A stretch of 64,000 nt of DNA. Source: Amycolatopsis umgeniensis. GTDB lineage: Bacteria; Actinomycetota; Actinomycetes; Mycobacteriales; Pseudonocardiaceae. A program made the translations under genes and the position numbers. The notes beneath the pieces are model-generated. The model was not told where the DNA came from. It made no database searches and was given only the letters and a program-made list of their open reading frames with translations. The DNA lies in NCBI RefSeq assembly GCF_014205155.1, contig NZ_JACHMX010000001.1, positions 7,378,001-7,442,000 of the forward strand, in the 5' to 3' direction. Position 1 is the first letter of the stretch. Each line of letters starts with the position of its first letter. Positions 1 through 64,000 of this stretch are shown here, piece after piece.

Positions 1-383
1 CCAGGAAGACGCCGGACGGCACACCGTTGACGCGGCTGCCGGACGTCCGCGGCGTACTCGCGGAAACCCTGGCGGCCGCCCGCGTCAACGAACTGCTGAA
101 CTGGCAGGTCGCGGCGTCGTCGGCGACCGGACCGGTGGCCGTGGCCGACGCCTCCGCCACCAAGATCTTCGGTTCCGAACGTATCCAGCGGCTGGCCAGG
201 AGACTGGAGGAGATCGTGGCGCGACACGGCGATCAGGCCGACGCCGAAACCGCGGAACTGGCGCTGTGGCTGGACGTGGTGGCCAAACGCAATCTGGTGC
301 TGACCTTCGGCGGCGGCGTCAACGAGGTCCAGCGCGAGCTGATCGCCACCGCCGGGCTCGGGTTGCCGAGGGTGCCGCGATGA
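1..383 (+). CDS. fadE29: Acyl-CoA dehydrogenase FadE29/ChsE2, 3' fragment
   Basis: The reading frame is open from base 3, so this is the C-terminal ~126 residues of a gene cut by the window edge. The segment RVNELLNWQV...FGGGVNEVQRELIA...PRVPR matches the C-terminus I know for M. tuberculosis FadE29 (ChsE2), the partner of FadE28 (ChsE1). That heterotetramer oxidises the 3-carbon side chain of 3-oxo-4-pregnene-20-carboxyl-CoA to its 17(20)-ene. The FGGGVNEVQRE motif is the usual ACAD C-terminal FAD/substrate loop. The stop overlaps the next start (ATGA), giving the known order fadE29-chsH2-chsH1-ltp2. FadE28 would be expected just left of the window. Confidence 0.88.
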   Translation, partial: RKTPDGTPLTRLPDVRGVLAETLAAARVNELLNWQVAASSATGPVAVADASATKIFGSERIQRLARRLEEIVARHGDQADAETAELALWLDVVAKRNLVLTFGGGVNEVQRELIATAGLGLPRVPR

Positions 384-1294
384 GCATCCAGGAAGCGGCC
401 GAACGCATCGCCGGGCAAGGCGAATCCGCGCCGAGGGCCGCCCGTGACGCTGTCAACCAGGCGATGGTGAACAACTGGGTCGAGGCCATCGGCGACCGCA
501 ACCCCGTCTATGTCGATGAGGAGTTCGCCGCGAAGAGTGTCCACAAGGGACTCGTCGCGCCTCCCGCGATGGCGCAGGTGTGGACGATGGGCGGGCTGCA
601 CTGGACGAGGGCTTCGGACGACCCGCTCGGCGCGATGATGGAGGTGCTCGACGAAGCCGGGTTCACCTCGGTCGTCGCGACCAACTCCGAGCAGAACTAC
701 CACCGCTATCTGCGCACCGGTGAGCACGTCTCGGCGACCGCGAAACTCGAAAGCGTCGTCGGGCCGAAACGCACCGCGCTGGGCGAAGGCTGGTTCGTGA
801 CGACGAAGACCACCTGGTACGTCGGGGACGAAGCCGTCGCGGACATGGTGTTCCGGGTGCTGAAGTTCCGCCCGCCGGACGCCGCGCCCGCCAAGGCGGC
901 CGCCCCGGTGCTGCGGCCGGTGATCAGCAAGGACACCGAATTCTTCTGGGCCGGACTGCGCGAGGGAGAACTGCGGATCCAGCGGTGGGGCGAGACGCTG
1001 CGGCATCCGCCCGGGCCGATGCCACCGGACGGCGACCTCGGCGCGAAGCCGGACCACGTCGTCGCGTGCGGACGCGGAACGGTCTACAGCTACGTGGTGC
1101 ACCACCATCCGAAGGTCCCCGGCAAGGATCTGCCGTTCGTGGTCGCGCTCGTCGAACTGGAGGAGGGAGTCCGCGTGATGGGCGAGCTGCTCGACGCCGA
1201 TCCCGAAACAGTCCACATCGGACTCGGAGTGGAAGCCGCCTTCGTGAAGATCGACGAGGAACTGACGTTGCCCGCTTGGAGGGTCGCGCGATGA
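380..1294 (+). CDS. chsH2: ChsH2: MaoC-like hydratase/DUF35 fusion, steroid side-chain cleavage
   Basis: This 304-residue protein has an N-terminal MaoC-like hotdog domain (~1-180; motif GDRNPVYVD) and a C-terminal DUF35 OB-fold (~190-300). In M. tuberculosis (Rv3542c, 311 aa) ChsH2 pairs with ChsH1 to hydrate the C17(20) enoyl-CoA, and its DUF35 domain docks on Ltp2 to form the side-chain aldolase. The start is the ATG overlapping the fadE29 stop (ATGA); an in-frame upstream ATG at 266 lies inside fadE29 and is unlikely. Where many DUF35 proteins carry zinc-ribbon cysteines, this one reads QRWGETLRHPPGPMPPDG, with none. Identity rests on fusion architecture and operon order. Confidence 0.92.
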   Translation: MSIQEAAERIAGQGESAPRAARDAVNQAMVNNWVEAIGDRNPVYVDEEFAAKSVHKGLVAPPAMAQVWTMGGLHWTRASDDPLGAMMEVLDEAGFTSVVATNSEQNYHRYLRTGEHVSATAKLESVVGPKRTALGEGWFVTTKTTWYVGDEAVADMVFRVLKFRPPDAAPAKAAAPVLRPVISKDTEFFWAGLREGELRIQRWGETLRHPPGPMPPDGDLGAKPDHVVACGRGTVYSYVVHHHPKVPGKDLPFVVALVELEEGVRVMGELLDADPETVHIGLGVEAAFVKIDEELTLPAWRVAR

Positions 1295-1686
1295 AGGACT
1301 GTCCGGTCGGCACCGAGCTGCCGCCGCTGACGATCGAGGCCACCCCGACCTTCGTGGTGAGCACCGCGCTGGCGACCCGGGATTTCCAGGACGTCCACCA
1401 CGATCGGGACGCCGCGCTCCAGCGGGGATCGAAGGACATCTTCCTCAACATCCTCACCGACACCGGTCTGGTGCAGCGGTTCGTGACCGACTGGGCGGGG
1501 CCGGAGGCGTTCGTGCGGTCGATCAAGATCCGGCTCGGGGTGCCCTGCTACGCCTACGACACGCTGACCTTCACCGGACGGGTCACGGAACGGGACGGTG
1601 ACGACGTGGTGATCGCGGTGTCCGGTGTGGACAGTCTGGGCGAACACGTGGTGGGAACCGTGGCACTCACGCTGGGAGGCGAGTGA
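1291..1686 (+). CDS. chsH1: ChsH1: MaoC-type 2-enoyl-CoA hydratase subunit
   Basis: A single hotdog domain of 131 residues, the size of Rv3541c (129 aa). The stretch DFQDVHHDRD holds the hydratase motif D-x4-H expected of the catalytic subunit; ChsH2 carries the degenerate partner fold. The heterotetramer adds water to the 17(20)-double bond of the 3-carbon steroid-CoA intermediate. The gene overlaps chsH2 by four bases and ltp2 by one (TGATG), so it should be translationally coupled to both. Confidence 0.92.
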   Translation: MKDCPVGTELPPLTIEATPTFVVSTALATRDFQDVHHDRDAALQRGSKDIFLNILTDTGLVQRFVTDWAGPEAFVRSIKIRLGVPCYAYDTLTFTGRVTERDGDDVVIAVSGVDSLGEHVVGTVALTLGGE

Positions 1687-2855
1687 TGACCCTGTCCGGG
1701 CGGGCCGCGATCGCCGGTATCGGCGCGACGGAGTTCTCCAAGGATTCCGGGCGCAGCGAGCTGCGGTTGGCGGCTGAAGCGGTCTCGAGTGCACTCGAGG
1801 ACGCCGGGCTCAAGCCGTCCGATGTGGACGGTCTGGTCTCGTTCACCATGGACGGCAACAGCGAGATCGCCGTGGCGCGCGAGCTCGGTGTCCCCGAACT
1901 CAAGTTCTTCAGCCGGATCCACTACGGCGGCGGGGCGGCGGCCGCGACCGTGCAGCAGGCCGCGATGGCCGTCGCGACCGGTGTCGCGGACGTCGTCGTC
2001 GCGTACCGGGCCTTCAACGAACGGTCCGGGATGCGCTTCGGCCAGGTCTCGTCGGCCGCGGCGGGGCAGGTGAACTCCTCCGGTGTCGACAACGCGTTCC
2101 ACTACCCGATGGGGATCGCGACACCGGCCGCGACCGTCGCCATGCTCGCCCGGCGCTACATGCACGAGTACGGCGCGACCAGCGAGGACTTCGGCCGGGT
2201 GGCCGTCGTCGATCGCGCCCGCGCGGCGACGAACCCGAAGGCGTGGTTCTACGGCAAGCCGATCACGCTCGAGGACCATCAGGCGTCGCGCTGGGTCGCC
2301 GAACCGTTGCACCTGCTCGACTGCTGTCAGGAGAGCGACGGCGGTGTCGCCCTGGTGATCACCAGCGCCGAGCGGGCGCGCGACCTGCCGCACCGGCCTG
2401 CCGTGATCGCCGCCGCCGCGCAGGGGAGTGGTCCGGACCAGTACGTGATGACCAGCTACTACCGCGACGACCTGCCCGCGTTGCCCGAGATGGGTGTCGT
2501 GGGACGGCAGCTGTGGGCGCAGTCCGGGCTCGGGCCCGGCGACATGGACCTCGCCGTGCTGTACGACCACTTCACCCCTTATGTCCTGATGCAGCTGGAA
2601 GAACTCGGCTTCTGCGGGAAGGGCGAGGCCAAGGACTTCATCGGCGGCGGCACCCTGGAACTCGACGGGAAGCTGCCGCTCAACCCGCACGGCGGGCAGC
2701 TGGGGGAGGCCTACATCCACGGGATGAACGGGATCGCCGAAGGGGTCCGGCAGCTGCGCGGCGACGCCGTCAACCAGGTCGACGGGGCCTCACGGGTGCT
2801 GGTGACCGCCGGAACCGGCGTACCTACGAGCGGATTGGTCTTGACCGCCGGCTGA
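1686..2855 (+). CDS. ltp2: Ltp2: thiolase-fold steroid side-chain aldolase
   Basis: A 389-residue thiolase-superfamily protein close in length and sequence to Rv3540c (386 aa); landmarks are IHYGGGAA, AYRAFNERSGMRFGQV and HGGQLGEAYIHG. With the DUF35 domain of ChsH2 it performs the retro-aldol cleavage that releases propionyl-CoA and androstenedione, ending side-chain removal. The thiolase catalytic cysteines are absent, as known for this repurposed family. The ATG at 1686 overlaps the chsH1 stop; a GTG directly upstream (1683) is an alternative. It is the last gene of the operon. Confidence 0.93.
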   Translation: MTLSGRAAIAGIGATEFSKDSGRSELRLAAEAVSSALEDAGLKPSDVDGLVSFTMDGNSEIAVARELGVPELKFFSRIHYGGGAAAATVQQAAMAVATGVADVVVAYRAFNERSGMRFGQVSSAAAGQVNSSGVDNAFHYPMGIATPAATVAMLARRYMHEYGATSEDFGRVAVVDRARAATNPKAWFYGKPITLEDHQASRWVAEPLHLLDCCQESDGGVALVITSAERARDLPHRPAVIAAAAQGSGPDQYVMTSYYRDDLPALPEMGVVGRQLWAQSGLGPGDMDLAVLYDHFTPYVLMQLEELGFCGKGEAKDFIGGGTLELDGKLPLNPHGGQLGEAYIHGMNGIAEGVRQLRGDAVNQVDGASRVLVTAGTGVPTSGLVLTAG

Positions 2856-2931
2856 GATCACCTCAATGCCCCCTGGTGTACTAGAGCGGTACCTGCCACG
2901 GTGAAGGGGATTCCGGTCGGCGGGAGGTGCC

Positions 2932-3501
2932 ATGTCGGGTCCAGTCGTCATAGCGTGGACACTGACCGCGGTGTTCGCCGCGCTGGTCTTGCCGTGCGTG
3001 CTGAGACTCGTCCGGCTGGACTACGGGCGCCACGGCACGGCGGTCCGCAACGGTGATCTGGCCGAATTGCTGCTCGTCGTCGCCATGGTCGCGATGCTGT
3101 CCCCGGTGGGCGGCCCGATCCCCGCGGCGGGCTGGCAGGCCGTGCTGGCGCTGACGGCGGGCTGGTTCACCGTCTCGTGGTGGAAGGGGCGGCGGTCCGG
3201 GCACTCCGCGTGCGGCCACCACGCCGTCTCCGCCGCGGCGATGCTGTTCATGGTGACTTTCATGCCGCACAGCGAGGTCTCGCACGGGCCCTGGCTGGTG
3301 ATGTCCGGCCCCGGTGCCGCTTCGGCGCTGTGGCTTTCCCTGCTTTTCGGCGCCGTGGCCGCGTATTTCGCGGTGGACGCGATCCGCGCGGGGGTTTCGG
3401 CCGCGCGGGGTACCACCGGCGAGGGCCAGATCTCACGCCGGGTGTGCCGGGTCGTGATGGGGCTGGGGATGGGCTACATGCTGCTGGGCGCGGCCGTCTG
3501 A
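2932..3501 (+). CDS. DUF5134-type membrane protein
   Basis: A 189-residue protein with about five or six hydrophobic segments (near 7-23, 42-60, 66-82, 95-110, 126-148, 175-188). The His/Cys patch GHSACGHHAVSAAAMLFM on a transmembrane helix is typical of the actinobacterial DUF5134 family, whose function is unknown; the histidines could bind metal. A good Shine-Dalgarno (GGGAGGT) precedes the ATG. It begins 76 bp after ltp2 and has no evident link to steroid metabolism. The last ten codons, encoding a GYMLLGAAV tail, are duplicated about 336 bp downstream in non-coding DNA. Confidence 0.7.
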   Translation: MSGPVVIAWTLTAVFAALVLPCVLRLVRLDYGRHGTAVRNGDLAELLLVVAMVAMLSPVGGPIPAAGWQAVLALTAGWFTVSWWKGRRSGHSACGHHAVSAAAMLFMVTFMPHSEVSHGPWLVMSGPGAASALWLSLLFGAVAAYFAVDAIRAGVSAARGTTGEGQISRRVCRVVMGLGMGYMLLGAAV

Positions 3502-3577
3502 CGTCTCGTGAATGGCTGAGACGGGTTCTAGTGAGGGGTAAGGCGACCTGTCTTGGTCGTGGTAGGGCCGCACGCGC

Positions 3578-3630
3578 GTTGCGAAAGCCACTTTCGCAAC
3601 GGTGAAGGTTGCGAAAGTGGCTTTCGCAAC
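3578..3630. repeat. Double-palindrome repeat R1 (GTTGCGAAAG class)
   Basis: Unit 1 (3578-3600) is gttgcgaaag-cca-ctttcgcaac, itself a perfect 10-bp palindrome. After the spacer ggtgaag, unit 2 (3608-3630) is the exact reverse complement of unit 1. The element can therefore fold as two small hairpins or one 23-bp stem. Confidence 0.9.
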
Positions 3631-3674
3631 GCCTGCCAGGGTTCCAAGGGCCGGGTGACGCCTCGCCGCCACGC

Positions 3675-3734
3675 TGATGTCGCGAAAGCCACTTTCGCGA
3701 CATCAGGTGTCCCGAAAGTGGCTTTCGCGACACC
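3675..3734. repeat. Double-palindrome repeat R2 (TGTCGCGAAAG class)
   Basis: Unit 1 is a palindrome around gtcgcgaaag-cca-ctttcgcgac. Unit 2 is its near reverse complement, with one change (gtcCcgaaag) and a short spacer. It is the same design as R1 with a different flank (tgtcg instead of gttg). Confidence 0.88.
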
Positions 3735-3906
3735 TAAAGCTGACGCCCCCGGCGACCCGGCCCGGCACCTTCGCCGTGCCCCTCACCAACCGTCCTGGTC
3801 CCTACTGGGCTACATGCTGCTAGGCGCGTCCGTCTGACGTCCCGTGAATGGCTAGGACGGTTCTAGTGAGGGGTAAGGCAACCTGTCTTGGTCGTGGCCG
3901 CCACGC

Positions 3907-3966
3907 TGATGTCGCGAAAGCCACTTTCGCGACATCAAGTGTCCCGAAAGTGGCTTTCGCGACACC
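3907..3966. repeat. Double-palindrome repeat R3 (TGTCGCGAAAG class)
   Basis: Almost identical to R2, including the gtcCcgaaag change in the second unit. It arose with R2 through the tandem duplication described at 3471-4030. Confidence 0.88.
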
Positions 3967-4034
3967 CAAAGCTGACGCCCTTGGCGACCCGGCCCGGCAC
4001 CTTCGCCGTACTCCTCACCAACCGTCCTGCTCAC

Positions 4035-4493
4035 TCACGAGGTCGGTACGCGCCGCACGACGCCGTTCTCGGCGTCACCCGCGTCCGGCAGGCCCTCCGC
4101 CGGGTTGTCCGCGGCCCACTTGCCCGCGTCGGCGATGTCCTTGTTGAGCGCGACGATCAGCGCCTCCGACGACGGGTACTTCTCCTGCTCCCGCAGGTGG
4201 TGGCCCAGCCACACGGTCAGGACCTCGCCATAGAGGTCCCCGCCGAAGTCCAGCAGATGCGCCTCGACGAGCCGGTAGCCGTCCGCGCCGTAGTACGTCG
4301 GGCGCCTGCCGACCGAGACCGCGGCCGCGATCCGGGTGCCGTCGGCGCGTTCGGCCCAGCCCGCCCACACTCCGTCGCCGACTTGGCCGTCTTGGTCGCG
4401 CAGCGCGATGTTGGCCGTCGGGAAGCCCAGTTCCCGGCCCCGCTGATCGCCCTTCTCCACCTGGCCACGGACCACGAAGTACTCCGCCGTCAT
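4035..4493 (-). CDS. Stand-alone riboflavin kinase-domain protein
   Basis: The 152 residues cover a single flavokinase domain (PF01687 type): the ATP/flavin motif GRELGFPTANI (~19-30), then VGRRPTYYG, LLDFGGDLYGE and the tail REQEKYPSSEALIVALNKDI. The activity would be ATP-dependent phosphorylation of riboflavin to FMN. Most bacteria have this domain fused to an FAD synthetase (RibF, ~300 aa); here the nucleotidyltransferase half is absent and no remnant lies upstream. A link to the flavin-rich steroid genes is attractive but only inference. Its stop abuts the duplicated repeat tract. Confidence 0.8.
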   Translation of the reverse strand: MTAEYFVVRGQVEKGDQRGRELGFPTANIALRDQDGQVGDGVWAGWAERADGTRIAAAVSVGRRPTYYGADGYRLVEAHLLDFGGDLYGEVLTVWLGHHLREQEKYPSSEALIVALNKDIADAGKWAADNPAEGLPDAGDAENGVVRRVPTS

Positions 4494-4593
4494 GCCGCCC
4501 CCGTCCTCGCTGTCACAAAAGCCATGAATACCACGAGCGGCATCCGGGGTCGACCGCCGTCCACGCCACGGGAGCCGTCCACTGTGTACTCGA

Positions 4594-5352
4594 TCACGTG
4601 GTGACGAGCCGGTATCCGAGGTCCAGTTCGGTCCGGCCCAGCAGGCCGACGTGGTGCCGGTGCCAGTGCCCGTCGGCGAGGTCGGCGCGCAACCGGCCGA
4701 CGGCCGCCGCGACGACGTTCTGGTCCAGCAGCGCGACCCCGGACATCCCGGCGCGCACGCGTTCGGACAGGTAGGCCTCCGGCCTGCGCCAATACGCGCC
4801 GAGGAATCCGTCGACGCAGTCCGAGGGCACCGGCAGCGGAGTCACCGACGGAGTCTCGCCCGCCGCGCTCAGCTCCTCGGCGATCCTGTCGAGGCAGGCC
4901 AACCGGCTTTCGTGCTCGGCGATCTCCGGCAGGTAGTCCCGCACGAGCCAGAAGCGCGCGAACACCGCCTGGTCCCAGGTCACGATCACCTGGCGACGGG
5001 ACACCCGCCGCAACTCGGCCAGCCCGGCGGTCACGTCCGTCCAGTGGTGCACGGTGAGCACCGCCAGGGCGACGTCGAAGGCCCCGTCGCGGAAGGGCAG
5101 CCCTTCCGCGCAAGCCTGGACGGCGGGAGCCGCGGTGACCGGACGCTGCCCGATCATCCGCGACGACGGTTCGACGGCGATCACGCCTCGGTCTTCGGGT
5201 TCGTAGGAACCGGCCCCGGCCCCGACGTTGACCACCGACCGCGCGTCGCCGAGCGCGGCGGTCACGGCGGCCGCGATCCGGGGATCCGGGCGTCTCGATC
5301 GCGCGTAGTCCCGGCCTAGTTCGGCATACGGGTCCGAGATCAAGGGGCGCAC
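4594..5352 (-). CDS. Class I SAM-dependent methyltransferase
   Basis: A 252-residue Methyltransf_11-type protein. Motif I is VVNVGAGAGSYE (~40-51), the acidic end of strand 2 is IAVEPS, and motif IV-like LPFRDGAFDVALAVLTVHHW follows. The substrate cannot be told from the sequence. It starts 43 bp downstream of the MaoC hydratase on the same strand, so it may be read with the kstD-ksh operon, but it has no known steroid counterpart. Confidence 0.8.
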   Translation of the reverse strand: MRPLISDPYAELGRDYARSRRPDPRIAAAVTAALGDARSVVNVGAGAGSYEPEDRGVIAVEPSSRMIGQRPVTAAPAVQACAEGLPFRDGAFDVALAVLTVHHWTDVTAGLAELRRVSRRQVIVTWDQAVFARFWLVRDYLPEIAEHESRLACLDRIAEELSAAGETPSVTPLPVPSDCVDGFLGAYWRRPEAYLSERVRAGMSGVALLDQNVVAAAVGRLRADLADGHWHRHHVGLLGRTELDLGYRLVTT

Positions 5353-5395
5353 CCGGACGAGTCTAGCCAGAGCCGCTACCTGCGGGAACGAGGAT

Positions 5396-6259
5396 TCAGT
5401 CTGTAGTGGTCAAGAAAGTGTCGGAAAGGACGGGTGCCTCGTCCCGATCCGGCGCCGTGGTCGTGATCAGCAGCCCGGCGGGCTCCCGCCAGACGCGGGT
5501 CCGCAGCGGCTCGCCGGGGAAGACGACGCCGGCGAACTTGGCCGCGAAGGAGGCGACGCGAGCGGTGTCGCCGTCGAGGAATTCGTCGGTGACGGCCTTC
5601 GCGATGACGCCGTAGGTGCACAGGCCGTGCAGGATCGGCTTGCCGAACCCGGCCGCCGCGGCGAACGAGGGATCCGCGTGTAGCGGATTGCGATCCCCGC
5701 AGAGCCGGTAGAGCAGTGCCTGCTGCGGCAATGTCGGCGTGTCGATAACGGCGTCCGGATCCCGCGACGGAAGTTCCACGCGATCGGACGGCCCGCGCTC
5801 GCCGCCGAAACCCCCTTCGCCACGGGCGAAGATGCTCGACCGCAGCGTCCACAGTGGAGTCCCGTCGGAGTCGGTGGCGACCGTCTCGTTCACGATCACG
5901 GCCGCCTTGCCCTTGTCGAAGACGTCGACGATCCGCGTCCTGGCCACGGCCTTGCCCGACGCCGGGATCGGCCGGTGCGCGATCACTTCCTGTTTGCCGT
6001 GCAACACCTTCCCGAGGTCGACCTCGACACCGGGGAACGAGACGGCGGGCGGCTCGAACACGCGCAGGTTCGCCGCCACGGTGGCGAACGTCGGCAGCAC
6101 CTGGAGCCCGTCCTCGTAGGTGTAGCGCAGCTCCCGCGGGCTCGTCGGATCCGAGCCCGCGCCCAGCGCCAGGTGGTACAGCTGCACGTCGGAGGCGGTC
6201 CAGGCGAAGCTCACCTCGCCGAGGTCGGCGCCGATCGCGACCGAAGGATCGATGGGCAC
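5396..6259 (-). CDS. MaoC-type 2-enoyl-CoA hydratase (Rv3538/ChsH3-like)
   Basis: A 287-residue double-hotdog hydratase. The C-terminal half carries the hydratase-2 motif YRLCGDRNPLHADPSFA (D-x4-H with N-P-L-H) and the GFGKPILHGLCTYG loop. Length and motifs resemble Rv3538 (286 aa), which lies next to kstD (Rv3537) in M. tuberculosis and is reported as a side-chain enoyl-CoA hydratase. It starts 9 bp after the kshB stop and is the fifth gene of the kstD operon. Assignment to steroid CoA thioesters rests on that synteny. Confidence 0.82.
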   Translation of the reverse strand: MPIDPSVAIGADLGEVSFAWTASDVQLYHLALGAGSDPTSPRELRYTYEDGLQVLPTFATVAANLRVFEPPAVSFPGVEVDLGKVLHGKQEVIAHRPIPASGKAVARTRIVDVFDKGKAAVIVNETVATDSDGTPLWTLRSSIFARGEGGFGGERGPSDRVELPSRDPDAVIDTPTLPQQALLYRLCGDRNPLHADPSFAAAAGFGKPILHGLCTYGVIAKAVTDEFLDGDTARVASFAAKFAGVVFPGEPLRTRVWREPAGLLITTTAPDRDEAPVLSDTFLTTTD

Positions 6260-6268
6260 GAAGAACTC

Positions 6269-7294
6269 CTACTCGTAGGTGACGGTGACCTCGTCGGTCA
6301 GCGGCAGGGACTGGCAGGCCAGCACGATGCCTTCGGCGATGTCGTCGCCGTCGAGGACCTCGTTGTGCAGCATCTTCACCTCGCCGGAGGTGATCCGGCA
6401 GGCGCAGGCGCTGCACTGGCCCTCGCGGCATGAGTACGGCGCGTCGAAACCCTTTTCCAGCAACAGGTCCAGCAGCTTCGTCCGGCGCGGCCACTCGAGC
6501 TTCCTGGTCTCGCCGTCGAGGGTGACTTCGACCCCCGCCGGAGACTCGGCCTCCTCGACGACGACGGGCGTGGCCACCTCGAACGGATTCCCGCCGAGGG
6601 ACAGGAACCGCTCCAGGTGGATCCGTTTGCGCGGCAGCCCGAGGTCCTTGAGCACCGCACGCGCGGCGTCCATGAACGGCGCCGGGCCGCAGATGAACGC
6701 CTCGTGCGCGGTGTACGGCGCCAGCAGGGCGCGCAGGTGCGCCTCGGCCGGCAGTCCTTGCAGGCTCTCCAGCCAGTGCACCACGACCAGCCGGTCCGCG
6801 TGTTTCGCGGCGAGGTCCGCCAGCTCCCGCGCGAAGATCACCGATCGTTCGTCGCGGTTGGCGTAGAGCAGGACCACCTTGCCGGTTCCGTGCTCCAGCG
6901 CGGACTTCAGGATCGACATCACCGGCGTGATCCCGCTCCCGCCCGCGAGCAGCAGGAAGTCCTCGTCGAGCGAGGCGGGGCTGAACACCCCGGCCGGCGG
7001 CAGGACCTGGACCTTCTGCCCGGCCTGGAGGTTGTCGCAGAGCCAGTTCGACCCGTAGCCGTCCGCGGTGCGTTTGACGGTGACCTGGACCCGGTTCTCG
7101 TGCGGCGCGCTCGAGAGCGAATAACAGCGGGCCACGGACCCCGTCCGCTCGCTCGGCACGCGGACGGTGAGGAACTGCCCTGGCGTGTAAGCGAAAACGG
7201 ATACGTGCTCGGCCGGGATCTCGAACACGATCGAGCGCGCGTCCGCGGTCTCGGTGATCACTTCGGCCACGGTCACGGTGACGGGACCGCTCAT
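6269..7294 (-). CDS. kshB: KshB: reductase of 3-ketosteroid 9-alpha-hydroxylase
   Basis: A 341-residue class IA oxygenase reductase. The order is FAD-binding barrel (~1-100; RCYSLSSAP), NAD-binding domain (GGSGITPVMSIL; CGPAPFMDAA) and a C-terminal plant-type [2Fe-2S] domain with CREGQCSACAC and a distal cysteine (VLACQ). It passes electrons from NADH to KshA. The ATG at 7294 overlaps the stop of the small Cys-rich gene (ATGA); an open frame continues 66 codons upstream but has no coding character. KshA and KshB together hydroxylate C9 and so open ring B. Confidence 0.93.
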   Translation of the reverse strand: MSGPVTVTVAEVITETADARSIVFEIPAEHVSVFAYTPGQFLTVRVPSERTGSVARCYSLSSAPHENRVQVTVKRTADGYGSNWLCDNLQAGQKVQVLPPAGVFSPASLDEDFLLLAGGSGITPVMSILKSALEHGTGKVVLLYANRDERSVIFARELADLAAKHADRLVVVHWLESLQGLPAEAHLRALLAPYTAHEAFICGPAPFMDAARAVLKDLGLPRKRIHLERFLSLGGNPFEVATPVVVEEAESPAGVEVTLDGETRKLEWPRRTKLLDLLLEKGFDAPYSCREGQCSACACRITSGEVKMLHNEVLDGDDIAEGIVLACQSLPLTDEVTVTYE

Positions 7295-7551
7295 TCGGGC
7301 ACCTCCAGCAGGCCGTCCTTCAAGGCGGCGTCGATGCTCTCGCTGAGATTGCCACAGGTGTCGAGCAACGCCGTCTGCGCGCCGGACGCCTTCTGCTCGG
7401 CGAACACCGGGCAGCTCCGCGACGCGTCGGACGTCCACTGGATGCTGGTGTGCTGCACGCTGTTCTTCTTGACCAGCACGCAGGTCCCGCACGAGCGGCA
7501 GTTCAGCGGCCGCAGCCCGGCGGTGAGGAACTCGACGGTCTCGGGCTTCAC
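7291..7551 (-). CDS. Small Cys-rich protein between kshA and kshB
   Basis: This 86-residue frame starts at a GTG overlapping the kshA stop (GTGA) and ends overlapping the kshB start (ATGA). It has five cysteines (18, 21, 24, 47, 66) in the layout C-x2-C-x2-C ... CP ... C plus His34, which suggests a metal or Fe-S site. I do not recognise the family. In M. tuberculosis the unassigned gene Rv3527 sits beside kshA (Rv3526), so a positional counterpart exists, but homology is unchecked. Tight coupling argues for a role with the hydroxylase, perhaps electron transfer or cluster assembly. Confidence 0.75.
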   Translation of the reverse strand: MKPETVEFLTAGLRPLNCRSCGTCVLVKKNSVQHTSIQWTSDASRSCPVFAEQKASGAQTALLDTCGNLSESIDAALKDGLLEVPE

Positions 7552-8687
7552 ACCCCGGCCTCTTCCGCCTGCTGCCTCGCCAGGTTCTCGGCCACCTCCG
7601 CCGCCCAGACCTCGTTGGCGCGGCTGGTGTCCACTTCGAACTCGAACCGCTGGGTCATGTCCTCGGTGACCTCGGCGGCGTCCACATAGAACTGGTCGTA
7701 CCAGCGGCGCAGCTGGTAGACCGGCCCGTCCTCCTCGCACAGCAACGGGTTGTCGATCCGCGTCTTGTTGCGCCAGATCTCCACGTCCTGCAGGAAGCCG
7801 ACGCCGATGCCCTTGGCGAACTTCCCGGCGATCTTGTCCGCGTGCTCGTCCGAGACGCCCTCGAACTTCTTCACGCTCACGCCCCACTGCAGCACGAACG
7901 AGTTCTCGGTGACCGGGTAGTGGCAGTTGATCAGCACGTTCTCGATCTCGAAACCCTGGTACGTGTTGAGCAGCGTGTTGATCATGTACGACGGGCCGAA
8001 GTACGACGCTTCCGACCGCAGCAGGTTCTCCTCGCCGCCGTAGTTGGACGCCATTCCCTTGTCCGGGCGGCCTTTCGTGTTCAGGTACTGCGTGGCGATA
8101 TGCCCTTCGAACACGTTCTTGAAGTAGGTCGGGAAGGCGTAGTGGATGTAGAAGAAGTGCGCCATGTCGACCATGTTGTCGATGATCTCGCGGCAGTTGG
8201 AGCCCTCGATCAGCACCGAGTCCCAGGTCCAGTTGCTCCACTCGCCGTTGAACACGCCCTCGATCCGCGGGATGACGACGTCCGCTGGCGGCGGGTTGCC
8301 CTCGGGGTCGTGCCAGACGAACAGCTGCTTGTTCTCCTCCAGCACCTGCCAGGTCTTCGTCCGCGCCCGCAGCGGAACCCGCTTGGCGTAAGGGATCGAG
8401 ACGCATTTGCCGTTGCCGTTCCAGCGCCAGTCGTGGAACGGGCAGGCGATCTCGTCGCCCTTGACCTCGCCCTGGGTGAGGTCGCCGCCCATGTGGCGGC
8501 AGTACCCGTCGAGCACGTTCAGCTTGCCGGACGAATCGGCGAAGACCACCAGTTTCGTCCCGAACGCCGTGATGGCGTGCGGTTTCCCGTCCCGGAACGA
8601 CTCGGCGAGGCCGAGACAGTGCCAGCCGCGCGCGAACCGCGAAGGGGGCGCGCCCGCGTCGATCTGCCGTACGGATTCCGTCGTCAT
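7548..8687 (-). CDS. kshA: KshA: Rieske oxygenase of 3-ketosteroid 9-alpha-hydroxylase
   Basis: A 379-residue Rieske non-heme iron oxygenase. The [2Fe-2S] Rieske ligands are C63-R-H65 and C82-PF-H85-DW. The mononuclear iron site is D174-MA-H177-FFYI-H182, with a later Asp near QLRRWYDQFY. It hydroxylates C9 of 1,4-androstadiene-3,17-dione or its CoA thioester; the product breaks ring B and aromatises ring A to 3-HSA. The start ATG overlaps the kstD stop (ATGA). Family length is about 380-390 residues, so the gene is complete. Confidence 0.95.
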   Translation of the reverse strand: MTTESVRQIDAGAPPSRFARGWHCLGLAESFRDGKPHAITAFGTKLVVFADSSGKLNVLDGYCRHMGGDLTQGEVKGDEIACPFHDWRWNGNGKCVSIPYAKRVPLRARTKTWQVLEENKQLFVWHDPEGNPPPADVVIPRIEGVFNGEWSNWTWDSVLIEGSNCREIIDNMVDMAHFFYIHYAFPTYFKNVFEGHIATQYLNTKGRPDKGMASNYGGEENLLRSEASYFGPSYMINTLLNTYQGFEIENVLINCHYPVTENSFVLQWGVSVKKFEGVSDEHADKIAGKFAKGIGVGFLQDVEIWRNKTRIDNPLLCEEDGPVYQLRRWYDQFYVDAAEVTEDMTQRFEFEVDTSRANEVWAAEVAENLARQQAEEAGV

Positions 8688-10354
8688 CGGCTGCCTCCCG
8701 CTTTGGTGTGATCTTGCTGCGCGAGATGCTCGGCCGCAAGGTAGCCGAACACCATCGCCGGGCCGATCGTCGCGCCGGGGCCCGCGTAGGTGCGGCCCAT
8801 CACCGCCGCGCTCGTGTTGCCCGCCGCGTAAAGCCCGTCGATCACCGACCCGTCTTCGCGCAGGACGCGCGCGTGCGGGTCGGTCCTCAAACCGCCCTTG
8901 GTGCCCAAGTCACCGGGCACGATCTTCACCGCGTAGTACGGCGCGACGTCCAGCGGTCCCAGGCTCGGGTTGGGTTTGTTCCGCGGGTCGCCGTAGTAGT
9001 GGTCGTACGCGCTGCGCCCGCGGTGGAAGTCCTCGTCCACGCCGCTTTTCGCGAAGCCGTTGAAGCGTCGCACGGTGGCCTCCAGCGCGCCGGCCGGGAC
9101 CTCGATCCGCTCGGCGAGTTTCGCGATCGTGCTCGCTTTGACCGCGATGCCCGCTTTGAACCAGCGGCCGGGCAGCGGCTGGCGCGGGCCGAGACCGGTG
9201 AACATGTACCGGTTGCGGTTGCGCTGGTCGAACACCAGCCAGGTCGGGATGTTCTCGCCGGGCCCGTCCCCTTTGCCGTACATCGCGTGCACGGCCTCGA
9301 CGTAGGGCGCGGACTCGTTGACGAAGCGTTCGCCCCGCGCGTTGACCATCAGGCAGCCCGGACGCGACCGCTCGGCGAGCGCGAACCACGGGCCGCCGGT
9401 CAGCGGGATGGACGGGCCCCACCAGGCGTCGTCCATCAGGTCGGTGGCCGCGCCGAGTTTGAGCCCGGCGTCGATGGCGTCACCGGTGTTGGCTTCGGCG
9501 CCGACGGTCCAGTCCGTGCCGATCGGCGCCCGCTGGTACTTGACCCGCATCTCCTCGTTGCGCTCGAACCCGCCGGCGCCGAGGACGACGCCGAGCCTGG
9601 CTCGGATCAGCTTCTCCTCACCCTCGTGGCGGACGACGACGCCGACCACGCGATCGCCTTCGACCTTCAGGTCCAGGAGTGGCGTGTTCAACCAGACAGG
9701 GACCTCCGCCCGCCTCAGACCTTCACGCAAACCCGCCGCAAGCGCTTGCCCCATGGAAAGAAGTCGTTGCCGCCGGACGCGGCCGACCAGCCAGCGGCCG
9801 CCGAGGCCGAGGACGCGGAGGATCCCGCGCGGATGCCGGGCGAGCAGGCTCAGCCACCGGTAGTCCGCCTGGGTGATCGGGGCGCCCAGCGGGGGAGCGC
9901 TGTACGGCGGCTCCAGATTCGCCAGCTCCGGTCCGAGCAGGTTGCCGTCGAAAGCGGCAGGCTCGACCGACCGTCCGCCGGCGCGCCCGCCGGGGGCCTC
10001 CGGGTGGTAGTCCGAGTAGCCGCGGACCCACCGGAAGCGCAGCGGTGTCTTGTCGCAGACGAAGGACAAGACCTCGGGGCCGCGGTCGAGGAAGGCCGAC
10101 CGGAGTTCCGCCGGGACGACGTCGCCGACGATCGACTCGAGGTACTCGTGCGCCCGCTCCGGGGGTTCCTCGATCCCGGCCGCCCGCAGGGCGTGGTTGC
10201 CGGGGATCCAGACGCCGCCACCGGACCGCGCGGTCGAGCCGCCGAAGTGCGCGGCCTTCTCCACGACCAGGACCTCGAGTCCCCGGTGGGCTGCGGACAG
10301 TGCGGCGGTCATCCCGGCGGCACCACTGCCCGCCACGATCACGTCGTAGTCCAT
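8684..10354 (-). CDS. kstD: KstD: 3-ketosteroid delta-1-dehydrogenase
   Basis: A 556-residue FAD protein (Rv3537 is 563). The N-terminus has the dinucleotide fold VIVAGSGAAGMTAALSAA, and the C-terminus has GLYAAGNTSAAVMGRTYAGPGATIG with the catalytic Tyr and Gly seen in characterised KstDs. It introduces the C1-C2 double bond in ring A. As first gene of the minus-strand operon it starts at ATG 10354, with a perfect KstR-type box 13-26 bp upstream. The frame stays open far upstream through the antisense of the next gene, but that part is not coding. Confidence 0.94.
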   Translation of the reverse strand: MDYDVIVAGSGAAGMTAALSAAHRGLEVLVVEKAAHFGGSTARSGGGVWIPGNHALRAAGIEEPPERAHEYLESIVGDVVPAELRSAFLDRGPEVLSFVCDKTPLRFRWVRGYSDYHPEAPGGRAGGRSVEPAAFDGNLLGPELANLEPPYSAPPLGAPITQADYRWLSLLARHPRGILRVLGLGGRWLVGRVRRQRLLSMGQALAAGLREGLRRAEVPVWLNTPLLDLKVEGDRVVGVVVRHEGEEKLIRARLGVVLGAGGFERNEEMRVKYQRAPIGTDWTVGAEANTGDAIDAGLKLGAATDLMDDAWWGPSIPLTGGPWFALAERSRPGCLMVNARGERFVNESAPYVEAVHAMYGKGDGPGENIPTWLVFDQRNRNRYMFTGLGPRQPLPGRWFKAGIAVKASTIAKLAERIEVPAGALEATVRRFNGFAKSGVDEDFHRGRSAYDHYYGDPRNKPNPSLGPLDVAPYYAVKIVPGDLGTKGGLRTDPHARVLREDGSVIDGLYAAGNTSAAVMGRTYAGPGATIGPAMVFGYLAAEHLAQQDHTKAGGSR

Positions 10355-10366
10355 ACGCCCCTCACC

Positions 10367-10380
10367 TGAAACACGTTGTA
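10367..10380. promoter_or_regulatory. KstR-type operator, kstD side
   Basis: tgaaacacgttgta fits TnnAACnnGTTnnA at every fixed position. It lies 13 bp upstream of the kstD ATG in the kstD/10454 divergent region. Confidence 0.85.
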
Positions 10381-10423
10381 GGAAGCATGTAGCAGCATCC
10401 GCGCTGCTCCAGTCACCATAGAC

Positions 10424-10437
10424 GAGAACGTGTTCTA
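10424..10437. promoter_or_regulatory. KstR-type operator, 10454-gene side
   Basis: gagaacgtgttcta keeps the AACnnGTT core and the final A, with only the first T replaced by G. It is 17 bp upstream of the ATG at 10454. With the box at 10367 it would control the divergent pair. Confidence 0.82.
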
Positions 10438-10453
10438 GTTCTAGGGTGGGGTC

Positions 10454-12052
10454 ATGGACTCCCTCGTCGCGGATGTGGTGATCGTGGGCTTCGGGGCGGC
10501 AGGCGCTTGTGCGGCGATCGAGGCCGCCGATGCCGGCGCCCGGGTGCTCGTCGTGGAGCGGTTTTCCGGCGGTGGCGCGAGCGCCGTCAGCGGAGGTGTC
10601 GTCTACGCCGGTGGCGGGACGGCGCAGCAGCGGGACGCGGGCGTCGACGACAGTGTCGACGCGATGTACGACTACCTGCGGCTCGAGGTCGGCGACGTCG
10701 TCTCCGAAGAGACCTTGCGGCGCTTCTGCGCGGGCAGTACGGAGATGGTGACCTGGCTGGAGGGCAACGGTGTCCCCTTCGAGGGAAGCTTGTGCCCGTA
10801 CAAGACGTCCTACCCCAGCGACGCGCACTATCTGTACTACTCGGGCAGCGAGGCGGCGGGCGGCTTCCGCGACGCGGCCAAGCCGGCACCGCGCGGACAT
10901 CGCGTCAAAGGTCCCGGGACCTCGGGGAAGCTGCTGATGAAACGCCTGGCCGAGGCCGTCCGGCGTCGCGGGATCCAGGTGCTGCCGCAGACGGCCGCTC
11001 GAAATCTGATCGTGGACGCCGATGGAGTCGTGACCGGAGTCGTCGTGTCCACCCTGCGAGACGCGCCCGCTCGCGTGCGGGCGACACACCGGAAGCTGGC
11101 CGCGTATGCCGCGAAGCCGGGGATCTATGTGCCGTCGCTGCGGAAGTCGTTGCATCGGCGCGTGGAGCGAATCGAACGCCGATACGGCCGTGAGCTGCGG
11201 ATCTCGGCCTCGCGCGGGGTCGTTCTCGCGGCGGGCGGGTTCATCGCGAACCGGGAGATGGTGCGTGAGCACGCGCCCGCGTATCGCGGCGGCCTGGCGC
11301 TCGGGACCTCCGCCGACGACGGATCCGGGATCCGCATGGGGGTCGAGGCGGGCGGGGCCACCGCCGAACTGGGACGGATCTCCGCCTGGCGGTTCATCAC
11401 CCCGCCGTCGGCGTTCCTCGGCGGCCTGCTCGTCGACAAGGCGGGCGGCCGGATCATCGACGAATCCCGCTACGGCGCGGCCGTCGGTGAACGCATGATC
11501 ACCGAGCACGAGGGGCGGGGCTGGTTGCTGGTCGACGACGCCATCGTGCGTGACGTACGCCGTGACGCGCGGAAGCAAAGCCAGTGGTTCCAAGGGCTTC
11601 AGGTGCGCTACCTGCTGCGGCAACGGGTCGTCGCCGATTCGCTCGAGGACGTCGCGCGCAAGGCCGGTGTCGATCCCGGCGGGCTGGCCGCCAGTGTCGA
11701 GGCTTCGCGATCCGGTGCCGATCCGACGGGTAAACCCGCCGAGTTCGCGCGGCCGCTGGATCGGGCGCCGTACTCGCTGATCGACGTCTCGATCAAACCG
11801 AACCTGGGCTATCCGTGTCCGATGCTGACGCTGGGCGGCCTGGTCGTCGACGAGGGAACCGGGGCCGTCCGTGCGTCGTCCGGTGCTCCGATTCGCGGGC
11901 TTTATGCGGCGGGCCGGACCGCGGTGGGAATCTGTTCTAGGTCCTACGTTAGCGGTCTGTCGCTGGCCGACTGCGTGTTTTCCGGGCGGCGTGCCGGAGC
12001 GCACAGTGCGCTCGACCGGGGATCAGTCGACAAAAACGAGAACGTGTTCTAG
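10454..12052 (+). CDS. KstD-like FAD-dependent dehydrogenase (Rv0785-like)
   Basis: A 532-residue FAD protein of the KstD/fumarate-reductase flavoprotein group. It has VVIVGFGAAGACAAIEAADAG at the N-terminus, the second FAD segment ISASRGVVLAAGGFIANREM, and the C-terminal GLYAAGRTAVGICSRSYVSGLSLADC. The active-site tail differs from true KstD (SRSYVSGLS rather than GRTYAGPGATIG), so the substrate may be another ketosteroid. M. tuberculosis Rv0785 is the closest relative I can name. Its own KstR-type box and position before hsaA place it in the steroid regulon; the exact reaction is unknown. Confidence 0.82.
   Translation: MDSLVADVVIVGFGAAGACAAIEAADAGARVLVVERFSGGGASAVSGGVVYAGGGTAQQRDAGVDDSVDAMYDYLRLEVGDVVSEETLRRFCAGSTEMVTWLEGNGVPFEGSLCPYKTSYPSDAHYLYYSGSEAAGGFRDAAKPAPRGHRVKGPGTSGKLLMKRLAEAVRRRGIQVLPQTAARNLIVDADGVVTGVVVSTLRDAPARVRATHRKLAAYAAKPGIYVPSLRKSLHRRVERIERRYGRELRISASRGVVLAAGGFIANREMVREHAPAYRGGLALGTSADDGSGIRMGVEAGGATAELGRISAWRFITPPSAFLGGLLVDKAGGRIIDESRYGAAVGERMITEHEGRGWLLVDDAIVRDVRRDARKQSQWFQGLQVRYLLRQRVVADSLEDVARKAGVDPGGLAASVEASRSGADPTGKPAEFARPLDRAPYSLIDVSIKPNLGYPCPMLTLGGLVVDEGTGAVRASSGAPIRGLYAAGRTAVGICSRSYVSGLSLADCVFSGRRAGAHSALDRGSVDKNENVF
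12038..12051. promoter_or_regulatory. KstR-type operator for hsaADCB
   Basis: gagaacgtgttcta is identical to the box at 10424 and sits across the last codons and stop (TAG, 12050-12052) of the preceding gene, 44 bp before the hsaA ATG. It implies an independent promoter for hsaADCB. Confidence 0.82.
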
Positions 12053-12095
12053 TCTTGGATCCGGATCACGGTGGATGGCGAGAGAGGGAACGCAT

Positions 12096-15584
<3,489 letters not shown>

Positions 15585-15675
15585 CTGTAAAACTGAAAAA
15601 ATGTAAAGCTGTCCTTTCCCGGTGCTTCCGCTTAGCGTTTTCGGCGGAAGCTCACCAAGGAATGGGGACAGCAAC

Positions 15676-16836
15676 GTGAATTCTCGCAGACTGGCCGGAA
15701 TCGGCTTGGCCGCCGTCGTCACGGTCTTGGCGGGTGTGACGCCGGCACAAGCCGCCGAGGGCGCGATCGTCGGCGCCGGTGCGGACGGCGTCATCGCCGA
15801 CAGCTACATCGTCGTGCTCAAGGACGGTTCCACCGCCGACAAGCCTTCGCTGGCAAGCAAGTTCGGTGGGACCATCGAACGGCAGTACACGCAGGGAATC
15901 AGCGGTTTCTCGGCGGCGCTGGGCGAGCGGCAGGCGAAGCGTCTCGCGGCCGATCCGGCGGTCGCGTTCGTCGAGCAGAACAAGGTGCTGCACGCCGAAG
16001 CGACACAGACGAACCCGCCGTCCTGGGGGCTCGACCGCATCGATCAGCGCAATTTTCCGCTGGACAACAAGTACACTTACTCGACGACAGCTTCGAATGT
16101 GAACGTGTACGTTCTCGACACCGGTATTCGCGCCACGCACACGGATTTCGGCGGTCGCGTGAAGCAGGGCTACGATTTCATCGACAATGACACGAACGCG
16201 GACGACGGTTACGGTCACGGCACGCATGTCGCCGCCACCATCGCCGGTGCGAAATACGGTGTCGCCAAGGGTGCTTCGCTGTACCCGGTGCGGGTCCTCG
16301 GTTCCGATGGCAGCGGCACGACAGCGGGCGTGATCTCGGGCGTCAACTGGATCACCCAGAACGCCAAGAAGCCCGCCGTGGCCAACGCCAGCCTGGGCGG
16401 CGGCGCGTCGACCGCGCTGGACACCGCGGTGCGGAACTCCATCAAGGCGGGTATCACCTGGGCTGTCGCCGCGGGTAATTCCAACGTGAACGCCGCCAAC
16501 ACCTCGCCCGCCCGGGTCACCGAAGCACTCACGGTCGCCGCGGCGGACCGCACCGACCGCCGCGCTTCCTTCTCCAACTACGGTTCCGTGATCGACCTGT
16601 TCGCGCCGGGCGTCTCGATCACCTCGGCCTGGAAGGACAACGACACCGCGACCTACACCGGCGACGGTACTTCGTTCGCCGCTCCGCACGTGGCCGGTGC
16701 CGCGGCGCTGTACCTGTCGTCGCACACCGGCGCCACCGCGTCGCAGGTGGCACAGGCGCTGATCAGCGCTTCGACTCCGGGGAAGGTCACCAACCCCGGT
16801 AGCGGTAGCCCGAACCGCACGCTCTACGTCGGGTAG
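15676..16836 (+). CDS. Secreted subtilisin-family (S8) protease
   Basis: A 386-residue preproprotein. The signal peptide (~1-26, ending AQA) is followed by an I9 inhibitor-like propeptide (SYIVVLKDG...ERQYTQGISGFSA..., ~43-110) and an S8 catalytic domain with Asp in VYVLDTGI, His in GHGTHVAATIAG and Ser in GTSFAAPHVAGAAALY. It resembles the proteinase K-like proteases of actinomycetes. I chose GTG 15676 because a signal peptide begins there and GGGGA lies ~7 bp upstream; an ATG at 15622 would add 18 atypical residues. Its 3' end overlaps the convergent gene by 13 bp. Confidence 0.9.
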   Translation: MNSRRLAGIGLAAVVTVLAGVTPAQAAEGAIVGAGADGVIADSYIVVLKDGSTADKPSLASKFGGTIERQYTQGISGFSAALGERQAKRLAADPAVAFVEQNKVLHAEATQTNPPSWGLDRIDQRNFPLDNKYTYSTTASNVNVYVLDTGIRATHTDFGGRVKQGYDFIDNDTNADDGYGHGTHVAATIAGAKYGVAKGASLYPVRVLGSDGSGTTAGVISGVNWITQNAKKPAVANASLGGGASTALDTAVRNSIKAGITWAVAAGNSNVNAANTSPARVTEALTVAAADRTDRRASFSNYGSVIDLFAPGVSITSAWKDNDTATYTGDGTSFAAPHVAGAAALYLSSHTGATASQVAQALISASTPGKVTNPGSGSPNRTLYVG

Positions 16837-17174
16837 GTTCCCTCGGTGGTGGCTCGGTCCCGGCGTTGCGCCGGGACCGAGCTCTTTCGTCCCCGCGGCC
16901 GGGGAGGGCCGAGCAGGGAACGCAAAGCCGAAGGTGGCAAGGACAACAGCTGTTCGAGTTCGGCGAGCGCCCGGAGGGATTCCGGGCGTTCCGGTCTGCG
17001 TCTGCCGGACTGCCAATGGCTCAGCGTCGGCACACTGATGGAGACGCCGCGGAGTTCGAGGCGGTGGCGGATCCGGTCCAACGGCAGCCCGCTGGCCGTG
17101 ATCGCCGCGCGGAGAGCTCGCGGGAACGGTTCTGGATGCAGGGTGGCGCCGGGGAAGATCTTCGGGGGCGTCAT
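16824..17174 (-). CDS. Small HTH (XRE-like) DNA-binding protein
   Basis: A 116-residue frame with a helix-turn-helix region RIRHRLELRGVSISVPTLSH followed by WQSGRRRPERPESLRALAEL, as in Cro/C1-type regulators of actinomycetes. The ATG at 17174 seems best; a start at 17264 would add 30 residues with no family look. The gene runs against the protease gene with a 13-bp overlap, and a strong hairpin lies inside its 3' coding end. The target is unknown. Confidence 0.6.
   Translation of the reverse strand: MTPPKIFPGATLHPEPFPRALRAAITASGLPLDRIRHRLELRGVSISVPTLSHWQSGRRRPERPESLRALAELEQLLSLPPSALRSLLGPPRPRGRKSSVPAQRRDRATTEGTYPT
16852..16882. terminator. Hairpin after the S8 protease gene
   Basis: A perfect 13-bp stem (gctcggtcccggc / gccgggaccgagc) with a five-base loop lies 15 bp after the protease stop, followed by a tctttcgt tract. 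It falls inside the convergent HTH gene. Confidence 0.7.
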
Positions 17175-17205
17175 GCACTGAAAGTAAGAAGCCGTATCTG
17201 GAGTG

Positions 17206-18252
17206 TCAACGGCGTTCAGTGGTCGTCTCAGCCGGTGAACCCTCCGAAAGTCGGATCGGCTCACCCGCTTCGTGCAGGCTGCGCAACGCGAGCGCGTACG
17301 ACTCGATCAGCCCCGTCTCGTGATACGGGACGCCGATTTCCGCGCAGTATCCTTGGACGATGGGCCGGGCGCGGCGAAGATGCGGCGACGGCATACTCGG
17401 GAACAGATGGTGCTCGATCTGGTAGTTGAGCCCGCCGAGCGCGACGTCGACCACCCTGCCGCCGCAGACGTTGCGCGACGTGAGCACCTGCTTGCGGAGG
17501 AAGTCGAGTTCGGTGTCGCCGGACAGGATCGGCATCCCCTTGTGGTTGGGCGCGAAGATCGATCCCATGTAGACACCCCACAGTGCTTTGTGGACGATGA
17601 AGAACACGAGCGCCTTACCGGGGGAGAGGACGACGAGCAGCGCGCTGAAGTAGAGCGCGAAATGCGCCAGCAGCAGGGCCGCTTCGATCCCGCGTCGCCG
17701 GATGCCCGGCTTCGAGACCGCGCGGATGCCGGAGAAGTGCAGGTTCAAGCCTTCGAGGGTGAGCAGCGGGAAGAACAGGAAAGCCTGGTAGCGGCCGATG
17801 AACCGGGGGAGCCCCTTGCTGGCCCTCGCCTGCTCCTTCGACCACACGAGGATGTCCGGATCGACGTCGGGGTCGAGGTCCTCGTGGTTCGGGTTCGCGT
17901 GGTGGCGGGTGTGCTTGTCCATCCACCAGCCGTAACTCATGCCGACGCCGAGGTTCCCGGCGATCCGGCCGGCGATCTCACTCGGACGGCGGGTCCGGAA
18001 CACCTGGCGGTGCGCGAGATCGTGCGACAGCAAGGCTATCTGGCCGAACATCACCGCCTGGAAGGCGGCGATCCCCAGCTGCCACCAGGAATCCCCGATC
18101 GCGAAGAAGGCGACCCACCCGGCGACGAAGAGAGTGGCGACCAGGCCGATGCGGAACACGTAGTAGCCGGGGCGGCGGTCGAGAAGGCCCGCTTCGCTGA
18201 TGCGGCGGGACAGGCGGGCGAAATCGCTGCCTGTGCGAAGGTTTGCGGTCAC
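17206..18252 (-). CDS. Membrane fatty acid desaturase (DesA3-like)
   Basis: A 348-residue di-iron desaturase. The three His boxes are HDLAH, HTRHHANPNH and QIEHHLFPSMP. Hydrophobic segments lie near 33-70 and around the WGVYMGSIF region. It would insert a cis double bond into acyl chains in the membrane. The start is uncertain: GTG 18252 gives the usual family length, whereas the frame stays open to 18636 with Pro/Thr/Arg-rich sequence that looks non-coding. No reductase partner is adjacent. Confidence 0.83.
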   Translation of the reverse strand: MTANLRTGSDFARLSRRISEAGLLDRRPGYYVFRIGLVATLFVAGWVAFFAIGDSWWQLGIAAFQAVMFGQIALLSHDLAHRQVFRTRRPSEIAGRIAGNLGVGMSYGWWMDKHTRHHANPNHEDLDPDVDPDILVWSKEQARASKGLPRFIGRYQAFLFFPLLTLEGLNLHFSGIRAVSKPGIRRRGIEAALLLAHFALYFSALLVVLSPGKALVFFIVHKALWGVYMGSIFAPNHKGMPILSGDTELDFLRKQVLTSRNVCGGRVVDVALGGLNYQIEHHLFPSMPSPHLRRARPIVQGYCAEIGVPYHETGLIESYALALRSLHEAGEPIRLSEGSPAETTTERR

Positions 18253-18453
18253 CGTTGTGAGTCTGGCTTGGGGTGGGGGCGGGGTGAATGTGGTGCGCAG
18301 GTGGGTCGGTGCGGGGGTTGGCCCTACCCTCGTGACCGGTGGGTGGCGTGTCGTCACGATTTCCCTTGCCCTCGACCGCACTCGAAGTTTTACCGTTTTC
18401 TCGTGACCTGCACGGTGTGGTCTCCGCACGGAAGTACCCAGAGGGGGCATGAC

Positions 18454-18921
18454 ATGACGACTCGCCAGATGTCCGACGTCGAACTGGCCGGACAGCCCGC
18501 CGCGTATTGGACCGGTGTCGCCTACGAAGCGCTCATCGCGTACACCCGGGCTCGGCAGGCCGAGAAAGGCTACACCCAGCCCCAGTTCTGGCTGCTCCGA
18601 AACCTGTCGGCGAACGACATTTCGCCCGACGCCCACGGAATGACCTTGGCCGAGTTGCGAGAGGCGATGGTCTCCTACATCCGCCCCGAGGACGATCTGG
18701 CCGCAGAGGCCGAAGTGCTCCTGGAACGTGGATGGCTGGCCCGGGACACCGAGGACCGGCTATGGCTCACCGAGGAGGGAGAACGGGCCCGCCTCGACCT
18801 CGCGCGCAACGCCCCCGCCATCCGCGCCGCACTCCACGAGGGCATCGACGACGCGGACTACGTCACGACGATGAAAGTGCTCAAGCGACTGATCCGCAAT
18901 GCGGGCGGGACGGGTGCTTAG
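18454..18921 (+). CDS. MarR-family winged-helix regulator
   Basis: A 155-residue protein with MarR-like layout: N-terminal dimerisation helix (YWTGVAYEALIAYTRARQAEKGYTQ kept here in parts: YWTGVAYEALIAYTRA), then a winged helix with MTLAELREAMVSYIRPED and the wing GWLARDTEDRLWLTEEGE. The ATG at 18454 follows GAGGGGG. It diverges from the desaturase gene and could control it; the ligand is unknown. Confidence 0.7.
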   Translation: MTTRQMSDVELAGQPAAYWTGVAYEALIAYTRARQAEKGYTQPQFWLLRNLSANDISPDAHGMTLAELREAMVSYIRPEDDLAAEAEVLLERGWLARDTEDRLWLTEEGERARLDLARNAPAIRAALHEGIDDADYVTTMKVLKRLIRNAGGTGA

Positions 18922-18955
18922 ACGACACCTTGGGCTCAGATGGTCAGTGCACCGG

Positions 18956-19069
18956 CTGGAGCGCGAGTTGATCGCGTTCGGGTTAAAGCAGGAGAAGTCG
19001 TTTCGGGAGATCGGGGTTTGGCTTGGGCGGGATCATTCGGTGGTGTCTCGCGAGGTTGACCGTAATGGT
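18956..19069 (+). pseudogene. IS30-family transposase N-terminal remnant
   Basis: About 38 codons encode LERELIAFGLKQ, KSFREIGVWLGRDHS and VVSREVDRNG, which is the helix-turn-helix start of IS30-type transposases (family style: ...IAxxLGRSxSTVSREIxRNG). Nothing of the DDE domain follows, and I see no inverted ends. It lies between a MarR gene and a DUF222/HNH gene, marking an old insertion site. Confidence 0.7.
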
Positions 19070-19086
19070 GACAGCATTCATGGCGG

Positions 19087-19102
19087 TCGAACTCATGTTC
19101 GA
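19087..19102. promoter_or_regulatory. LexA/SOS box
   Basis: TCGAACTCATGTTCGA is a perfect TCGAAC-N4-GTTCGA palindrome, the actinobacterial LexA site. It ends 2 bp before the first possible ATG of the HNH gene. Confidence 0.85.
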
Positions 19103-19104
19103 GT

Positions 19105-20298
19105 ATGATCATGGTTATGACCACATCTCTTGCTTTTAACCCGAAAGCCGCTTGTTTTCTCGATACCGCGTTTGCCGAGGAGGTGTCGCTACGACGGACA
19201 CAGGGCCGTCAGGTGCGTGCGTTGGCCAGGTTCGCTGAAGCCGGTGGTTCGCGAAGATCGGTGACCGAGGAGGTCGCGTTGCGCTTCTCGGTCTCTCGCA
19301 ATCAAGCGTCCTTGCTGCTGGAGATCTCGTGTGCTTTGGTGTCGCGTTTGCCGAATACGTTGGCGGCGCTGGAGGACGGTGACATCGATCTGTACAAGGC
19401 GTCGAAGGTCAGTCAGCTGACCCGTGAGGTCTCGGACGAGGTCGCCGCGCAGGTGGACGCGTTCATGGCCGGCCGGCTCGCCAAGCGTGACGCCGGGGCG
19501 ATCCGTAAATCGGTGAACGGTGCGGTGCAGAAGTTCGACCGGGCGGGATATAAGGAACGGGCGGAGAAGAAACGCGCGCGACGGCATGTCTCGCTGGAAC
19601 ACGACGACGAGACCATGTCCACCCTGTCCGGCTTCCTGCCGTCCGAGGTGGCGTCCTCGATCTACGCGTCGATGAGCCGTGCCGCGCGGGCACGCCGGGC
19701 GCGGGACAAGTCCCGGACCCTGGACCAGCATCGTGCCGACGTGTTCGCCGAACGACTGCTCGCCGAGGACGGACACGGAAAACCTCGCGCGCATATCCAC
19801 GTCTACGTCGATTTCCTGACCCTGGCCGGGGCGCGTGAGGATCCCGCGACCCTGGCCGGATACGGGCCGATCCCGGACTGGCTGGTCCGCGAGATCGCGG
19901 CGGACCCCGGCTCGACCTGGTCGCGGCTGATCACCGACCCCGCCACCGGGCAACTCCTGGAAGCCGGCGCCGGCACCTACCGGCCACCGGCCTCACTGGC
20001 GAGGCTGATCAAGGCACGGGACCGGGAATGCACCCACCCCGGCTGCCACCGCCCCGCCGAGTTCTCCGAGATCGACCACATCACCACCTGGGCGCGGAAC
20101 GGCAAGACCGATCACCACAACTGCCACGGCGCCTGCAAAACCCACAACCTCCTCAAAGAAGAACCCGGCTGGACCGCGGAACCCACCGGCAACGGCGGCA
20201 TGACCATCACCACCCCCACCGGACACACCTACCACGCCACACCCGAACCACTCCACGAACCACGACCAGAACCCGAGGACGACACCCCACCCTTCTGA
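19105..20298 (+). CDS. DUF222/13E12-type HNH endonuclease-domain protein
   Basis: A 397-residue protein of the 13E12/DUF222 group. The long helical N-terminal region (~1-280) ends in an HNH nuclease motif: CTHPGCHRPAEFSEIDH, then NCHGACKTHNLLK. The start could also be ATG 19117, because a TATGAT-like -10 at 19104 would give a nearly leaderless message. The perfect LexA box just upstream predicts induction by DNA damage. These genes are multicopy and mobile-looking in actinobacteria; their role is unsettled. Its neighbour is an IS30 remnant. Confidence 0.85.
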   Translation: MIMVMTTSLAFNPKAACFLDTAFAEEVSLRRTQGRQVRALARFAEAGGSRRSVTEEVALRFSVSRNQASLLLEISCALVSRLPNTLAALEDGDIDLYKASKVSQLTREVSDEVAAQVDAFMAGRLAKRDAGAIRKSVNGAVQKFDRAGYKERAEKKRARRHVSLEHDDETMSTLSGFLPSEVASSIYASMSRAARARRARDKSRTLDQHRADVFAERLLAEDGHGKPRAHIHVYVDFLTLAGAREDPATLAGYGPIPDWLVREIAADPGSTWSRLITDPATGQLLEAGAGTYRPPASLARLIKARDRECTHPGCHRPAEFSEIDHITTWARNGKTDHHNCHGACKTHNLLKEEPGWTAEPTGNGGMTITTPTGHTYHATPEPLHEPRPEPEDDTPPF

Positions 20299-20434
20299 CC
20301 GGTGCCTGTTTCAGGACATCGTGAGCAGTTGCCCGACCTGTGGAGGAGCCTGATCCAAGGGCGCAGGCGGGTTCACTCGCCACGCCACCACCACCCGACG
20401 GCGGTCGGCGGGGTGATGGCGGAGGCGGTGCTGC

Positions 20435-20803
20435 CTACACCCCGGCAGCCGCCGCCCTCGCCGCATCGAAAGGAGCCCTGTCGAACACGATCCGCAACTC
20501 CACGATCTTCCCGTCCCGAACGGTGACCAGCTCGGCCCCGGGCGCACTCGGCACGGGCAGCGTCGCCGTGTCGTACATCAGCAGCGCCGTCGTCTCGTCC
20601 CCGAACGCCGAGAGCAGGTTCGACCCGGTCAGGATCTCGGTGAACGGGCCCATGAACCCGCGAAACGCCTCCGCGCCGGAAAGCTTCCCGGCGGGCGCGT
20701 GACAGACGATGTCGTCGGCGACGTGGGTCATCGCCTTCTCGAAGTCCTTGCCGGTCCACGCGTGGTGGTAGGCGAGCGCGATGTCCAAGGCGGGACTGGT
20801 CAT
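20435..20803 (-). CDS. SnoaL/NTF2-like fold protein
   Basis: A 122-residue single-domain protein of the NTF2-like superfamily: N-terminal helix ALAYHHAWTGKDFEKAMTHVADDIVCHAP, then the curved sheet LVTVRDGKIVELRIVFDRAPF. Such proteins can be enzymes or ligand binders; the sequence does not decide. It is divergent from an ECF sigma gene that itself carries a SnoaL-like C-terminal domain, so a functional link is plausible. Confidence 0.7.
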   Translation of the reverse strand: MTSPALDIALAYHHAWTGKDFEKAMTHVADDIVCHAPAGKLSGAEAFRGFMGPFTEILTGSNLLSAFGDETTALLMYDTATLPVPSAPGAELVTVRDGKIVELRIVFDRAPFDAARAAAAGV

Positions 20804-20891
20804 GATGGTTCCTTTCGTCGACCTTCACTTCGTCAGACACCATCCCCGCCCGAAAGGGAACGGTGCCCCGCGAAATGACAGGATCACTCCC

Positions 20892-21803
20892 GTGAGGACA
20901 ACGGACGAGCACGCGTTTCGCGAGCTCACGGACACCTACCGGCGTGAGCTGCACCTGCACTGTTACCGGATCCTCGGCTCCCTCACCGACGCCGAGGACG
21001 CCGTCCAGGAGACGCTCCTGGCCGCGTGGCGTGGCCTCGACGGGTTCGAGGGGCGCTCGTCGCTGCGCACCTGGCTGTACCGCATCGCCACCAACCGCTG
21101 TCTCAACGCACTGCGGGACGCGGGCCGCCGCCGTCCACCCGAGCCGGTGCCCCCGTTCGACCCGCCGGAACCCAGCCGCCGCGGCGAGGTGACCTGGTTG
21201 CAGCCGTACCCGGACGAGCTCCTCGAGCGCGTCGCCGACAGCGAGCCCGGCCCCGAAGCGCGCTACACCGCCAGGGAGGCGATCGAACTCGCCTTCGTCA
21301 CCGGTCTCCAGCTCCTCCCACCGAGGCAGGCGGCCGCGCTCGTCCTGCGGGACGTCCTGTGTTTCCCCGCCGGTGAGGTCGCGGGCATGCTCGGGACCAC
21401 CGAGACGGCGGTCAAAGGCATCCTCCAGCGCGCCCGCGCCTCGCTCGACAAGCATCGTGACAGTGCCGCGCACCGGCCGTCACCCCAGGAGCGCGAGCTG
21501 ACCAGGCGGTTCGCCGACGCCTTCACCGCGGGCGACCTCGACGGCGTCCTCCGCCTGCTCACCGACGACGCGTGGCTCGCCATGCCGCCGGCGCCGCACG
21601 AGTACCACGGCCTCGACGCGATCGGCGGCTTCCTCCGCGTGACCATGGCGGTGCCGGTCCCGGAGGGCTTCACCATGACGCCGACGCGGGCGAACAACCA
21701 GCCCGCGTTCCACTGTCGCCACGGCGCGACACCGGCCGGGTTGATGGTCCTCACGCTCGACGGCGACCGCATCCGCGCCGTCACCCGATTCCTGGAGCAT
21801 TGA
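20892..21803 (+). CDS. ECF sigma factor with C-terminal SnoaL-like domain (SigG-type)
   Basis: A 303-residue sigma factor. Sigma2 (~8-75) has LTDAEDAVQETLLAAWRG and FEGRSSLRTWLYRIATNRCLN; sigma4 (~130-190) has LQLLPPRQAAALVLRDV and TETAVKGILQRARASL. A SnoaL-like extension follows (~200-300; ERELTRRFADAFTAGDLDGVLRLL). No anti-sigma gene is adjacent, as is typical for ECFs with SnoaL tails, where the tail itself may regulate. I chose GTG 20892 because upstream starts precede conserved sigma2 by an unlikely leader. Confidence 0.85.
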   Translation: MRTTDEHAFRELTDTYRRELHLHCYRILGSLTDAEDAVQETLLAAWRGLDGFEGRSSLRTWLYRIATNRCLNALRDAGRRRPPEPVPPFDPPEPSRRGEVTWLQPYPDELLERVADSEPGPEARYTAREAIELAFVTGLQLLPPRQAAALVLRDVLCFPAGEVAGMLGTTETAVKGILQRARASLDKHRDSAAHRPSPQERELTRRFADAFTAGDLDGVLRLLTDDAWLAMPPAPHEYHGLDAIGGFLRVTMAVPVPEGFTMTPTRANNQPAFHCRHGATPAGLMVLTLDGDRIRAVTRFLEH

Positions 21804-21846
21804 GGGGTAAGGCAAAGGGGCTCGCTCGCCGGCGTGCTGGCTGCGG

Positions 21847-21903
21847 GTGTTGCGAAAGCCACTTTCGCAACCTTCAACGTTGCGAAAGTGGCTTTCGCAA
21901 CAC
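21847..21903. repeat. Double-palindrome repeat R4 (GTTGCGAAAG class)
   Basis: A perfect 57-bp element: arms of 25 bp (21847-21871 and 21879-21903) around the spacer cttcaac, each arm containing the palindrome gcgaaag-n3-ctttcgc. It follows the sigma gene by 43 bp; a gaggggtaaggc motif overlaps the stop. Confidence 0.9.
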
Positions 21904-21955
21904 CGTCGACCCCGCAGCAGCACCCACGGCGCCCGTGAACCGGCAGCCGCGACGC

Positions 21956-21998
21956 GAAGGGGTCTTTCCCCACATGTGATGCGGGAAAAGACCCCTTC
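21956..21998. terminator. Bidirectional hairpin between convergent sigma and fadE33 genes
   Basis: The arms gaaggggtctttccc and gggaaaagaccccttc pair with one bulged base across a 12-base loop. It ends 17 bp before the fadE33 stop, so it can terminate either side. Confidence 0.65.
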
Positions 21999-22015
21999 AC
22001 CTCACCTGAGACGCC

Positions 22016-22993
22016 TTAACCCCCGGCAAGCCGGGGTCGCACCCGCCCCAGGTGATCGCCGGGCGAACCGAACAGATGCGCCGCCCCGTGCGCACGCTTG
22101 AAATAGCGGTGCGCCGGATGTTCCCAGGTGATCGCGATCCCGCCGTGCAGCTGGATCATCTCGCCCGCCACCGTCGCCAGCGACTCCGAGCAATGCACCT
22201 TCGCGACCGCGGCCAGCCTGCTGGACTCCGGAGCCGCGTAGGCCGCCGAACGCGCCGTCTCCACCAGGACGTGGAGATCCGCCATCCGATGCTTCAGCGC
22301 CTGGAAACCGCCGATCGGCCTGCCGAACTGGTGGCGCTGCTTGCTGTACTCCACCGTCAGTTCGAAAGCGCGTGCCGCGGCCCCGGCCTGCTCGGCGGCG
22401 AGTACGGCGCACGCGACGTCTCGCAGCGCGGCGAGGTCGACGGGGCCGATCAACCGGGCAGGGGTGCGCTCGAAGGTCACGCGAGCCAGCCGTCGCGTTT
22501 CGTCCATCGCGATGGTCCGCACACCAGAGACGGGGGACACCTCATACAGCGAGTCTCCTGCGAGCACCAGCAGGACCTCGGCCTCGTCGCCATGGAGGAC
22601 GTAGTGTGCTTCGCCGTCCACAGTGGACTCACGAGCGTGGCACGCCGGGGCGTCCCATCGGCCATCGGCATCCGTCCAGGCCACGGCGCCGACGGCCCCC
22701 TCGGCGAGACGGGGGAGCAGGCGCTCACAAGCGTCTTCGTTGCCGGTGGCCAGCAGAGCGTGCACGGCGAGCACGGCCGAACCGAGGAACGGGACGTCGG
22801 CGAGGACCCGGCCCAGTTCTTCGGCGACCACCTGCAGCTCCGCCGTCCCGGCGCCGAGGCCGCCGAACCGCTCGGGAACGGCCAGCGCCGCCACGCCGAT
22901 CTGTTCGCACAGTTCCGGCCAGGGATCCGCCTCCCGGTCGAGCAGTTTCCGGACGCTGTCCCGCAGCGCGTCCTGCTCGGCGGTGAACGTCAT
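22016..22993 (-). CDS. ipdE2: FadE33/IpdE2: acyl-CoA dehydrogenase beta-type subunit
   Basis: A 325-residue ACAD (FadE33 of M. tuberculosis is ~318). ACAD helices are present (YSKQRHQFGRPIGGFQALKHRMAD; IQLHGGIAITWEHP). In mycobacteria IpdE2 pairs with IpdE1 (FadE30), encoded in the divergent operon, to dehydrogenate 5OH-HIP-CoA; the same divergence occurs here (27441). The start ATG 22993 overlaps the fadE32 stop (ATGA). It is the last gene of the fadD3 operon. Confidence 0.88.
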   Translation of the reverse strand: MTFTAEQDALRDSVRKLLDREADPWPELCEQIGVAALAVPERFGGLGAGTAELQVVAEELGRVLADVPFLGSAVLAVHALLATGNEDACERLLPRLAEGAVGAVAWTDADGRWDAPACHARESTVDGEAHYVLHGDEAEVLLVLAGDSLYEVSPVSGVRTIAMDETRRLARVTFERTPARLIGPVDLAALRDVACAVLAAEQAGAAARAFELTVEYSKQRHQFGRPIGGFQALKHRMADLHVLVETARSAAYAAPESSRLAAVAKVHCSESLATVAGEMIQLHGGIAITWEHPAHRYFKRAHGAAHLFGSPGDHLGRVRPRLAGG

Positions 22994-23919
22994 GACAGCA
23001 CCCGCTCCCGGTGGAAACGCGGCGTTCCCCAGGCGCCGACCAGTGCCCGGACCCTGGTCAGCCGCAGGCCGAGCGCGTGTTCGGCGGTGTAGCCGATCGC
23101 GCCGTGCACCTGGAGCCCGGTCCGGGCGGCTAGGTGCGCCGCGTCGCCGCATGCCACCTTGGCCGCGGAGATGTCGCGTCGATCCAGGGTGACGGCGGCG
23201 CCGTGCACCAGCGGTTCGGCCAGCGCCAATCCGGTCGCGACGTCGGCGAGCAGGTGTTTGACCGCCTGATATCCGCCGATCTCCCGACCGTACTGCTTGC
23301 GTTGCGCGGCATACGCCACCGACGTGTCGAGCAGCCACCGTCCGGCACCGAGGAGCTGCGCGGCCGTGGCGAGGCAGCCCAGCTCGAACGCCCGGTCCGC
23401 GTCGAGAGCCGTGCCCAGGTCGTCTCCGGTCACCGGCGGGAACAACCGCCGTGAACTGTCCACAGAGGACAAAAGAGTGCCGGGGGTGAACGCGCGCAGC
23501 CTGCCGTTCCCGACGGCGAGACGCGCGTCGGCGACGTCGGAATCCAAGGCGTACGGCACGTGTGGCGCGTATGCCACCGAAGCCAGCGTCTCACCGGACG
23601 CGACCGAGGTCAGCAGCTCGTCGTCCAGCAAGGACGGCAGCACGGCCACGGTGTCGGTCCACGGGCCCGGAACGCAGTGGTACCCGAGCCGTTCGAAGCC
23701 GACGGCCAGATCGACCGGGGTGGCACCGAGTCCGTCGTACCGTTCGGGGACCGCCAGCGCGGTGACCCCGAGTTCCGCCAGCCGCCGCCAGATCTTGAGA
23801 CCGGGGCCGTGATCGCCCGCCGCCCAGGACCGGTTGGCCGTGTCGGTGTCCAAACTGGACAGAAGGTCGTGCAGGCTGCGGGAGAACTGCTCCTGCTCAC
23901 CGGAGAGAGCGAACCTCAT
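22990..23919 (-). CDS. fadE32: FadE32-like acyl-CoA dehydrogenase
   Basis: A 309-residue ACAD of the short beta-type. The C-terminal flavin region YAAQRKQYGREIGGYQAVKHLLAD and TGLQVHGAIGYTAEHAL are clear. In the known pathway FadE31/FadE32 act late, on ring-opened methyl-dioxo-octanedioate-type CoA esters; the exact substrate here is inferred. ATG 23919 overlaps the fadE31 stop, and the stop overlaps the fadE33 start. Confidence 0.85.
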   Translation of the reverse strand: MRFALSGEQEQFSRSLHDLLSSLDTDTANRSWAAGDHGPGLKIWRRLAELGVTALAVPERYDGLGATPVDLAVGFERLGYHCVPGPWTDTVAVLPSLLDDELLTSVASGETLASVAYAPHVPYALDSDVADARLAVGNGRLRAFTPGTLLSSVDSSRRLFPPVTGDDLGTALDADRAFELGCLATAAQLLGAGRWLLDTSVAYAAQRKQYGREIGGYQAVKHLLADVATGLALAEPLVHGAAVTLDRRDISAAKVACGDAAHLAARTGLQVHGAIGYTAEHALGLRLTRVRALVGAWGTPRFHRERVLS

Positions 23920-25049
23920 CGAGCCCCCTTCGGCAGGCCGAGCAGCCGCTCGGCGACGATGGACCGCTGGATCTGGTCGGTCCCGCCGTAGATCGGCCCC
24001 GCGAGGGAGAACAGCCATCCGTCACTCCACCGGCCGCGCAGTTCGGCGTCCGGGCCGAGGACGTCGAGCGCGGTTTCGTGCAGGGCGACGTCGAGGTGAG
24101 ACCAGAACAGCTTGTTGACACTCGATTCCGGCCCGAGTTCGGCGCCGTCCGCGAGCCGGGTGACCGTGCCTAGGGTGTACAGCTGGTAGGCCCGCGCGCC
24201 GATCCACGCGTCGGCGACCCTGTCCGCGGTGTGGGCGGGACGATCGGCGTCGTGCCAGAGCGAGACCAGCCTGTCCGCCGCGGCGAGGAACCGGCCGGGA
24301 CTGCGCAAGGACAGCCCGCGTTCGTTGTTCGCCGTCGTCATCGCGACCCGCCAGCCCTCGCCCGGCGTGCCGATCACGTCTTCGTCGGGGACGAAGACGT
24401 CGTCTAAGAAGATCTCCGCGAACCCCGGTTCGCCGTCGAGCTGGGGGATCGGCCGGACGGTGACGCCCTCGGATCGCAGATCCACCATCAGATAGGTGAG
24501 CCCCTTGTGCCGCGCCGATTCCGGATCGCTGCGGAACAGGCCGAAGGCCCGGTCGGCGAAGGTCGCCCGGGAGCTCCACGTCTTCTGCCCGCTGACTCGC
24601 CAGCCGCCGTCGCAGCGGGTCGCGGTGCTCCGGAGGGCGGCGATGTCGCTGCCCGCCTCGGGTTCCGACCAGGCCTGCGCCCAGACCTCTTCCGAGCGCG
24701 CCATCTTCGGCAGGATGCGCCGTTGCTGCTCTTCGGTGCCATGGGAGAACAGCGTGGGCGCGAGCATGAAGATGCCGTTCTGGTTGACCCTCAGCGGCGC
24801 GCCCGCCGCGTAGTACTCCTCCTCGAACAGCACCCACTCCAGGAGACTCGCGTCCCGGCCGCCGAATTCGCGCGGCCAGGAGACGACCGACCAGCGGGCA
24901 TCGGTCAGCTTCGCCTCCCACTCACGGTGCTGCGCGAAACCTTCGGCGGTGTCGAACGACTTCAGCGGCTCGGCCGGGATGTTCGCGGCGAGCCAGGAGC
25001 GTGCTTCGTCGCGGAAAGCGAGCGTCTGCTCGTCCAGATCGAGGTTCAT
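23916..25049 (-). CDS. fadE31: FadE31-like acyl-CoA dehydrogenase
   Basis: A full-length ACAD of 377 residues, as long as M. tuberculosis FadE31. Signatures are QAWSEPEAGSDIAALRSTA (FAD/substrate), RHKGLTYLMVDL and the C-terminal PIYGGTDQIQRSIVAERLLGLPKG. It is the alpha-type partner of the shorter FadE32 next door. Four-base overlaps on both sides indicate coupled translation within the KstR2-controlled operon. Confidence 0.88.
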   Translation of the reverse strand: MNLDLDEQTLAFRDEARSWLAANIPAEPLKSFDTAEGFAQHREWEAKLTDARWSVVSWPREFGGRDASLLEWVLFEEEYYAAGAPLRVNQNGIFMLAPTLFSHGTEEQQRRILPKMARSEEVWAQAWSEPEAGSDIAALRSTATRCDGGWRVSGQKTWSSRATFADRAFGLFRSDPESARHKGLTYLMVDLRSEGVTVRPIPQLDGEPGFAEIFLDDVFVPDEDVIGTPGEGWRVAMTTANNERGLSLRSPGRFLAAADRLVSLWHDADRPAHTADRVADAWIGARAYQLYTLGTVTRLADGAELGPESSVNKLFWSHLDVALHETALDVLGPDAELRGRWSDGWLFSLAGPIYGGTDQIQRSIVAERLLGLPKGAR

Positions 25050-25882
25050 CACGAGCTCGCGTCTCGCATCGAGCGTGCGTCCTGTCCGCCCAAGGAATCG
25101 CCGCCGGACAGTTCGGCGTTGTGCGCGTGCGCGAAATGGTGCAGCCCGAACACGGAGTCCATTCCGGACCGCAACCCCATCAGATCCTCGGCCTGGTTGA
25201 CGGCCTTCTTGGCGAGGGCGAGACCCAGCCGCGGCATCACCGCGATCTTCTCGGCCAGCGCCATCGTCTCGATCTCGAGGTCGGCGCGGGGGACGACGCG
25301 GTTCAGCATGCCCCATTCCTTGGCCTGCTGTGCGGTGAAACGCTCACCGGTGAACAGCACCTCCTTGGCCGCTCGAGGGCCGAGAACCCAAGGGTGCGCG
25401 AAGTACTCCACCCCCGGAATTCCCATGCGCACCACGGGATCGGCGAAGAACGCGTCGTCGGAGGCGACGATCAGGTCGCACACCCAAGCCAGCATGAGCG
25501 CGCCCGCGATGCACGCGCCCTGCACGCTCGCGATGGTCGGCTTCGGGATCTCGCGCCACCGGCGGCACATGCCGAGATAGACCTCCGACTCGCGGGCGAA
25601 CCGCTGGTCGCCACCCTCGGCGCCGACGTGGTCCCACCACAGCACAGCCTTGCGCTCGAAAGACACGTCCACGTCGCGTTCCGGGGTCCCGATGTCGTGC
25701 CCGGCGGAGAAATGCTTGCCCGCTCCGGCCAGCACGATCACCTTGACCTCGGGATCGTCGACGGCGCGGGTGAACGCGGCGTCGAGCGCGTAGGTCATCG
25801 CCGAGTTCTGCGCGTTCCGGTACTCCGGCCGGTTCATCGTGACGACGGCCACCGGCCCGCGTCGCTCGTACTCGACGGTCAT
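25049..25882 (-). CDS. Enoyl-CoA hydratase/isomerase (crotonase) inserted between fadD3 and fadE31
   Basis: A 277-residue crotonase. The oxyanion-hole segments are GAGKHFSAGHDIG and VQGACIAGALMLAWVCDLIVASDDAFFADP, followed by MGIPGVEYFAHPWVLGPRAAKEVLFTG. In M. tuberculosis fadE31 directly follows fadD3, so this gene is an extra member relative to that locus. Overlaps of 4 bases with fadD3 and 1 base with fadE31 show it is an integral operon member. It probably hydrates an enoyl-CoA of the HIP pathway; which one is not known. Confidence 0.83.
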   Translation of the reverse strand: MTVEYERRGPVAVVTMNRPEYRNAQNSAMTYALDAAFTRAVDDPEVKVIVLAGAGKHFSAGHDIGTPERDVDVSFERKAVLWWDHVGAEGGDQRFARESEVYLGMCRRWREIPKPTIASVQGACIAGALMLAWVCDLIVASDDAFFADPVVRMGIPGVEYFAHPWVLGPRAAKEVLFTGERFTAQQAKEWGMLNRVVPRADLEIETMALAEKIAVMPRLGLALAKKAVNQAEDLMGLRSGMDSVFGLHHFAHAHNAELSGGDSLGGQDARSMRDASS

Positions 25883-27369
25883 CCGTTCTCCTCCCGCAAC
25901 ACGCGTTTCAGCACCTTCCCCGACAGGTTGCGCGGAAGTTCCGCCACGAAGTCGACAAATCGAGGAATCTTGTAGTTGGCCAATTCGCCCTCGCACCGCG
26001 CCAGGACGTCCTCTGTGGACAGAGCGGCGCCGGGGCGCAGCACGACGAACGCCTTGCCGACTTCGCCGAGCCGCTGGTCCGGCACACCGACGACGGCGGA
26101 CTCCACGACCCCGTCCAGCCTGCTGAGCACCTGCTCGATTTCGGCCGGGTAGACGTTGAATCCGCCGCAGACGTACATGTCCTTGATCCGGTCGACGATC
26201 TTGAGATAGCCGCGCTCGTCGAGCACGCCGACATCGCCGGTGTGCAGCCAGCCGTCCGCGTCGACGGCCTTCGCGGTCGCCTCCGGGTCGTCGAGATAGC
26301 CGAGCATGACGTTCGGCCCGCGCACCAGGACCTCGTCGTGCTCGCCGAGCTCCACCTCGAATCCCGCCGTCGCGCGGCCGCTGTAGTTCGCCACCAGTTT
26401 CGCGTCGTCGCCGGGGCGGGACATCGTCGCGACCACGGCTTCGGTGAGTCCGTACGCGGTGAGGACGGTGTCGAAACTCAGTTCCGTCTGCATTCGTTCG
26501 ACGAGTGCGACAGGCACAGTGGCGGCGCCGGTGACCGCGAGCCGGAGACTGGACAGGTCGTGGTTCGCGCGTTCCGGCGCGTCCAGCAGCACCTGATGGA
26601 TCGTCGGCGCGCCCGGCAGCACGGTGACGCGTTCGGTTTCGATGAGCCGCAGGGTTTCCCGGACGTCGAAGGTGCGCTGCGGCAGCATCGCCGCCCCGCG
26701 CAGCACGGCGGCGAGGATCCCGGCCTTGTAGCCGAAGCTGTGGAAGAACGGGTTGATCACGAGGTACCGGTCTTGTTCGGTCAGTTCACCGCAGTCCGCC
26801 CACGCTTCGGCGACGCTCAGCGCCTGCCGGTGGCTGCTCATCGCGCCCTTGCTGCGGCCGGTGGTCCCGGAGGTGAACAGGATGTCGCTGACGTCGCCCG
26901 GTTCGGCGGGGCTGACGAAATCACTGCCGAGACCGGTGAGCGCGTCCCATTCCGTGACGCCGTCGACAGGCTCTTCCGTGCCTTCGACGGGTATCCGCAG
27001 GATGGTTCCGGGGCGTTCGCCGCCGAGGGCGGCCAGCCTGTCCGTGCCGAGGAACGTGCCGGTGATCGCGAGCGCGGAAACCCGTGCGCGGCCGAGGATG
27101 TCGAGTGTTTCGTGGGCGGTGAACCGGGTGTTGACCGGGACGAGCGTCGCGCCGGCGTACAGCGCGCCGAGCCCGGCGACGACCCAGTGCCAGGTGTTGG
27201 GGGAGCAGATCGCGACCCGTTCGTGGCCCTCGAAGAACCGTGCCGCCTGCCGTACCCGCCGCGTGAGTTCTGCATAGGTGAGCCGGACTTCGCCGTCGAC
27301 GAGTGCTTCTCGTCCGGCGAAGCGTTCCGCGGCCCTGTCGAGCGCCGCCGGGATGGTCCCCTCGGACAT
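25879..27369 (-). CDS. fadD3: FadD3: HIP-CoA synthetase
   Basis: A 496-residue acyl-CoA ligase of the ANL superfamily (FadD3 is ~507). Core motifs are ILFTSGTTGRSKGAMSSH (P-loop), TAYGLTEAV, GWLHTGDVGVLDERGYLKIVDR and the catalytic-lysine region LPRNLSGKVLKRVL. It activates the propionate side chain of HIP, the first step of C/D-ring degradation. GGGAGG lies 6 bp before ATG 27369, and a KstR2-type box lies 12 bp upstream. It heads the minus-strand operon. Confidence 0.9.
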   Translation of the reverse strand: MSEGTIPAALDRAAERFAGREALVDGEVRLTYAELTRRVRQAARFFEGHERVAICSPNTWHWVVAGLGALYAGATLVPVNTRFTAHETLDILGRARVSALAITGTFLGTDRLAALGGERPGTILRIPVEGTEEPVDGVTEWDALTGLGSDFVSPAEPGDVSDILFTSGTTGRSKGAMSSHRQALSVAEAWADCGELTEQDRYLVINPFFHSFGYKAGILAAVLRGAAMLPQRTFDVRETLRLIETERVTVLPGAPTIHQVLLDAPERANHDLSSLRLAVTGAATVPVALVERMQTELSFDTVLTAYGLTEAVVATMSRPGDDAKLVANYSGRATAGFEVELGEHDEVLVRGPNVMLGYLDDPEATAKAVDADGWLHTGDVGVLDERGYLKIVDRIKDMYVCGGFNVYPAEIEQVLSRLDGVVESAVVGVPDQRLGEVGKAFVVLRPGAALSTEDVLARCEGELANYKIPRFVDFVAELPRNLSGKVLKRVLREENG

Positions 27370-27380
27370 CAAGCCTCCCT

Positions 27381-27394
27381 AGCAAGTGCTTGGT
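27381..27394. promoter_or_regulatory. KstR2-type operator between fadD3 and fadE30
   Basis: agcaagtgcttggt matches AnCAAGnnCTTGnT at all fixed positions. It lies between the two divergent C/D-ring operons, 12 bp from fadD3 and 47 bp from fadE30, so one site could silence both. Confidence 0.88.
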
Positions 27395-27440
27395 AGGGTA
27401 GCCTACGCAGCAGGCTCTGGTTTGGCTAGAGGAGGCGTGC

Positions 27441-28559
27441 GTGACAGAGGACGGCTTTCGCGACCGTGTGCGCACCTGGCTGGCGGACAACCTGCCGCCG
27501 GGTTTGCGCGGCTTGGGCGGTCCGGGGCGCGAACACGAGGCCTTCGAAGAACGCGTGGAGTGGGAACGACGGCTCGCCGCGGCGGGCTGGACCTGCGTCG
27601 GCTGGCCGGTCGAGCACGGCGGGCAGGGCGCGACGCTCGAACAGCAGGTCGTCTTCCACGAGGAGTACGCGCGAGCGGGTGCCCCGGCGAGAGTGAGCCA
27701 CCTGGCCCAGGAACTCCTGGGCCCCACCCTGATCGCTTTCGGTACACCGGAACAGCGGAAGCGGTTCCTGCCGCCGATCGTGGCCGTCGAAGAGCTGTGG
27801 TGCCAGGGCTATTCCGAACCCGGCGCCGGTTCCGATCTCGCCGCGGTGTCGGCCACGGCGACCCTCGAAGGCGACGAATGGGTGCTGAACGGCCAAAAGG
27901 TGTGGACGTCGCTCGCGCACGTGGCCGACTGGTGCTTCGTCCTCGCCCGCACCGAGCCGGGTTCGAAACGCCATAAAGGACTGTCCTATTTGCTCGTTCC
28001 GATGAGACAGCCCGGCGTCGAAGTGCGGCCGATCCAGCAGCTCACCGGAACCTCCGAGTTCAACGAGGTCTTCTTCGACGGCGCCCGTACGGCGAAGGAC
28101 CTGGTCGTCGGCGAACCCGGCGACGGCTGGCGGGTCGCCATGGGCACCCTCGCCTTCGAGCGCGGGGTCGCGACGCTCGGCCAGCAGGTCGGCTTCCGCC
28201 GCGAACTCGAAGAGCTCACCAGGATCGCGCCGGAAGACCCGGTCGTCGCCGAGCGGATCGACAGGGCCTGGGTGGGCCTGGAAGTCATGCGGGCACACGC
28301 GATCCGCACACTGGGCGACTCGTCGCCGGGAGTGGCGGAGGTGTCCAAACTGGTCTGGGCGAACTGGCACCGCGACCTCGGGGAACTGGCGATGCTCGTC
28401 CGCGGCGCTCGCGGCATGCTCGCCGAAGACGGGCTCGACGCCTGGCAACGGCTCTTCCTTTTCACCCGCGCCGACACGATCTACGGCGGCTCCAACGAAA
28501 TCCAGCGCAACGTCATCGCCGAGCGAGTACTCGGCCTGCCAAGGGAGGTGCGACCGTGA
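27441..28559 (+). CDS. ipdE1: FadE30/IpdE1: acyl-CoA dehydrogenase alpha-type subunit
   Basis: A 372-residue ACAD (FadE30 is ~385). It has QGYSEPGAGSDLAAVSATATL, RHKGLSYLLVPM and the C-terminal DTIYGGSNEIQRNVIAERVLGLPR. With IpdE2 it forms the dehydrogenase that starts beta-oxidation of 5OH-HIP-CoA. The start is GTG 27441 with AGAGGAGG five bases upstream. It overlaps ipdF by GTGA. It is the first gene of the plus-strand KstR2 operon. Confidence 0.9.
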   Translation: MTEDGFRDRVRTWLADNLPPGLRGLGGPGREHEAFEERVEWERRLAAAGWTCVGWPVEHGGQGATLEQQVVFHEEYARAGAPARVSHLAQELLGPTLIAFGTPEQRKRFLPPIVAVEELWCQGYSEPGAGSDLAAVSATATLEGDEWVLNGQKVWTSLAHVADWCFVLARTEPGSKRHKGLSYLLVPMRQPGVEVRPIQQLTGTSEFNEVFFDGARTAKDLVVGEPGDGWRVAMGTLAFERGVATLGQQVGFRRELEELTRIAPEDPVVAERIDRAWVGLEVMRAHAIRTLGDSSPGVAEVSKLVWANWHRDLGELAMLVRGARGMLAEDGLDAWQRLFLFTRADTIYGGSNEIQRNVIAERVLGLPREVRP

Positions 28560-29323
28560 TTCCGGTTCCGAAGTACCCCGAGGGGGCGAACCTCCTGCGG
28601 GACAAGGTGGTCGTGGTGACGGCGGCGGCCGGCACCGGGATCGGTTCCGCCGTGGCGAAACGCGCGCTGGAGGAAGGCGCCCGCGTCGTGATCAGCGACT
28701 GGCACGAGCGGCGCCTGGGCGAGAAGGCCGCCGAACTCGGCGACGTCCACGCGATTCCTTGTGACGTCACACAGGAAGACCAGGTGCAAGCGCTCATCGA
28801 CGGCACCGCCGAACACTACGGCCGCGTCGACGTGCTCATCAACAACGCCGGTCTGGGCGGCACCAAGTCCATCGTGGACATGGCCGACGAAGAATGGGCG
28901 CGCGTCATCGACGTGACCCTCAACGGCACGTTCCGCGCGACGAGGGCCGCGGTGAACCGGTTCATCGCGCAGGGCGACGGCGGGGTGATCGTCAACAACG
29001 CGTCCGTGATCGGCTGGCGCGCGCAGGCCGGGCAAGCGCACTACGCGGCGGCGAAGGCGGGCGTCATGGCGCTCACCCGGTGCGCGGCCGTCGACGTCGC
29101 GGAGCACGGCATCCGGGTCAACGCCGTCGCGCCGAGCCTGGCGATGCATCCGTTCCTGGCCAAGGTGACCAGCGAGGAACTGCTCACCGAACTCACCGCG
29201 CGCGAGGTCTCGGGGAGGGCGGCGGAACCCTGGGAGGTGGCGAATGTGATGGTGTTCCTCGCCAGTGAGTACTCGTCGTACCTCACCGGCGAGGTCGTGT
29301 CCGTGAGTTCCCAGCATGCGTGA
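28556..29323 (+). CDS. ipdF: IpdF: short-chain dehydrogenase of HIP-CoA degradation
   Basis: A 255-residue SDR (Rv3559c is 262). It has the cofactor motif TAAAGTGIGSAVAKRA, NNAGLGG, the Tyr-Lys pair in AHYAAAKAGVMALTR, and a C-terminal SSYLTGEVVSVSSQHA. It oxidises the 5-hydroxyl of the C/D-ring CoA intermediate. The GTG start overlaps the fadE30 stop. Confidence 0.88.
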   Translation: MIPVPKYPEGANLLRDKVVVVTAAAGTGIGSAVAKRALEEGARVVISDWHERRLGEKAAELGDVHAIPCDVTQEDQVQALIDGTAEHYGRVDVLINNAGLGGTKSIVDMADEEWARVIDVTLNGTFRATRAAVNRFIAQGDGGVIVNNASVIGWRAQAGQAHYAAAKAGVMALTRCAAVDVAEHGIRVNAVAPSLAMHPFLAKVTSEELLTELTAREVSGRAAEPWEVANVMVFLASEYSSYLTGEVVSVSSQHA

Positions 29324-29330
29324 GGTTCCG

Positions 29331-29933
29331 ATGAAAGCCAGCCCAGGGTCCCGCCGCGCCGAACTGCTCGCTCTGGCGGCGAAGCTGTTCGCCGAGCGCG
29401 GTTACGTCTCCACCACCGTGCGGGACATCGCGGACGCGGCGGGAATCCTTTCGGGCAGCCTCTACCACCATTTCGACTCGAAGGAGTCGATGGCCGACGA
29501 GATCCTCACCGGATTCCTCGACGAGCTTTTCGGCGCCTACGCCGAGATCGTCGCGGAAGGCAGAGGGCCGCGGGAAACGCTCGAGGCCGTCGTCGTGGCG
29601 TCGTTCGAATCCATTCACCGGCGGCCCGCCGAGGTGGCGATCTACCAATCCGAAGCGAAGCACCTGATGCAGTTGCCGCGGTTCGACTACCTCAACGACC
29701 GCAACACCGAATTCCGCAAACTGTGGAACGCGATCCTCACCGACGGCATCGCGGCGGGCGTGTTCCGTGAGGACCTCGACGTCGAACTCACCTACCGGTT
29801 CATCCGCGACACCGTCTGGGTGGCGGTGCGCTGGTACAACCCCGACGGATCGCTGAGCGCGGACGACGTCGCCCAGCAGTACCTCGGGATCCTTTTGGAC
29901 GGAATCGCGACAAAGAGGAGGCGCCGTGGCTGA
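29331..29933 (+). CDS. kstR2: KstR2: TetR-family repressor of C/D-ring genes
   Basis: A 200-residue TetR regulator, the same length as Rv3557c. The N-terminal HTH is FAERGYVSTTVRDIADAAGILSGSLYHHF; the C-terminal domain (YQSEAKHLMQLPRFDYL...) binds HIP-CoA in characterised homologues. I chose ATG 29331, preceded by GAGG at 29322, over ATG 29316, which would overlap ipdF by 8 bp and lacks a ribosome site. The gene sits inside one of the operons it should control, giving autoregulation through the box at 27381. Confidence 0.93.
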   Translation: MKASPGSRRAELLALAAKLFAERGYVSTTVRDIADAAGILSGSLYHHFDSKESMADEILTGFLDELFGAYAEIVAEGRGPRETLEAVVVASFESIHRRPAEVAIYQSEAKHLMQLPRFDYLNDRNTEFRKLWNAILTDGIAAGVFREDLDVELTYRFIRDTVWVAVRWYNPDGSLSADDVAQQYLGILLDGIATKRRRRG

Positions 29934-31077
29934 GGCCTACGTACTGGACGCCGTCCGGACACCGGTCGGCAAACGCGGGGGAGCGCTCAGCGGGGTCCAT
30001 TCCGCCGACCTCGGCGCCCACGTCATCCAAGCCGTCGTCGAACGGGCGGGCGTCGATGCCGACCTGGTCGACGACGTCATCCTCGGCTGCTGCGACACCC
30101 TCGGGCCGCAGTCCGGGAACATCGCGCGGACGGCGTGGCTCGCGGCGGGCTTCGGGCACCACGTGCCGGGTGTGACGATCGACCGGCAGTGCGGTTCGAG
30201 CCAGCAGGCCGTGCATTTCGCCGCGCAGGCTGTGCTGTCCGGGACGATGGACCTCGTCCTCGCCGGCGGCGTGCAGAACATGAGTGCCATCCCGATCGGC
30301 GCGGCGATGCTGGCCGGACGCGAGTACGGCTTCGAAGACCCGTTCTCCGGCTCGAAGGGCTGGCAGGAGCGGTACGGCAGCGTCGAGGTTTCGCAGTTCC
30401 GCAGTGCCGACATGATCGCCGAGCACTGGGATCTGACGCGCGAAGCGATGGAGGAGTACGCCTTCCGGAGCCATCAGCGGGCGGTCGCGGCCATCGACGA
30501 AGGCCGGTTCGCCGCCGAAACCGCGCCGTTCGCCGGTGTCGGCCTGGACGAGGGGCCCAGGCGTGACACCAGCTTGGAACGGATGGCCGGGCTGAAGCCG
30601 CTGAGCGAGGGTTCGCGGATCACCGCCGCCGTGGCCAGCCAGATTTCGGACGGCGCCAGCGCGGCACTCATCGCGTCGGAGAAGTTCGTCGAGGAACACG
30701 GCCTCACCCCGCGCGCCAGGATCCATCACCTCGCGGTGCGGGCGGCCGATCCGGTGTGGATGCTGACCGGGCCGATTCCGGCGACCGCGCACGCGCTGCG
30801 GAAAACCGGGCTGGGCATCGACGACATCGACCTGTTCGAGGTCAACGAGGCGTTCGCGAGTGTCGTCCTGGCGTGGATCGAGGAGACGGGAGCCGATCCG
30901 GACCGCGTCAACGTCAACGGCGGCGGTATCGCGCTCGGTCACCCCATCGGCGCGACCGGGACGAAACTGTTCGCGACCCTGCTGCACGAACTCGAACGGC
31001 GTGGCGGGCGCTACGGGCTCCAGACGATGTGTGAAGGCGGCGGAACGGCGAACGTCACGATCATCGAGCGGCTTTGA
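29926..31077 (+). CDS. fadA6: FadA6: thiolase of the C/D-ring pathway
   Basis: A 383-residue thiolase (Rv3556c is ~386). The nucleophile is C89 in DRQCGSSQQ, with His in GGGIALGHPIGATG and the second Cys in QTMCEGGG. It removes acetyl-CoA after IpdE, hydration and IpdF steps. GTG 29926 overlaps the kstR2 end by 8 bp with AGAGGAGG before it. Its 3' end overlaps the convergent MFS gene by 17 bp. Confidence 0.92.
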   Translation: MAEAYVLDAVRTPVGKRGGALSGVHSADLGAHVIQAVVERAGVDADLVDDVILGCCDTLGPQSGNIARTAWLAAGFGHHVPGVTIDRQCGSSQQAVHFAAQAVLSGTMDLVLAGGVQNMSAIPIGAAMLAGREYGFEDPFSGSKGWQERYGSVEVSQFRSADMIAEHWDLTREAMEEYAFRSHQRAVAAIDEGRFAAETAPFAGVGLDEGPRRDTSLERMAGLKPLSEGSRITAAVASQISDGASAALIASEKFVEEHGLTPRARIHHLAVRAADPVWMLTGPIPATAHALRKTGLGIDDIDLFEVNEAFASVVLAWIEETGADPDRVNVNGGGIALGHPIGATGTKLFATLLHELERRGGRYGLQTMCEGGGTANVTIIERL

Positions 31078-32206
31078 CGCTCCACACGGCGAGTGCCGAG
31101 GCGCTGAAGGCGGCGCCGAGCAGGCAGACACCGGTCCAGCCCGCGACGGCGTAGACGGCCGTGGAGCCGATGGCGCCCAGGCCGCTGCCGGCCGAGTAGA
31201 AGATCATGTACCCGCCGATCAGCCTGCTGCCCGCGTCCGGCAGGAGCGGGTAGATCAGCGTCTGGCTCGTGACGTGCACGGCCTGGACGGCGAGGTCGAG
31301 CAGGATCGCGCCCGCCACCAGCGCCCACAGTGACACGCGGGTGAAACCGAGCGGCACCCACGAAAACAGGAGCAGACCCAACGCCAGCCCGGTCGTCCAC
31401 TGTGCCCGGCCGCGGTCCGCGAGCCGTCCGGCGGGTGCCGCCGCGAGCGCGCCCGCCGCCCCGGCCAGCCCGAACGCGCCGATGGCGGTGTGTGACAGGC
31501 CGTCCTCGCTGAGCGGCAAGGCGACGGAACTCCAGAGGGTGCCGAACGCGGCGAAGATCAGCAGCGCGAGCGTTCCACGCGTCCGGAAGACGGGCTCCCG
31601 CGCGAAAAGCGACACCGTGGAACGCAGCAGCTTCCCGTAGGTCATGTCCGTTCCGGCGGGGACCGAGGCGGGCAGCACGCGGTACAGCACGATCGCGATC
31701 AGCACGGTCACGGCGGCGGACGCGAAGTACACCGAGCGCCAGCCCGCGAGGTCGGCCAGTGTGCCGGAAACCGTGCGCGCCAGCAGGATCCCGAGGACGA
31801 CGCCGGTCGTCACGAGACCGACCACACGTCCGCGTCCGACGGGGTCGGCCAGCGACGCGGCGAACGCGACGAGGAGTTGCGTGACCACCGCGAGCACGCC
31901 GATCGCCGCCATCCCGGCGAGCAGCGCCACGCCGTTCACGGCGGTCGCCGCGACCAGCTCGGCGATCGCCAGCAGTGTCAGCATCCCGGCGACGAGCCGC
32001 CGCCGGTCGAGCAGGTCGCCGAGCGGGACCAGGAGGAACAAGCCGAGTCCGTAGCCGAACTGCGTGAGCGTGACGATGCCGCCCACGGTCGACGCGGCGA
32101 TCCCGAGCTCGGCGCCCATGGTGACGAGCAACGGCTGGGCGAAGTAGATCGTGGCGACGGCCGTCCCGGCGGCCACGGCGAACAACAGGACGACTGCGCG
32201 ACGCAC
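31061..32206 (-). CDS. MFS drug/metabolite transporter
   Basis: A 381-residue, 12-helix major facilitator with the loop signature GDLLDRRRLVAGM after helix 2 (motif A) and a weaker repeat PAGRLADRGRAQW in the second half, typical of proton-driven efflux pumps. GTG 32206 has GGGAGG just upstream. It is divergent from an HxlR regulator, a pairing common for inducible efflux. There is no evidence that it moves steroids, although it ends inside the fadA6 tail. Confidence 0.85.
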   Translation of the reverse strand: MRRAVVLLFAVAAGTAVATIYFAQPLLVTMGAELGIAASTVGGIVTLTQFGYGLGLFLLVPLGDLLDRRRLVAGMLTLLAIAELVAATAVNGVALLAGMAAIGVLAVVTQLLVAFAASLADPVGRGRVVGLVTTGVVLGILLARTVSGTLADLAGWRSVYFASAAVTVLIAIVLYRVLPASVPAGTDMTYGKLLRSTVSLFAREPVFRTRGTLALLIFAAFGTLWSSVALPLSEDGLSHTAIGAFGLAGAAGALAAAPAGRLADRGRAQWTTGLALGLLLFSWVPLGFTRVSLWALVAGAILLDLAVQAVHVTSQTLIYPLLPDAGSRLIGGYMIFYSAGSGLGAIGSTAVYAVAGWTGVCLLGAAFSASALAVWSVKAAR

Positions 32207-32259
32207 GAATCCCTCCCAATGGTTTCAACTTGCTACCACTGGCGACGGTAGAGCACTGC

Positions 32260-32276
32260 GGTTGTAAGATGCAACC
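32260..32276. promoter_or_regulatory. Inverted repeat before the HxlR gene
   Basis: ggttg-taagatg-caacc abuts the HxlR start codon (32277) in the 70-bp MFS/HxlR intergenic region. It is a candidate autoregulatory operator; the arms are only 5 bp. Confidence 0.4.
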
Positions 32277-32729
32277 ATGGTGAAGAGGACGACGTTCGAC
32301 GAAGCCCCGTGTCCGGTGGCACGCTCGGTCGACACGATCGGCGACTGGTGGTCACTCCTGATCGTGCGCGACGCCTTCGACGGCGTCCGGCGCTTCGGTG
32401 AGTTCCAGCGGAGCCTGGGCGTCGCGAAGAACATCCTCTCCGCCAGGCTGCGGGCGCTCGTCGGGCACGGGGTGCTCGACGTGGTCCCGGCTTCGGACGG
32501 GAGCACGTACAGCGAGTACGTCCTGACGGCCAAGGGCCGCGACCTGTTCCCGGTGATCGTCGCGCTGCGGCAATGGGGCGAGGCGCATTTCTTCACCGCG
32601 GGCGAACCGCGGTCGGAACTGGTGGACCGCGACGGCGGGCGTCCGCTGCGAGGGCTCGAGGTCCACGCCGCGGACGGACGTGTCGTCGGACCGGACGACA
32701 CCGTGGTGGTGAAAGCCCCGACCTCGTGA
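32277..32729 (+). CDS. HxlR-family winged-helix regulator
   Basis: A 150-residue protein with the HxlR signature CPVARSVDTIGDWWSLLIVRDAF, FGEFQRSLGVAKNILSARLRAL and YVLTAKGRDLFPVIVALRQWG. The N-terminal Cys (C12) is where redox- or aldehyde-sensing members act. It is divergent from the MFS pump and most likely its regulator. Confidence 0.88.
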   Translation: MVKRTTFDEAPCPVARSVDTIGDWWSLLIVRDAFDGVRRFGEFQRSLGVAKNILSARLRALVGHGVLDVVPASDGSTYSEYVLTAKGRDLFPVIVALRQWGEAHFFTAGEPRSELVDRDGGRPLRGLEVHAADGRVVGPDDTVVVKAPTS

Positions 32730-32740
32730 CCCGGCCGACT

Positions 32741-32805
32741 TCAGGTGTCGCGAAAGCCACTTTCGGGACGTCTGATGTCCTGAAAGTGGCTTTCGCGACA
32801 CCTGA
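32741..32805. repeat. Double-palindrome repeat R5, long-spacer variant
   Basis: Arms of 24 bp (32741-32764 and 32782-32805) share tcaggtgtcgcgaaag and its complement perfectly. The middle (gggacgtctgatgtcct) has drifted, so the inner palindromes are imperfect. It lies 12 bp after the HxlR stop. The rest of the 320-bp gap (32730-33049) holds only the hairpins listed separately. Confidence 0.88.
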
Positions 32806-32838
32806 CGCGGCCACTCACGAGGCCGACGCCGCGTAGAT

Positions 32839-32877
32839 CGGGGCCCTTCCAGGTGAGTCAAGCCCGGAAGGGCCCCG
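32839..32877. terminator. Hairpin terminator between HxlR and the FAD reductase operon
   Basis: A perfect 12-bp stem (cggggcccttcc / ggaagggccccg) with a 15-base loop, in a tail-to-tail intergenic region. Confidence 0.7.
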
Positions 32878-32956
32878 ACCGGATGCGGGGAGCCCGGAGG
32901 GCGGTACCGGCGGAGCCCGAATCACCGTCGGTACCGAATCCTCCCGGCGTCCCCAG

Positions 32957-33000
32957 GGGGTGGCGGTGGGAGCGGAGGCCCAGCAACCCACCGCCACCTG
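32957..33000. terminator. Second G/C hairpin, end of the redox operon
   Basis: Stem ggtggcggtggg / cccaccgccacc with a 16-base loop, 50 bp beyond the end of the minus-strand FAD reductase gene. It probably terminates that operon. Confidence 0.6.
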
Positions 33001-33049
33001 AGGGGACCGCGGCCGCCGCGCGCGGCCCCGGTCCGGTCGCGAACCCGGG

Positions 33050-34408
33050 TCACCCGGCGGGAACGCGAGCCCAGGGCATCTCCTCCTGTGCGGGTACGGC
33101 CGCGGTCGGGGTGTCGGACAGGAAGTCCCGCTCGAACGGGGCGAGGATGTCCTCCCCGATCGGCGCCGGCTCGCCTGAGGCACCCGAAGCGGCGGAAGCC
33201 GCGAACGACGGTTCCGCGGGAGCGGGCGTGGGGAACACCGGCTCGGGCACCGGCAGCCGCCGGTCGAGTTCGGCGGTCCAGTGGATCATCGCCTTCGGCC
33301 GGTCCCAGCCCGCCGCGCCGATGAGCCTGCCGTCGCGGACGAAACCGGTGACCCCGTCGGAAAGTTCGATCGTGTCCTTGCCCAGCGACGGCATCCCGAC
33401 GGTCTGCAGCCGCGCGTCGTACAGCGAAGACCAGGCACGGGGGAGCGGCGTGTACGGCCGCGCGTTGCCCCGGCCCAGCATCAGGCTTTCCGCCGCCGCG
33501 CGCCCGGATTCGACGCCGTTCATCCAGTGCTCGACCCGGCGCGGGGTCTCGTCGATCCGCAGGTTCGGCCATTTCGCGACGTCGCCGGCGACCACGACGT
33601 CCTCCGCCCCGACGGCGAACAGGGTCGATTCGCACAGGACGCCGTCGTCGATGGTCAGCTCCGAGCCGCGCAGCCAGTCCACGGCGGGCACGCTGCCGAT
33701 CGAGAGCACCACGCAGCTGGCCACGAGGAACTGGTTGTTGGTCAGGTGCAGCCCGACCGTTTCCTTGGTGCTGATCCAGTTCCGCACCTCGGTGTTCATC
33801 GCCAGCTTGGCGCGGTGGTGCTGGTGTTCCTTGGTGAGCGCCGACGCGATCCGCTCCCCGAAGCGGTGCAGAGGCGCTTTCGCGTGGCCGATGAGCGTGA
33901 CGTCGCGGCCCATGTACCGCATCGACGCGGCGAACTCGTTCCCGATCAGGCCGCTGCCGATCACCACGACGGATTTGTTGCTGTTCCCCAAAGCCCGCCG
34001 GACGGCGAGTGAATCCTCCACGGTGCGCAGCACACGGACCCGGGGGTCGTGGCGCGGCGAGCCGGGCAGATGCCGGGGGTAGACGCCGGTGGCGACGATC
34101 AGTCCGTCGTACCAAAGGGATTCCCCGCCCGGCAGGTGCACCGTGCGTTCCTTGGTGTCGAGCCAGGTCGCGCGGGTGCCGAGCCGCCAGTGGACGTCCA
34201 GGTCGAGGTACGGCTCCAGGCTCGCGGCCACCGGTTTCACGCCGCCGGTGACGAGTTCCTTCGACACCATCGGCCGGTGGTACGGCTTGCGCGGCTCGTC
34301 GCCGACCAGCACGATCTCGCCGTCGAAACCGAGTTCCCGCAGGCGTTCCGCGGAGCGGAGCCCGGCGACGCCCGCACCGACGATGACGATCCGATCTCCG
34401 TCACTCAT
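33050..34408 (-). CDS. FAD/NAD(P)-dependent ferredoxin reductase-like protein with Pro/Ala-rich tail
   Basis: A 452-residue pyridine-nucleotide-disulphide-type reductase: FAD motif IVIVGAGVAGLRSAERLRELG, NAD motif VVVIGSGLIGNEFAASMRY, and the second FAD motif VVVAGDVAKWPN. After the reductase core (~1-380) comes an ~75-residue Pro/Ala/Glu-rich tail that plain ferredoxin reductases lack. It is translated with the 3Fe-4S-type ferredoxin gene just upstream (8-bp overlap), so it probably reduces that ferredoxin. It is the last gene of a five-gene minus-strand operon. Confidence 0.85.
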   Translation of the reverse strand: MSDGDRIVIVGAGVAGLRSAERLRELGFDGEIVLVGDEPRKPYHRPMVSKELVTGGVKPVAASLEPYLDLDVHWRLGTRATWLDTKERTVHLPGGESLWYDGLIVATGVYPRHLPGSPRHDPRVRVLRTVEDSLAVRRALGNSNKSVVVIGSGLIGNEFAASMRYMGRDVTLIGHAKAPLHRFGERIASALTKEHQHHRAKLAMNTEVRNWISTKETVGLHLTNNQFLVASCVVLSIGSVPAVDWLRGSELTIDDGVLCESTLFAVGAEDVVVAGDVAKWPNLRIDETPRRVEHWMNGVESGRAAAESLMLGRGNARPYTPLPRAWSSLYDARLQTVGMPSLGKDTIELSDGVTGFVRDGRLIGAAGWDRPKAMIHWTAELDRRLPVPEPVFPTPAPAEPSFAASAASGASGEPAPIGEDILAPFERDFLSDTPTAAVPAQEEMPWARVPAG

Positions 34409-34637
34409 CGTCGTACGCTCCTTCTCCCTTGACTCTGATGGCTTGTTTCGGACAGAGCCTGGCGGCGGAAATGGCCTGGTCCAGACCGTCCCGGTCGACC
34501 ATCCGGCGGATGCGGAGCTTGCCGTCCGGCCCGATCTTGAACGTCGCGGGCGCTTCCATCTCGCAGAAGCCGAAGATCTCGCACCGCTCGTTGTCGACGC
34601 TGACGCGAGTGCCGCGCCGTACGCTTCCGAAGATCAT
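34401..34637 (-). CDS. Single-cluster ferredoxin ([3Fe-4S]/[4Fe-4S] type)
   Basis: A 78-residue ferredoxin with C-x5-C (NERCEIFGFCEMEAP) and distal C-P (ARLCPKQAI). The second position of the usual 4Fe motif is not Cys, which favours [3Fe-4S] as in P450 or membrane-oxidase partners. GGAGGA lies 8 bp before ATG 34637. It should link the FAD reductase with the membrane protein encoded upstream. Confidence 0.85.
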   Translation of the reverse strand: MIFGSVRRGTRVSVDNERCEIFGFCEMEAPATFKIGPDGKLRIRRMVDRDGLDQAISAARLCPKQAIRVKGEGAYDDE

Positions 34638-34669
34638 TTTTTCGTTCCTCCAAGTCGTTTCGCGGCTCG

Positions 34670-35275
34670 TCAGACCAGTTCCTCGACCAGGCCCAGCCGT
34701 TCGAGGTACCGGGTGGGCGTGAACCGCAGCGCGGTCAGCAGCACCGCGGGGACCAGCAGGGTGATCCCGCCGAACCACAGGAGGCCGAGATGCCCGTTGG
34801 CCATGGCGCCGAAGAACGCGTGCAGCGCCGTGATCGCGACCGCCGGATAGGCGAGCCGGTGGATCCACAGGAACCGCCGGTAGGAACTGAACCGGCTGAT
34901 CCCGCCGGTCAGCGCGACGGCGATCATCACCTCGAGCCCGACGACGCCGAGTTCGTGCCGCGCCAGCGTGCCCGGCAGGAGCGGGATCGAGATCTGCGCG
35001 AGGGTGAAACCGTCGGGCAGGAACAGGAACGACATCGCGTGCACGACGCCGAACGACAGCGTCAGGATGCCGAGCACCATATGTGAGTTGCGCAGTGCCT
35101 TCCGCCCGGTCAGCGACTTGATCCAGCCGGTCGCGGTGAACACGCCCCAGCACAGGGTGAGGCACATGAAGCCGTACGAGATCCGGGCGGAGGTCTGCGC
35201 CATGCCCTTGATGCCGGGGTCGGTGTCGGTTTTCTGGGTCAGGACGATCACCACCTCGGACCACTGGTCATACAT
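34670..35275 (-). CDS. Ferric-reductase-like transmembrane protein
   Basis: A 201-residue membrane protein with about five helices. Paired histidines fall in helices typical of the ferric-reductase-like/YedZ domain: NSHMVLGILTLSFGVVHAMSF and FLWIHRLAYPAVAITALHAFFG, a pattern that binds two b-type hemes. ATG 35275 was chosen because AGGAGA sits 6 bp upstream; it overlaps the DUF4142 stop. Electrons from the cytosolic ferredoxin could cross the membrane here to the two exported partners encoded upstream. Confidence 0.82.
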   Translation of the reverse strand: MYDQWSEVVIVLTQKTDTDPGIKGMAQTSARISYGFMCLTLCWGVFTATGWIKSLTGRKALRNSHMVLGILTLSFGVVHAMSFLFLPDGFTLAQISIPLLPGTLARHELGVVGLEVMIAVALTGGISRFSSYRRFLWIHRLAYPAVAITALHAFFGAMANGHLGLLWFGGITLLVPAVLLTALRFTPTRYLERLGLVEELV

Positions 35276-36038
35276 TGATCTCTCCTGGGGCACTGGGAAC
35301 CAGTTCCGGTTCGGCGGCGGCCGCGCGTTTGCGGGTCCGGGTGTTCTTGCTGCGCAGGGTCCGGATGGCGAAGAACAGCCCGCCGCCGAGCACCACCGCG
35401 AGCAGCAGGCCGAGGGCGAAGTCGCCGAAACCGACGTCCATCGCCGAGTTGGCCGAATTCGACTGCGGCACGGGCGCTTCCGGCATCAGCGACTGATCGA
35501 CGACGCCGGTGCTCTCCAGCAGGGTCATATGCCGCAGCACCGCCTGGTTGGCCGTGGTGGCGTAGTCGCGGACGACGTCGTTGCGGGTACCCGCCCTGAC
35601 CTGGGCGATGATGGGGAACAGCACACCGTGGGCGTACCGGAGCCGGTTGGCGAAGATCCGGTCGAACTCGGTGTCGTCACGGGCGGCCTTCATCTCGCCG
35701 AGCCACGCGGACTGCTGATCCGACGGTTCGGTCGGCAGGGTGATGCCGAACCGGTCGGCGATGCCGTGCGTCGCGGTGTCGAGCCTGCCGTGGTCGATCA
35801 TCAGCGTCCGGCCGACTTCGCGGGTCCGCTTGCTCTTCCCGCGTTCCTGCGCCCACATCCCGGCGGGCATTTCCCACAACCCGGCCAATTTGACGTTGAC
35901 GATCAGGTTCTTGTCCGCCGGGGAGAGTTCTTGGGCGCGCGCGTCGTCGGCGGGGCCGAGCAGCGTCACCGCGGCCATCGTCAGCAGGACGACCAGGAGG
36001 CGGGAGAACGCGCCGGGGGTGTCAGATGCCGAGGTCAT
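35268..36038 (-). CDS. Exported DUF4142-type protein with C-terminal membrane anchor
   Basis: A 256-residue protein: signal peptide (~1-36, ending ARA), a helical DUF4142-like domain (~38-185; KNLIVNVKLAGLWEMPAG, HGRLDTATHGIADRF, ANRLRYAHGVLFPIIAQVR, LRHMTLLESTG) with conserved His residues, then one transmembrane helix (~205-228) and a basic cytosolic tail. The function of the family is unknown; it is ferritin-like in helix pattern. It overlaps the lipoprotein stop by 17 bp and the membrane reductase start by 8 bp. Confidence 0.75.
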   Translation of the reverse strand: MTSASDTPGAFSRLLVVLLTMAAVTLLGPADDARAQELSPADKNLIVNVKLAGLWEMPAGMWAQERGKSKRTREVGRTLMIDHGRLDTATHGIADRFGITLPTEPSDQQSAWLGEMKAARDDTEFDRIFANRLRYAHGVLFPIIAQVRAGTRNDVVRDYATTANQAVLRHMTLLESTGVVDQSLMPEAPVPQSNSANSAMDVGFGDFALGLLLAVVLGGGLFFAIRTLRSKNTRTRKRAAAAEPELVPSAPGEINV

Positions 36039-36582
36039 CGGCCTGCCAGGTGTCCGCGGTGAGCAGCACTTTCGTCCCGTCGGGCTTGACCGGGAACCAC
36101 GCGTCGTCGACGCCCTGCCCGCCGGTGTTGCCGGGCATCGCGTCCTTCGCGTTGCGATAGAGCGGCCAGCCCGCGAGCGTGATCTGCTCGGTGCCGTCGT
36201 CCCTGGTCACGGCGCCGACCAGCGCGCGATCGATGCCGGTCACCACGAGGTCGCCGTCCGCCTTGGCGGGAATCCAGGTCCGCGAGCAGGTTTCGGCGCA
36301 ATTCGACTTGGGCGGGTTGACCGTGTCCTTGTCGTAGCGGTAGAGCGTGAAGCCTCCTGTGTCGGTGACGATCGGTCCGAGGTCGAACAGGATCGCCGCG
36401 GTGACACCGGGCGCCACTTCGGCGGCGGGGTCGGGCATTCCGGGGATTTCCGCCGTACCGGCGGCGGGGGCCGCGCCCGGAGTGCCGTTCGGTCCCGCGG
36501 TACCGGTGGTGCAGGCCGTGGTCGACGCGACCACGGCCAAGATGAGGGTCAGAGGTATGACCGAGCGTGACACGGGGTTCAC
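36022..36582 (-). CDS. Secreted-repeat (COG4315-like) lipoprotein
   Basis: A 186-residue protein. A signal segment SVIPLTLILAVVASTTAC ends at a likely lipidated Cys, followed by a Gly/Pro/Ala linker and two secreted-repeat motifs (GFTLYRYDKDTVNPPKSNC with CAETCSRTWIPA; LAGWPLYRNAKDAMPG). GTG 36582 has AGGAGG six bases upstream; earlier in-frame starts lack a signal. It is the first gene of the redox operon, diverging from an ECF sigma gene. Such lipoproteins are common in actinomycetes without a settled role. Confidence 0.8.
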   Translation of the reverse strand: MNPVSRSVIPLTLILAVVASTTACTTGTAGPNGTPGAAPAAGTAEIPGMPDPAAEVAPGVTAAILFDLGPIVTDTGGFTLYRYDKDTVNPPKSNCAETCSRTWIPAKADGDLVVTGIDRALVGAVTRDDGTEQITLAGWPLYRNAKDAMPGNTGGQGVDDAWFPVKPDGTKVLLTADTWQADDLGI

Positions 36583-36655
36583 GGAAATCCTCCTGTCGGG
36601 GCCAGAGGAGTGCGCAGTCGCCGCGGGGTGACGGTGCGCAGGCAGGGTTGAGTAC

Positions 36656-36680
36656 ACTGTGGACAGTCAAGATCCACAGT
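36656..36680. promoter_or_regulatory. Inverted repeat in the lipoprotein/sigma divergent region
   Basis: actgtgga and tccacagt (8 bp) flank nine bases. The whole 249-bp region 36583-36831 must hold both divergent promoters. I cannot identify the ECF promoter with confidence. Confidence 0.45.
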
Positions 36681-36831
36681 GGATTCGGCGGTGCGGGGGA
36701 CAGCGCCGGGTCGGGGTCTTCGGTAGGGGATACGGTCACGAGTCGAGAACGGTTCAAAAAACTTTCACATGCGGCGAGAACCGCGCCGGAACGGTTTTGG
36801 TACTGGACTTATCGCCCCTGATCCCACAAAG

Positions 36832-37392
36832 ATGTGCCGCGTGGGACGCCACTCTCGGATACTGCAGCCAATAGTCGATCATGAACCCGCGTCGAACGGG
36901 CATGACGACCTCATCAGGGCGTTGTACCAGGAGTTCGGATCGAGTCTGATGGCGTTCGTGCTGAAGTTGACCGGCCACGATCGCCAGTGGGCCGAGGACG
37001 TGGTCCAGGAGACGCTCATCAAGGCGTGGCGCAACGCCGGCAAGCTCGACCGGCAGCCGGAAATGCTGCGTGCCTGGCTCTTCACCGTGGCCAGGCGCAT
37101 CGTCATCGACGGCTGGCGGAGCCGGAGCGCCCGCCCTCAAGAGGTGGAGGAACTCGAGTCGGATTCGATCGGAGTGCCGGACGAATCGGAGAAAACGCTC
37201 GCGGCCATGATCGTTTACGAGGCCCTGCGCAATCTTTCCCCGGAGCAACGTGAAGCCGTCCAGCAGACCTACCTGCGTGACCGCACCGTGAACGAGGTCG
37301 CGGCGACGCTCGGGGTTCCGCCGGGTACGGTGAAATCGCGGATCCACCACGCTGTGCGCGCGCTGCGCAGGGCGTTGCAGGAGCGGGGGTGA
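36832..37392 (+). CDS. ECF sigma factor (SigK/SigL-like)
   Basis: A 186-residue ECF sigma factor. Sigma2 has ALYQEFGSSLMAFVLKLTG, AEDVVQETLIKAWRN and LRAWLFTVARRIVIDGWRSR; sigma4 has LSPEQREAVQQTYLRDRTVNEVAATLGVPPGTVKSRIHHAVRALR. The start is uncertain: ATG 36832 is plausible, an earlier in-frame start is 36769. GTGA overlap with a zf-HC2 anti-sigma gene is the SigL-RslA style of arrangement. Likely targets are itself, the exported DUF1996 gene downstream and perhaps the divergent redox operon. Confidence 0.88.
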   Translation: MCRVGRHSRILQPIVDHEPASNGHDDLIRALYQEFGSSLMAFVLKLTGHDRQWAEDVVQETLIKAWRNAGKLDRQPEMLRAWLFTVARRIVIDGWRSRSARPQEVEELESDSIGVPDESEKTLAAMIVYEALRNLSPEQREAVQQTYLRDRTVNEVAATLGVPPGTVKSRIHHAVRALRRALQERG

Positions 37393-38135
37393 GCGAGGTG
37401 TCCGGAGCGCCGCACACGGATATCGCCGCCTACGTCCTCGGCGTTCTCGGCGAGGAGGATCACGCCGGGTTCGAGGCGCATCTGCTGGAGTGCCCCGAGT
37501 GCCAGGTCGAGCTCGTGGAGATGTACCACCTGCCCGACATCCTGGACATGGTCAAGAAGAGCTGGCCGGATCCGCCCGTGAAGGGCCCCGGGCCGCGAGT
37601 GCTGCGGATGCTGCTCGCGGACGCCGCCAAGGCGGGCCGCCGTCGCAAGGTCATCCGGCTCGCGACGGCCGCCGCCGTACTCGTGCTCGTCGTCGGCGGA
37701 CCGCTCGTCGTTCTTTCGCTCACCGACCGTGAACCGGTCATCACGCAGGCCGCGCCCACCGTCGTCACGTCGGTGGTGCCGTTGTCGCCGACCGGGAAGC
37801 CCGGCCCGGACGGCGGCGCCGCCCCGTTCGGCTGGTCCGAGGCGGGCAACGCGGTCGCCGCCGAGGTCACGGTCCAGGAGAAGGAATGGGGCAGCGCGGT
37901 CGAGCTCGAACTGCGCGGCCTCGTCGGCCCGATGACCTGCCAGCTGTTCGCCTACTCCCACGGCGGAGAGGCCTACGTCGTCAACAACTGGAGCGTGCCG
38001 TCCAAGGGCTACGGCGTCCCCGGTTCCCCGGACCCCCTCGTCATCACCGGTTCGACGGCGCTGCAGAAGGCCGACATCGAACGCTTCGAGGTCCACAAAC
38101 AGGACGGCACCGTGCTGGCCATCGTGCGCCGGTAA
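37389..38135 (+). CDS. Anti-sigma factor with zinc-binding (zf-HC2) domain
   Basis: A 248-residue single-pass membrane protein. The N-terminal anti-sigma domain has H-x3-C-x2-C (AHLLECPECQVEL, ~30-42); a transmembrane helix lies near 93-113 (LATAAAVLVLVVGGPLVVLSL); the rest is extracytoplasmic and resembles RskA/RslA-type sensor domains (ELRGLVGPMTCQLFAYSHGG). It should bind the upstream sigma factor and release it on a redox or envelope signal through the Cys/zinc site. Confidence 0.88.
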   Translation: MSEVSGAPHTDIAAYVLGVLGEEDHAGFEAHLLECPECQVELVEMYHLPDILDMVKKSWPDPPVKGPGPRVLRMLLADAAKAGRRRKVIRLATAAAVLVLVVGGPLVVLSLTDREPVITQAAPTVVTSVVPLSPTGKPGPDGGAAPFGWSEAGNAVAAEVTVQEKEWGSAVELELRGLVGPMTCQLFAYSHGGEAYVVNNWSVPSKGYGVPGSPDPLVITGSTALQKADIERFEVHKQDGTVLAIVRR

Positions 38136-38341
38136 GTTTATAACGGAAATATAACGGCGGGATCGCGTTTTGAACCGACCCCCGGCCGGAACCGTATCTC
38201 TCAGTAGCCGGATCTCCCTCGGCGGGCGAACAGCAGGTTCGCCGCGAATTCGGTAATCGGCGTATTCGACAAATGCGTGACTCATGACTGGGTGCGAGTG
38301 GTTTTCCCGCGTGCCCGGAAACGAATGAGGTGAGCAAGTCA

Positions 38342-39577
38342 ATGGCACGAAATCAAGGGCGCCATCGTATCGCCCGCAGGACCAAGATCGCGACCGCGTT
38401 GCTGGGCCTGTCGATCGCGGTCGGCGGACTGGTGGTGTCCACCACGACCGGCGACTCCGACAAGGCCTCCGCGGACGAGGTGGACAAGTCGCAGTTCGTG
38501 GACATCACCAAGGTCCAGCCGAACGTCGACAAGCCGGAGCAGGGTGAGAACGCGTCCACGGGCTCGTTCACCGTCGACTGCGGCAAGAACGAGAACGGGC
38601 ATTTCAATCCCGACAACTTCATCGCGCAGCCGGGTATCCGCAACGGTGCCCAGCATCTGCACGACTACGTCGGAAACCTTTCGACGAACGCGGATTCGAA
38701 CAACAACAGCCTGCTGGGCGCCGGTACCACCTGTCGCAACGGTGACGAATCGGCGTACTTCTGGCCGGTCGTGCGGATCGACACCGAGGAGGAAGGCGAA
38801 CAGCAGCAGGGCGACCAGAACCAGAACCAGGGCAAGCAGCAAGGTGACCGGCAGCAGGATCAGGGTGGCCGGGACCAGCAGCGCCAGGGCGGCCGCGATC
38901 AGAACGGCGACCGGCAGGGCCGTGACCGGAATCAGGACGACGAAAACCGGAACGGCAACCAGGGCAACCAGAACGACAACCAGAACGACGACCAGGATCA
39001 GGCCGAACTGGACGAGCCGAACGCGGACAACGAACTCGCCGGCAACGACGGCGAGATCCAGCGTCCCGCCGTCGTCGACATCACCTTCAAGGGCAACGCC
39101 CGGGAGAAGGTGAAGGAGATGCCGAAGTTCCTCCGTATCCTTTACGGTGACGCGAAGGTCACCGCGAACGGGCCCGCCAACGCGCGGGAAAGCTGGACCT
39201 GTACCGGCTTCGAGGATCGCGTCATCAAGCAGTACCCGATCTGTCCTCAGGGCAGTGACGTCAAGCGGGTGCACACGTTCCCGAGCTGTCTCGACGGCAA
39301 CAACATCGACAGCGAGAACCATCGGGACCACATCAAGTACCCCAACGAGAACGGCGAGTGCGCGAACGGCCTGACCGCCGTCCCGGAGCTCACCATCTCG
39401 CTGACCTACAAGATCCCACGGCAGATCCAGGTCAACGGGCAGTACAAAGTGGACTCGTTCCCCGAGGAGGATCACAACCCCTTCTCCGACCACGACGATT
39501 TCGCGAACGTGATGCCGAATCAGATCATGGATCGCCTCGTCGAGTGCGTCAACGAGGGCCGTGAGTGCCGCGAATGA
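38342..39577 (+). CDS. Exported DUF1996-domain protein with Q/N/D/R-rich insert
   Basis: A 411-residue secreted protein. The signal segment is TALLGLSIAVGGLVVSTTTG (~18-37). The DUF1996 fold starts at FNPDNFIAQPGIRNGAQHLHDY and SAYFWPVVRID, is broken by ~92 residues (148-239) of Gln/Asn/Asp/Arg/Gly repeats, and resumes with PAVVDITFKGNA, CPQGSDVKRVHTFPSCLDG and HRDHIKYPNENGECANG. Six conserved Cys remain in the domain. ATG 38342 follows GAGGTGAG; a GTG at 38330 is possible. Its place after the sigma/anti-sigma pair suggests control by that sigma. Function unknown. Confidence 0.82.
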   Translation: MARNQGRHRIARRTKIATALLGLSIAVGGLVVSTTTGDSDKASADEVDKSQFVDITKVQPNVDKPEQGENASTGSFTVDCGKNENGHFNPDNFIAQPGIRNGAQHLHDYVGNLSTNADSNNNSLLGAGTTCRNGDESAYFWPVVRIDTEEEGEQQQGDQNQNQGKQQGDRQQDQGGRDQQRQGGRDQNGDRQGRDRNQDDENRNGNQGNQNDNQNDDQDQAELDEPNADNELAGNDGEIQRPAVVDITFKGNAREKVKEMPKFLRILYGDAKVTANGPANARESWTCTGFEDRVIKQYPICPQGSDVKRVHTFPSCLDGNNIDSENHRDHIKYPNENGECANGLTAVPELTISLTYKIPRQIQVNGQYKVDSFPEEDHNPFSDHDDFANVMPNQIMDRLVECVNEGRECRE

Positions 39578-39982
39578 AGCGCGGATCACGAGTCCACAAT
39601 GTACTTTCTGTTCGGTTGACTTTGTTGTGCCCCAACGGTTTTAAGTCCTAAAGTGACCTGGATCACCATGGCAATCAGGGCTGATCGGGTTTATCGTTTT
39701 CCTCAGGACAACTCCACCAGAGATTCCCGAATCGATCGGGTCACAGTCGTCCTCGGCGCACTCCGACGGCCGGGGCCGTTCAACGCCAAGCGAGAACCGG
39801 CGAACAGGAGGAAGATACTCCGGCCCGGCGGGTCCCCCCCCTACACCTCACCCACCCGCCGGGCCGGCCCTACTCGGAAACCGATCGACACAACTGAAGA
39901 AAGCTCCGCAGCATTCACCCGCCCTGCCGGTGGGCTTCCCGAGGGAAGCTCGCCGGCAGGGCTTTTTCGGTAGGTTGGCGGC
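39578..39982 (+). other. 405-bp non-coding region with strong hairpins
   Basis: No convincing gene: the one plus-strand frame (39653-39973) has no family look and runs through hairpins. An AT-rich promoter-like stretch lies near 39600-39660. A G/C hairpin (ggcccggcgggt 39822-39833 / acccgccgggcc 39854-39865) follows an aggaggaag purine tract at 39806. A rho-independent terminator follows at 39921. Together they would suit a short untranslated RNA or attenuated leader of about 0.3 kb. Confidence 0.45.
39921..39967 (+). terminator. Rho-independent terminator
   Basis: gccctgccgg (39921-39930) pairs with ccggcagggc (39953-39962), with inner pairing cttccc/gggaag, followed directly by ttttt. It ends 15 bp before the acetyltransferase ATG. 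Confidence 0.8.
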
Positions 39983-40540
39983 ATGGGTGAGCAGAAGGAC
40001 CGCATGCTGCGCGGTGAGCTGTACCGGGACAACGACCCCGAACTGGTCGCGGATCGCAGGCGCGCGCAGGCGCTCGTGGACCGGTTCAACGGCACGGGCG
40101 CCGAGGAGACCGGTGAGCGGGACACGATTCTGCGTGAGCTGCTGGGAAAACTCGGTGAGAGTTCCTGGATCATGCCGCGGTTCCAGTGCGACTACGGCTA
40201 TCTGATCGAGATCGGCGCCAACAGTTTCCTCAACTACGACGCCATCCTGCTCGACTGCGCCCCGATCAAGATCGGCTCGGACTGCTCGATCGGGCCGCGC
40301 TGCCAGCTGCTGACGGCGCTGCATCCGATGGAGGACCACGAGTCGCGGCGGCAGCGCTGGGAATCGGCCGCGCCGATCACCATCGGGAACAACGTCTGGT
40401 TCGGCGGCGGGGTCATCGTCTGCGCCGGGGTCACCGTCGGCGACGACACCGTGGTGGGCGCGGGCAGCGTCGTCACGCGCGACCTGCCGTCGAAGGTGTT
40501 CGCCGCGGGGAACCCGGCACGCGTCATCCGGGAGCTGTAG
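39983..40540 (+). CDS. Sugar O-acetyltransferase (maltose acetyltransferase-like)
   Basis: A 185-residue left-handed beta-helix acetyltransferase of the Maa/LacA type: N-terminal MLRGELYRDNDPELVADRRRA, then hexapeptide repeats (IGANSFLNYDAILLDCAPIKIG; ITIGNNVWFGGGVIVCAGVTVGDD; VVGAGSVVTRDLPSKVFAAGNPARVI) and the catalytic His region LLTALHPMED. It transfers acetyl from acetyl-CoA to a sugar hydroxyl. The gene lies immediately after a strong terminator and has only a weak ribosome site. Confidence 0.88.
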   Translation: MGEQKDRMLRGELYRDNDPELVADRRRAQALVDRFNGTGAEETGERDTILRELLGKLGESSWIMPRFQCDYGYLIEIGANSFLNYDAILLDCAPIKIGSDCSIGPRCQLLTALHPMEDHESRRQRWESAAPITIGNNVWFGGGVIVCAGVTVGDDTVVGAGSVVTRDLPSKVFAAGNPARVIREL

Positions 40541-40544
40541 AGGC

Positions 40545-41012
40545 TCACTTGTCCACCGGGGTGATCCGGGTGCGCCGGCTGTGCTCGAACACCATGGAGG
40601 TGCGCACGTCGGCCACCTCGGGCCGCTCGGTCAGCTTGTCGATCACGAAGGCGTAGAGGCTGTCGTTGTCGGGCACCGCGACGTGCAGGATGAAGTCCTC
40701 GGTCCCGGTGGTCACGTAGAGCCCGACGATGTCGGGCAGCGCGTTGACGAAGTTCCGGAAGTTCTCGATGTTCTGCCGCGAGGGCGGGCGCACCCGCACC
40801 GCGATGAGCGCCTGCACCCCGCGGCCGATCGACGGCAGATCCACGTCCAGCAGCGCGCCGCGGATCACGCCGCGTTCCCGCAGGGCACGGGTGCGGTCGA
40901 GCGCTGTGGTCGGCGAAACGCCCACCGCGGCGGCCACCTCGCGGTTGGTCTTCCGTGCGTCCGACTGGAGTTGCGCCAGGATCGCCTTATCAAGTTCGTC
41001 CAAGCGCGCCAT
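40545..41012 (-). CDS. Lrp/AsnC-family regulator
   Basis: A 155-residue Lrp/AsnC protein: N-terminal HTH LDELDKAILAQLQSDARKTNREVAAAVGVSPTT and C-terminal RAM domain (ALIAVRVRP, DIVGLYVTTGTEDFILHVAV). It is divergent from a DUF2000 gene 103 bp away and converges on the acetyltransferase with a 4-bp gap. It probably controls the DUF2000 gene. Confidence 0.9.
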   Translation of the reverse strand: MARLDELDKAILAQLQSDARKTNREVAAAVGVSPTTALDRTRALRERGVIRGALLDVDLPSIGRGVQALIAVRVRPPSRQNIENFRNFVNALPDIVGLYVTTGTEDFILHVAVPDNDSLYAFVIDKLTERPEVADVRTSMVFEHSRRTRITPVDK

Positions 41013-41115
41013 TTCAGCCCTCTCGCCGGATTAAGTACGAACACGGTGGACCTTACTCGTATGTCCTCTTAGCTTGGCGTTGTTCATCCGTTGATGTGAG
41101 CAGGAGACCAGCTGA

Positions 41116-41592
41116 ATGTCCGAGTACGGTACGGCCATCGGGTTCGCCCCCGACGAGATCGACTTCGCCGCGTCCACCCGAGCCGCCAGGTTGAAGTGGG
41201 TCATCGTGGTCAACAGCGAGCTGCCGCCCGGCCGCGCGGTCAACGCGGCGGTCTGCACCGCCGTCGCCACCACGAAGGCCGTGACCGGTCTTCTGGGTGA
41301 CGAAGCTGTCGACGCGGGCGGAGAGCACTACACCGGCTTGCCGTGGGTCGGCTGCTCGATCCTGACAGCCGACGCGGAAAAGCTGCGGGCCATCCGCGCC
41401 AAGGCCGCGGCCTCGCCGGGGTGCCACGTCTCCGACATGCCCGCGATCGCCCAGCAGATCCGCGTCTACACCGACTTCCTCGCGACGATGAAGGAGATCC
41501 CGACCGAGGAGATGGACTTCTGCGCGATCGGCATCGTCGGGCCGCGCAACCGGATCGACAAGCTGGTCGGCAAACTGCCCCTGATGGCGTGA
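41116..41592 (+). CDS. DUF2000-type protein
   Basis: A 158-residue single-domain protein: LKWVIVVNSELPPGRAVNAAVCTAV is the conserved start of the DUF2000 family, which has a peptidyl-tRNA-hydrolase-2-like fold. No biochemical role is known. The gene is read away from the Lrp gene, the common arrangement for Lrp and its target. Confidence 0.75.
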   Translation: MSEYGTAIGFAPDEIDFAASTRAARLKWVIVVNSELPPGRAVNAAVCTAVATTKAVTGLLGDEAVDAGGEHYTGLPWVGCSILTADAEKLRAIRAKAAASPGCHVSDMPAIAQQIRVYTDFLATMKEIPTEEMDFCAIGIVGPRNRIDKLVGKLPLMA

Positions 41593-41595
41593 CCC

Positions 41596-42387
41596 TCAGC
41601 CCTCGAGGAGATCCCGCAGCGCTTCGGTGAACTGGGCCGGATTCCGTTGGGGCGCCAGATGCGCGCCGGGCATCTCCGTGAACGGCAGCCCCAGCTCCAG
41701 CGCGAGGATTTTCGCGGGATGGTAGTGGTAATGCCCCCGGCTGCCGACGCCCGCCACCGGGAAGATCTCGGTCCTCGCCCGCCGCAGCGCTCGCAAGTCG
41801 GGAAGGTAGTCGAGGATCTCGGCCAGTTCGCGGCCGAACAGCCGCTTCCAGTCCTCTTCGTTCGGCAGCCGGATCGCGCGCAGTTCGGGCAGCGCGGCGC
41901 CCGCGATCCCGTCGGTGAAGCGCTTGAACGCGCCCATCAGATCGCCCGCCTGCGCGAGCCGGACCTGGGCGTTGGCTTCGTCGAGCCAGCCGAGCGCGTC
42001 CGGGAGCAGCTGGATGGCGGGGGGCTCGTGGGCGACCAGCGTGGTCGCCGCGTCCGGGTGCCGGGCGACGAGGTCGAGGCCGATCAGGGCGCCCGCGCTG
42101 GTCCCGAACACGCTCGCGGGTCCGCCGCCGACGTGCTGAAGGACGGCGTACGCGTCTTCGGCCTGCTTCGGCACGCTGACCGGGCCGGTGCTGGTGTCGG
42201 TGCTGCGGAAGTGGCCGCGCCGGTCGTAGGTGACGACGGTGTAGTCGTCGGCGAGCAGCTTCGTCATCGCCCGGAAGGTGTCCGCCGAACCCAGCCCACC
42301 GGCGATCAGGAGCAGCAGCGGCCCTTCGCCGGTGCTGCGGACGTACAGCTCACCGTCCTCGACCGGACAACGACTCTCCGAGATCAT
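41596..42387 (-). CDS. Alpha/beta hydrolase
   Basis: A 263-residue alpha/beta hydrolase: oxyanion loop LLLIAGGLGSADTFRAM, DRRGHFRSTD, nucleophile elbow FGTSAGALIGLDL and a C-terminal His in MPGAHLAPQ. ATG 42387 is used; the open frame extends four codons to a TTG. It is convergent with the DUF2000 gene. The upstream neighbour is ipdC (31 bp away), so it might be read with the echA20 operon, but it is not a known member. Confidence 0.82.
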   Translation of the reverse strand: MISESRCPVEDGELYVRSTGEGPLLLLIAGGLGSADTFRAMTKLLADDYTVVTYDRRGHFRSTDTSTGPVSVPKQAEDAYAVLQHVGGGPASVFGTSAGALIGLDLVARHPDAATTLVAHEPPAIQLLPDALGWLDEANAQVRLAQAGDLMGAFKRFTDGIAGAALPELRAIRLPNEEDWKRLFGRELAEILDYLPDLRALRRARTEIFPVAGVGSRGHYHYHPAKILALELGLPFTEMPGAHLAPQRNPAQFTEALRDLLEG

Positions 42388-42418
42388 GGCCGAAGTCAAG
42401 CACAGCGGGCTCGCCCCC

Positions 42419-43465
42419 TCATCCGGAGGCCAGCCGCCGCAGGATGCCGTCGGCGTCGGCCACGATCGTTTCGATGAGCTCGCCGATCGCGGGCAGGTCG
42501 TCCAGCAGGCCGACGACCTGCCCGGACGCCAGCACCCCGGCGCTCCGGTCGCCCTCGACCAGCCCGGCGCGCAGCAACATCGGCGTGTTGGCGGCCATCA
42601 GCACCTGCGACCACGTCCGGTCGCCGCCGCGTTTCATCCGCAGCCCTTCGGTGGCCAGCGAACGCCAGGACAGTCCGCTCAGCTTCCGGAACTTCGCCGC
42701 GTTGCGGGCGGCGCGGGCGAGCCCGCTCACCGGCCCGGCGGACTCGAGCGCGTCGACCAGTTCCGTCCGCAGGACGCGATGCGGCATCCCGTCCACCTTG
42801 CGGGTGACGACGGTGCCGTTGAGGTCACGGGCGAGGTACGCCTGCTTGATCTCGTCGGGGACGGTGCTTTCCCGGGTCAGGAGGAACCGGGTGCCCATGG
42901 CGACGCCGGCCGCTCCGTAGGCCAGCGCTGCGGCCAGCCCCCGGCCGTCGAAGAAGCCGCCCGCCGCGACCACCGGGATGTCGACGGCGTCCAGTACCGA
43001 GGGCAGCAGCAGGGTCGTCGCGACGCCGCCGGTGTGCCCGCCGCCCTCGCCGCCCTGCACGATGACGGCGTCGGCACCCCAGCCCGCGACCTTCTCCGCG
43101 TGCCTGGCAGCGCCGACCGAAGGGACCACGAGGACGCCATTGTCCTTGAGCCGCGCGATCATGTCCTTCTTGGGCGCGAGCGCGAAAGAAGCGACCCGGA
43201 CCTCCTCGCTGATGAGCAGCTCGACCCGGCGAGGGGCGTCTTCGGCGTCCGCGCGGAGGTTGACGCCGAACGGCCGCGACGTGCGGCTCTTGACCTCCTT
43301 GATCGCCGCCGCCAGTTCGTCGTAGGTCATCGTCGCGGACGCGAGGATGCCGAGGCCGCCCGCTTCCGCCGTCGCGGACACCAGCCGCGGTCCGGCGACC
43401 CAGCCCATCCCGGTCTGCACGACCGGGTGCCGGATCCCGGCCAGTGCGGTCAGCGCGGTCTTCAC
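42419..43465 (-). CDS. ipdC: IpdC: NMO-like flavin dehydrogenase of C/D-ring degradation
   Basis: A 348-residue TIM-barrel flavoprotein of the nitronate monooxygenase type (Rv3553 is 355). It has PVVQTGMGWVAGPRLVSATAEAGGLG at the start, GGEGGGHTGGVATTLLLPSV for FMN phosphate, and PVVAAGGFFDGRGLAAALAYGAAGVAMGTRFLLTRES. In the HIP pathway it works after IpdF to install the double bond needed for EchA20. Its GTG overlaps the ipdB stop (GTGA). Confidence 0.9.
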   Translation of the reverse strand: MKTALTALAGIRHPVVQTGMGWVAGPRLVSATAEAGGLGILASATMTYDELAAAIKEVKSRTSRPFGVNLRADAEDAPRRVELLISEEVRVASFALAPKKDMIARLKDNGVLVVPSVGAARHAEKVAGWGADAVIVQGGEGGGHTGGVATTLLLPSVLDAVDIPVVAAGGFFDGRGLAAALAYGAAGVAMGTRFLLTRESTVPDEIKQAYLARDLNGTVVTRKVDGMPHRVLRTELVDALESAGPVSGLARAARNAAKFRKLSGLSWRSLATEGLRMKRGGDRTWSQVLMAANTPMLLRAGLVEGDRSAGVLASGQVVGLLDDLPAIGELIETIVADADGILRRLASG

Positions 43466-44187
43466 GACGGGACTTCCTTGTCCCGCTTGGCCTTCGGGTC
43501 GAGGCTGGTCCGGATCAGGAGCAGCTCGGCCTCTGTCGGCAGCCGGGACTCCGCGACCCCGTCGGTGATCAGCGGGAACGACGTCGCCTCGACGACCTCG
43601 TCCACGGAGACCCCCGGATGCACGGAAATCAGCCTCGGAGCGTGGCCCTTGCCGCCGAAGTCGAGGACGCCGAGGTTGGTGACGACACGGTGTACGTCGT
43701 GATAGCGCAAACCCGCCTCGCGAGCCCTGGCGTACCCGACGCCGGAGACGATGTCGACCTGGTCGACGAAGATTCGCTTGCTGTGCCTCGGCACCCAGTA
43801 GCTCGTGCGGTGGTTGGCCGTGTTGCCCGGTCCGCCGCGCACGCCGAGGAGTTGCTTCTTGGGCCGGGAATGGTCGCCGATCGCCGAGATGTTCTGGTTG
43901 CCCTCACCGTCGATCTGGTTGGCACCCATCACCACATGGCGTTTTCCGCGCGGTACCACGGTGTCGAGGACCTTGCGGAACGGCTGCCAGCCCTCGACGA
44001 CGGCTTCGGGCGTCATCAGATACGCCTCGCCGTCGGACAGCAGGATGTCCGGTTCGAAGGTCAGCCTGGCGAGTCTCGCGCCCAGCGACGGGATGAAACC
44101 CATGGGGCTCACCACGATTTCGCCGTCTCCGCGGAACAGTTCGGCGCAGGCCACGACGGCGATCTCGGCGCGTGTTGCGTCACTCAT
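43462..44187 (-). CDS. ipdB: IpdB: ring-opening hydrolase, beta subunit (CoA-transferase fold)
   Basis: A 241-residue class I CoA-transferase-like subunit (Rv3552 is 250). Features are MGFIPSLGARLARLTFEPDILLSDGEAYL and VVMGANQIDGEGNQNISAIGD. With IpdA it hydrolyses the last steroid ring (COCHEA-CoA) instead of transferring CoA. ATG 44187 overlaps the ipdA stop. Confidence 0.92.
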   Translation of the reverse strand: MSDATRAEIAVVACAELFRGDGEIVVSPMGFIPSLGARLARLTFEPDILLSDGEAYLMTPEAVVEGWQPFRKVLDTVVPRGKRHVVMGANQIDGEGNQNISAIGDHSRPKKQLLGVRGGPGNTANHRTSYWVPRHSKRIFVDQVDIVSGVGYARAREAGLRYHDVHRVVTNLGVLDFGGKGHAPRLISVHPGVSVDEVVEATSFPLITDGVAESRLPTEAELLLIRTSLDPKAKRDKEVPS

Positions 44188-45044
44188 GCGGACTCCCCGA
44201 ATTCGGCGACGGCCTTCTGGTAGCGCGCTTCGTCCCCGGACAGGAACCGGTCGACGAATTTCGGCCACGCCTCGAGATCCTTGGCCGCCTCGGCGTAGTG
44301 GCGCTGGAAGCGCTCGTCGCGTCCGTAATCCGGGACGGCGGTGGTGAAATGCGCGCCGTTCGGGGTTTCGGCGACCCCGGTGACGAGCATCCGGCTCAGC
44401 AAAAGGCTTTGCACCGGCCCCGCTTCGGCGAGTTCGGCCGTCTCCACGATCTTTTCCGTGGACACGTAACACCTGTCGGCGGCGAGAGCGAACAGTTCGT
44501 CGAAGTACGGATCCGGCCCGAGGTACTGCGCGTTGCCCCGGGCGTCCGCGCGGTTGAGGTGGACGAAGGCCGCGTCGAGCTTCAGTGCGGGCACGGCCAG
44601 CAGCTCTTCGGCGTCGTCGTACGGGGATCGCACGGTGCGCAACGAAGGGTTCAGGTCCATGACGCCGGAGCCGAGGCCCGCACGCGTGGGCAGGAACGGA
44701 AGTCGTTGCGCGGCAGCGGAAAGACCGGTGCCGAAGACACCCTCGTCGTACTCCGTGACGGTGATCGACCCGGTTTCCCGCGCCCGGGAGAACCACGGGT
44801 CGTAGGGGATCGAATCCAAGGTGACGAAACCGAAGACGAGGTGTTTGATCTTGCCCGCCGAGGCCAGCAGCCCGACGTCCGGGCCGCCGTAGGAGACCAC
44901 GGTGAGATCCTTGACCGGCGAGCGCAGGATCGCGCGCACCAGCGCCATGGGTTTGCGCCGGGAGCCCCAGCCGCCGATCCCGATCGTCATGCCGTCCTCG
45001 AGTTCGGCGACGATCTCGTCCGGCGTCATCCGCTTGTCGGCCAT
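44184..45044 (-). CDS. ipdA: IpdA: ring-opening hydrolase, alpha subunit (CoA-transferase fold)
   Basis: A 286-residue subunit (Rv3551 is 292): GMTIGIGGWGSRRKPMALVRAILRS near the N-terminus is the family glycine loop, with TEYDEGVFGTGLSAAA and FLPTRAGLGSG further on. IpdAB opens ring C. ATG 45044 overlaps the echA20 stop by one base; a GTG one codon earlier is an alternative. Confidence 0.92.
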   Translation of the reverse strand: MADKRMTPDEIVAELEDGMTIGIGGWGSRRKPMALVRAILRSPVKDLTVVSYGGPDVGLLASAGKIKHLVFGFVTLDSIPYDPWFSRARETGSITVTEYDEGVFGTGLSAAAQRLPFLPTRAGLGSGVMDLNPSLRTVRSPYDDAEELLAVPALKLDAAFVHLNRADARGNAQYLGPDPYFDELFALAADRCYVSTEKIVETAELAEAGPVQSLLLSRMLVTGVAETPNGAHFTTAVPDYGRDERFQRHYAEAAKDLEAWPKFVDRFLSGDEARYQKAVAEFGESA

Positions 45045-45793
45045 CACTTCCCCTTACCGTCCAGGAACTCCTGGCGTGCGCCGTCGGAGACGCCCGCCAG
45101 GTTGAGTTCGAAGGTGAATCCCTGCTCGAAGCGGTAGCTGCGATGCACGGGCTGGACGTCGATGCCGTTGATGGCCTGTTTCGCCGCGCGGATCACGCGG
45201 GTGTCCTTCGCCGCGATCTGCCGTGCCACGCCGAGCGCGGTCTCGTCGAGTTCTTCCCGGGAGACCACGGCGTAGACCGAACCGTGGTGGTGCAACTGGG
45301 CCGCGGTGATCGTCGAAGCCGTGTAGTACAAGGCCCGCATCAGATGCTGGGGGACCAGCCGCGCGAGATGCGTCGCCGCGCCCAGCGCGCCGCGATCGAC
45401 CTCGGGGAGCCCGAAGGTCGCGTCCTCGCTGGCGACCACGACGTCCGCGTTGCCGACCAGGCCGACCCCGCCGCCGAGGCAGAAGCCCTGCACCGCGGCG
45501 ATCACCGGGACCGCGCAGTCGTACACGGCGGAGAACGCCGCCGCGCAGCCTTCGTTGGCGCCGATCAGCGCGCCGTAGCCCGGATCGCGCTGGATCTCCT
45601 TGATGTCGACCCCGGCGTTGAACCCGCGGCCTTCCGCGCGCAGCACCACGACATGCGTCGAGGGATCGCGCCCGGCGTCGGTGACGGCGGAGGCGAGGGC
45701 GAACCACCCCTTCACGCTCAGCGCGTTCACCGGGGGCGCGTCGACCGTGACCACGGCGATGCCTGGCTCCGGTGAGTGGGTGGAAACGGTCAT
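45044..45793 (-). CDS. echA20: EchA20: crotonase that opens ring D
   Basis: A 249-residue crotonase (Rv3550 is 247). It has AEGRGFNAGVDIKEIQRD, VQGFCLGGGVGLVGNADVVVASEDATFGLPEVDRGALGAATHL. EchA20 hydrolyses a cyclic beta-diketone CoA ester to open ring D. It heads echA20-ipdA-ipdB-ipdC; a degenerate KstR2-type box lies 28 bp upstream. Confidence 0.92.
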   Translation of the reverse strand: MTVSTHSPEPGIAVVTVDAPPVNALSVKGWFALASAVTDAGRDPSTHVVVLRAEGRGFNAGVDIKEIQRDPGYGALIGANEGCAAAFSAVYDCAVPVIAAVQGFCLGGGVGLVGNADVVVASEDATFGLPEVDRGALGAATHLARLVPQHLMRALYYTASTITAAQLHHHGSVYAVVSREELDETALGVARQIAAKDTRVIRAAKQAINGIDVQPVHRSYRFEQGFTFELNLAGVSDGARQEFLDGKGK

Positions 45794-45820
45794 CGGGCAC
45801 CCTCCACAGCTACCAAACCT

Positions 45821-45834
45821 AGCACTTGCTTGGT
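45821..45834. promoter_or_regulatory. Degenerate KstR2-type operator
   Basis: agcacttgcttggt keeps the right half (CTTGnT) and AnCA of AnCAAGnnCTTGnT but has two mismatches in the left half. It lies between echA20 and the divergent SDR gene, where M. tuberculosis also has a KstR2 site. Confidence 0.65.
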
Positions 45835-45885
45835 ACGTTAGCAGGACGTCCGGCCCGGGTACAGCGACCGTGAAGGAGGCCCGGT

Positions 45886-46683
45886 ATGGCTCTCGAACTC
45901 CGGCTCGACGGCGCCGTGGTGCTGGTGACCGGCGGGGTACGCGGCGTCGGCGCCGGTGTCACCAGGACTTTCCTGCGTGCCGGTGCCGAAGTCGTCACCT
46001 GCGCCCGCACCGAACCCGAGCGCCCGGTCCGCGCCGAGGACAGGGCGTCGACGTTCATTTCGTGCGACGTCCGGGACGCGGGTGAAGTCGACGCGCTCGT
46101 CGACGAGATCGTCCGGCGTCACGGCAGGCTCGACGTCGTGGTCAACAACGCGGGCGGCGCGCCGTTCGCCGAGGTGGCGAACGCGTCACCGCGATTCCAC
46201 GAGAAGATCGTCGCGCTGAACCTGCTGGCGCCGTTGACCGTCGCCCGCGCGGCGAACACGATCATGCAGCGCCAGGAAAACGGCGGCGTCATCGTGAACA
46301 TCAGCAGTGTCAGCGCGACGAGACCGTCGCCGGGGACGGCGTCCTACGGTGCGGCGAAAGCGGGCCTGGACAACCTGACGGCGACACTCGCCGTGGAGTG
46401 GGCGCCGAAGGTGCGGGTCAACGCTCTCGACGTCGGCATGGTGCGGACGGAGCACTCGCATCTGCATTACGGCGACGAGGCCGGGATCGAGGCCGTGGGC
46501 GCGACAGTCCCGTTAGGACGGTTGGCCGAACCGGACGAAATCGGTTCCTGCGCGGTGTTCCTGGCGTCCCCGCTGGCTTCCTACGTCAGCGGTGCCTGCC
46601 TGACCGTGCACGGCGGGGGAGAGGTTCCTGCTTTCCTCGCCGCTTCCAATTCGATGGTCAAAGAACGAAAGGAGCCGGTGTGA
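45886..46683 (+). CDS. Short-chain dehydrogenase (Rv3549c-like), KstR2 regulon
   Basis: A 265-residue SDR: VLVTGGVRGVGAGVTRTFLRAGAEV, NNAGGAPF, SVSATRPSPGTASYGAAKAGLDNL (Ser, Tyr, Lys) and a C-terminal SYVSGACLTVHGGGE. AAGGAGG is 8 bp before the ATG. It corresponds in position to Rv3549c, divergent from echA20. The exact C/D-ring step is not settled. Confidence 0.85.
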   Translation: MALELRLDGAVVLVTGGVRGVGAGVTRTFLRAGAEVVTCARTEPERPVRAEDRASTFISCDVRDAGEVDALVDEIVRRHGRLDVVVNNAGGAPFAEVANASPRFHEKIVALNLLAPLTVARAANTIMQRQENGGVIVNISSVSATRPSPGTASYGAAKAGLDNLTATLAVEWAPKVRVNALDVGMVRTEHSHLHYGDEAGIEAVGATVPLGRLAEPDEIGSCAVFLASPLASYVSGACLTVHGGGEVPAFLAASNSMVKERKEPV

Positions 46684-47585
46684 GCGGGATCGCCGACGGC
46701 CGGATCGTGGTGGTGACCGGTGCCGGTCGCGGCATCGGACGGGCACACGCGCTCGCGTTCGCCGCCGAGGGCGCGCGGGTGGTGGTGAACGACCTCGGCG
46801 CCGGGATCGACGGCAGCGGCGGATCGGCGGGGCCGGCGCAGGACGTCGTCGACGAGATCGAGGCGCTCGGCGGCAAGGCCGTCGCGAACACCGACGACAT
46901 CGCTTCCTGGGACGGTGCCGCGGCACTGGTGCGGACGGCCGTCGAAACCTTCGGCGGGCTGGACGTCCTGGTCAACAACGCGGGTTTCCTGCGCGACCGG
47001 ATGCTGGTCAACCTCGGCGAGGACGAATGGGACGCGGTCATCCGCGTCCACCTGAAGGGGCATTTCGCGCCGACACGGCACGCCGCCGAGTACTGGCGGG
47101 CGGAGTCGAAAGCGGGCAGGACGCGGGCCGCTCGGGTGATCAACACCAGCTCCGGCGCGGGTCTGCTCGGCAGTGTCGGGCAGGGGAACTACGCGGCCGC
47201 GAAGTCCGGGATCCTGGGCCTCACCCTGGTCGCGGCCACCGAATTCGGGCGCTACGGCGTCACCGTGAACGCGATCGCCCCGGCCGCCCGCACGCGGATG
47301 ACCGAAGAGGCGTTCGCCGACGACATGGCCGCGCCGGAGGCCGGTTTCGACGCCATGGCCCCGGAAAACGTGTCACCGCTGGTGGTGTGGCTCGGCAGCG
47401 AGGAGTCGTCCGGCGTGACCGGCCGGGTGTTCGAGGTCGACGGCGGACGCGTCTCGATCGCGCAAGGCTGGCGGCACGGCACGGTGCGGGACAAGGGATC
47501 CCGATGGGCGCCCGCCGAACTCGGGCCGGTCGTGGCCGAGTTGCTGGCCGAGGCTCCGGTTCCTGAAGCTGTTTACGGAGCCTGA
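46680..47585 (+). CDS. Short-chain dehydrogenase (Rv3548c-like, 17-beta-HSD4 type)
   Basis: A 301-residue SDR (Rv3548c is 304): VVTGAGRGIGRAHALAFAAEGARVVVNDLG, then NNAGFLRDRMLVNL and QGNYAAAKSGILGL. It has the longer hydroxyacyl-CoA dehydrogenase layout of peroxisomal MFE-2. GTG 46680 overlaps the preceding stop, so the two SDRs are coupled. Substrate likely a C/D-ring hydroxyacyl-CoA. Confidence 0.85.
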   Translation: MSGIADGRIVVVTGAGRGIGRAHALAFAAEGARVVVNDLGAGIDGSGGSAGPAQDVVDEIEALGGKAVANTDDIASWDGAAALVRTAVETFGGLDVLVNNAGFLRDRMLVNLGEDEWDAVIRVHLKGHFAPTRHAAEYWRAESKAGRTRAARVINTSSGAGLLGSVGQGNYAAAKSGILGLTLVAATEFGRYGVTVNAIAPAARTRMTEEAFADDMAAPEAGFDAMAPENVSPLVVWLGSEESSGVTGRVFEVDGGRVSIAQGWRHGTVRDKGSRWAPAELGPVVAELLAEAPVPEAVYGA

Positions 47586-47594
47586 AAGTCCCCT

Positions 47595-48461
47595 TCAGCC
47601 CCTGGTCAGGTCCCAGACCTCGGGCTGCGCACGGAACCCGCCCGACTTGTAGGTCTCGACGGCGGCGACGTTGGAGCTCGGCGTGCCCAGCGCCGCGCTC
47701 GACGACCCGAGCTCCTGGAGCGCGGCCGCCGCGGCGAGGGTGATCGCCTTGCCGTGACCGTGCCCGCGGTGATCCCGGTGCACGCCCATCGGCTCGAGGA
47801 TCCCGGGCTTGCCCGGACCGGCCGACCACACGGCCACCGCCGCGATGGCGTCACCGTGATCGTCGTACCCGAGCAGGCATCGGCCGTCGGCGTACGGCGT
47901 TCCGGCCGCCATCGCCTGCCACTTCCCGGCGGTGAACGTCGATCCGTCGAACGCCGCTCCGATCACGTCGGCCCACACGGCGGCCTTGTCCGGTCCGATC
48001 GTCTCGATCCGCAGGTCCGGCGCCTTCACCGGCTCGGAGAGATCCCGGTTCAACGGCGTCCACGGCTCCTCGTCGACCTGCCAGCCGTGCCCTGGCAGCA
48101 GGTCCTGGAGCAGCGCGTCCTTCGGTGCCTCGACGGACACCTTCCCGGCGGGCAGGACACCGCGCTCCGGTGCGATCACGTCGTCGGCCAGCCGCCGCGC
48201 CAGTTCCTCGTCCCGGCGAACGTCCGGCGCGGTCGTGACCCGCAGGAGGTCGGCTCCGTCGAGCAGTCCGACGGCGAGGATCCGGCCGTCCCGGCGCCAG
48301 ATCCGGACCGCCGCGGCCGTCGCTTCCGCCCCCGAGCGCCAGAACCAGCCGAGGTCACCGGGATGCAGTTGCCACGCCACCCCTTCGGACTGCCAGTCCC
48401 GCAACGCGGCCACGGCCTCGACCAGCCCGTCGACGCCTGGCTTCTCCACGATGATCGCCAT
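47595..48461 (-). CDS. GNAT-family N-acetyltransferase
   Basis: A 288-residue protein with a degenerate N-terminal GNAT-like half and a C-terminal GNAT domain containing the acetyl-CoA loop MGVHRDHRGHGHGKAITLAA and LGTPSSNVAAVETYKSGGF. ATG 48461 gives a natural start; the frame upstream is Arg/Pro-rich and non-coding. It converges on the SDR gene with 9 bp between stops. Substrate unknown. Confidence 0.82.
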   Translation of the reverse strand: MAIIVEKPGVDGLVEAVAALRDWQSEGVAWQLHPGDLGWFWRSGAEATAAAVRIWRRDGRILAVGLLDGADLLRVTTAPDVRRDEELARRLADDVIAPERGVLPAGKVSVEAPKDALLQDLLPGHGWQVDEEPWTPLNRDLSEPVKAPDLRIETIGPDKAAVWADVIGAAFDGSTFTAGKWQAMAAGTPYADGRCLLGYDDHGDAIAAVAVWSAGPGKPGILEPMGVHRDHRGHGHGKAITLAAAAALQELGSSSAALGTPSSNVAAVETYKSGGFRAQPEVWDLTRG

Positions 48462-48526
48462 GTCCGTGATCAGACACCACCTCGCGAACGGTCGCATCCG
48501 ATTTTCGGCGAGGCCAAGATGGAGGC

Positions 48527-49372
48527 GTGACGTCACTTCAGCGCCGTTTCTGGGAAGCGGTCGAGCCCTTGCACGCCGTCGTCTACTTCGCCCCGGAAAC
48601 GGCGGCAGCGGCCAAGGCGGTGGGCCTGCCGAGCTGGTGGATGGGCTATTTCGCCGGACGTGTGGCACCGCTCGGGCCGCTGCCGGAACCACCCGTGACC
48701 GCGATGCTCTTCGGGTTCGCCCCGCGGATGGTCGCGCGATCCCTGCCCGACGCCTGGAAATACGCCGAACCGGCTGTCGTGCTCCAGGCCCGGATGGACG
48801 CCGTCGAGGTCGCGCTGCGCCGGATCCTGCCCGCTGACAAGCCTTTCGAGGAGCTCGCCGAGCTGCTCGAACAGGCCGTCACCGGCTGCGACTACGCGGG
48901 AAGGCCACTCGCCGCCGCCTGGTCGTCGGTCGCGCGGCCCGCCACGGCCGCCGGGAGGGTCTGGCTGGCGGCGACGGTCTTGCGCGAGCATCGCGGGGAC
49001 GGTCACGTGCTTTCCGCCGTCGCCGCCGGGCTGCGCGGGCTCGACACCACGCTGACCCACATCGGCAGCGGGGCGGTGACACGCGAGGTCATCCAGGTCA
49101 ACCGGGGCTGGTCCGACGAAGACTGGGATGAGAGCGTCGCGCGTTTGACCGGCCGAGGCATCCTCGACGGCGATCGACGGCTCACCGATTCGGGAATCGC
49201 GCTGCGCCAACGGATCGAGGACGAGACCGACAGGCTCGCCACCGGTCCTCTGGATGCGCTGGGTGAAGACGGTGCCGCCGAGGTCCTGCGGATCGCCGTG
49301 CCGTTGAGCCGCCGCGTCTTCGACGCCGGCGCGATCCCGCTGCCGAATCCGATGGGGGCGCCAAGACCCTGA
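48527..49372 (+). CDS. SCO6745-family protein
   Basis: A 281-residue helical protein with RRFWEAVEPLHAVVYFAPE, PSWWMGYFAGRVAPLGP and a later LTDSGIALRQRIEDETDRLA, typical of the actinobacterial SCO6745 family, which has a winged-helix-like C-terminal part. No role is known. GTG 48527 begins 65 bp from the divergent GNAT gene. Confidence 0.75.
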   Translation: MTSLQRRFWEAVEPLHAVVYFAPETAAAAKAVGLPSWWMGYFAGRVAPLGPLPEPPVTAMLFGFAPRMVARSLPDAWKYAEPAVVLQARMDAVEVALRRILPADKPFEELAELLEQAVTGCDYAGRPLAAAWSSVARPATAAGRVWLAATVLREHRGDGHVLSAVAAGLRGLDTTLTHIGSGAVTREVIQVNRGWSDEDWDESVARLTGRGILDGDRRLTDSGIALRQRIEDETDRLATGPLDALGEDGAAEVLRIAVPLSRRVFDAGAIPLPNPMGAPRP

Positions 49373-49421
49373 CAGCCCTGACCGCTCGAAACTGTCGGAC
49401 CCCGGTGGGAGGCTGTTCCCC

Positions 49422-49913
49422 ATGGCGACGTGGCAGCGATTCAGTGAAGAGGCACCCGCGCTGGCGGAGAAGGTCAAAGAGCGGTTCACCGCGGAGAAGT
49501 CGCATGTGCTGGCGACAATCCGGAAGGACGGGTCGCCCCGGGTCAGCGGCAGTGAGGTCGATTTCCGTGAACAGGATCTGCTGATCGGTTCGATGATCAA
49601 CGCGATGAAGGCGAAGGACCTGCAACGTGACGGCAGGTTCGCGATCCACGCCGCCTCGGCGATCGACGACGGCGGCGCGGACGCGAAGGTGGCGGGCAAC
49701 GCCGTCGAGATCACCGATCCGGCGGAGGTCGCCCGCCTGCAGGGTGACGACGGCGAGGCACACGTGTTCCGGCTCGACCTCACCGAGGTGGTGCTGACCT
49801 GGGTCGAGGGCAACACCATCTATTTCGACTTCTGGAAGGAGGGGCAGGGGAGCAAACGGCTCGCGAGGCCGGACAACGGTCCGGTGGTCGAGGTCGCGCT
49901 GGACCAGGCGTGA
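49422..49913 (+). CDS. Pyridoxamine 5'-phosphate oxidase-like (flavin/F420 split-barrel) protein
   Basis: A 163-residue split-barrel protein: SHVLATIRKDGSPRVSGSEVDFREQDLLIGSMINAMKAKDLQRDGRFAIH matches the PPOX/FDOR superfamily. The cofactor could be FMN, F420 or heme; the sequence does not decide. It lies 49 bp after the SCO6745-like gene and may be co-transcribed. Confidence 0.78.
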   Translation: MATWQRFSEEAPALAEKVKERFTAEKSHVLATIRKDGSPRVSGSEVDFREQDLLIGSMINAMKAKDLQRDGRFAIHAASAIDDGGADAKVAGNAVEITDPAEVARLQGDDGEAHVFRLDLTEVVLTWVEGNTIYFDFWKEGQGSKRLARPDNGPVVEVALDQA

Positions 49914-50412
49914 GCGGTGAGGCGGTTCCCTTGGCGGGTAAGGCATAGGTGGCGTGTCCGCGGTCGGTTCAGTGACCCCTGCGCGACGCCGGGCCGAGAA
50001 CGTCGACTGTGTGGATTTGGACTGTGTGGATTTCGGGGCGTTGGATGACCAGAAATCCACACAGTGGGTCGTGAGTGCGGAGAAGCGGTAGGGATGTGTG
50101 GAAACAGGGACGTTCACTGTCCCTGTTTCCACACACCTCTCAGCTTGAGTGATGCCTCGCGCGGGATGCTCACTGCCTCGAGCCTGGCGCTCGAGTCACC
50201 TCGGGCCAGGTGCTGTCGAGAGGTAAGGCAAGGGGGTTGTGAAGGCCCCCTTCGGGACGATGATCGTCGCAAAGGGGGCCTTCACGACATTCGGACACAC
50301 GTGCACGGGTGGTCGTGAGGGGAAAGTCGTGCTAACCCGCTTCGCCACTCACGACCCCTCGTACCGAAGTCCCACTGCCGCCTTCACGGACCTGCGTTCG
50401 CCTTACCCCTCA
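49914..50412. other. 499-bp non-coding tract with three different hairpins
   Basis: No gene is visible between the convergent PPOX and fadA5 genes. Hairpin 1: actgtgtggatttc (50021-50034) pairs with 50052-50065, and its left arm is also directly repeated at 50005. Hairpin 2: a perfect 17-bp stem (50095-50111 with 50119-50135; core tggaaacaggga). Hairpin 3: 50236-50288, with gaaggccccctt and its complement, built like the GCGAAAG repeats. Forms of the post-stop motif ggtaaggc occur near 49937 and 50222, and a full inverted copy at 50400-50413. Confidence 0.8.
50236..50288. repeat. Double-palindrome element, GAAGGCCCCCTT variant
   Basis: Two units, gtgaaggcccccttcgggac and gtcgcaaagggggccttcac, pair around a seven-base centre, as in R1-R7 but with a different core (gaaggcccccttc). 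It suggests a second sequence class of the same architecture. Confidence 0.7.
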
Positions 50413-51600
<1,188 letters not shown>

Positions 51601-51615
51601 TCACTACGGAAAAAG

Positions 51616-51629
51616 TAGAACACGTTCTC
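51616..51629. promoter_or_regulatory. KstR-type operator, fadA5 side
   Basis: tagaacacgttctc fits TnnAACnnGTTnnA except the last base. It is 40 bp upstream of the fadA5 GTG. Confidence 0.82.
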
Positions 51630-51779
51630 GATTTGGGCAAGTCGTCCCAGGGTCGGCCTTATTTTGATCACTGGTCGCCGTTGTCGCTTCTTGCAGGCGG
51701 TCCGCGAGCCGACTCGGTTTAGTTAACGGGTTTCACTAAAACCCTTCACGTGATGGGCGCCATATGCTTCAATCGGGTC

Positions 51780-51793
51780 TAGAACGTGTTTCA
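51780..51793. promoter_or_regulatory. KstR-type operator, cyp125 side
   Basis: tagaacgtgtttca matches TnnAACnnGTTnnA fully and lies 27 bp before the cyp125 GTG. A separate inverted repeat (ggtttagt / actaaaacc, 51717-51743) sits upstream. Confidence 0.85.
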
Positions 51794-51819
51794 TTGGCGA
51801 ACCGCGTAGGAGGTAGCCC

Positions 51820-53046
51820 GTGGCCGCTCCCCTGATCCCCGCCGGTTTCGATTTCACCGATCCGGATCTGTACGCCACCAGACTGCCTCTGGCGGAGTTC
51901 GCGGAACTCCGCCGTACGGCACCTGTCTGGTGGAACCCGCAGCCGCACAACACCGCGGGCTTCCGCGATGACGGCTACTGGGTCGTCAGCCGGCTCGAGG
52001 ACGTCAAGGCGGTGTCGAGGGACAGCGAGCTGTTCTCGTCCCGGGAGAAGACCGCGATCATCCGGTTCGACGAGAACATGACGGATGACAGTCTCGAAGC
52101 CAATCGACTGGTCCTGCTCAACATGGACGCCCCGCAGCACACGAAGCTGCGCCGGATCGTGTCGAAGGGCTTCACCCCGAGGTCGATCTCGAAACTCGAG
52201 GACACCCTGCGCGATCGCGCGGAGCGGATCGTCAGCGAGGCCAAGAAAAAGGGCTCCGGAGATTTCGTCGTCGACGTCGCGTGCGAACTTCCCTTGCAGG
52301 CCATCGCCGAACTGATCGGCATCCCGCAGGAAGACCGGCTCAAGATCTTCGACTGGTCCAACCAGATGGTCTCCTACGACGATCCCGAGTACGAGGTCGA
52401 ACCGCTCGCCGCGTCCGCGGAGATCGTCGGCTACGCCTGGAACATGGCCGAAGAGCGGCGCAAGTGCCCGATGGACGACATCGTCACCAAGCTGGTGCAG
52501 GCCGACGTCGACGGCGAATCGCTGGCCTCCGACGAATTCGGCTTCTTCGTCATCCTGCTCGCCGTCGCGGGCAACGAGACGACGCGCAACGCGATCACCC
52601 ACGGGATGAAGGCGTTCCTGGATCACCCCGATCAGTGGGAGCTGTACAAGAAGGAGCGGCCGAAGACCGCGCCGGACGAGATCGTCCGCTGGGCCACGCC
52701 GGTGGTCGCCTTCCAGCGCACCGCGACCAGGGACACCGAACTCGGCGGGCAGCACATCCGCAAGGGCGACCGGGTCGGGATGTTCTACAGCTCCGCGAAC
52801 TTCGACCCGGACCACTTCGACGAGCCGGAGAAGTTCGACATCCTCCGCGAGGACAACCCGCACGTCGGCTTCGGCGGCACGGGCTCGCACTACTGCATCG
52901 GCGCCAACCTCGCGCGGCTCGAGATCGACCTGATCTTCAACGCCATCGCCGATGTCATGCCGAACATCAGCGAAGTCGCCCAGCCCGATCGGCTCCGGTC
53001 GAGCTGGCTCAACGGGATCAAGCACTACCAGGTCCGTTACGCCTGA
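51820..53046 (+). CDS. cyp125: CYP125: sterol C26/C27 monooxygenase
   Basis: A 408-residue cytochrome P450 (M. tuberculosis CYP125 is 433). The heme loop is GFGGTGSHYCIGANLARLE; the I-helix is AVAGNETTRNAITHGM. It oxidises the terminal side-chain methyl to the carboxylic acid, the entry step to side-chain degradation. GTG 51820 follows TAGGAGGT. In M. tuberculosis fadE28-fadE29 follow cyp125; here those genes are elsewhere (window start) and a transglutaminase-like gene follows. Confidence 0.9.
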   Translation: MAAPLIPAGFDFTDPDLYATRLPLAEFAELRRTAPVWWNPQPHNTAGFRDDGYWVVSRLEDVKAVSRDSELFSSREKTAIIRFDENMTDDSLEANRLVLLNMDAPQHTKLRRIVSKGFTPRSISKLEDTLRDRAERIVSEAKKKGSGDFVVDVACELPLQAIAELIGIPQEDRLKIFDWSNQMVSYDDPEYEVEPLAASAEIVGYAWNMAEERRKCPMDDIVTKLVQADVDGESLASDEFGFFVILLAVAGNETTRNAITHGMKAFLDHPDQWELYKKERPKTAPDEIVRWATPVVAFQRTATRDTELGGQHIRKGDRVGMFYSSANFDPDHFDEPEKFDILREDNPHVGFGGTGSHYCIGANLARLEIDLIFNAIADVMPNISEVAQPDRLRSSWLNGIKHYQVRYA

Positions 53047-53064
53047 TCAGCCCGGAGCGACGCC

Positions 53065-53871
53065 GTGGGGCACCATGGGGCCATGGGTCCCCACGTTCAG
53101 GTCGACGTCGAAATGTCCTTCCGGGTCACGAAACCCGGCCCCGCCGCGTTCGTGGTCGCGTTCGCGGGCGGGGCCGAGCAGGAGGAGTTCGCCTATCCCG
53201 CGCCGCCGCGCCAGGTGGTGTTCGAACACGGGACCCGTGCCCAGGTCCTCGACCTGCCCACCGGTGAGCACGTCGTGCGGTACCGGGCCGAACGCGCGCT
53301 CGGCCACGCCGAAGCCGAACGCGTCGGCATGGAAGACCTCATCCGCTACACCCGGCCGAGCCGGTACTGCCCGTCGGACCGGATGGGCGGGCTCGCGCTT
53401 TCGCGGTTCGGCCGGCTCCCCGACGCGCGCAGCCAGGTCGAGGCGATCGTCGAGCATGTGGGCGAGCACCTGTCCTATGTGGTCGGTTCCGGCTCGCCGA
53501 CCGACGACGCCGTCGACACCTACCTGGCAGGCGAAGGGGTGTGCCGCGACTTCGCGCACGTCTGCATCTCACTGTGCCGCGTGATCGACATCCCCGCCCG
53601 ATTCGTCGCGGTCTACGCGCCCGGACTGTCCCCAATGGACTTCCACGCCGTCTTCGAGGCCGCGATCGACGGCCGCTGGTACGTATTCGACGCCACCGGT
53701 CTCGCGCCGAGGCAGAGCCTGAGCCGGATCGCGACCGGGCGGGACGCCGCCGACACCGCGTTCCTCTCCACGCTCGGCTGTGAGCTGGACTTTCTCGGCA
53801 ACACCGTGCTGGCGACAGCGGGTCCGTCCCTGCCCGAGGACGACGGCTCGGAGCTGATCGCGCTCGCTTGA
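53065..53871 (+). CDS. Transglutaminase-like protein
   Basis: A 268-residue protein with the transglutaminase/protease triad: Cys in GEGVCRDFAHVCISLCR, His in MDFHAVFEA, Asp in WYVFDATG. The N-terminal part is a beta domain (VQVDVEMSFRV). GTG 53065 has GGAG seven bases upstream; ATG 53083 is an alternative. It lies 18 bp after cyp125 and could be co-transcribed; no steroid role is known. Confidence 0.82.
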   Translation: MGHHGAMGPHVQVDVEMSFRVTKPGPAAFVVAFAGGAEQEEFAYPAPPRQVVFEHGTRAQVLDLPTGEHVVRYRAERALGHAEAERVGMEDLIRYTRPSRYCPSDRMGGLALSRFGRLPDARSQVEAIVEHVGEHLSYVVGSGSPTDDAVDTYLAGEGVCRDFAHVCISLCRVIDIPARFVAVYAPGLSPMDFHAVFEAAIDGRWYVFDATGLAPRQSLSRIATGRDAADTAFLSTLGCELDFLGNTVLATAGPSLPEDDGSELIALA

Positions 53872-53919
53872 TCGCGTGTTGCCCACGAGCCGTGACCTCG
53901 CTGGGGTAGACATTGGCGT

Positions 53920-54942
53920 GTGAGGGAGAAGCAAGCACCGACGAAATGGAAGCGGCTGCGCGCCCGCTACCGCTGGCTGGACCATGTGGCGCGGGCGGTG
54001 AACCGCTACATCGAGTACGGCGGTTACCACTACGTCGCGTCGATCACCTACTTCAGCCTGTTCTCGCTGGTGCCCATCCTCATGGTCGCGGTGTCGGTGG
54101 CGGGCTTCGTGCTGGCGAGCCAGCCGCAGCTGATCGAGTCGATGCTGAACGCGATCACCGGCACGCTGCCCGGCGGCCTCGGCGACAAGGCCGGGGACCT
54201 GCTCACCGGATTCGTCGAGCAGCGCACCAGCGTCGGGCTCATCGGTCTGATCATCGGGTTGTACTCCGGCTGGAACTGGATGAACTCGCTGCGGGACGCG
54301 CTCACCGCGCTGTGGGGCCAGAACCGGTCGGATCTCCCGCTGCTGCGCACGATCGGCGCGGACCTGCTCGCGCTGCTCGGCCTCGCGACGGCGCTGCTGG
54401 TGTCCTTCGCCATCACCATTTCCGGGTCGGCGCTCGGCCGGTACCTGCTGGGACTGGCCGGGGTGGACGACACCGCCTGGGGGCACAACGTGCTGTCGGC
54501 GATCTCGATTCCCTTGGCACTGCTGGCCAACTGGCTCGTGTTCCTCTGGGTGCTCACCCGGCTGCCGCGGAAACCGGTCGGGGTCCGCAGCGCGATGCGC
54601 GGCGCGGTCGCGCTGGCGCTGGGCTTCGAGCTGCTGAAGCAAGCCGGGGGAATCTACCTGCGGTTGATCGGGAACTCGCCGACCGGGGTCGCGTTCGGCT
54701 CCATCATCGGCCTCATCTTCTTCATCTCGCTCGTGGCCAGGATGCTGGTGTTCGTCACGGCCTGGACGGCGACGGCGCGGGACGCTCCGGCGGATCCGGT
54801 CCGCCCGCCGCCGCCCGTGGTGGTGCGGCCGGTGGTGGCGCGGTCCGATCGGCACGGCCTCAAACCGGTGCTGGTGGGCGCGGTGACCGGGGTGGTCGCG
54901 ACACTGGCCGCGCAACGCCTCCGGCCCCGCCGCCGGGATTAG
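53920..54942 (+). CDS. YihY/BrkB-family membrane protein
   Basis: A 340-residue inner-membrane protein with six predicted helices. It has the family pattern YVASITYFSLFSLVPILMVAVS, GLYSGWNWMNSLRDALTALWG, and GVAFGSIIGLIFFISLVARM. The C-terminal ~60 residues are Pro/Val/Arg-rich and cytosolic. Its function in bacteria is not established; older RNase BN naming is wrong. Confidence 0.88.
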   Translation: MREKQAPTKWKRLRARYRWLDHVARAVNRYIEYGGYHYVASITYFSLFSLVPILMVAVSVAGFVLASQPQLIESMLNAITGTLPGGLGDKAGDLLTGFVEQRTSVGLIGLIIGLYSGWNWMNSLRDALTALWGQNRSDLPLLRTIGADLLALLGLATALLVSFAITISGSALGRYLLGLAGVDDTAWGHNVLSAISIPLALLANWLVFLWVLTRLPRKPVGVRSAMRGAVALALGFELLKQAGGIYLRLIGNSPTGVAFGSIIGLIFFISLVARMLVFVTAWTATARDAPADPVRPPPPVVVRPVVARSDRHGLKPVLVGAVTGVVATLAAQRLRPRRRD

Positions 54943-54948
54943 CTCGGC

Positions 54949-56108
<1,160 letters not shown>

Positions 56109-56112
<4 letters not shown>

Positions 56113-57176
56113 GAGAGGACCTCCAAGGTCGCGACCAGGTTCTGCTGGAGGACGGGGCCGCTGGTCGCGTGGGCGAGGGTCTTGCGCGCGCTGCCGTCGA
56201 GGATGTGGTTCGCCGCCTCGCCGATCCGCGCCAGCCCCGCCGAGAACATCGGATTGCCGGTGAGGACACCGCCCGAGGGGTTGATCCGCACCTGCTCACC
56301 GAGGCCCAGCGCGTCGCGCAGGATCAATTCCTGATGGGTGAACGGCGCGTGCAGTTCGGCGAGTTCGACGCCGTCGAGGTCGAGCGCCCGTCCGGCGGCC
56401 GCCGTGGACGGCGACCGGGTGAGGTCCCGGACGCCGAGCGCGGGGGAGTCGACCCGGTGCTCGATCCCGGTGATCACCGCGGGGCTGTCGACGAGGTCCG
56501 CCGCCCGCTCCGCCGAAGCGAGCACGAGGACGGCGGCACCGTCGGTGACGGGTGCGATGTCGTGCGCCCGCAAGGGATCCGCGAAGTACGGGGCGTCGAG
56601 AAGGTCGGCGACCTCGACCGTGCCCGAGACCTGGGCGGCGGGGTTCCCGGTGGCGTCGGCGCGGCTGCGCGCGGCGACTTCGGCGAGATCCTTTTCGGAC
56701 CAGAGACCCGCTTCGAGCCCCAGCCTCGCCTGGATCCCGGCGACACTCACCGAATCCGGCCACAGCGGCGCGACGACGTAGGGGTCCATCTGCAAGGCCA
56801 GCACCCGCCGCAGCTGACCGGCGGAAGACTTCCCGAAGCCGTAGACGAGCGCCGTTTCGACCTCGCCCATCCGGATCTTGAGCCACGCCTCGTACAACGC
56901 CCAGGCGGCGTCCATCTCGACGTGCGACTCGTGGATCGGCGGGAAGGCGCCGATGGCGTCGACGGCCGCGATGAAGGAGAACGCGCGGCCCGCGAGGTAG
57001 TCCGAAGAACCCGAGCACCAGAATCCGATGTCCTCTTTGGACAGACCGGTGCGCTCGAGCACCTCGGCGAAGATCGGCACCAGCATTTCCACGCCGTTGG
57101 TGGTGCCCGGGGTACTGCGGACGTTGGGGGCCTGCGCGAAGCCCACGACAGCTACATCTGGCACTGTGGTCCTCAC
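56109..57176 (-). CDS. ltp4: Ltp4-like thiolase-fold protein (sterol side-chain aldolase)
   Basis: A 355-residue thiolase-like protein, the length of Rv3522 (354). It begins VPDVAVVGFAQAPNVRSTPGTTNGVEM and has FWCSGSSDYLAGRAFSF, VTDGAAVLVLASAERAADL and RINPSGGVLTGNPMFSAG. GTG 57176 overlaps the DUF35 stop (GTGA); GTG 57164 is possible. It is expected to work with Ltp3 and the DUF35 protein on branched side chains. Confidence 0.84.
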
Positions 57177-58156
57177 AGATGGTGGGCGAAGGATTCGTAC
57201 GGCGCGTCGGGTTCGCCGGTCGGTGCGAAATGGCCGATGTTCTCCAGCGACGTCCACCACTCGTCCCGGGGTTTCCAGGCGGCGCGCACGCGCATGCCCA
57301 TCCGGACGTCGGCGGCGTCGCAGCCGAGCACCAAGTGCAGGAACGCGATGTCCGCGCCGTCGAGCAGGATGTACGCGGCGACGTACGGCGGTTTGATCTT
57401 CTGGCCGAGGAACGGCACGTTCACGATGCAGAACGTGGTGACGATGCCGGTGTCGGGCAGTTCGACCTCGTCGGTGGTCGGGACGCCGTCGGTCGGGCAG
57501 GCGCCGCGCGGCGGGATGTAGACCTTCTCGCAGGACGGGCAGCGCTGGCCGATCAGCTTGCCTTCGGCGAGCCCTCGCAGGTACCGGCTTTCCTCCGGGG
57601 ACGCGGAATGCTCGTAGCGCAGGTGGATCGGTGTGATCACCACGCTGACGGGCGCGTTCTCCTCGCGTTTCGCGACCGGCGGCGGTGCCTCGGTGGGCTC
57701 GGTGTCGGGACCGTCGGCGGGGACGAAGTAGGCGATGTCCCTGATGTGGCCGACCGTCTCCTCCGCCCACCGGACGCGCACGCGCTGTCCGGTGTGGACG
57801 TTCGAAGGGCTGCCGGCGTCGACGGCGTGCAGGATCGCGGTGTCGGCGCCGTCGAGTTTGACCAGCGCCCACGCGAACGGCCGCGACAACGGCTGGCCGT
57901 CGAGCGGTTCGGCGATCCAGGACCAGGAGACGATCTCGCCTTCGGAGGCCACCGGCACGAATTCGGACAGCGCCTCGGCGGTCACGGGATCGTATTCCAG
58001 TGGCGGCACGTGGACGCGGCCGTCGCTGCCCCGGACGCCTTCGACACGGCGCTCGCGCAGGGCGTTGACGAACCGGCCGAGCACCGGGCCGACCGAACGC
58101 GTGTAGTCGAAGCCCACGTTGAGCGGGGCCGACAGCGGGAGTTCAGGTGCGCTCAC
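57173..58156 (-). CDS. Tandem DUF35 OB-fold protein (Rv3521-like)
   Basis: A 327-residue protein made of two related halves. The N-half (~15-150) reads GPVLGRFVNALRERRVEGVR...FAWALVKLDGADTAILHAVD without zinc cysteines. The C-half (~185-305) has the zinc ribbon GQRCPSCEKVYIPPRGACPTDG, then PYVAAYILLDGADIAFLHLV. DUF35 proteins partner thiolase-fold aldolases, so it should bind Ltp4/Ltp3. GTG 58156 starts 8 bp from a KstR-type box. Rv3521 (303 aa) is the positional counterpart. Confidence 0.85.
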   Translation of the reverse strand: MSAPELPLSAPLNVGFDYTRSVGPVLGRFVNALRERRVEGVRGSDGRVHVPPLEYDPVTAEALSEFVPVASEGEIVSWSWIAEPLDGQPLSRPFAWALVKLDGADTAILHAVDAGSPSNVHTGQRVRVRWAEETVGHIRDIAYFVPADGPDTEPTEAPPPVAKREENAPVSVVITPIHLRYEHSASPEESRYLRGLAEGKLIGQRCPSCEKVYIPPRGACPTDGVPTTDEVELPDTGIVTTFCIVNVPFLGQKIKPPYVAAYILLDGADIAFLHLVLGCDAADVRMGMRVRAAWKPRDEWWTSLENIGHFAPTGEPDAPYESFAHHL

Positions 58157-58164
58157 CGTCTGAG

Positions 58165-58178
58165 TGAAACACGTTCTC
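58165..58178. promoter_or_regulatory. KstR-type operator, DUF35-ltp4-ltp3 side
   Basis: tgaaacacgttctc fits the KstR pattern except for the final A. It is 8 bp from the DUF35 start codon. Confidence 0.82.
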
Positions 58179-58229
58179 GATTTGACGGCAAGATCGGCCA
58201 TCTCGGCCCGCCTGGTGGTTGCCCTTGGG

Positions 58230-58243
58230 TGGAACGCGTTCTA
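58230..58243. promoter_or_regulatory. KstR-type operator, ligase side
   Basis: tggaacgcgttcta is a full match to TnnAACnnGTTnnA, 11 bp before the ATG at 58255. Confidence 0.85.
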
Positions 58244-58254
58244 GATTCGCGGGT

Positions 58255-59814
58255 ATGTCGACTGCTACCGGGACACTTGGGGTCTGGAACATCGCCGCGC
58301 AGGAGCCCGAGCGGGTCGCGCTCGTCGATCCGGACGGCCGCTCGATCGGCTACGGGGACCTGGCCGCGAAAGCGAACGCGTACGCCAGGGGTCTGCAAGC
58401 CCTCGGGCTCGAGGCCGGGGACGTGGTCGTCGTCCTGCAGCCCAACGGCGACGAACTCGTGGCGGCCTACTTCGCCGCCATCCAATCCGGGCTGTACATC
58501 GTGGTGGTCAACTGGCATCTGGTCGGGCCGGAGGTCGCCTACATCCTCGCCGACAGCGGCGCCAAGGCGTTCCTCGCGCACGAACGGTTCGCCGACGTCG
58601 CGATCGCCGCGGCCGACGAGGCCGGGATCCCCGAGCGAGGGCGGTTCGCCGTCGGTGACGTCGCGGGCTTCAGGCGGATCGAGGAACTCGGTTCGGGTGA
58701 AGGCGACGGGCGTCCCGAAAGGCGTACGGCGGGCTCGCCGATGCTGTACACGTCGGGGACCACGGGACGGCCGAAGGGGGTCCGGCGGCCGTTGTCCGGC
58801 GCCGACCCCGATTCCGTGCCCGGCGCGTCGACGTGGTTCTTCGGGATCTTCGGGCTGGCGCCGCACGACGAGCACGTGCACCTGTGCGGATCGCCGCTCT
58901 ATCACACGGCCGTGCTCAACTTCGTCGCGATTTCCCTGCAGCTGGGCCATACCGCGGTGCTGATGGACCGCTGGGACGCCGAGGACATGCTGCGGCTGAT
59001 CGAGCGGCACCGCGTCACGCACAGCCATATGGTCCCGACGCAGTTCCGGCGCCTGCTCGGACTGCCGGACGACGTCCGCGCGGCCCACGACCTGAGCTCG
59101 CTGCGCGTGATGATCCACGGCGCCGCGCCTTGTCCGCTCGAGGTCAAACGCCGGATGCTCGACTGGTGGGGCCCGGTCGTCACCGAGTACTACGCGGCCA
59201 CCGAAGGCGGCGGGACCGCGATCTCGGGCGAGGAGTGGCTGAAGAAGCCGGGTTCGGTGGGGCTGCCGTGGCCGGGCTCGACGATCAAGATCCTCGACGA
59301 CGAGGGAGCGGAGTTGCCCGCCGGCGAGACCGGCACCGTGTACATGAAGATGGGCGACTCGAAGTTCGAGTACCACAAGGACCGGGCCAAGACGGACAAA
59401 GCGCGGGTCGGGGACCTGTTCACCCTCGGCGACGTCGGGCATCTCGACGAAGACGGCTACCTTTTCCTGCACGACCGCAAGGCAGATCTGATCATCTCGG
59501 GCGGGGTCAACGTCTACCCGGCGGAGATCGAGGGCGAGCTGGTGATGCACCCGAAGATCGCCGACATCGCGGTGTTCGGCGTCCCGCACGAGGACTGGGG
59601 CGAGGCGATCAAGGCGGTCGTGCAGCCCGCGGACGGTATCGAGCCCTCCGACGAGCTGACCGCGGAGATCCTCGAGTACGCCTCCGCCCGGCTGGCGAAG
59701 TTCAAGCTCCCGCGTTCCGTCGACTACTTGCCCGAACTCCCGCGTGACCCGAACGGGAAGCTCTACAAGCGCAAGCTCCGCGACCCCTACTGGGAAGGCC
59801 ACCAGGCCCCCTGA
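58255..59814 (+). CDS. Acyl-CoA synthetase, KstR regulon
   Basis: A 519-residue ANL ligase: MLYTSGTTGRPKGVRRPL (P-loop), YYAATEGGGTAIS, GDLFTLGDVGHLDEDGYLFLHDRKADLIISGGVNVYP, and catalytic Lys in LPRDPNGKLYKRKL. It is a different subgroup from FadD19 and FadD3 in this window. Its KstR-type box and position suggest it activates a sterol-derived acid or fatty acid. I cannot assign a fadD number. ATG 58255 is the first after the operator. Confidence 0.83.
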   Translation: MSTATGTLGVWNIAAQEPERVALVDPDGRSIGYGDLAAKANAYARGLQALGLEAGDVVVVLQPNGDELVAAYFAAIQSGLYIVVVNWHLVGPEVAYILADSGAKAFLAHERFADVAIAAADEAGIPERGRFAVGDVAGFRRIEELGSGEGDGRPERRTAGSPMLYTSGTTGRPKGVRRPLSGADPDSVPGASTWFFGIFGLAPHDEHVHLCGSPLYHTAVLNFVAISLQLGHTAVLMDRWDAEDMLRLIERHRVTHSHMVPTQFRRLLGLPDDVRAAHDLSSLRVMIHGAAPCPLEVKRRMLDWWGPVVTEYYAATEGGGTAISGEEWLKKPGSVGLPWPGSTIKILDDEGAELPAGETGTVYMKMGDSKFEYHKDRAKTDKARVGDLFTLGDVGHLDEDGYLFLHDRKADLIISGGVNVYPAEIEGELVMHPKIADIAVFGVPHEDWGEAIKAVVQPADGIEPSDELTAEILEYASARLAKFKLPRSVDYLPELPRDPNGKLYKRKLRDPYWEGHQAP

Positions 59815-59822
59815 CGCAATCA

Positions 59823-59870
59823 GTCCTCTGGATGCGGTAGTTCACCGGCGAACTACCGCATCCAGAGGAC
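59823..59870. terminator. Bidirectional terminator between ligase and echA19
   Basis: A perfect 21-bp stem (59823-59843 with 59850-59870; core gatgcggtagttc) and a six-base loop, 8 bp from each convergent stop. Confidence 0.85.
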
Positions 59871-59878
59871 GAAACGCG

Positions 59879-60694
59879 TCAGCGGTTCCGGAAGACGGGC
59901 TTGCGCTTCTCGGCGAAGGCGCGGGGGCCCTCCTTCGCGTCTTCGCTCTTGAAGACCTCGATGCCGTACTGGGCGTCGAGCTTGAAGGCTTCTTCCTCGT
60001 GCATGCCCTCGGTGTCGCGCATCGTCTTGAGGATCGCGCGGACCGCGAGCGGCCCGTTCGCGGCGATCAGGCCGGCCAGTTCCATCGCCTTGTCCAGGGC
60101 CTTCCCGTCCGGGACGACGTGCCCGATCAGGCCGATCTCCAGCGCCTCGGCCGCAGTGATGTGCCGTCCGGTCAGCAGCAGGTCGGCGGCGACGGTGTAC
60201 GGGATCTGGCGGGGGAGCCGGACGGCCGAACCGCCCATCGGGAACAGGCTCCACCGCGCCTCGGACACGCCGAACTTCGCGCTCTCGCCCGCGACGCGGA
60301 TATCGGTACCTTGCAGGATCTCCGTCCCGCCCGCGATCGCCGGGCCTTCGACGGCCGCGATCAACGGTTTCGTCAGCCTTCGCCCCTTGAGCAGGCCCTC
60401 GATCCGGCTGGGGTCGAACGTGCCCTTCTCGAACGAGTCGCTCGGCGAGTTCTTCGACATCGACTTCAGGTCCGCGCCCGCGCAGAACGCGCCGCCCGCG
60501 CCGGTGAGCACACAGCACCGGACGTCTTCGTCCTCGTCCACCCGGTTCCACGCCTCGACCATGATCCCGAGCATCTCGCCGCTGAGCGCGTTGCGGGCCT
60601 CGGGCCGGTTCATCGTGACCACGAGAGTGTGTTCGATCTTTTCCACCAGCGCGTGCGGTTCGCCCACCAGAGCCTCCGTTGAAATCGCGGCCAT
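59879..60694 (-). CDS. echA19: EchA19: side-chain enoyl-CoA hydratase
   Basis: A 271-residue crotonase (Rv3516 is 263): [24 protein letters not shown], then [42 protein letters not shown]. It hydrates the side-chain enoyl-CoA. ATG 60694 is chosen; an earlier ATG at 60712 would put the start inside the KstR-type box. It is divergent from fadD19, as in M. tuberculosis (Rv3516/Rv3515c). Confidence 0.9.
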
Positions 60695-60704
60695 TGCCCG
60701 GAAC

Positions 60705-60718
60705 GATAACATGTTCTA
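60705..60718. promoter_or_regulatory. KstR-type operator between echA19 and fadD19
   Basis: gataacatgttcta has the AACnnGTT core and final A; only the first T is changed. It lies between the chosen starts (60694 and 60729), so one operator serves both genes. Confidence 0.82.
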
Positions 60719-60728
60719 CTTTGGGGAC

Positions 60729-62345
60729 GTGGCACTCAACATCGCGGATCTACTCGAGCACGCCGTCGACGCCGTGCCGGAGCGCATCGCGGTCGTCTGC
60801 GGCGATCGGCGGGTCACCTTCGCCGAACTGGAAGAGCGCGCCAACCGGCTGGCGCATCACCTCGCGGCACACGGCGTGGGACCTGGCTCCCATATCGGTG
60901 TCTATTCCCGGAACTCGATCGAAGCCCTGGAATCGATGATCGCCGCGTACAAGCTGCGCGCGATCGCGGTCAACGTCAACTACCGCTACGTCCACGGCGA
61001 GCTGCGGTACCTGTTCGACAACGCCGACCTCGTGGCGCTGGTCCACGAGCGCCAGTATTCGGACAAGGTCGCGGCCGTTCTGCCGGAAACGCCGAAACTG
61101 AAACACGTTGTCGTTGTCGACGACGGAAGCGACGGCGACTGCTCGTCCTATGGTGGCGTGGACTACGAAGCCGCGCTCGCGGAAGGCTCGCCCGAGCGCG
61201 ACTTCGCCGAGCGCAGCGCCGACGACATCTACATCCTCTACACCGGCGGCACGACGGGGTATCCGAAGGGCGTCCTGTGGCGCCACGAGGACATCTGGCG
61301 CGCGCTCGGCGGCGGCATCAACTTCGTCACCGGCGAGTACGTCCCCGACGAATGGACGCTCGCCGAACAGGGCAAGTCGGGCAGCCTGGTCCGGCTCCCG
61401 GCGGCGCCGCTGATCCACGGGGCCGCGCAGTGGGCCGCGTTCGGCGCGCTCTTCACCGGCAGCCCGGTCGTGTTCGTCCCGCGGTTCGACGCGCACGAGG
61501 TCTGGAAAGCGGTGCAGGACAACAAGGTCCAGGTGCTCACGATCGTCGGCGACGCGATGGCGCGGCCCTTGATCGACGCCTATCGCGAGGGCGACTACGA
61601 CGCGTCGTCGATCGTCGCGGTGTCGAGTCACGCCGCCCTGTTCTCCCAGTCGGTGAAGCAGGAATTCCTGGCGCTGCTCCCGCATGTGGTGATCACCGAC
61701 GCGATCGGGTCGTCGGAAAGCGGGTTCACCGGGATCGGCATGGTCAGCAAGGACAGCGACCATTCCGCCGGCCCCCGGGTCAACTTCGGCAAGGACGCCA
61801 TCCTGGTGGACGACGACGGCGCGCTCGTCGATCCGAAGCCGGGCGCGATCGGGCTGATCGCCCGGCGCGGGCACGTCCCGCTCGGCTACTACAAGGATCC
61901 CGCGAAGACCGAGAAGATCTTCGTCGAGGTCGACGGCAAGCGGTACGTCGTGCCGGGTGACTACGCGCGCTACGAAGAAGACCTCACGGTGACGCTGCTC
62001 GGCCGGGGATCACAGTGCGTGAACACCGGCGGCGAGAAGGTGTACCCGGAGGAAGTCGAGGGCGCGCTGAAGTCGCATCCGGACGTCTTCGACGCGCTCG
62101 TCATCGGCATCCCCGACGACCGGCTCGGCCAGCGGGTGGCCGCGGTGATCCAGCCGAGGGCGGGCAAGGAACTGGACTTCGCCGCGCTCGAAGCGCATGT
62201 GCGGACCGAGATCGCGGGGTACAAGGTGCCGCGCAGCCTCTGGCTCGCCGAGGAGATCGGCCGGTCGCCCAGCGGGAAACCGGACTATCCCTGGGCGGAG
62301 CGCTACGCGACCGAGCACGAGCCCGTCACCATCCAACCGGCGTAA
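60729..62345 (+). CDS. fadD19: FadD19: sterol side-chain CoA ligase
   Basis: A 538-residue ligase beginning VALNIADLLEHAVDAVPERIAVVCGD, closely like Rv3515c (548). P-loop YILYTGGTTGYPKGVLW, IGSSESGF, GDYARYEEDLTVTLLGRGSQCVNTGGEKVYPEEVEGAL and catalytic Lys in RSPSGKPDYPW. FadD19 activates C26 steroid acids and is required for C-24-branched sterols. GTG 60729 was chosen over ATG 60712 because the ATG is inside the operator. Confidence 0.9.
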   Translation: MALNIADLLEHAVDAVPERIAVVCGDRRVTFAELEERANRLAHHLAAHGVGPGSHIGVYSRNSIEALESMIAAYKLRAIAVNVNYRYVHGELRYLFDNADLVALVHERQYSDKVAAVLPETPKLKHVVVVDDGSDGDCSSYGGVDYEAALAEGSPERDFAERSADDIYILYTGGTTGYPKGVLWRHEDIWRALGGGINFVTGEYVPDEWTLAEQGKSGSLVRLPAAPLIHGAAQWAAFGALFTGSPVVFVPRFDAHEVWKAVQDNKVQVLTIVGDAMARPLIDAYREGDYDASSIVAVSSHAALFSQSVKQEFLALLPHVVITDAIGSSESGFTGIGMVSKDSDHSAGPRVNFGKDAILVDDDGALVDPKPGAIGLIARRGHVPLGYYKDPAKTEKIFVEVDGKRYVVPGDYARYEEDLTVTLLGRGSQCVNTGGEKVYPEEVEGALKSHPDVFDALVIGIPDDRLGQRVAAVIQPRAGKELDFAALEAHVRTEIAGYKVPRSLWLAEEIGRSPSGKPDYPWAERYATEHEPVTIQPA

Positions 62346-62354
62346 AGGAGTTTC

Positions 62355-63461
62355 ATGCGGACGTCTCTGTGCGACCGGCTCGGGATCGACCTGCCGATCG
62401 TCGGGTTCACCCCGTCCGAACACGTCGCCGCGGCGATCAGCCGGGCGGGCGGCATGGGTGTGCTGGGCTGCGTGCGGTTCAACGACGCCGCCGAACTCGA
62501 CGCCGTCCTGTCGTGGATGGACGAGAACACCGGCGGCAAACCGTACGGCGTCGACATCGTGATGCCCGCCAAGATCCCGGCCGAAGGGACGTCGATCGAT
62601 CTCGCGAAACACATCCCGCAGGGGCATCGCGACTTCGTGGAGAGGACGCTGCGCGACCTCGCGGTGCCGCCGCTGCCGGACGACACCGACGAACGCGCGG
62701 GAGTGCTGGGCTGGCTGCATTCGGTCGCCCGGTCGCATGTCGAGGTCGCGCTGAAACACCCCATCCGGTTGATCGCCAACGCCCTGGGCTCACCGCCGGT
62801 GGACGTCATCGAGCAGTGTCACGCGAAGGGTGTGCCGGTCGCGGCGTTGGCGGGCAAGGCCGAGCACGCCGTCCGGCACGTCGACAACGGCGTCGACATC
62901 GTTGTGGCGCAAGGCTACGAGGCGGGCGGGCACACCGGCGAGATCGCGTCGATGGTCCTGCTGCCCGAGGTGGCCGACGCCGTCGGTGACCGCGTGCCGG
63001 TGCTCGCCGCGGGCGGGATCGGTTCGGGCAGGCAGGTCGCGGCGGCGCTCGCGCTGGGCGCGTCCGGGGTGTGGATGGGTTCCTTCTGGCTCGCCACCGA
63101 GGAGTACCTCCAGACGATGGGGGAGTCCGAGGCGATGCAGCGCGCGCTCGTCGCGGCGGGCTCGTCCGACACCGTCCGGACACGGATCTACACCGGCAAA
63201 CCGGCGCGGCTGCTCAAAACGCGGTGGACCGAGGCGTGGGCCTCGCCCGACGCGCCCGAACCGCTGCCGATGCCCTTGCAGAACCTGCTGGTCTCCCACG
63301 CGCACAACCGGATCCACCACGCGGCGGATCCGAGTGTGGTCTCGATGCCGGTCGGCCAGATCGTCGGGCGGATGGACCGGGTGCGCCCGGTCGCCGACGT
63401 GATCGCGGAGCTGGTCTCGGGTTACGAGGAAGCACTGTCGCGTTTGGACAAAACCCGCTGA
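62355..63461 (+). CDS. Nitronate monooxygenase-like flavoprotein
   Basis: A 368-residue FMN TIM-barrel protein: DLPIVGFTPSEHVAAAISRAGGMGVLG, VVAQGYEAGGHTGEIASMVLLPEV and VLAAGGIGSGRQVAAALALGASGVWMGSFWLATEE. It resembles Rv1533-type proteins and, more remotely, IpdC (42419). AAAGGAG precedes the ATG by 5 bp, and it follows fadD19 by 9 bp, so it is probably in the KstR regulon. A dehydrogenase or isomerase role on a side-chain CoA ester is possible but unproven. Confidence 0.82.
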   Translation: MRTSLCDRLGIDLPIVGFTPSEHVAAAISRAGGMGVLGCVRFNDAAELDAVLSWMDENTGGKPYGVDIVMPAKIPAEGTSIDLAKHIPQGHRDFVERTLRDLAVPPLPDDTDERAGVLGWLHSVARSHVEVALKHPIRLIANALGSPPVDVIEQCHAKGVPVAALAGKAEHAVRHVDNGVDIVVAQGYEAGGHTGEIASMVLLPEVADAVGDRVPVLAAGGIGSGRQVAAALALGASGVWMGSFWLATEEYLQTMGESEAMQRALVAAGSSDTVRTRIYTGKPARLLKTRWTEAWASPDAPEPLPMPLQNLLVSHAHNRIHHAADPSVVSMPVGQIVGRMDRVRPVADVIAELVSGYEEALSRLDKTR

Positions 63462-63496
63462 CGCGTGCTGGGCTCGGGTTCGCGGGTCCGGGACGG

Positions 63497-63549
63497 GTTG
63501 CGAAAGCCACTTTCGCAACCTTGAACGTTGCGAAAGTGGCTTTCGCACC
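63497..63549. repeat. Double-palindrome repeat R6 (GTTGCGAAAG class)
   Basis: Unit 1 (63497-63519) is the perfect palindrome; spacer cttgaac; unit 2 (from 63527) matches its reverse complement until the last bases (gcaccac). It is 36 bp after the preceding stop. Confidence 0.87.
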
Positions 63550-63605
63550 ACATCGGCGCGGATCCGCGTGCAGGTCAGCCCGGCTGACGCCTCACTGCTG
63601 CTTCG

Positions 63606-63664
63606 GGTGTCGCGAAAGCCACTTTCGAGACATCAGACGTCCCGAAAGTGGCTTTCGCGACACC
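63606..63664. repeat. Double-palindrome repeat R7 (TGTCGCGAAAG class)
   Basis: Outer arms ggtgtcgcgaaag and ctttcgcgacacc are perfect complements; the inner sides show single changes (ttcgAgac, gtcCcg), as in R2 and R3. Confidence 0.87.
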
Positions 63665-63681
63665 GCGAGCCCGCGCAAAGA

Positions 63682-63723
63682 GAAGGTCCCCTCCACCACG
63701 TCGTTGTGGTGAAGGGGACCTTC
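63682..63723. terminator. Hairpin between convergent NMO-like and protease genes
   Basis: Stem gaaggtcccctccaccac / gtggtgaaggggaccttc (18 bp, one mismatch) with a six-base loop. It lies 22 bp from the protease stop. Confidence 0.75.
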
Positions 63724-63744
63724 AGCGCATGCCGTGCGTCGAAG

Positions 63745-64000
<256 letters not shown>

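Follow-up and report, generated by a model that had tools for sequence, protein, structure and literature searches.

A conserved five-gene redox operon in Amycolatopsis umgeniensis and relatives, apparently switched on by a SigL-like sigma factor

A five-gene operon of Amycolatopsis umgeniensis probably encodes an outward electron conduit under the control of a SigL-like sigma factor. The genes are tightly packed on the minus strand at positions 33050-36582 of the window (the whole stretch of 64,000 nucleotides analyzed) and encode, from the operon start, a PF03640 lipoprotein, a DUF4142 protein, a PF01794 membrane protein, a ferredoxin and a reductase. Overlaps of 17 bases (lipoprotein/DUF4142), 8 bases (DUF4142/membrane protein) and 8 bases (ferredoxin/reductase) join the genes, and a 32-base gap separates the membrane protein from the ferredoxin, in agreement with the close spacing reported in the initial annotation. 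All five genes, along with an adjacent ECF sigma/zinc anti-sigma pair (seven families in total), are found in 62 of 81 compared loci from nine genera. The operon is common to many genera within one family of soil actinobacteria, and so passes the test of conservation beyond close relatives that the initial annotation had set for itself. The same annotation knew of no described pathway with such a gene set, and a search of the open-access literature found no matching published system.

The membrane protein (34670..35275, minus strand) belongs to the MsrQ-like ferric reductase domain proteins, matching PF01794 with an E-value of 3.6e-8 and 33.9 bits against the curated Pfam cut-off of 28. PF01794 is the sole Pfam domain on the chain, with no FAD/NADPH domain. 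Two His pairs, H65-X13-H79 and H139-X12-H152, are invariant across 24 aligned homologs, and both spacings (HX13H and HX12H) are present in 81/81 loci; from this pattern the pairs are predicted to be of the heme type, accommodating two b hemes. A crude hydropathy profile gave overlapping peaks, six helices being expected of the PF01794 superfamily. Profile comparison also yielded a weak match to SpNOX (8qt6, E 7.3e-4). In 31 of the 81 loci the ferredoxin is fused to the membrane protein, and in the remaining 50 the two are encoded side by side. The genome contains a further copy of the cassette, whose membrane protein likewise carries a ferredoxin domain.

The ferredoxin itself (34401..34637, minus strand; PF13459, E 1.6e-9) is a single-cluster protein with the arrangement C-X5-C-X36-C-P, and Cys-X5-Cys-X35..37-Cys-Pro is kept in the ferredoxins of 81/81 loci. 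Cys-X5-Cys...Cys-Pro is the pattern of [3Fe-4S] ferredoxins, and a cluster of this type is predicted here. The nearest solved structure is 6mcw, the ferredoxin part of a CYP51 fusion. The last gene (33050..34408, minus strand; PF07992, E 9.2e-46) encodes an FAD ferredoxin reductase of the putidaredoxin reductase/BphA4 type, whose PDB matches include TodA, BphA4 and putidaredoxin reductase, and which is present in 79/81 loci. It ends in a variable C-terminal tail; the Reductase_C domain (PF14759) scores 17.2 bits against a cut-off of 25 in the window reductase and 31.3 in the paralog.

The two remaining products are predicted to lie outside the cytoplasm. The DUF4142 protein (35268..36038, minus strand; PF13628, E 2.1e-12, 47.9 bits against a cut-off of 27) has a signal/anchor and a C-terminal membrane helix. 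Its model is a four-helix bundle with CopM/DUF305 proteins as the nearest structural matches, a comparison to be read in light of the readiness with which helical bundles match one another, and a Foldseek search found nothing with an E-value of 0.001 or lower; a CopM/ferritin-like bundle is predicted. One Glu, E56, and three His, H83, H137 and H170, are invariant, each on a different helix of the bundle. The lipoprotein (36022..36582, minus strand; PF03640, E 4.9e-27), encoded by the first gene of the operon, begins at a GTG codon after AGGAGG; translation might instead start upstream at 36657, but that codon would precede AGGAGG. Of 28 aligned lipoproteins, at least 90% keep the lipobox Cys, the CX3C pair is invariant in the alignment, and S-X-C-X3-C-X3-W is found in 64/64 loci having the gene. 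Assignment to the SCO0930 family (NF040526) was rejected at 154.9 bits, below the curated cut-off of 275, leaving PF03640 membership only.

The initial annotation had named these components as an FAD/NAD reductase with a Pro/Ala tail, a [3Fe-4S]-type ferredoxin, a ferric-reductase-like protein with paired His, an exported membrane-anchored DUF4142 protein and a secreted-repeat lipoprotein. Family matches and conserved residues uphold all five identifications, with the qualifications that the reductase tail differs in length between loci and that the iron-sulfur cluster is a prediction from its Cys ligands. Its view of the lipoprotein and DUF4142 as dedicated electron partners is not supported. 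In nine loci with adequate flank (a tenth, L075, was left out because a contig end cuts it), the membrane protein and ferredoxin are kept while DUF4142 and the lipoprotein are both absent, so these two genes can occur without the outer partners; two of the nine, L064 and L068, also lack the reductase. Conversely, 20/20 PF03640 loci inspected elsewhere in the phylum are without membrane protein, ferredoxin or DUF4142 genes.

The best clue to the purpose of the operon is its sigma/anti-sigma control. Divergent from the operon (36832-38135, plus strand) lie an ECF sigma factor with Sigma70_r2/r4 domains (36832..37392; the start is our choice of codon in an open frame that begins at 36769) and a membrane zinc anti-sigma factor with a zf-HC2 domain and the motif H-X3-C-P-E-C (37389..38135). 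Their best solved matches are Mycobacterium tuberculosis SigL (6dv9, 117 bits, the next match scoring 60) and RslA (3hug_B, 31 bits), and the HX3CX2C zinc motif is present in the anti-sigma factor of 67/67 loci. The sigma factor scores 200.5 against PRK09645, just below the cut-off of 202, and the label is therefore kept to SigL-like. A motif search located a promoter-like site, GAACC-N16-CGTAT, before the operon (36730..36755, minus strand); among 69 testable loci, 67 have GAACC-N16-CGT upstream of the operon and two have an N15 spacing, and the reversed control gave 6. The operon is apparently switched on by the neighboring stress-response pair. This pair, the promoter, the second cassette copy and a nearby DUF1996 gene were all absent from the initial annotation.

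The same motif precedes genes for the DUF1996 protein, a DUF305 lipoprotein to which CopM is nearest by sequence, and another secreted protein. The secreted DUF1996 protein (38330..39577, plus strand; PF09362, 1.9e-22) is a probable regulon member with its own promoter-like site (38172..38197, plus strand). DUF1996 is matched in 39/81 loci, and in three of these (L056, L061 and L063) the gene lies inside the operon; the motif is missing upstream of DUF1996 in 11 of 41 cases. Sigma factors besides the neighbor may also read the motif. Fungal DUF1996 mutants are reported to be unchanged in their sensitivity to Cu2+ (PMC4738358).

Resemblance to SigL/RslA of M. tuberculosis extends to the zinc motif and to a -10 element starting with CGT. 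The -35 element of SigL is GAACC, as in the operon. The SigL consensus, CG-TGN(C/A)AG, has G as the fourth -10 base, whereas A is found here in 48/48 distinct sites, and the redox operon was not seen in M. tuberculosis. Published work reports that oxidized RslA loses zinc and binds SigL less tightly (PMC2877774) and that M. tuberculosis needs sigL for full growth at low iron (PMC10449499). By analogy, redox release of the sigma factor from its anti-sigma factor may occur here.

Gene content, motifs, fusion, conservation and the shared promoter can be read directly from sequence, and a mechanism can be proposed on top of them. The SigL/RslA-type pair would sense oxidizing or metal-linked stress at the envelope, and the freed sigma factor would transcribe the operon from TGAACC-N16-CGTA. 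Electrons would pass from NAD(P)H through the FAD reductase to the [3Fe-4S]-type ferredoxin, docked on the membrane protein to which it is fused in relatives, and over two b hemes to the outer face. This route from NAD(P)H through the membrane protein to the outside, as first envisaged, fits the genes and has good sequence support as a path; its heme and cluster content, outward direction and acceptor are inferred. Outside, the membrane-anchored CopM-like DUF4142 protein, with its E/H/H/H set, and the lipoprotein would accept electrons or deal with the product. The favored acceptor would be a metal ion, Cu2+ or Fe3+, a choice that is tentative; conduit and control taken together, with the acceptor allowed to be either a metal or a protein of the envelope, make a reasonably likely reading. 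CopM/DUF305 copper-binding proteins are the best structural matches of the DUF4142 model, and a DUF305 lipoprotein shares the promoter; unlike them, DUF4142 possesses a membrane helix at its C-terminus as well as the E/H/H/H set, a putative metal site. That the whole forms a new envelope redox class, a SigL/RslA-type-controlled, ferredoxin-driven transmembrane reductase of Cu2+/Fe3+ held by this site with a secreted metal-binding regulon, is doubtful at present.

Related systems carry electrons outward with other partners. MsrQ-like flavinylation-associated clusters, mostly of Actinobacteria, likewise pass NAD(P)H electrons outward and have a membrane protein of the PF01794 family in which two heme sites are predicted (PMC8238504, PMC11334425). 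They differ in having an FMN-binding protein, usually ApbE, and a PF00175 domain or NuoF-like donor, whereas in this operon a ferredoxin with its reductase acts as the predicted donor, and PF03640 and DUF4142 make up the outer proteins. FMN_bind was found in none of the window genes scanned, the only match in the genome being at 2344538, about 5 Mb off, and ApbE in none of the nine window genes scanned. MsrPQ, the periplasmic methionine sulfoxide reductase, likewise uses a small ferric reductase domain protein to supply the outer side, although its MsrQ reportedly draws on Fre rather than on a ferredoxin. On this precedent, a rival reading is envelope repair, in which the heme protein would supply electrons to an extracytoplasmic reductase whose gene lies elsewhere and which acts on oxidized methionines or disulfides, as MsrQ feeds MsrP; the lipoprotein and DUF4142 may then be co-regulated stress proteins and the CX3C pair a substrate or relay. 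The MsrQ-like fold, the loci with conduit genes and neither outer protein, the potentially redox-sensitive zinc anti-sigma factor and the invariant CX3C are consistent with it. On the other side, none of the nine window genes scanned encodes an MsrP-type molybdopterin reductase, and no further gene family recurs widely beside the loci (the largest listed group covers 6/27 loci at varying positions); envelope repair is unlikely overall.

The loci with conduit genes and neither outer protein would also suit a system akin to NADPH oxidases, in which the outer heme would pass its electrons to O2, giving superoxide, or to free Fe3+ chelates, without any protein partner. Two His pairs and a predicted transmembrane heme relay are shared with these enzymes, the spacing agrees with the two His-X12/14-His of a published NOX screen (PMC5676040), and SpNOX is a weak profile match. 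NOX enzymes, however, carry FAD/NADPH domains on the same chain, where the present fusions carry a ferredoxin and the flavoprotein belongs to a different fold family, and superoxide would be an odd product for a stress regulon with secreted partners; this explanation is quite improbable. Least probable by far is that a cytosolic oxygenase or P450 is the partner of the ferredoxin and reductase, leaving the membrane protein a bystander. Both proteins do belong to types on which P450s and dioxygenases draw, but every locus has the ferredoxin fused or adjacent to the membrane protein and all except two have the reductase.

MsrQ-like and other ferric reductase domain proteins are common in actinobacteria, and their donors and substrates are mostly unknown. 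The fusion names the ferredoxin as the likely donor, and the operon adds a dedicated reductase. The conserved promoter lets the sigma regulon be traced, and the strict residue signatures of two orphan secreted families, PF03640 and DUF4142, make their function directly testable. If true, the outward conduit would connect sensing of the SigL/RslA type with the export of electrons.

The window corresponds to positions 7378001-7442000 of a single-contig 9.23-Mb genome, whose nearest relatives by membrane-protein sequence are Amycolatopsis regifaucium and A. orientalis. As the initial annotation reported, the five named genes all lie on the minus strand (33050-36582), overlapping or nearly touching. 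Pfam searches confirmed PF03640, DUF4142, PF01794 and PF07992 among them, and matched the gene at 34401-34637 (minus strand) to the PF13459 ferredoxins. Whereas the observation itself is confirmed, its interpretation as a route for electrons from NAD(P)H through the membrane to extracytoplasmic partners is supported in part, and can be extended. Absent from that account were three neighbouring genes: an ECF sigma factor (36832-37392) and a zinc-finger membrane anti-sigma factor (37389-38135), both divergent from the operon, and, beyond the latter, a secreted DUF1996 protein (38330-39577). In this last protein, a long insert of low complexity (about 38800-39030) is rich in Gln, Asn, Asp and Arg. 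On the other side of the operon, an inverted repeat (32747-32799) has 18-base arms (GAAAGTGGCTTTCGCGAC) whose starts are 35 bases apart. This genome contains 129 exact copies of the arm in forward and 126 in reverse orientation (reversed control, 0), nearly all of the 100 places listed being such inverted pairs, and the repeat is a dispersed hairpin element.

The operon belongs to a recurrent gene association. A profile built from 24 membrane proteins gave 165 confirmed matches, the best 80 of which yielded 79 loci in named genomes. The window and L009, a second, rearranged cassette in the same genome, bring the total to 81 loci, which were annotated with profiles derived from this same set. 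L009 encodes a sigma and anti-sigma pair divergent from DUF4142, a membrane protein-ferredoxin fusion, a reductase and a PF03640 protein. In 31 of the 81 loci the ferredoxin is fused to the membrane protein, and in the other 50 its gene is adjacent; the reductase is present in 79, DUF4142 in 71, sigma in 70, anti-sigma in 68, the lipoprotein in 64 and DUF1996 in 39. Co-occurrence of the five families, the check proposed initially, extends to the sigma and anti-sigma genes in 62 of the 81 loci, although these are not independent (Amycolatopsis supplies 37 of the 79, and some contigs end close by). Going by record titles, the complete loci cover nine genera (Nocardia is the label of one) and the full set sixteen genera plus one Acidimicrobiales bin (L084), which may be a binning error. 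Fused and separate forms require two changes on a tree whose bootstrap support is not fully settled. The association seems to predate the separation of the two forms, since sigma pair, DUF4142 and lipoprotein accompany both.

Several loci depart from the common layout. In L032 (6746-8005) and L034 (6785-8005), lipoprotein and DUF4142 share one reading frame (420 and 407 aa). Reductase genes in Kibdelosporangium and one Actinosynnema record (L051, L052, L053, L087) encode 777-816 aa, roughly double the catalytic length seen as a rule. Three Kutzneria loci (L060, L067, L071) have a second reductase gene directly upstream of the membrane protein and are without sigma, lipoprotein and DUF4142.

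The membrane-protein profile matched 88 of 200 Pseudonocardiaceae genomes, 19 only at <63 bits; the remaining 69, one of them (G579) in two pieces, fall in 16 of 46 genera by our own count. A phylum sample gave 22 matches in 396, all weak (23-51 bits) except the genome studied here. Judged from these sequence matches, the tight family is therefore widespread in Pseudonocardiaceae and nearly confined to it.

Among solved structures, the sigma factor is closest to Mycobacterium tuberculosis SigL (117 bits; next, 60) and the anti-sigma factor to RslA (31 bits), with which it has in common the CPEC of the zinc motif, although relatives differ in the two middle residues. GAACC-N15/16-CGT, at 36730-36755 in the window, lies on the operon strand in all 69 loci where a divergent sigma gene falls within range (N16 in 67, N15 in 2), against 6 in a reversed-region control. 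Outside the search pattern, T precedes GAACC in 47 of 48 distinct N16 sites, and A follows CGT in all 48. GAACC-N16-CGTAY occurs 25 times in the genome, compared with 6 for the reversed pattern, including upstream of the operon and of DUF1996 and on both flanks of L009. DUF1996 genes carry the motif upstream in 30 of 41 matches, or in 25 of 36 loci with double matches counted as one (controls: 0 reversed, 2 on the other strand). Two further sites were checked through orthologues within the genus. For a DUF305 lipoprotein (25 of 60 listed matches examined), the motif precedes 13 of 13 relatives of at least 50% identity (eleven being almost identical) and none of the 12 distant ones; for a secreted protein, it precedes 18 of 18. 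We infer that these sites are read by the neighbouring sigma factor.

The motif precedes a secreted protein of unknown family (L096; genome positions 3632229-3632864), followed by a gene resembling by eye an M23-type peptidase; another site (L097) has at +87 a 259-aa open frame resembling by eye a cyclodipeptide synthase. In seven loci (L022, L023, L028, L029, L030, L032, L035), DUF1996 is followed, in the same orientation, by another lipoprotein gene that has a sigma/anti-sigma pair of its own. Across the phylum, an ECF sigma/zinc anti-sigma pair adjoins PF03640 lipoprotein genes in 9 of 20 inspected loci where the electron genes are absent (L223, L224, L225, L226, L227, L231, L232, L234, L236).

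Both His pairs are retained in the membrane protein of all 81 loci, and this protein weakly matches SpNOX by profile. The reductase is of the putidaredoxin-reductase/BphA4 type, and among solved structures the ferredoxin comes closest to the ferredoxin portion of a CYP51 fusion. Because membrane protein and ferredoxin are naturally fused in some loci, the ferredoxin is likely the direct donor. Such input is not unique in the superfamily: among eight distant ferric reductase domain loci, a PF13459 ferredoxin adjoins the membrane protein in L136 (ApbE about 3 kb away), and a NuoF-like protein stands beside it in L142. The operon's particular combination of partners, however, was not encountered elsewhere. 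In keeping with the initial statement that no described pathway with this set is known, the open-access papers searched include none that combines DUF4142 and lipoprotein with ferredoxin and ferric reductase, and none on ECF19 with an anti-sigma factor and a ferredoxin. Among them PF03640 appears in two and DUF4142 in ten; SCO0930 figures in passages of three, as a secreted SigU-regulon protein or an entry in expression tables. The nearest described systems are the MsrQ-like clusters among 1797 flavinylation clusters, chiefly from Actinobacteria, in the available text of PMC8238504. There the donors are PF00175 or NuoF-like proteins and ferredoxin-fed forms are not met, whereas the operon is predicted to be ferredoxin-fed.

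The acceptor is tentatively placed as a metal ion bound to the predicted CopM-like bundle of DUF4142, a reading we hold at rather less than even odds; an oxidised envelope protein or O2 could serve instead. Fungal DUF1996 mutants are sensitive to several metals while their response to Cu2+ is unchanged (PMC4738358, in part), which is a point against copper. For the trigger we favour an oxidant- or metal-driven switch. In the portions available, RslA is described as binding zinc and, on oxidation, losing it and holding SigL more weakly (PMC2877774), and sigL as mattering for growth at low iron (PMC10449499). An oxidant or metal would free the sigma factor, which would install a conduit carrying electrons from NAD(P)H through reductase, ferredoxin and haems to the outside.
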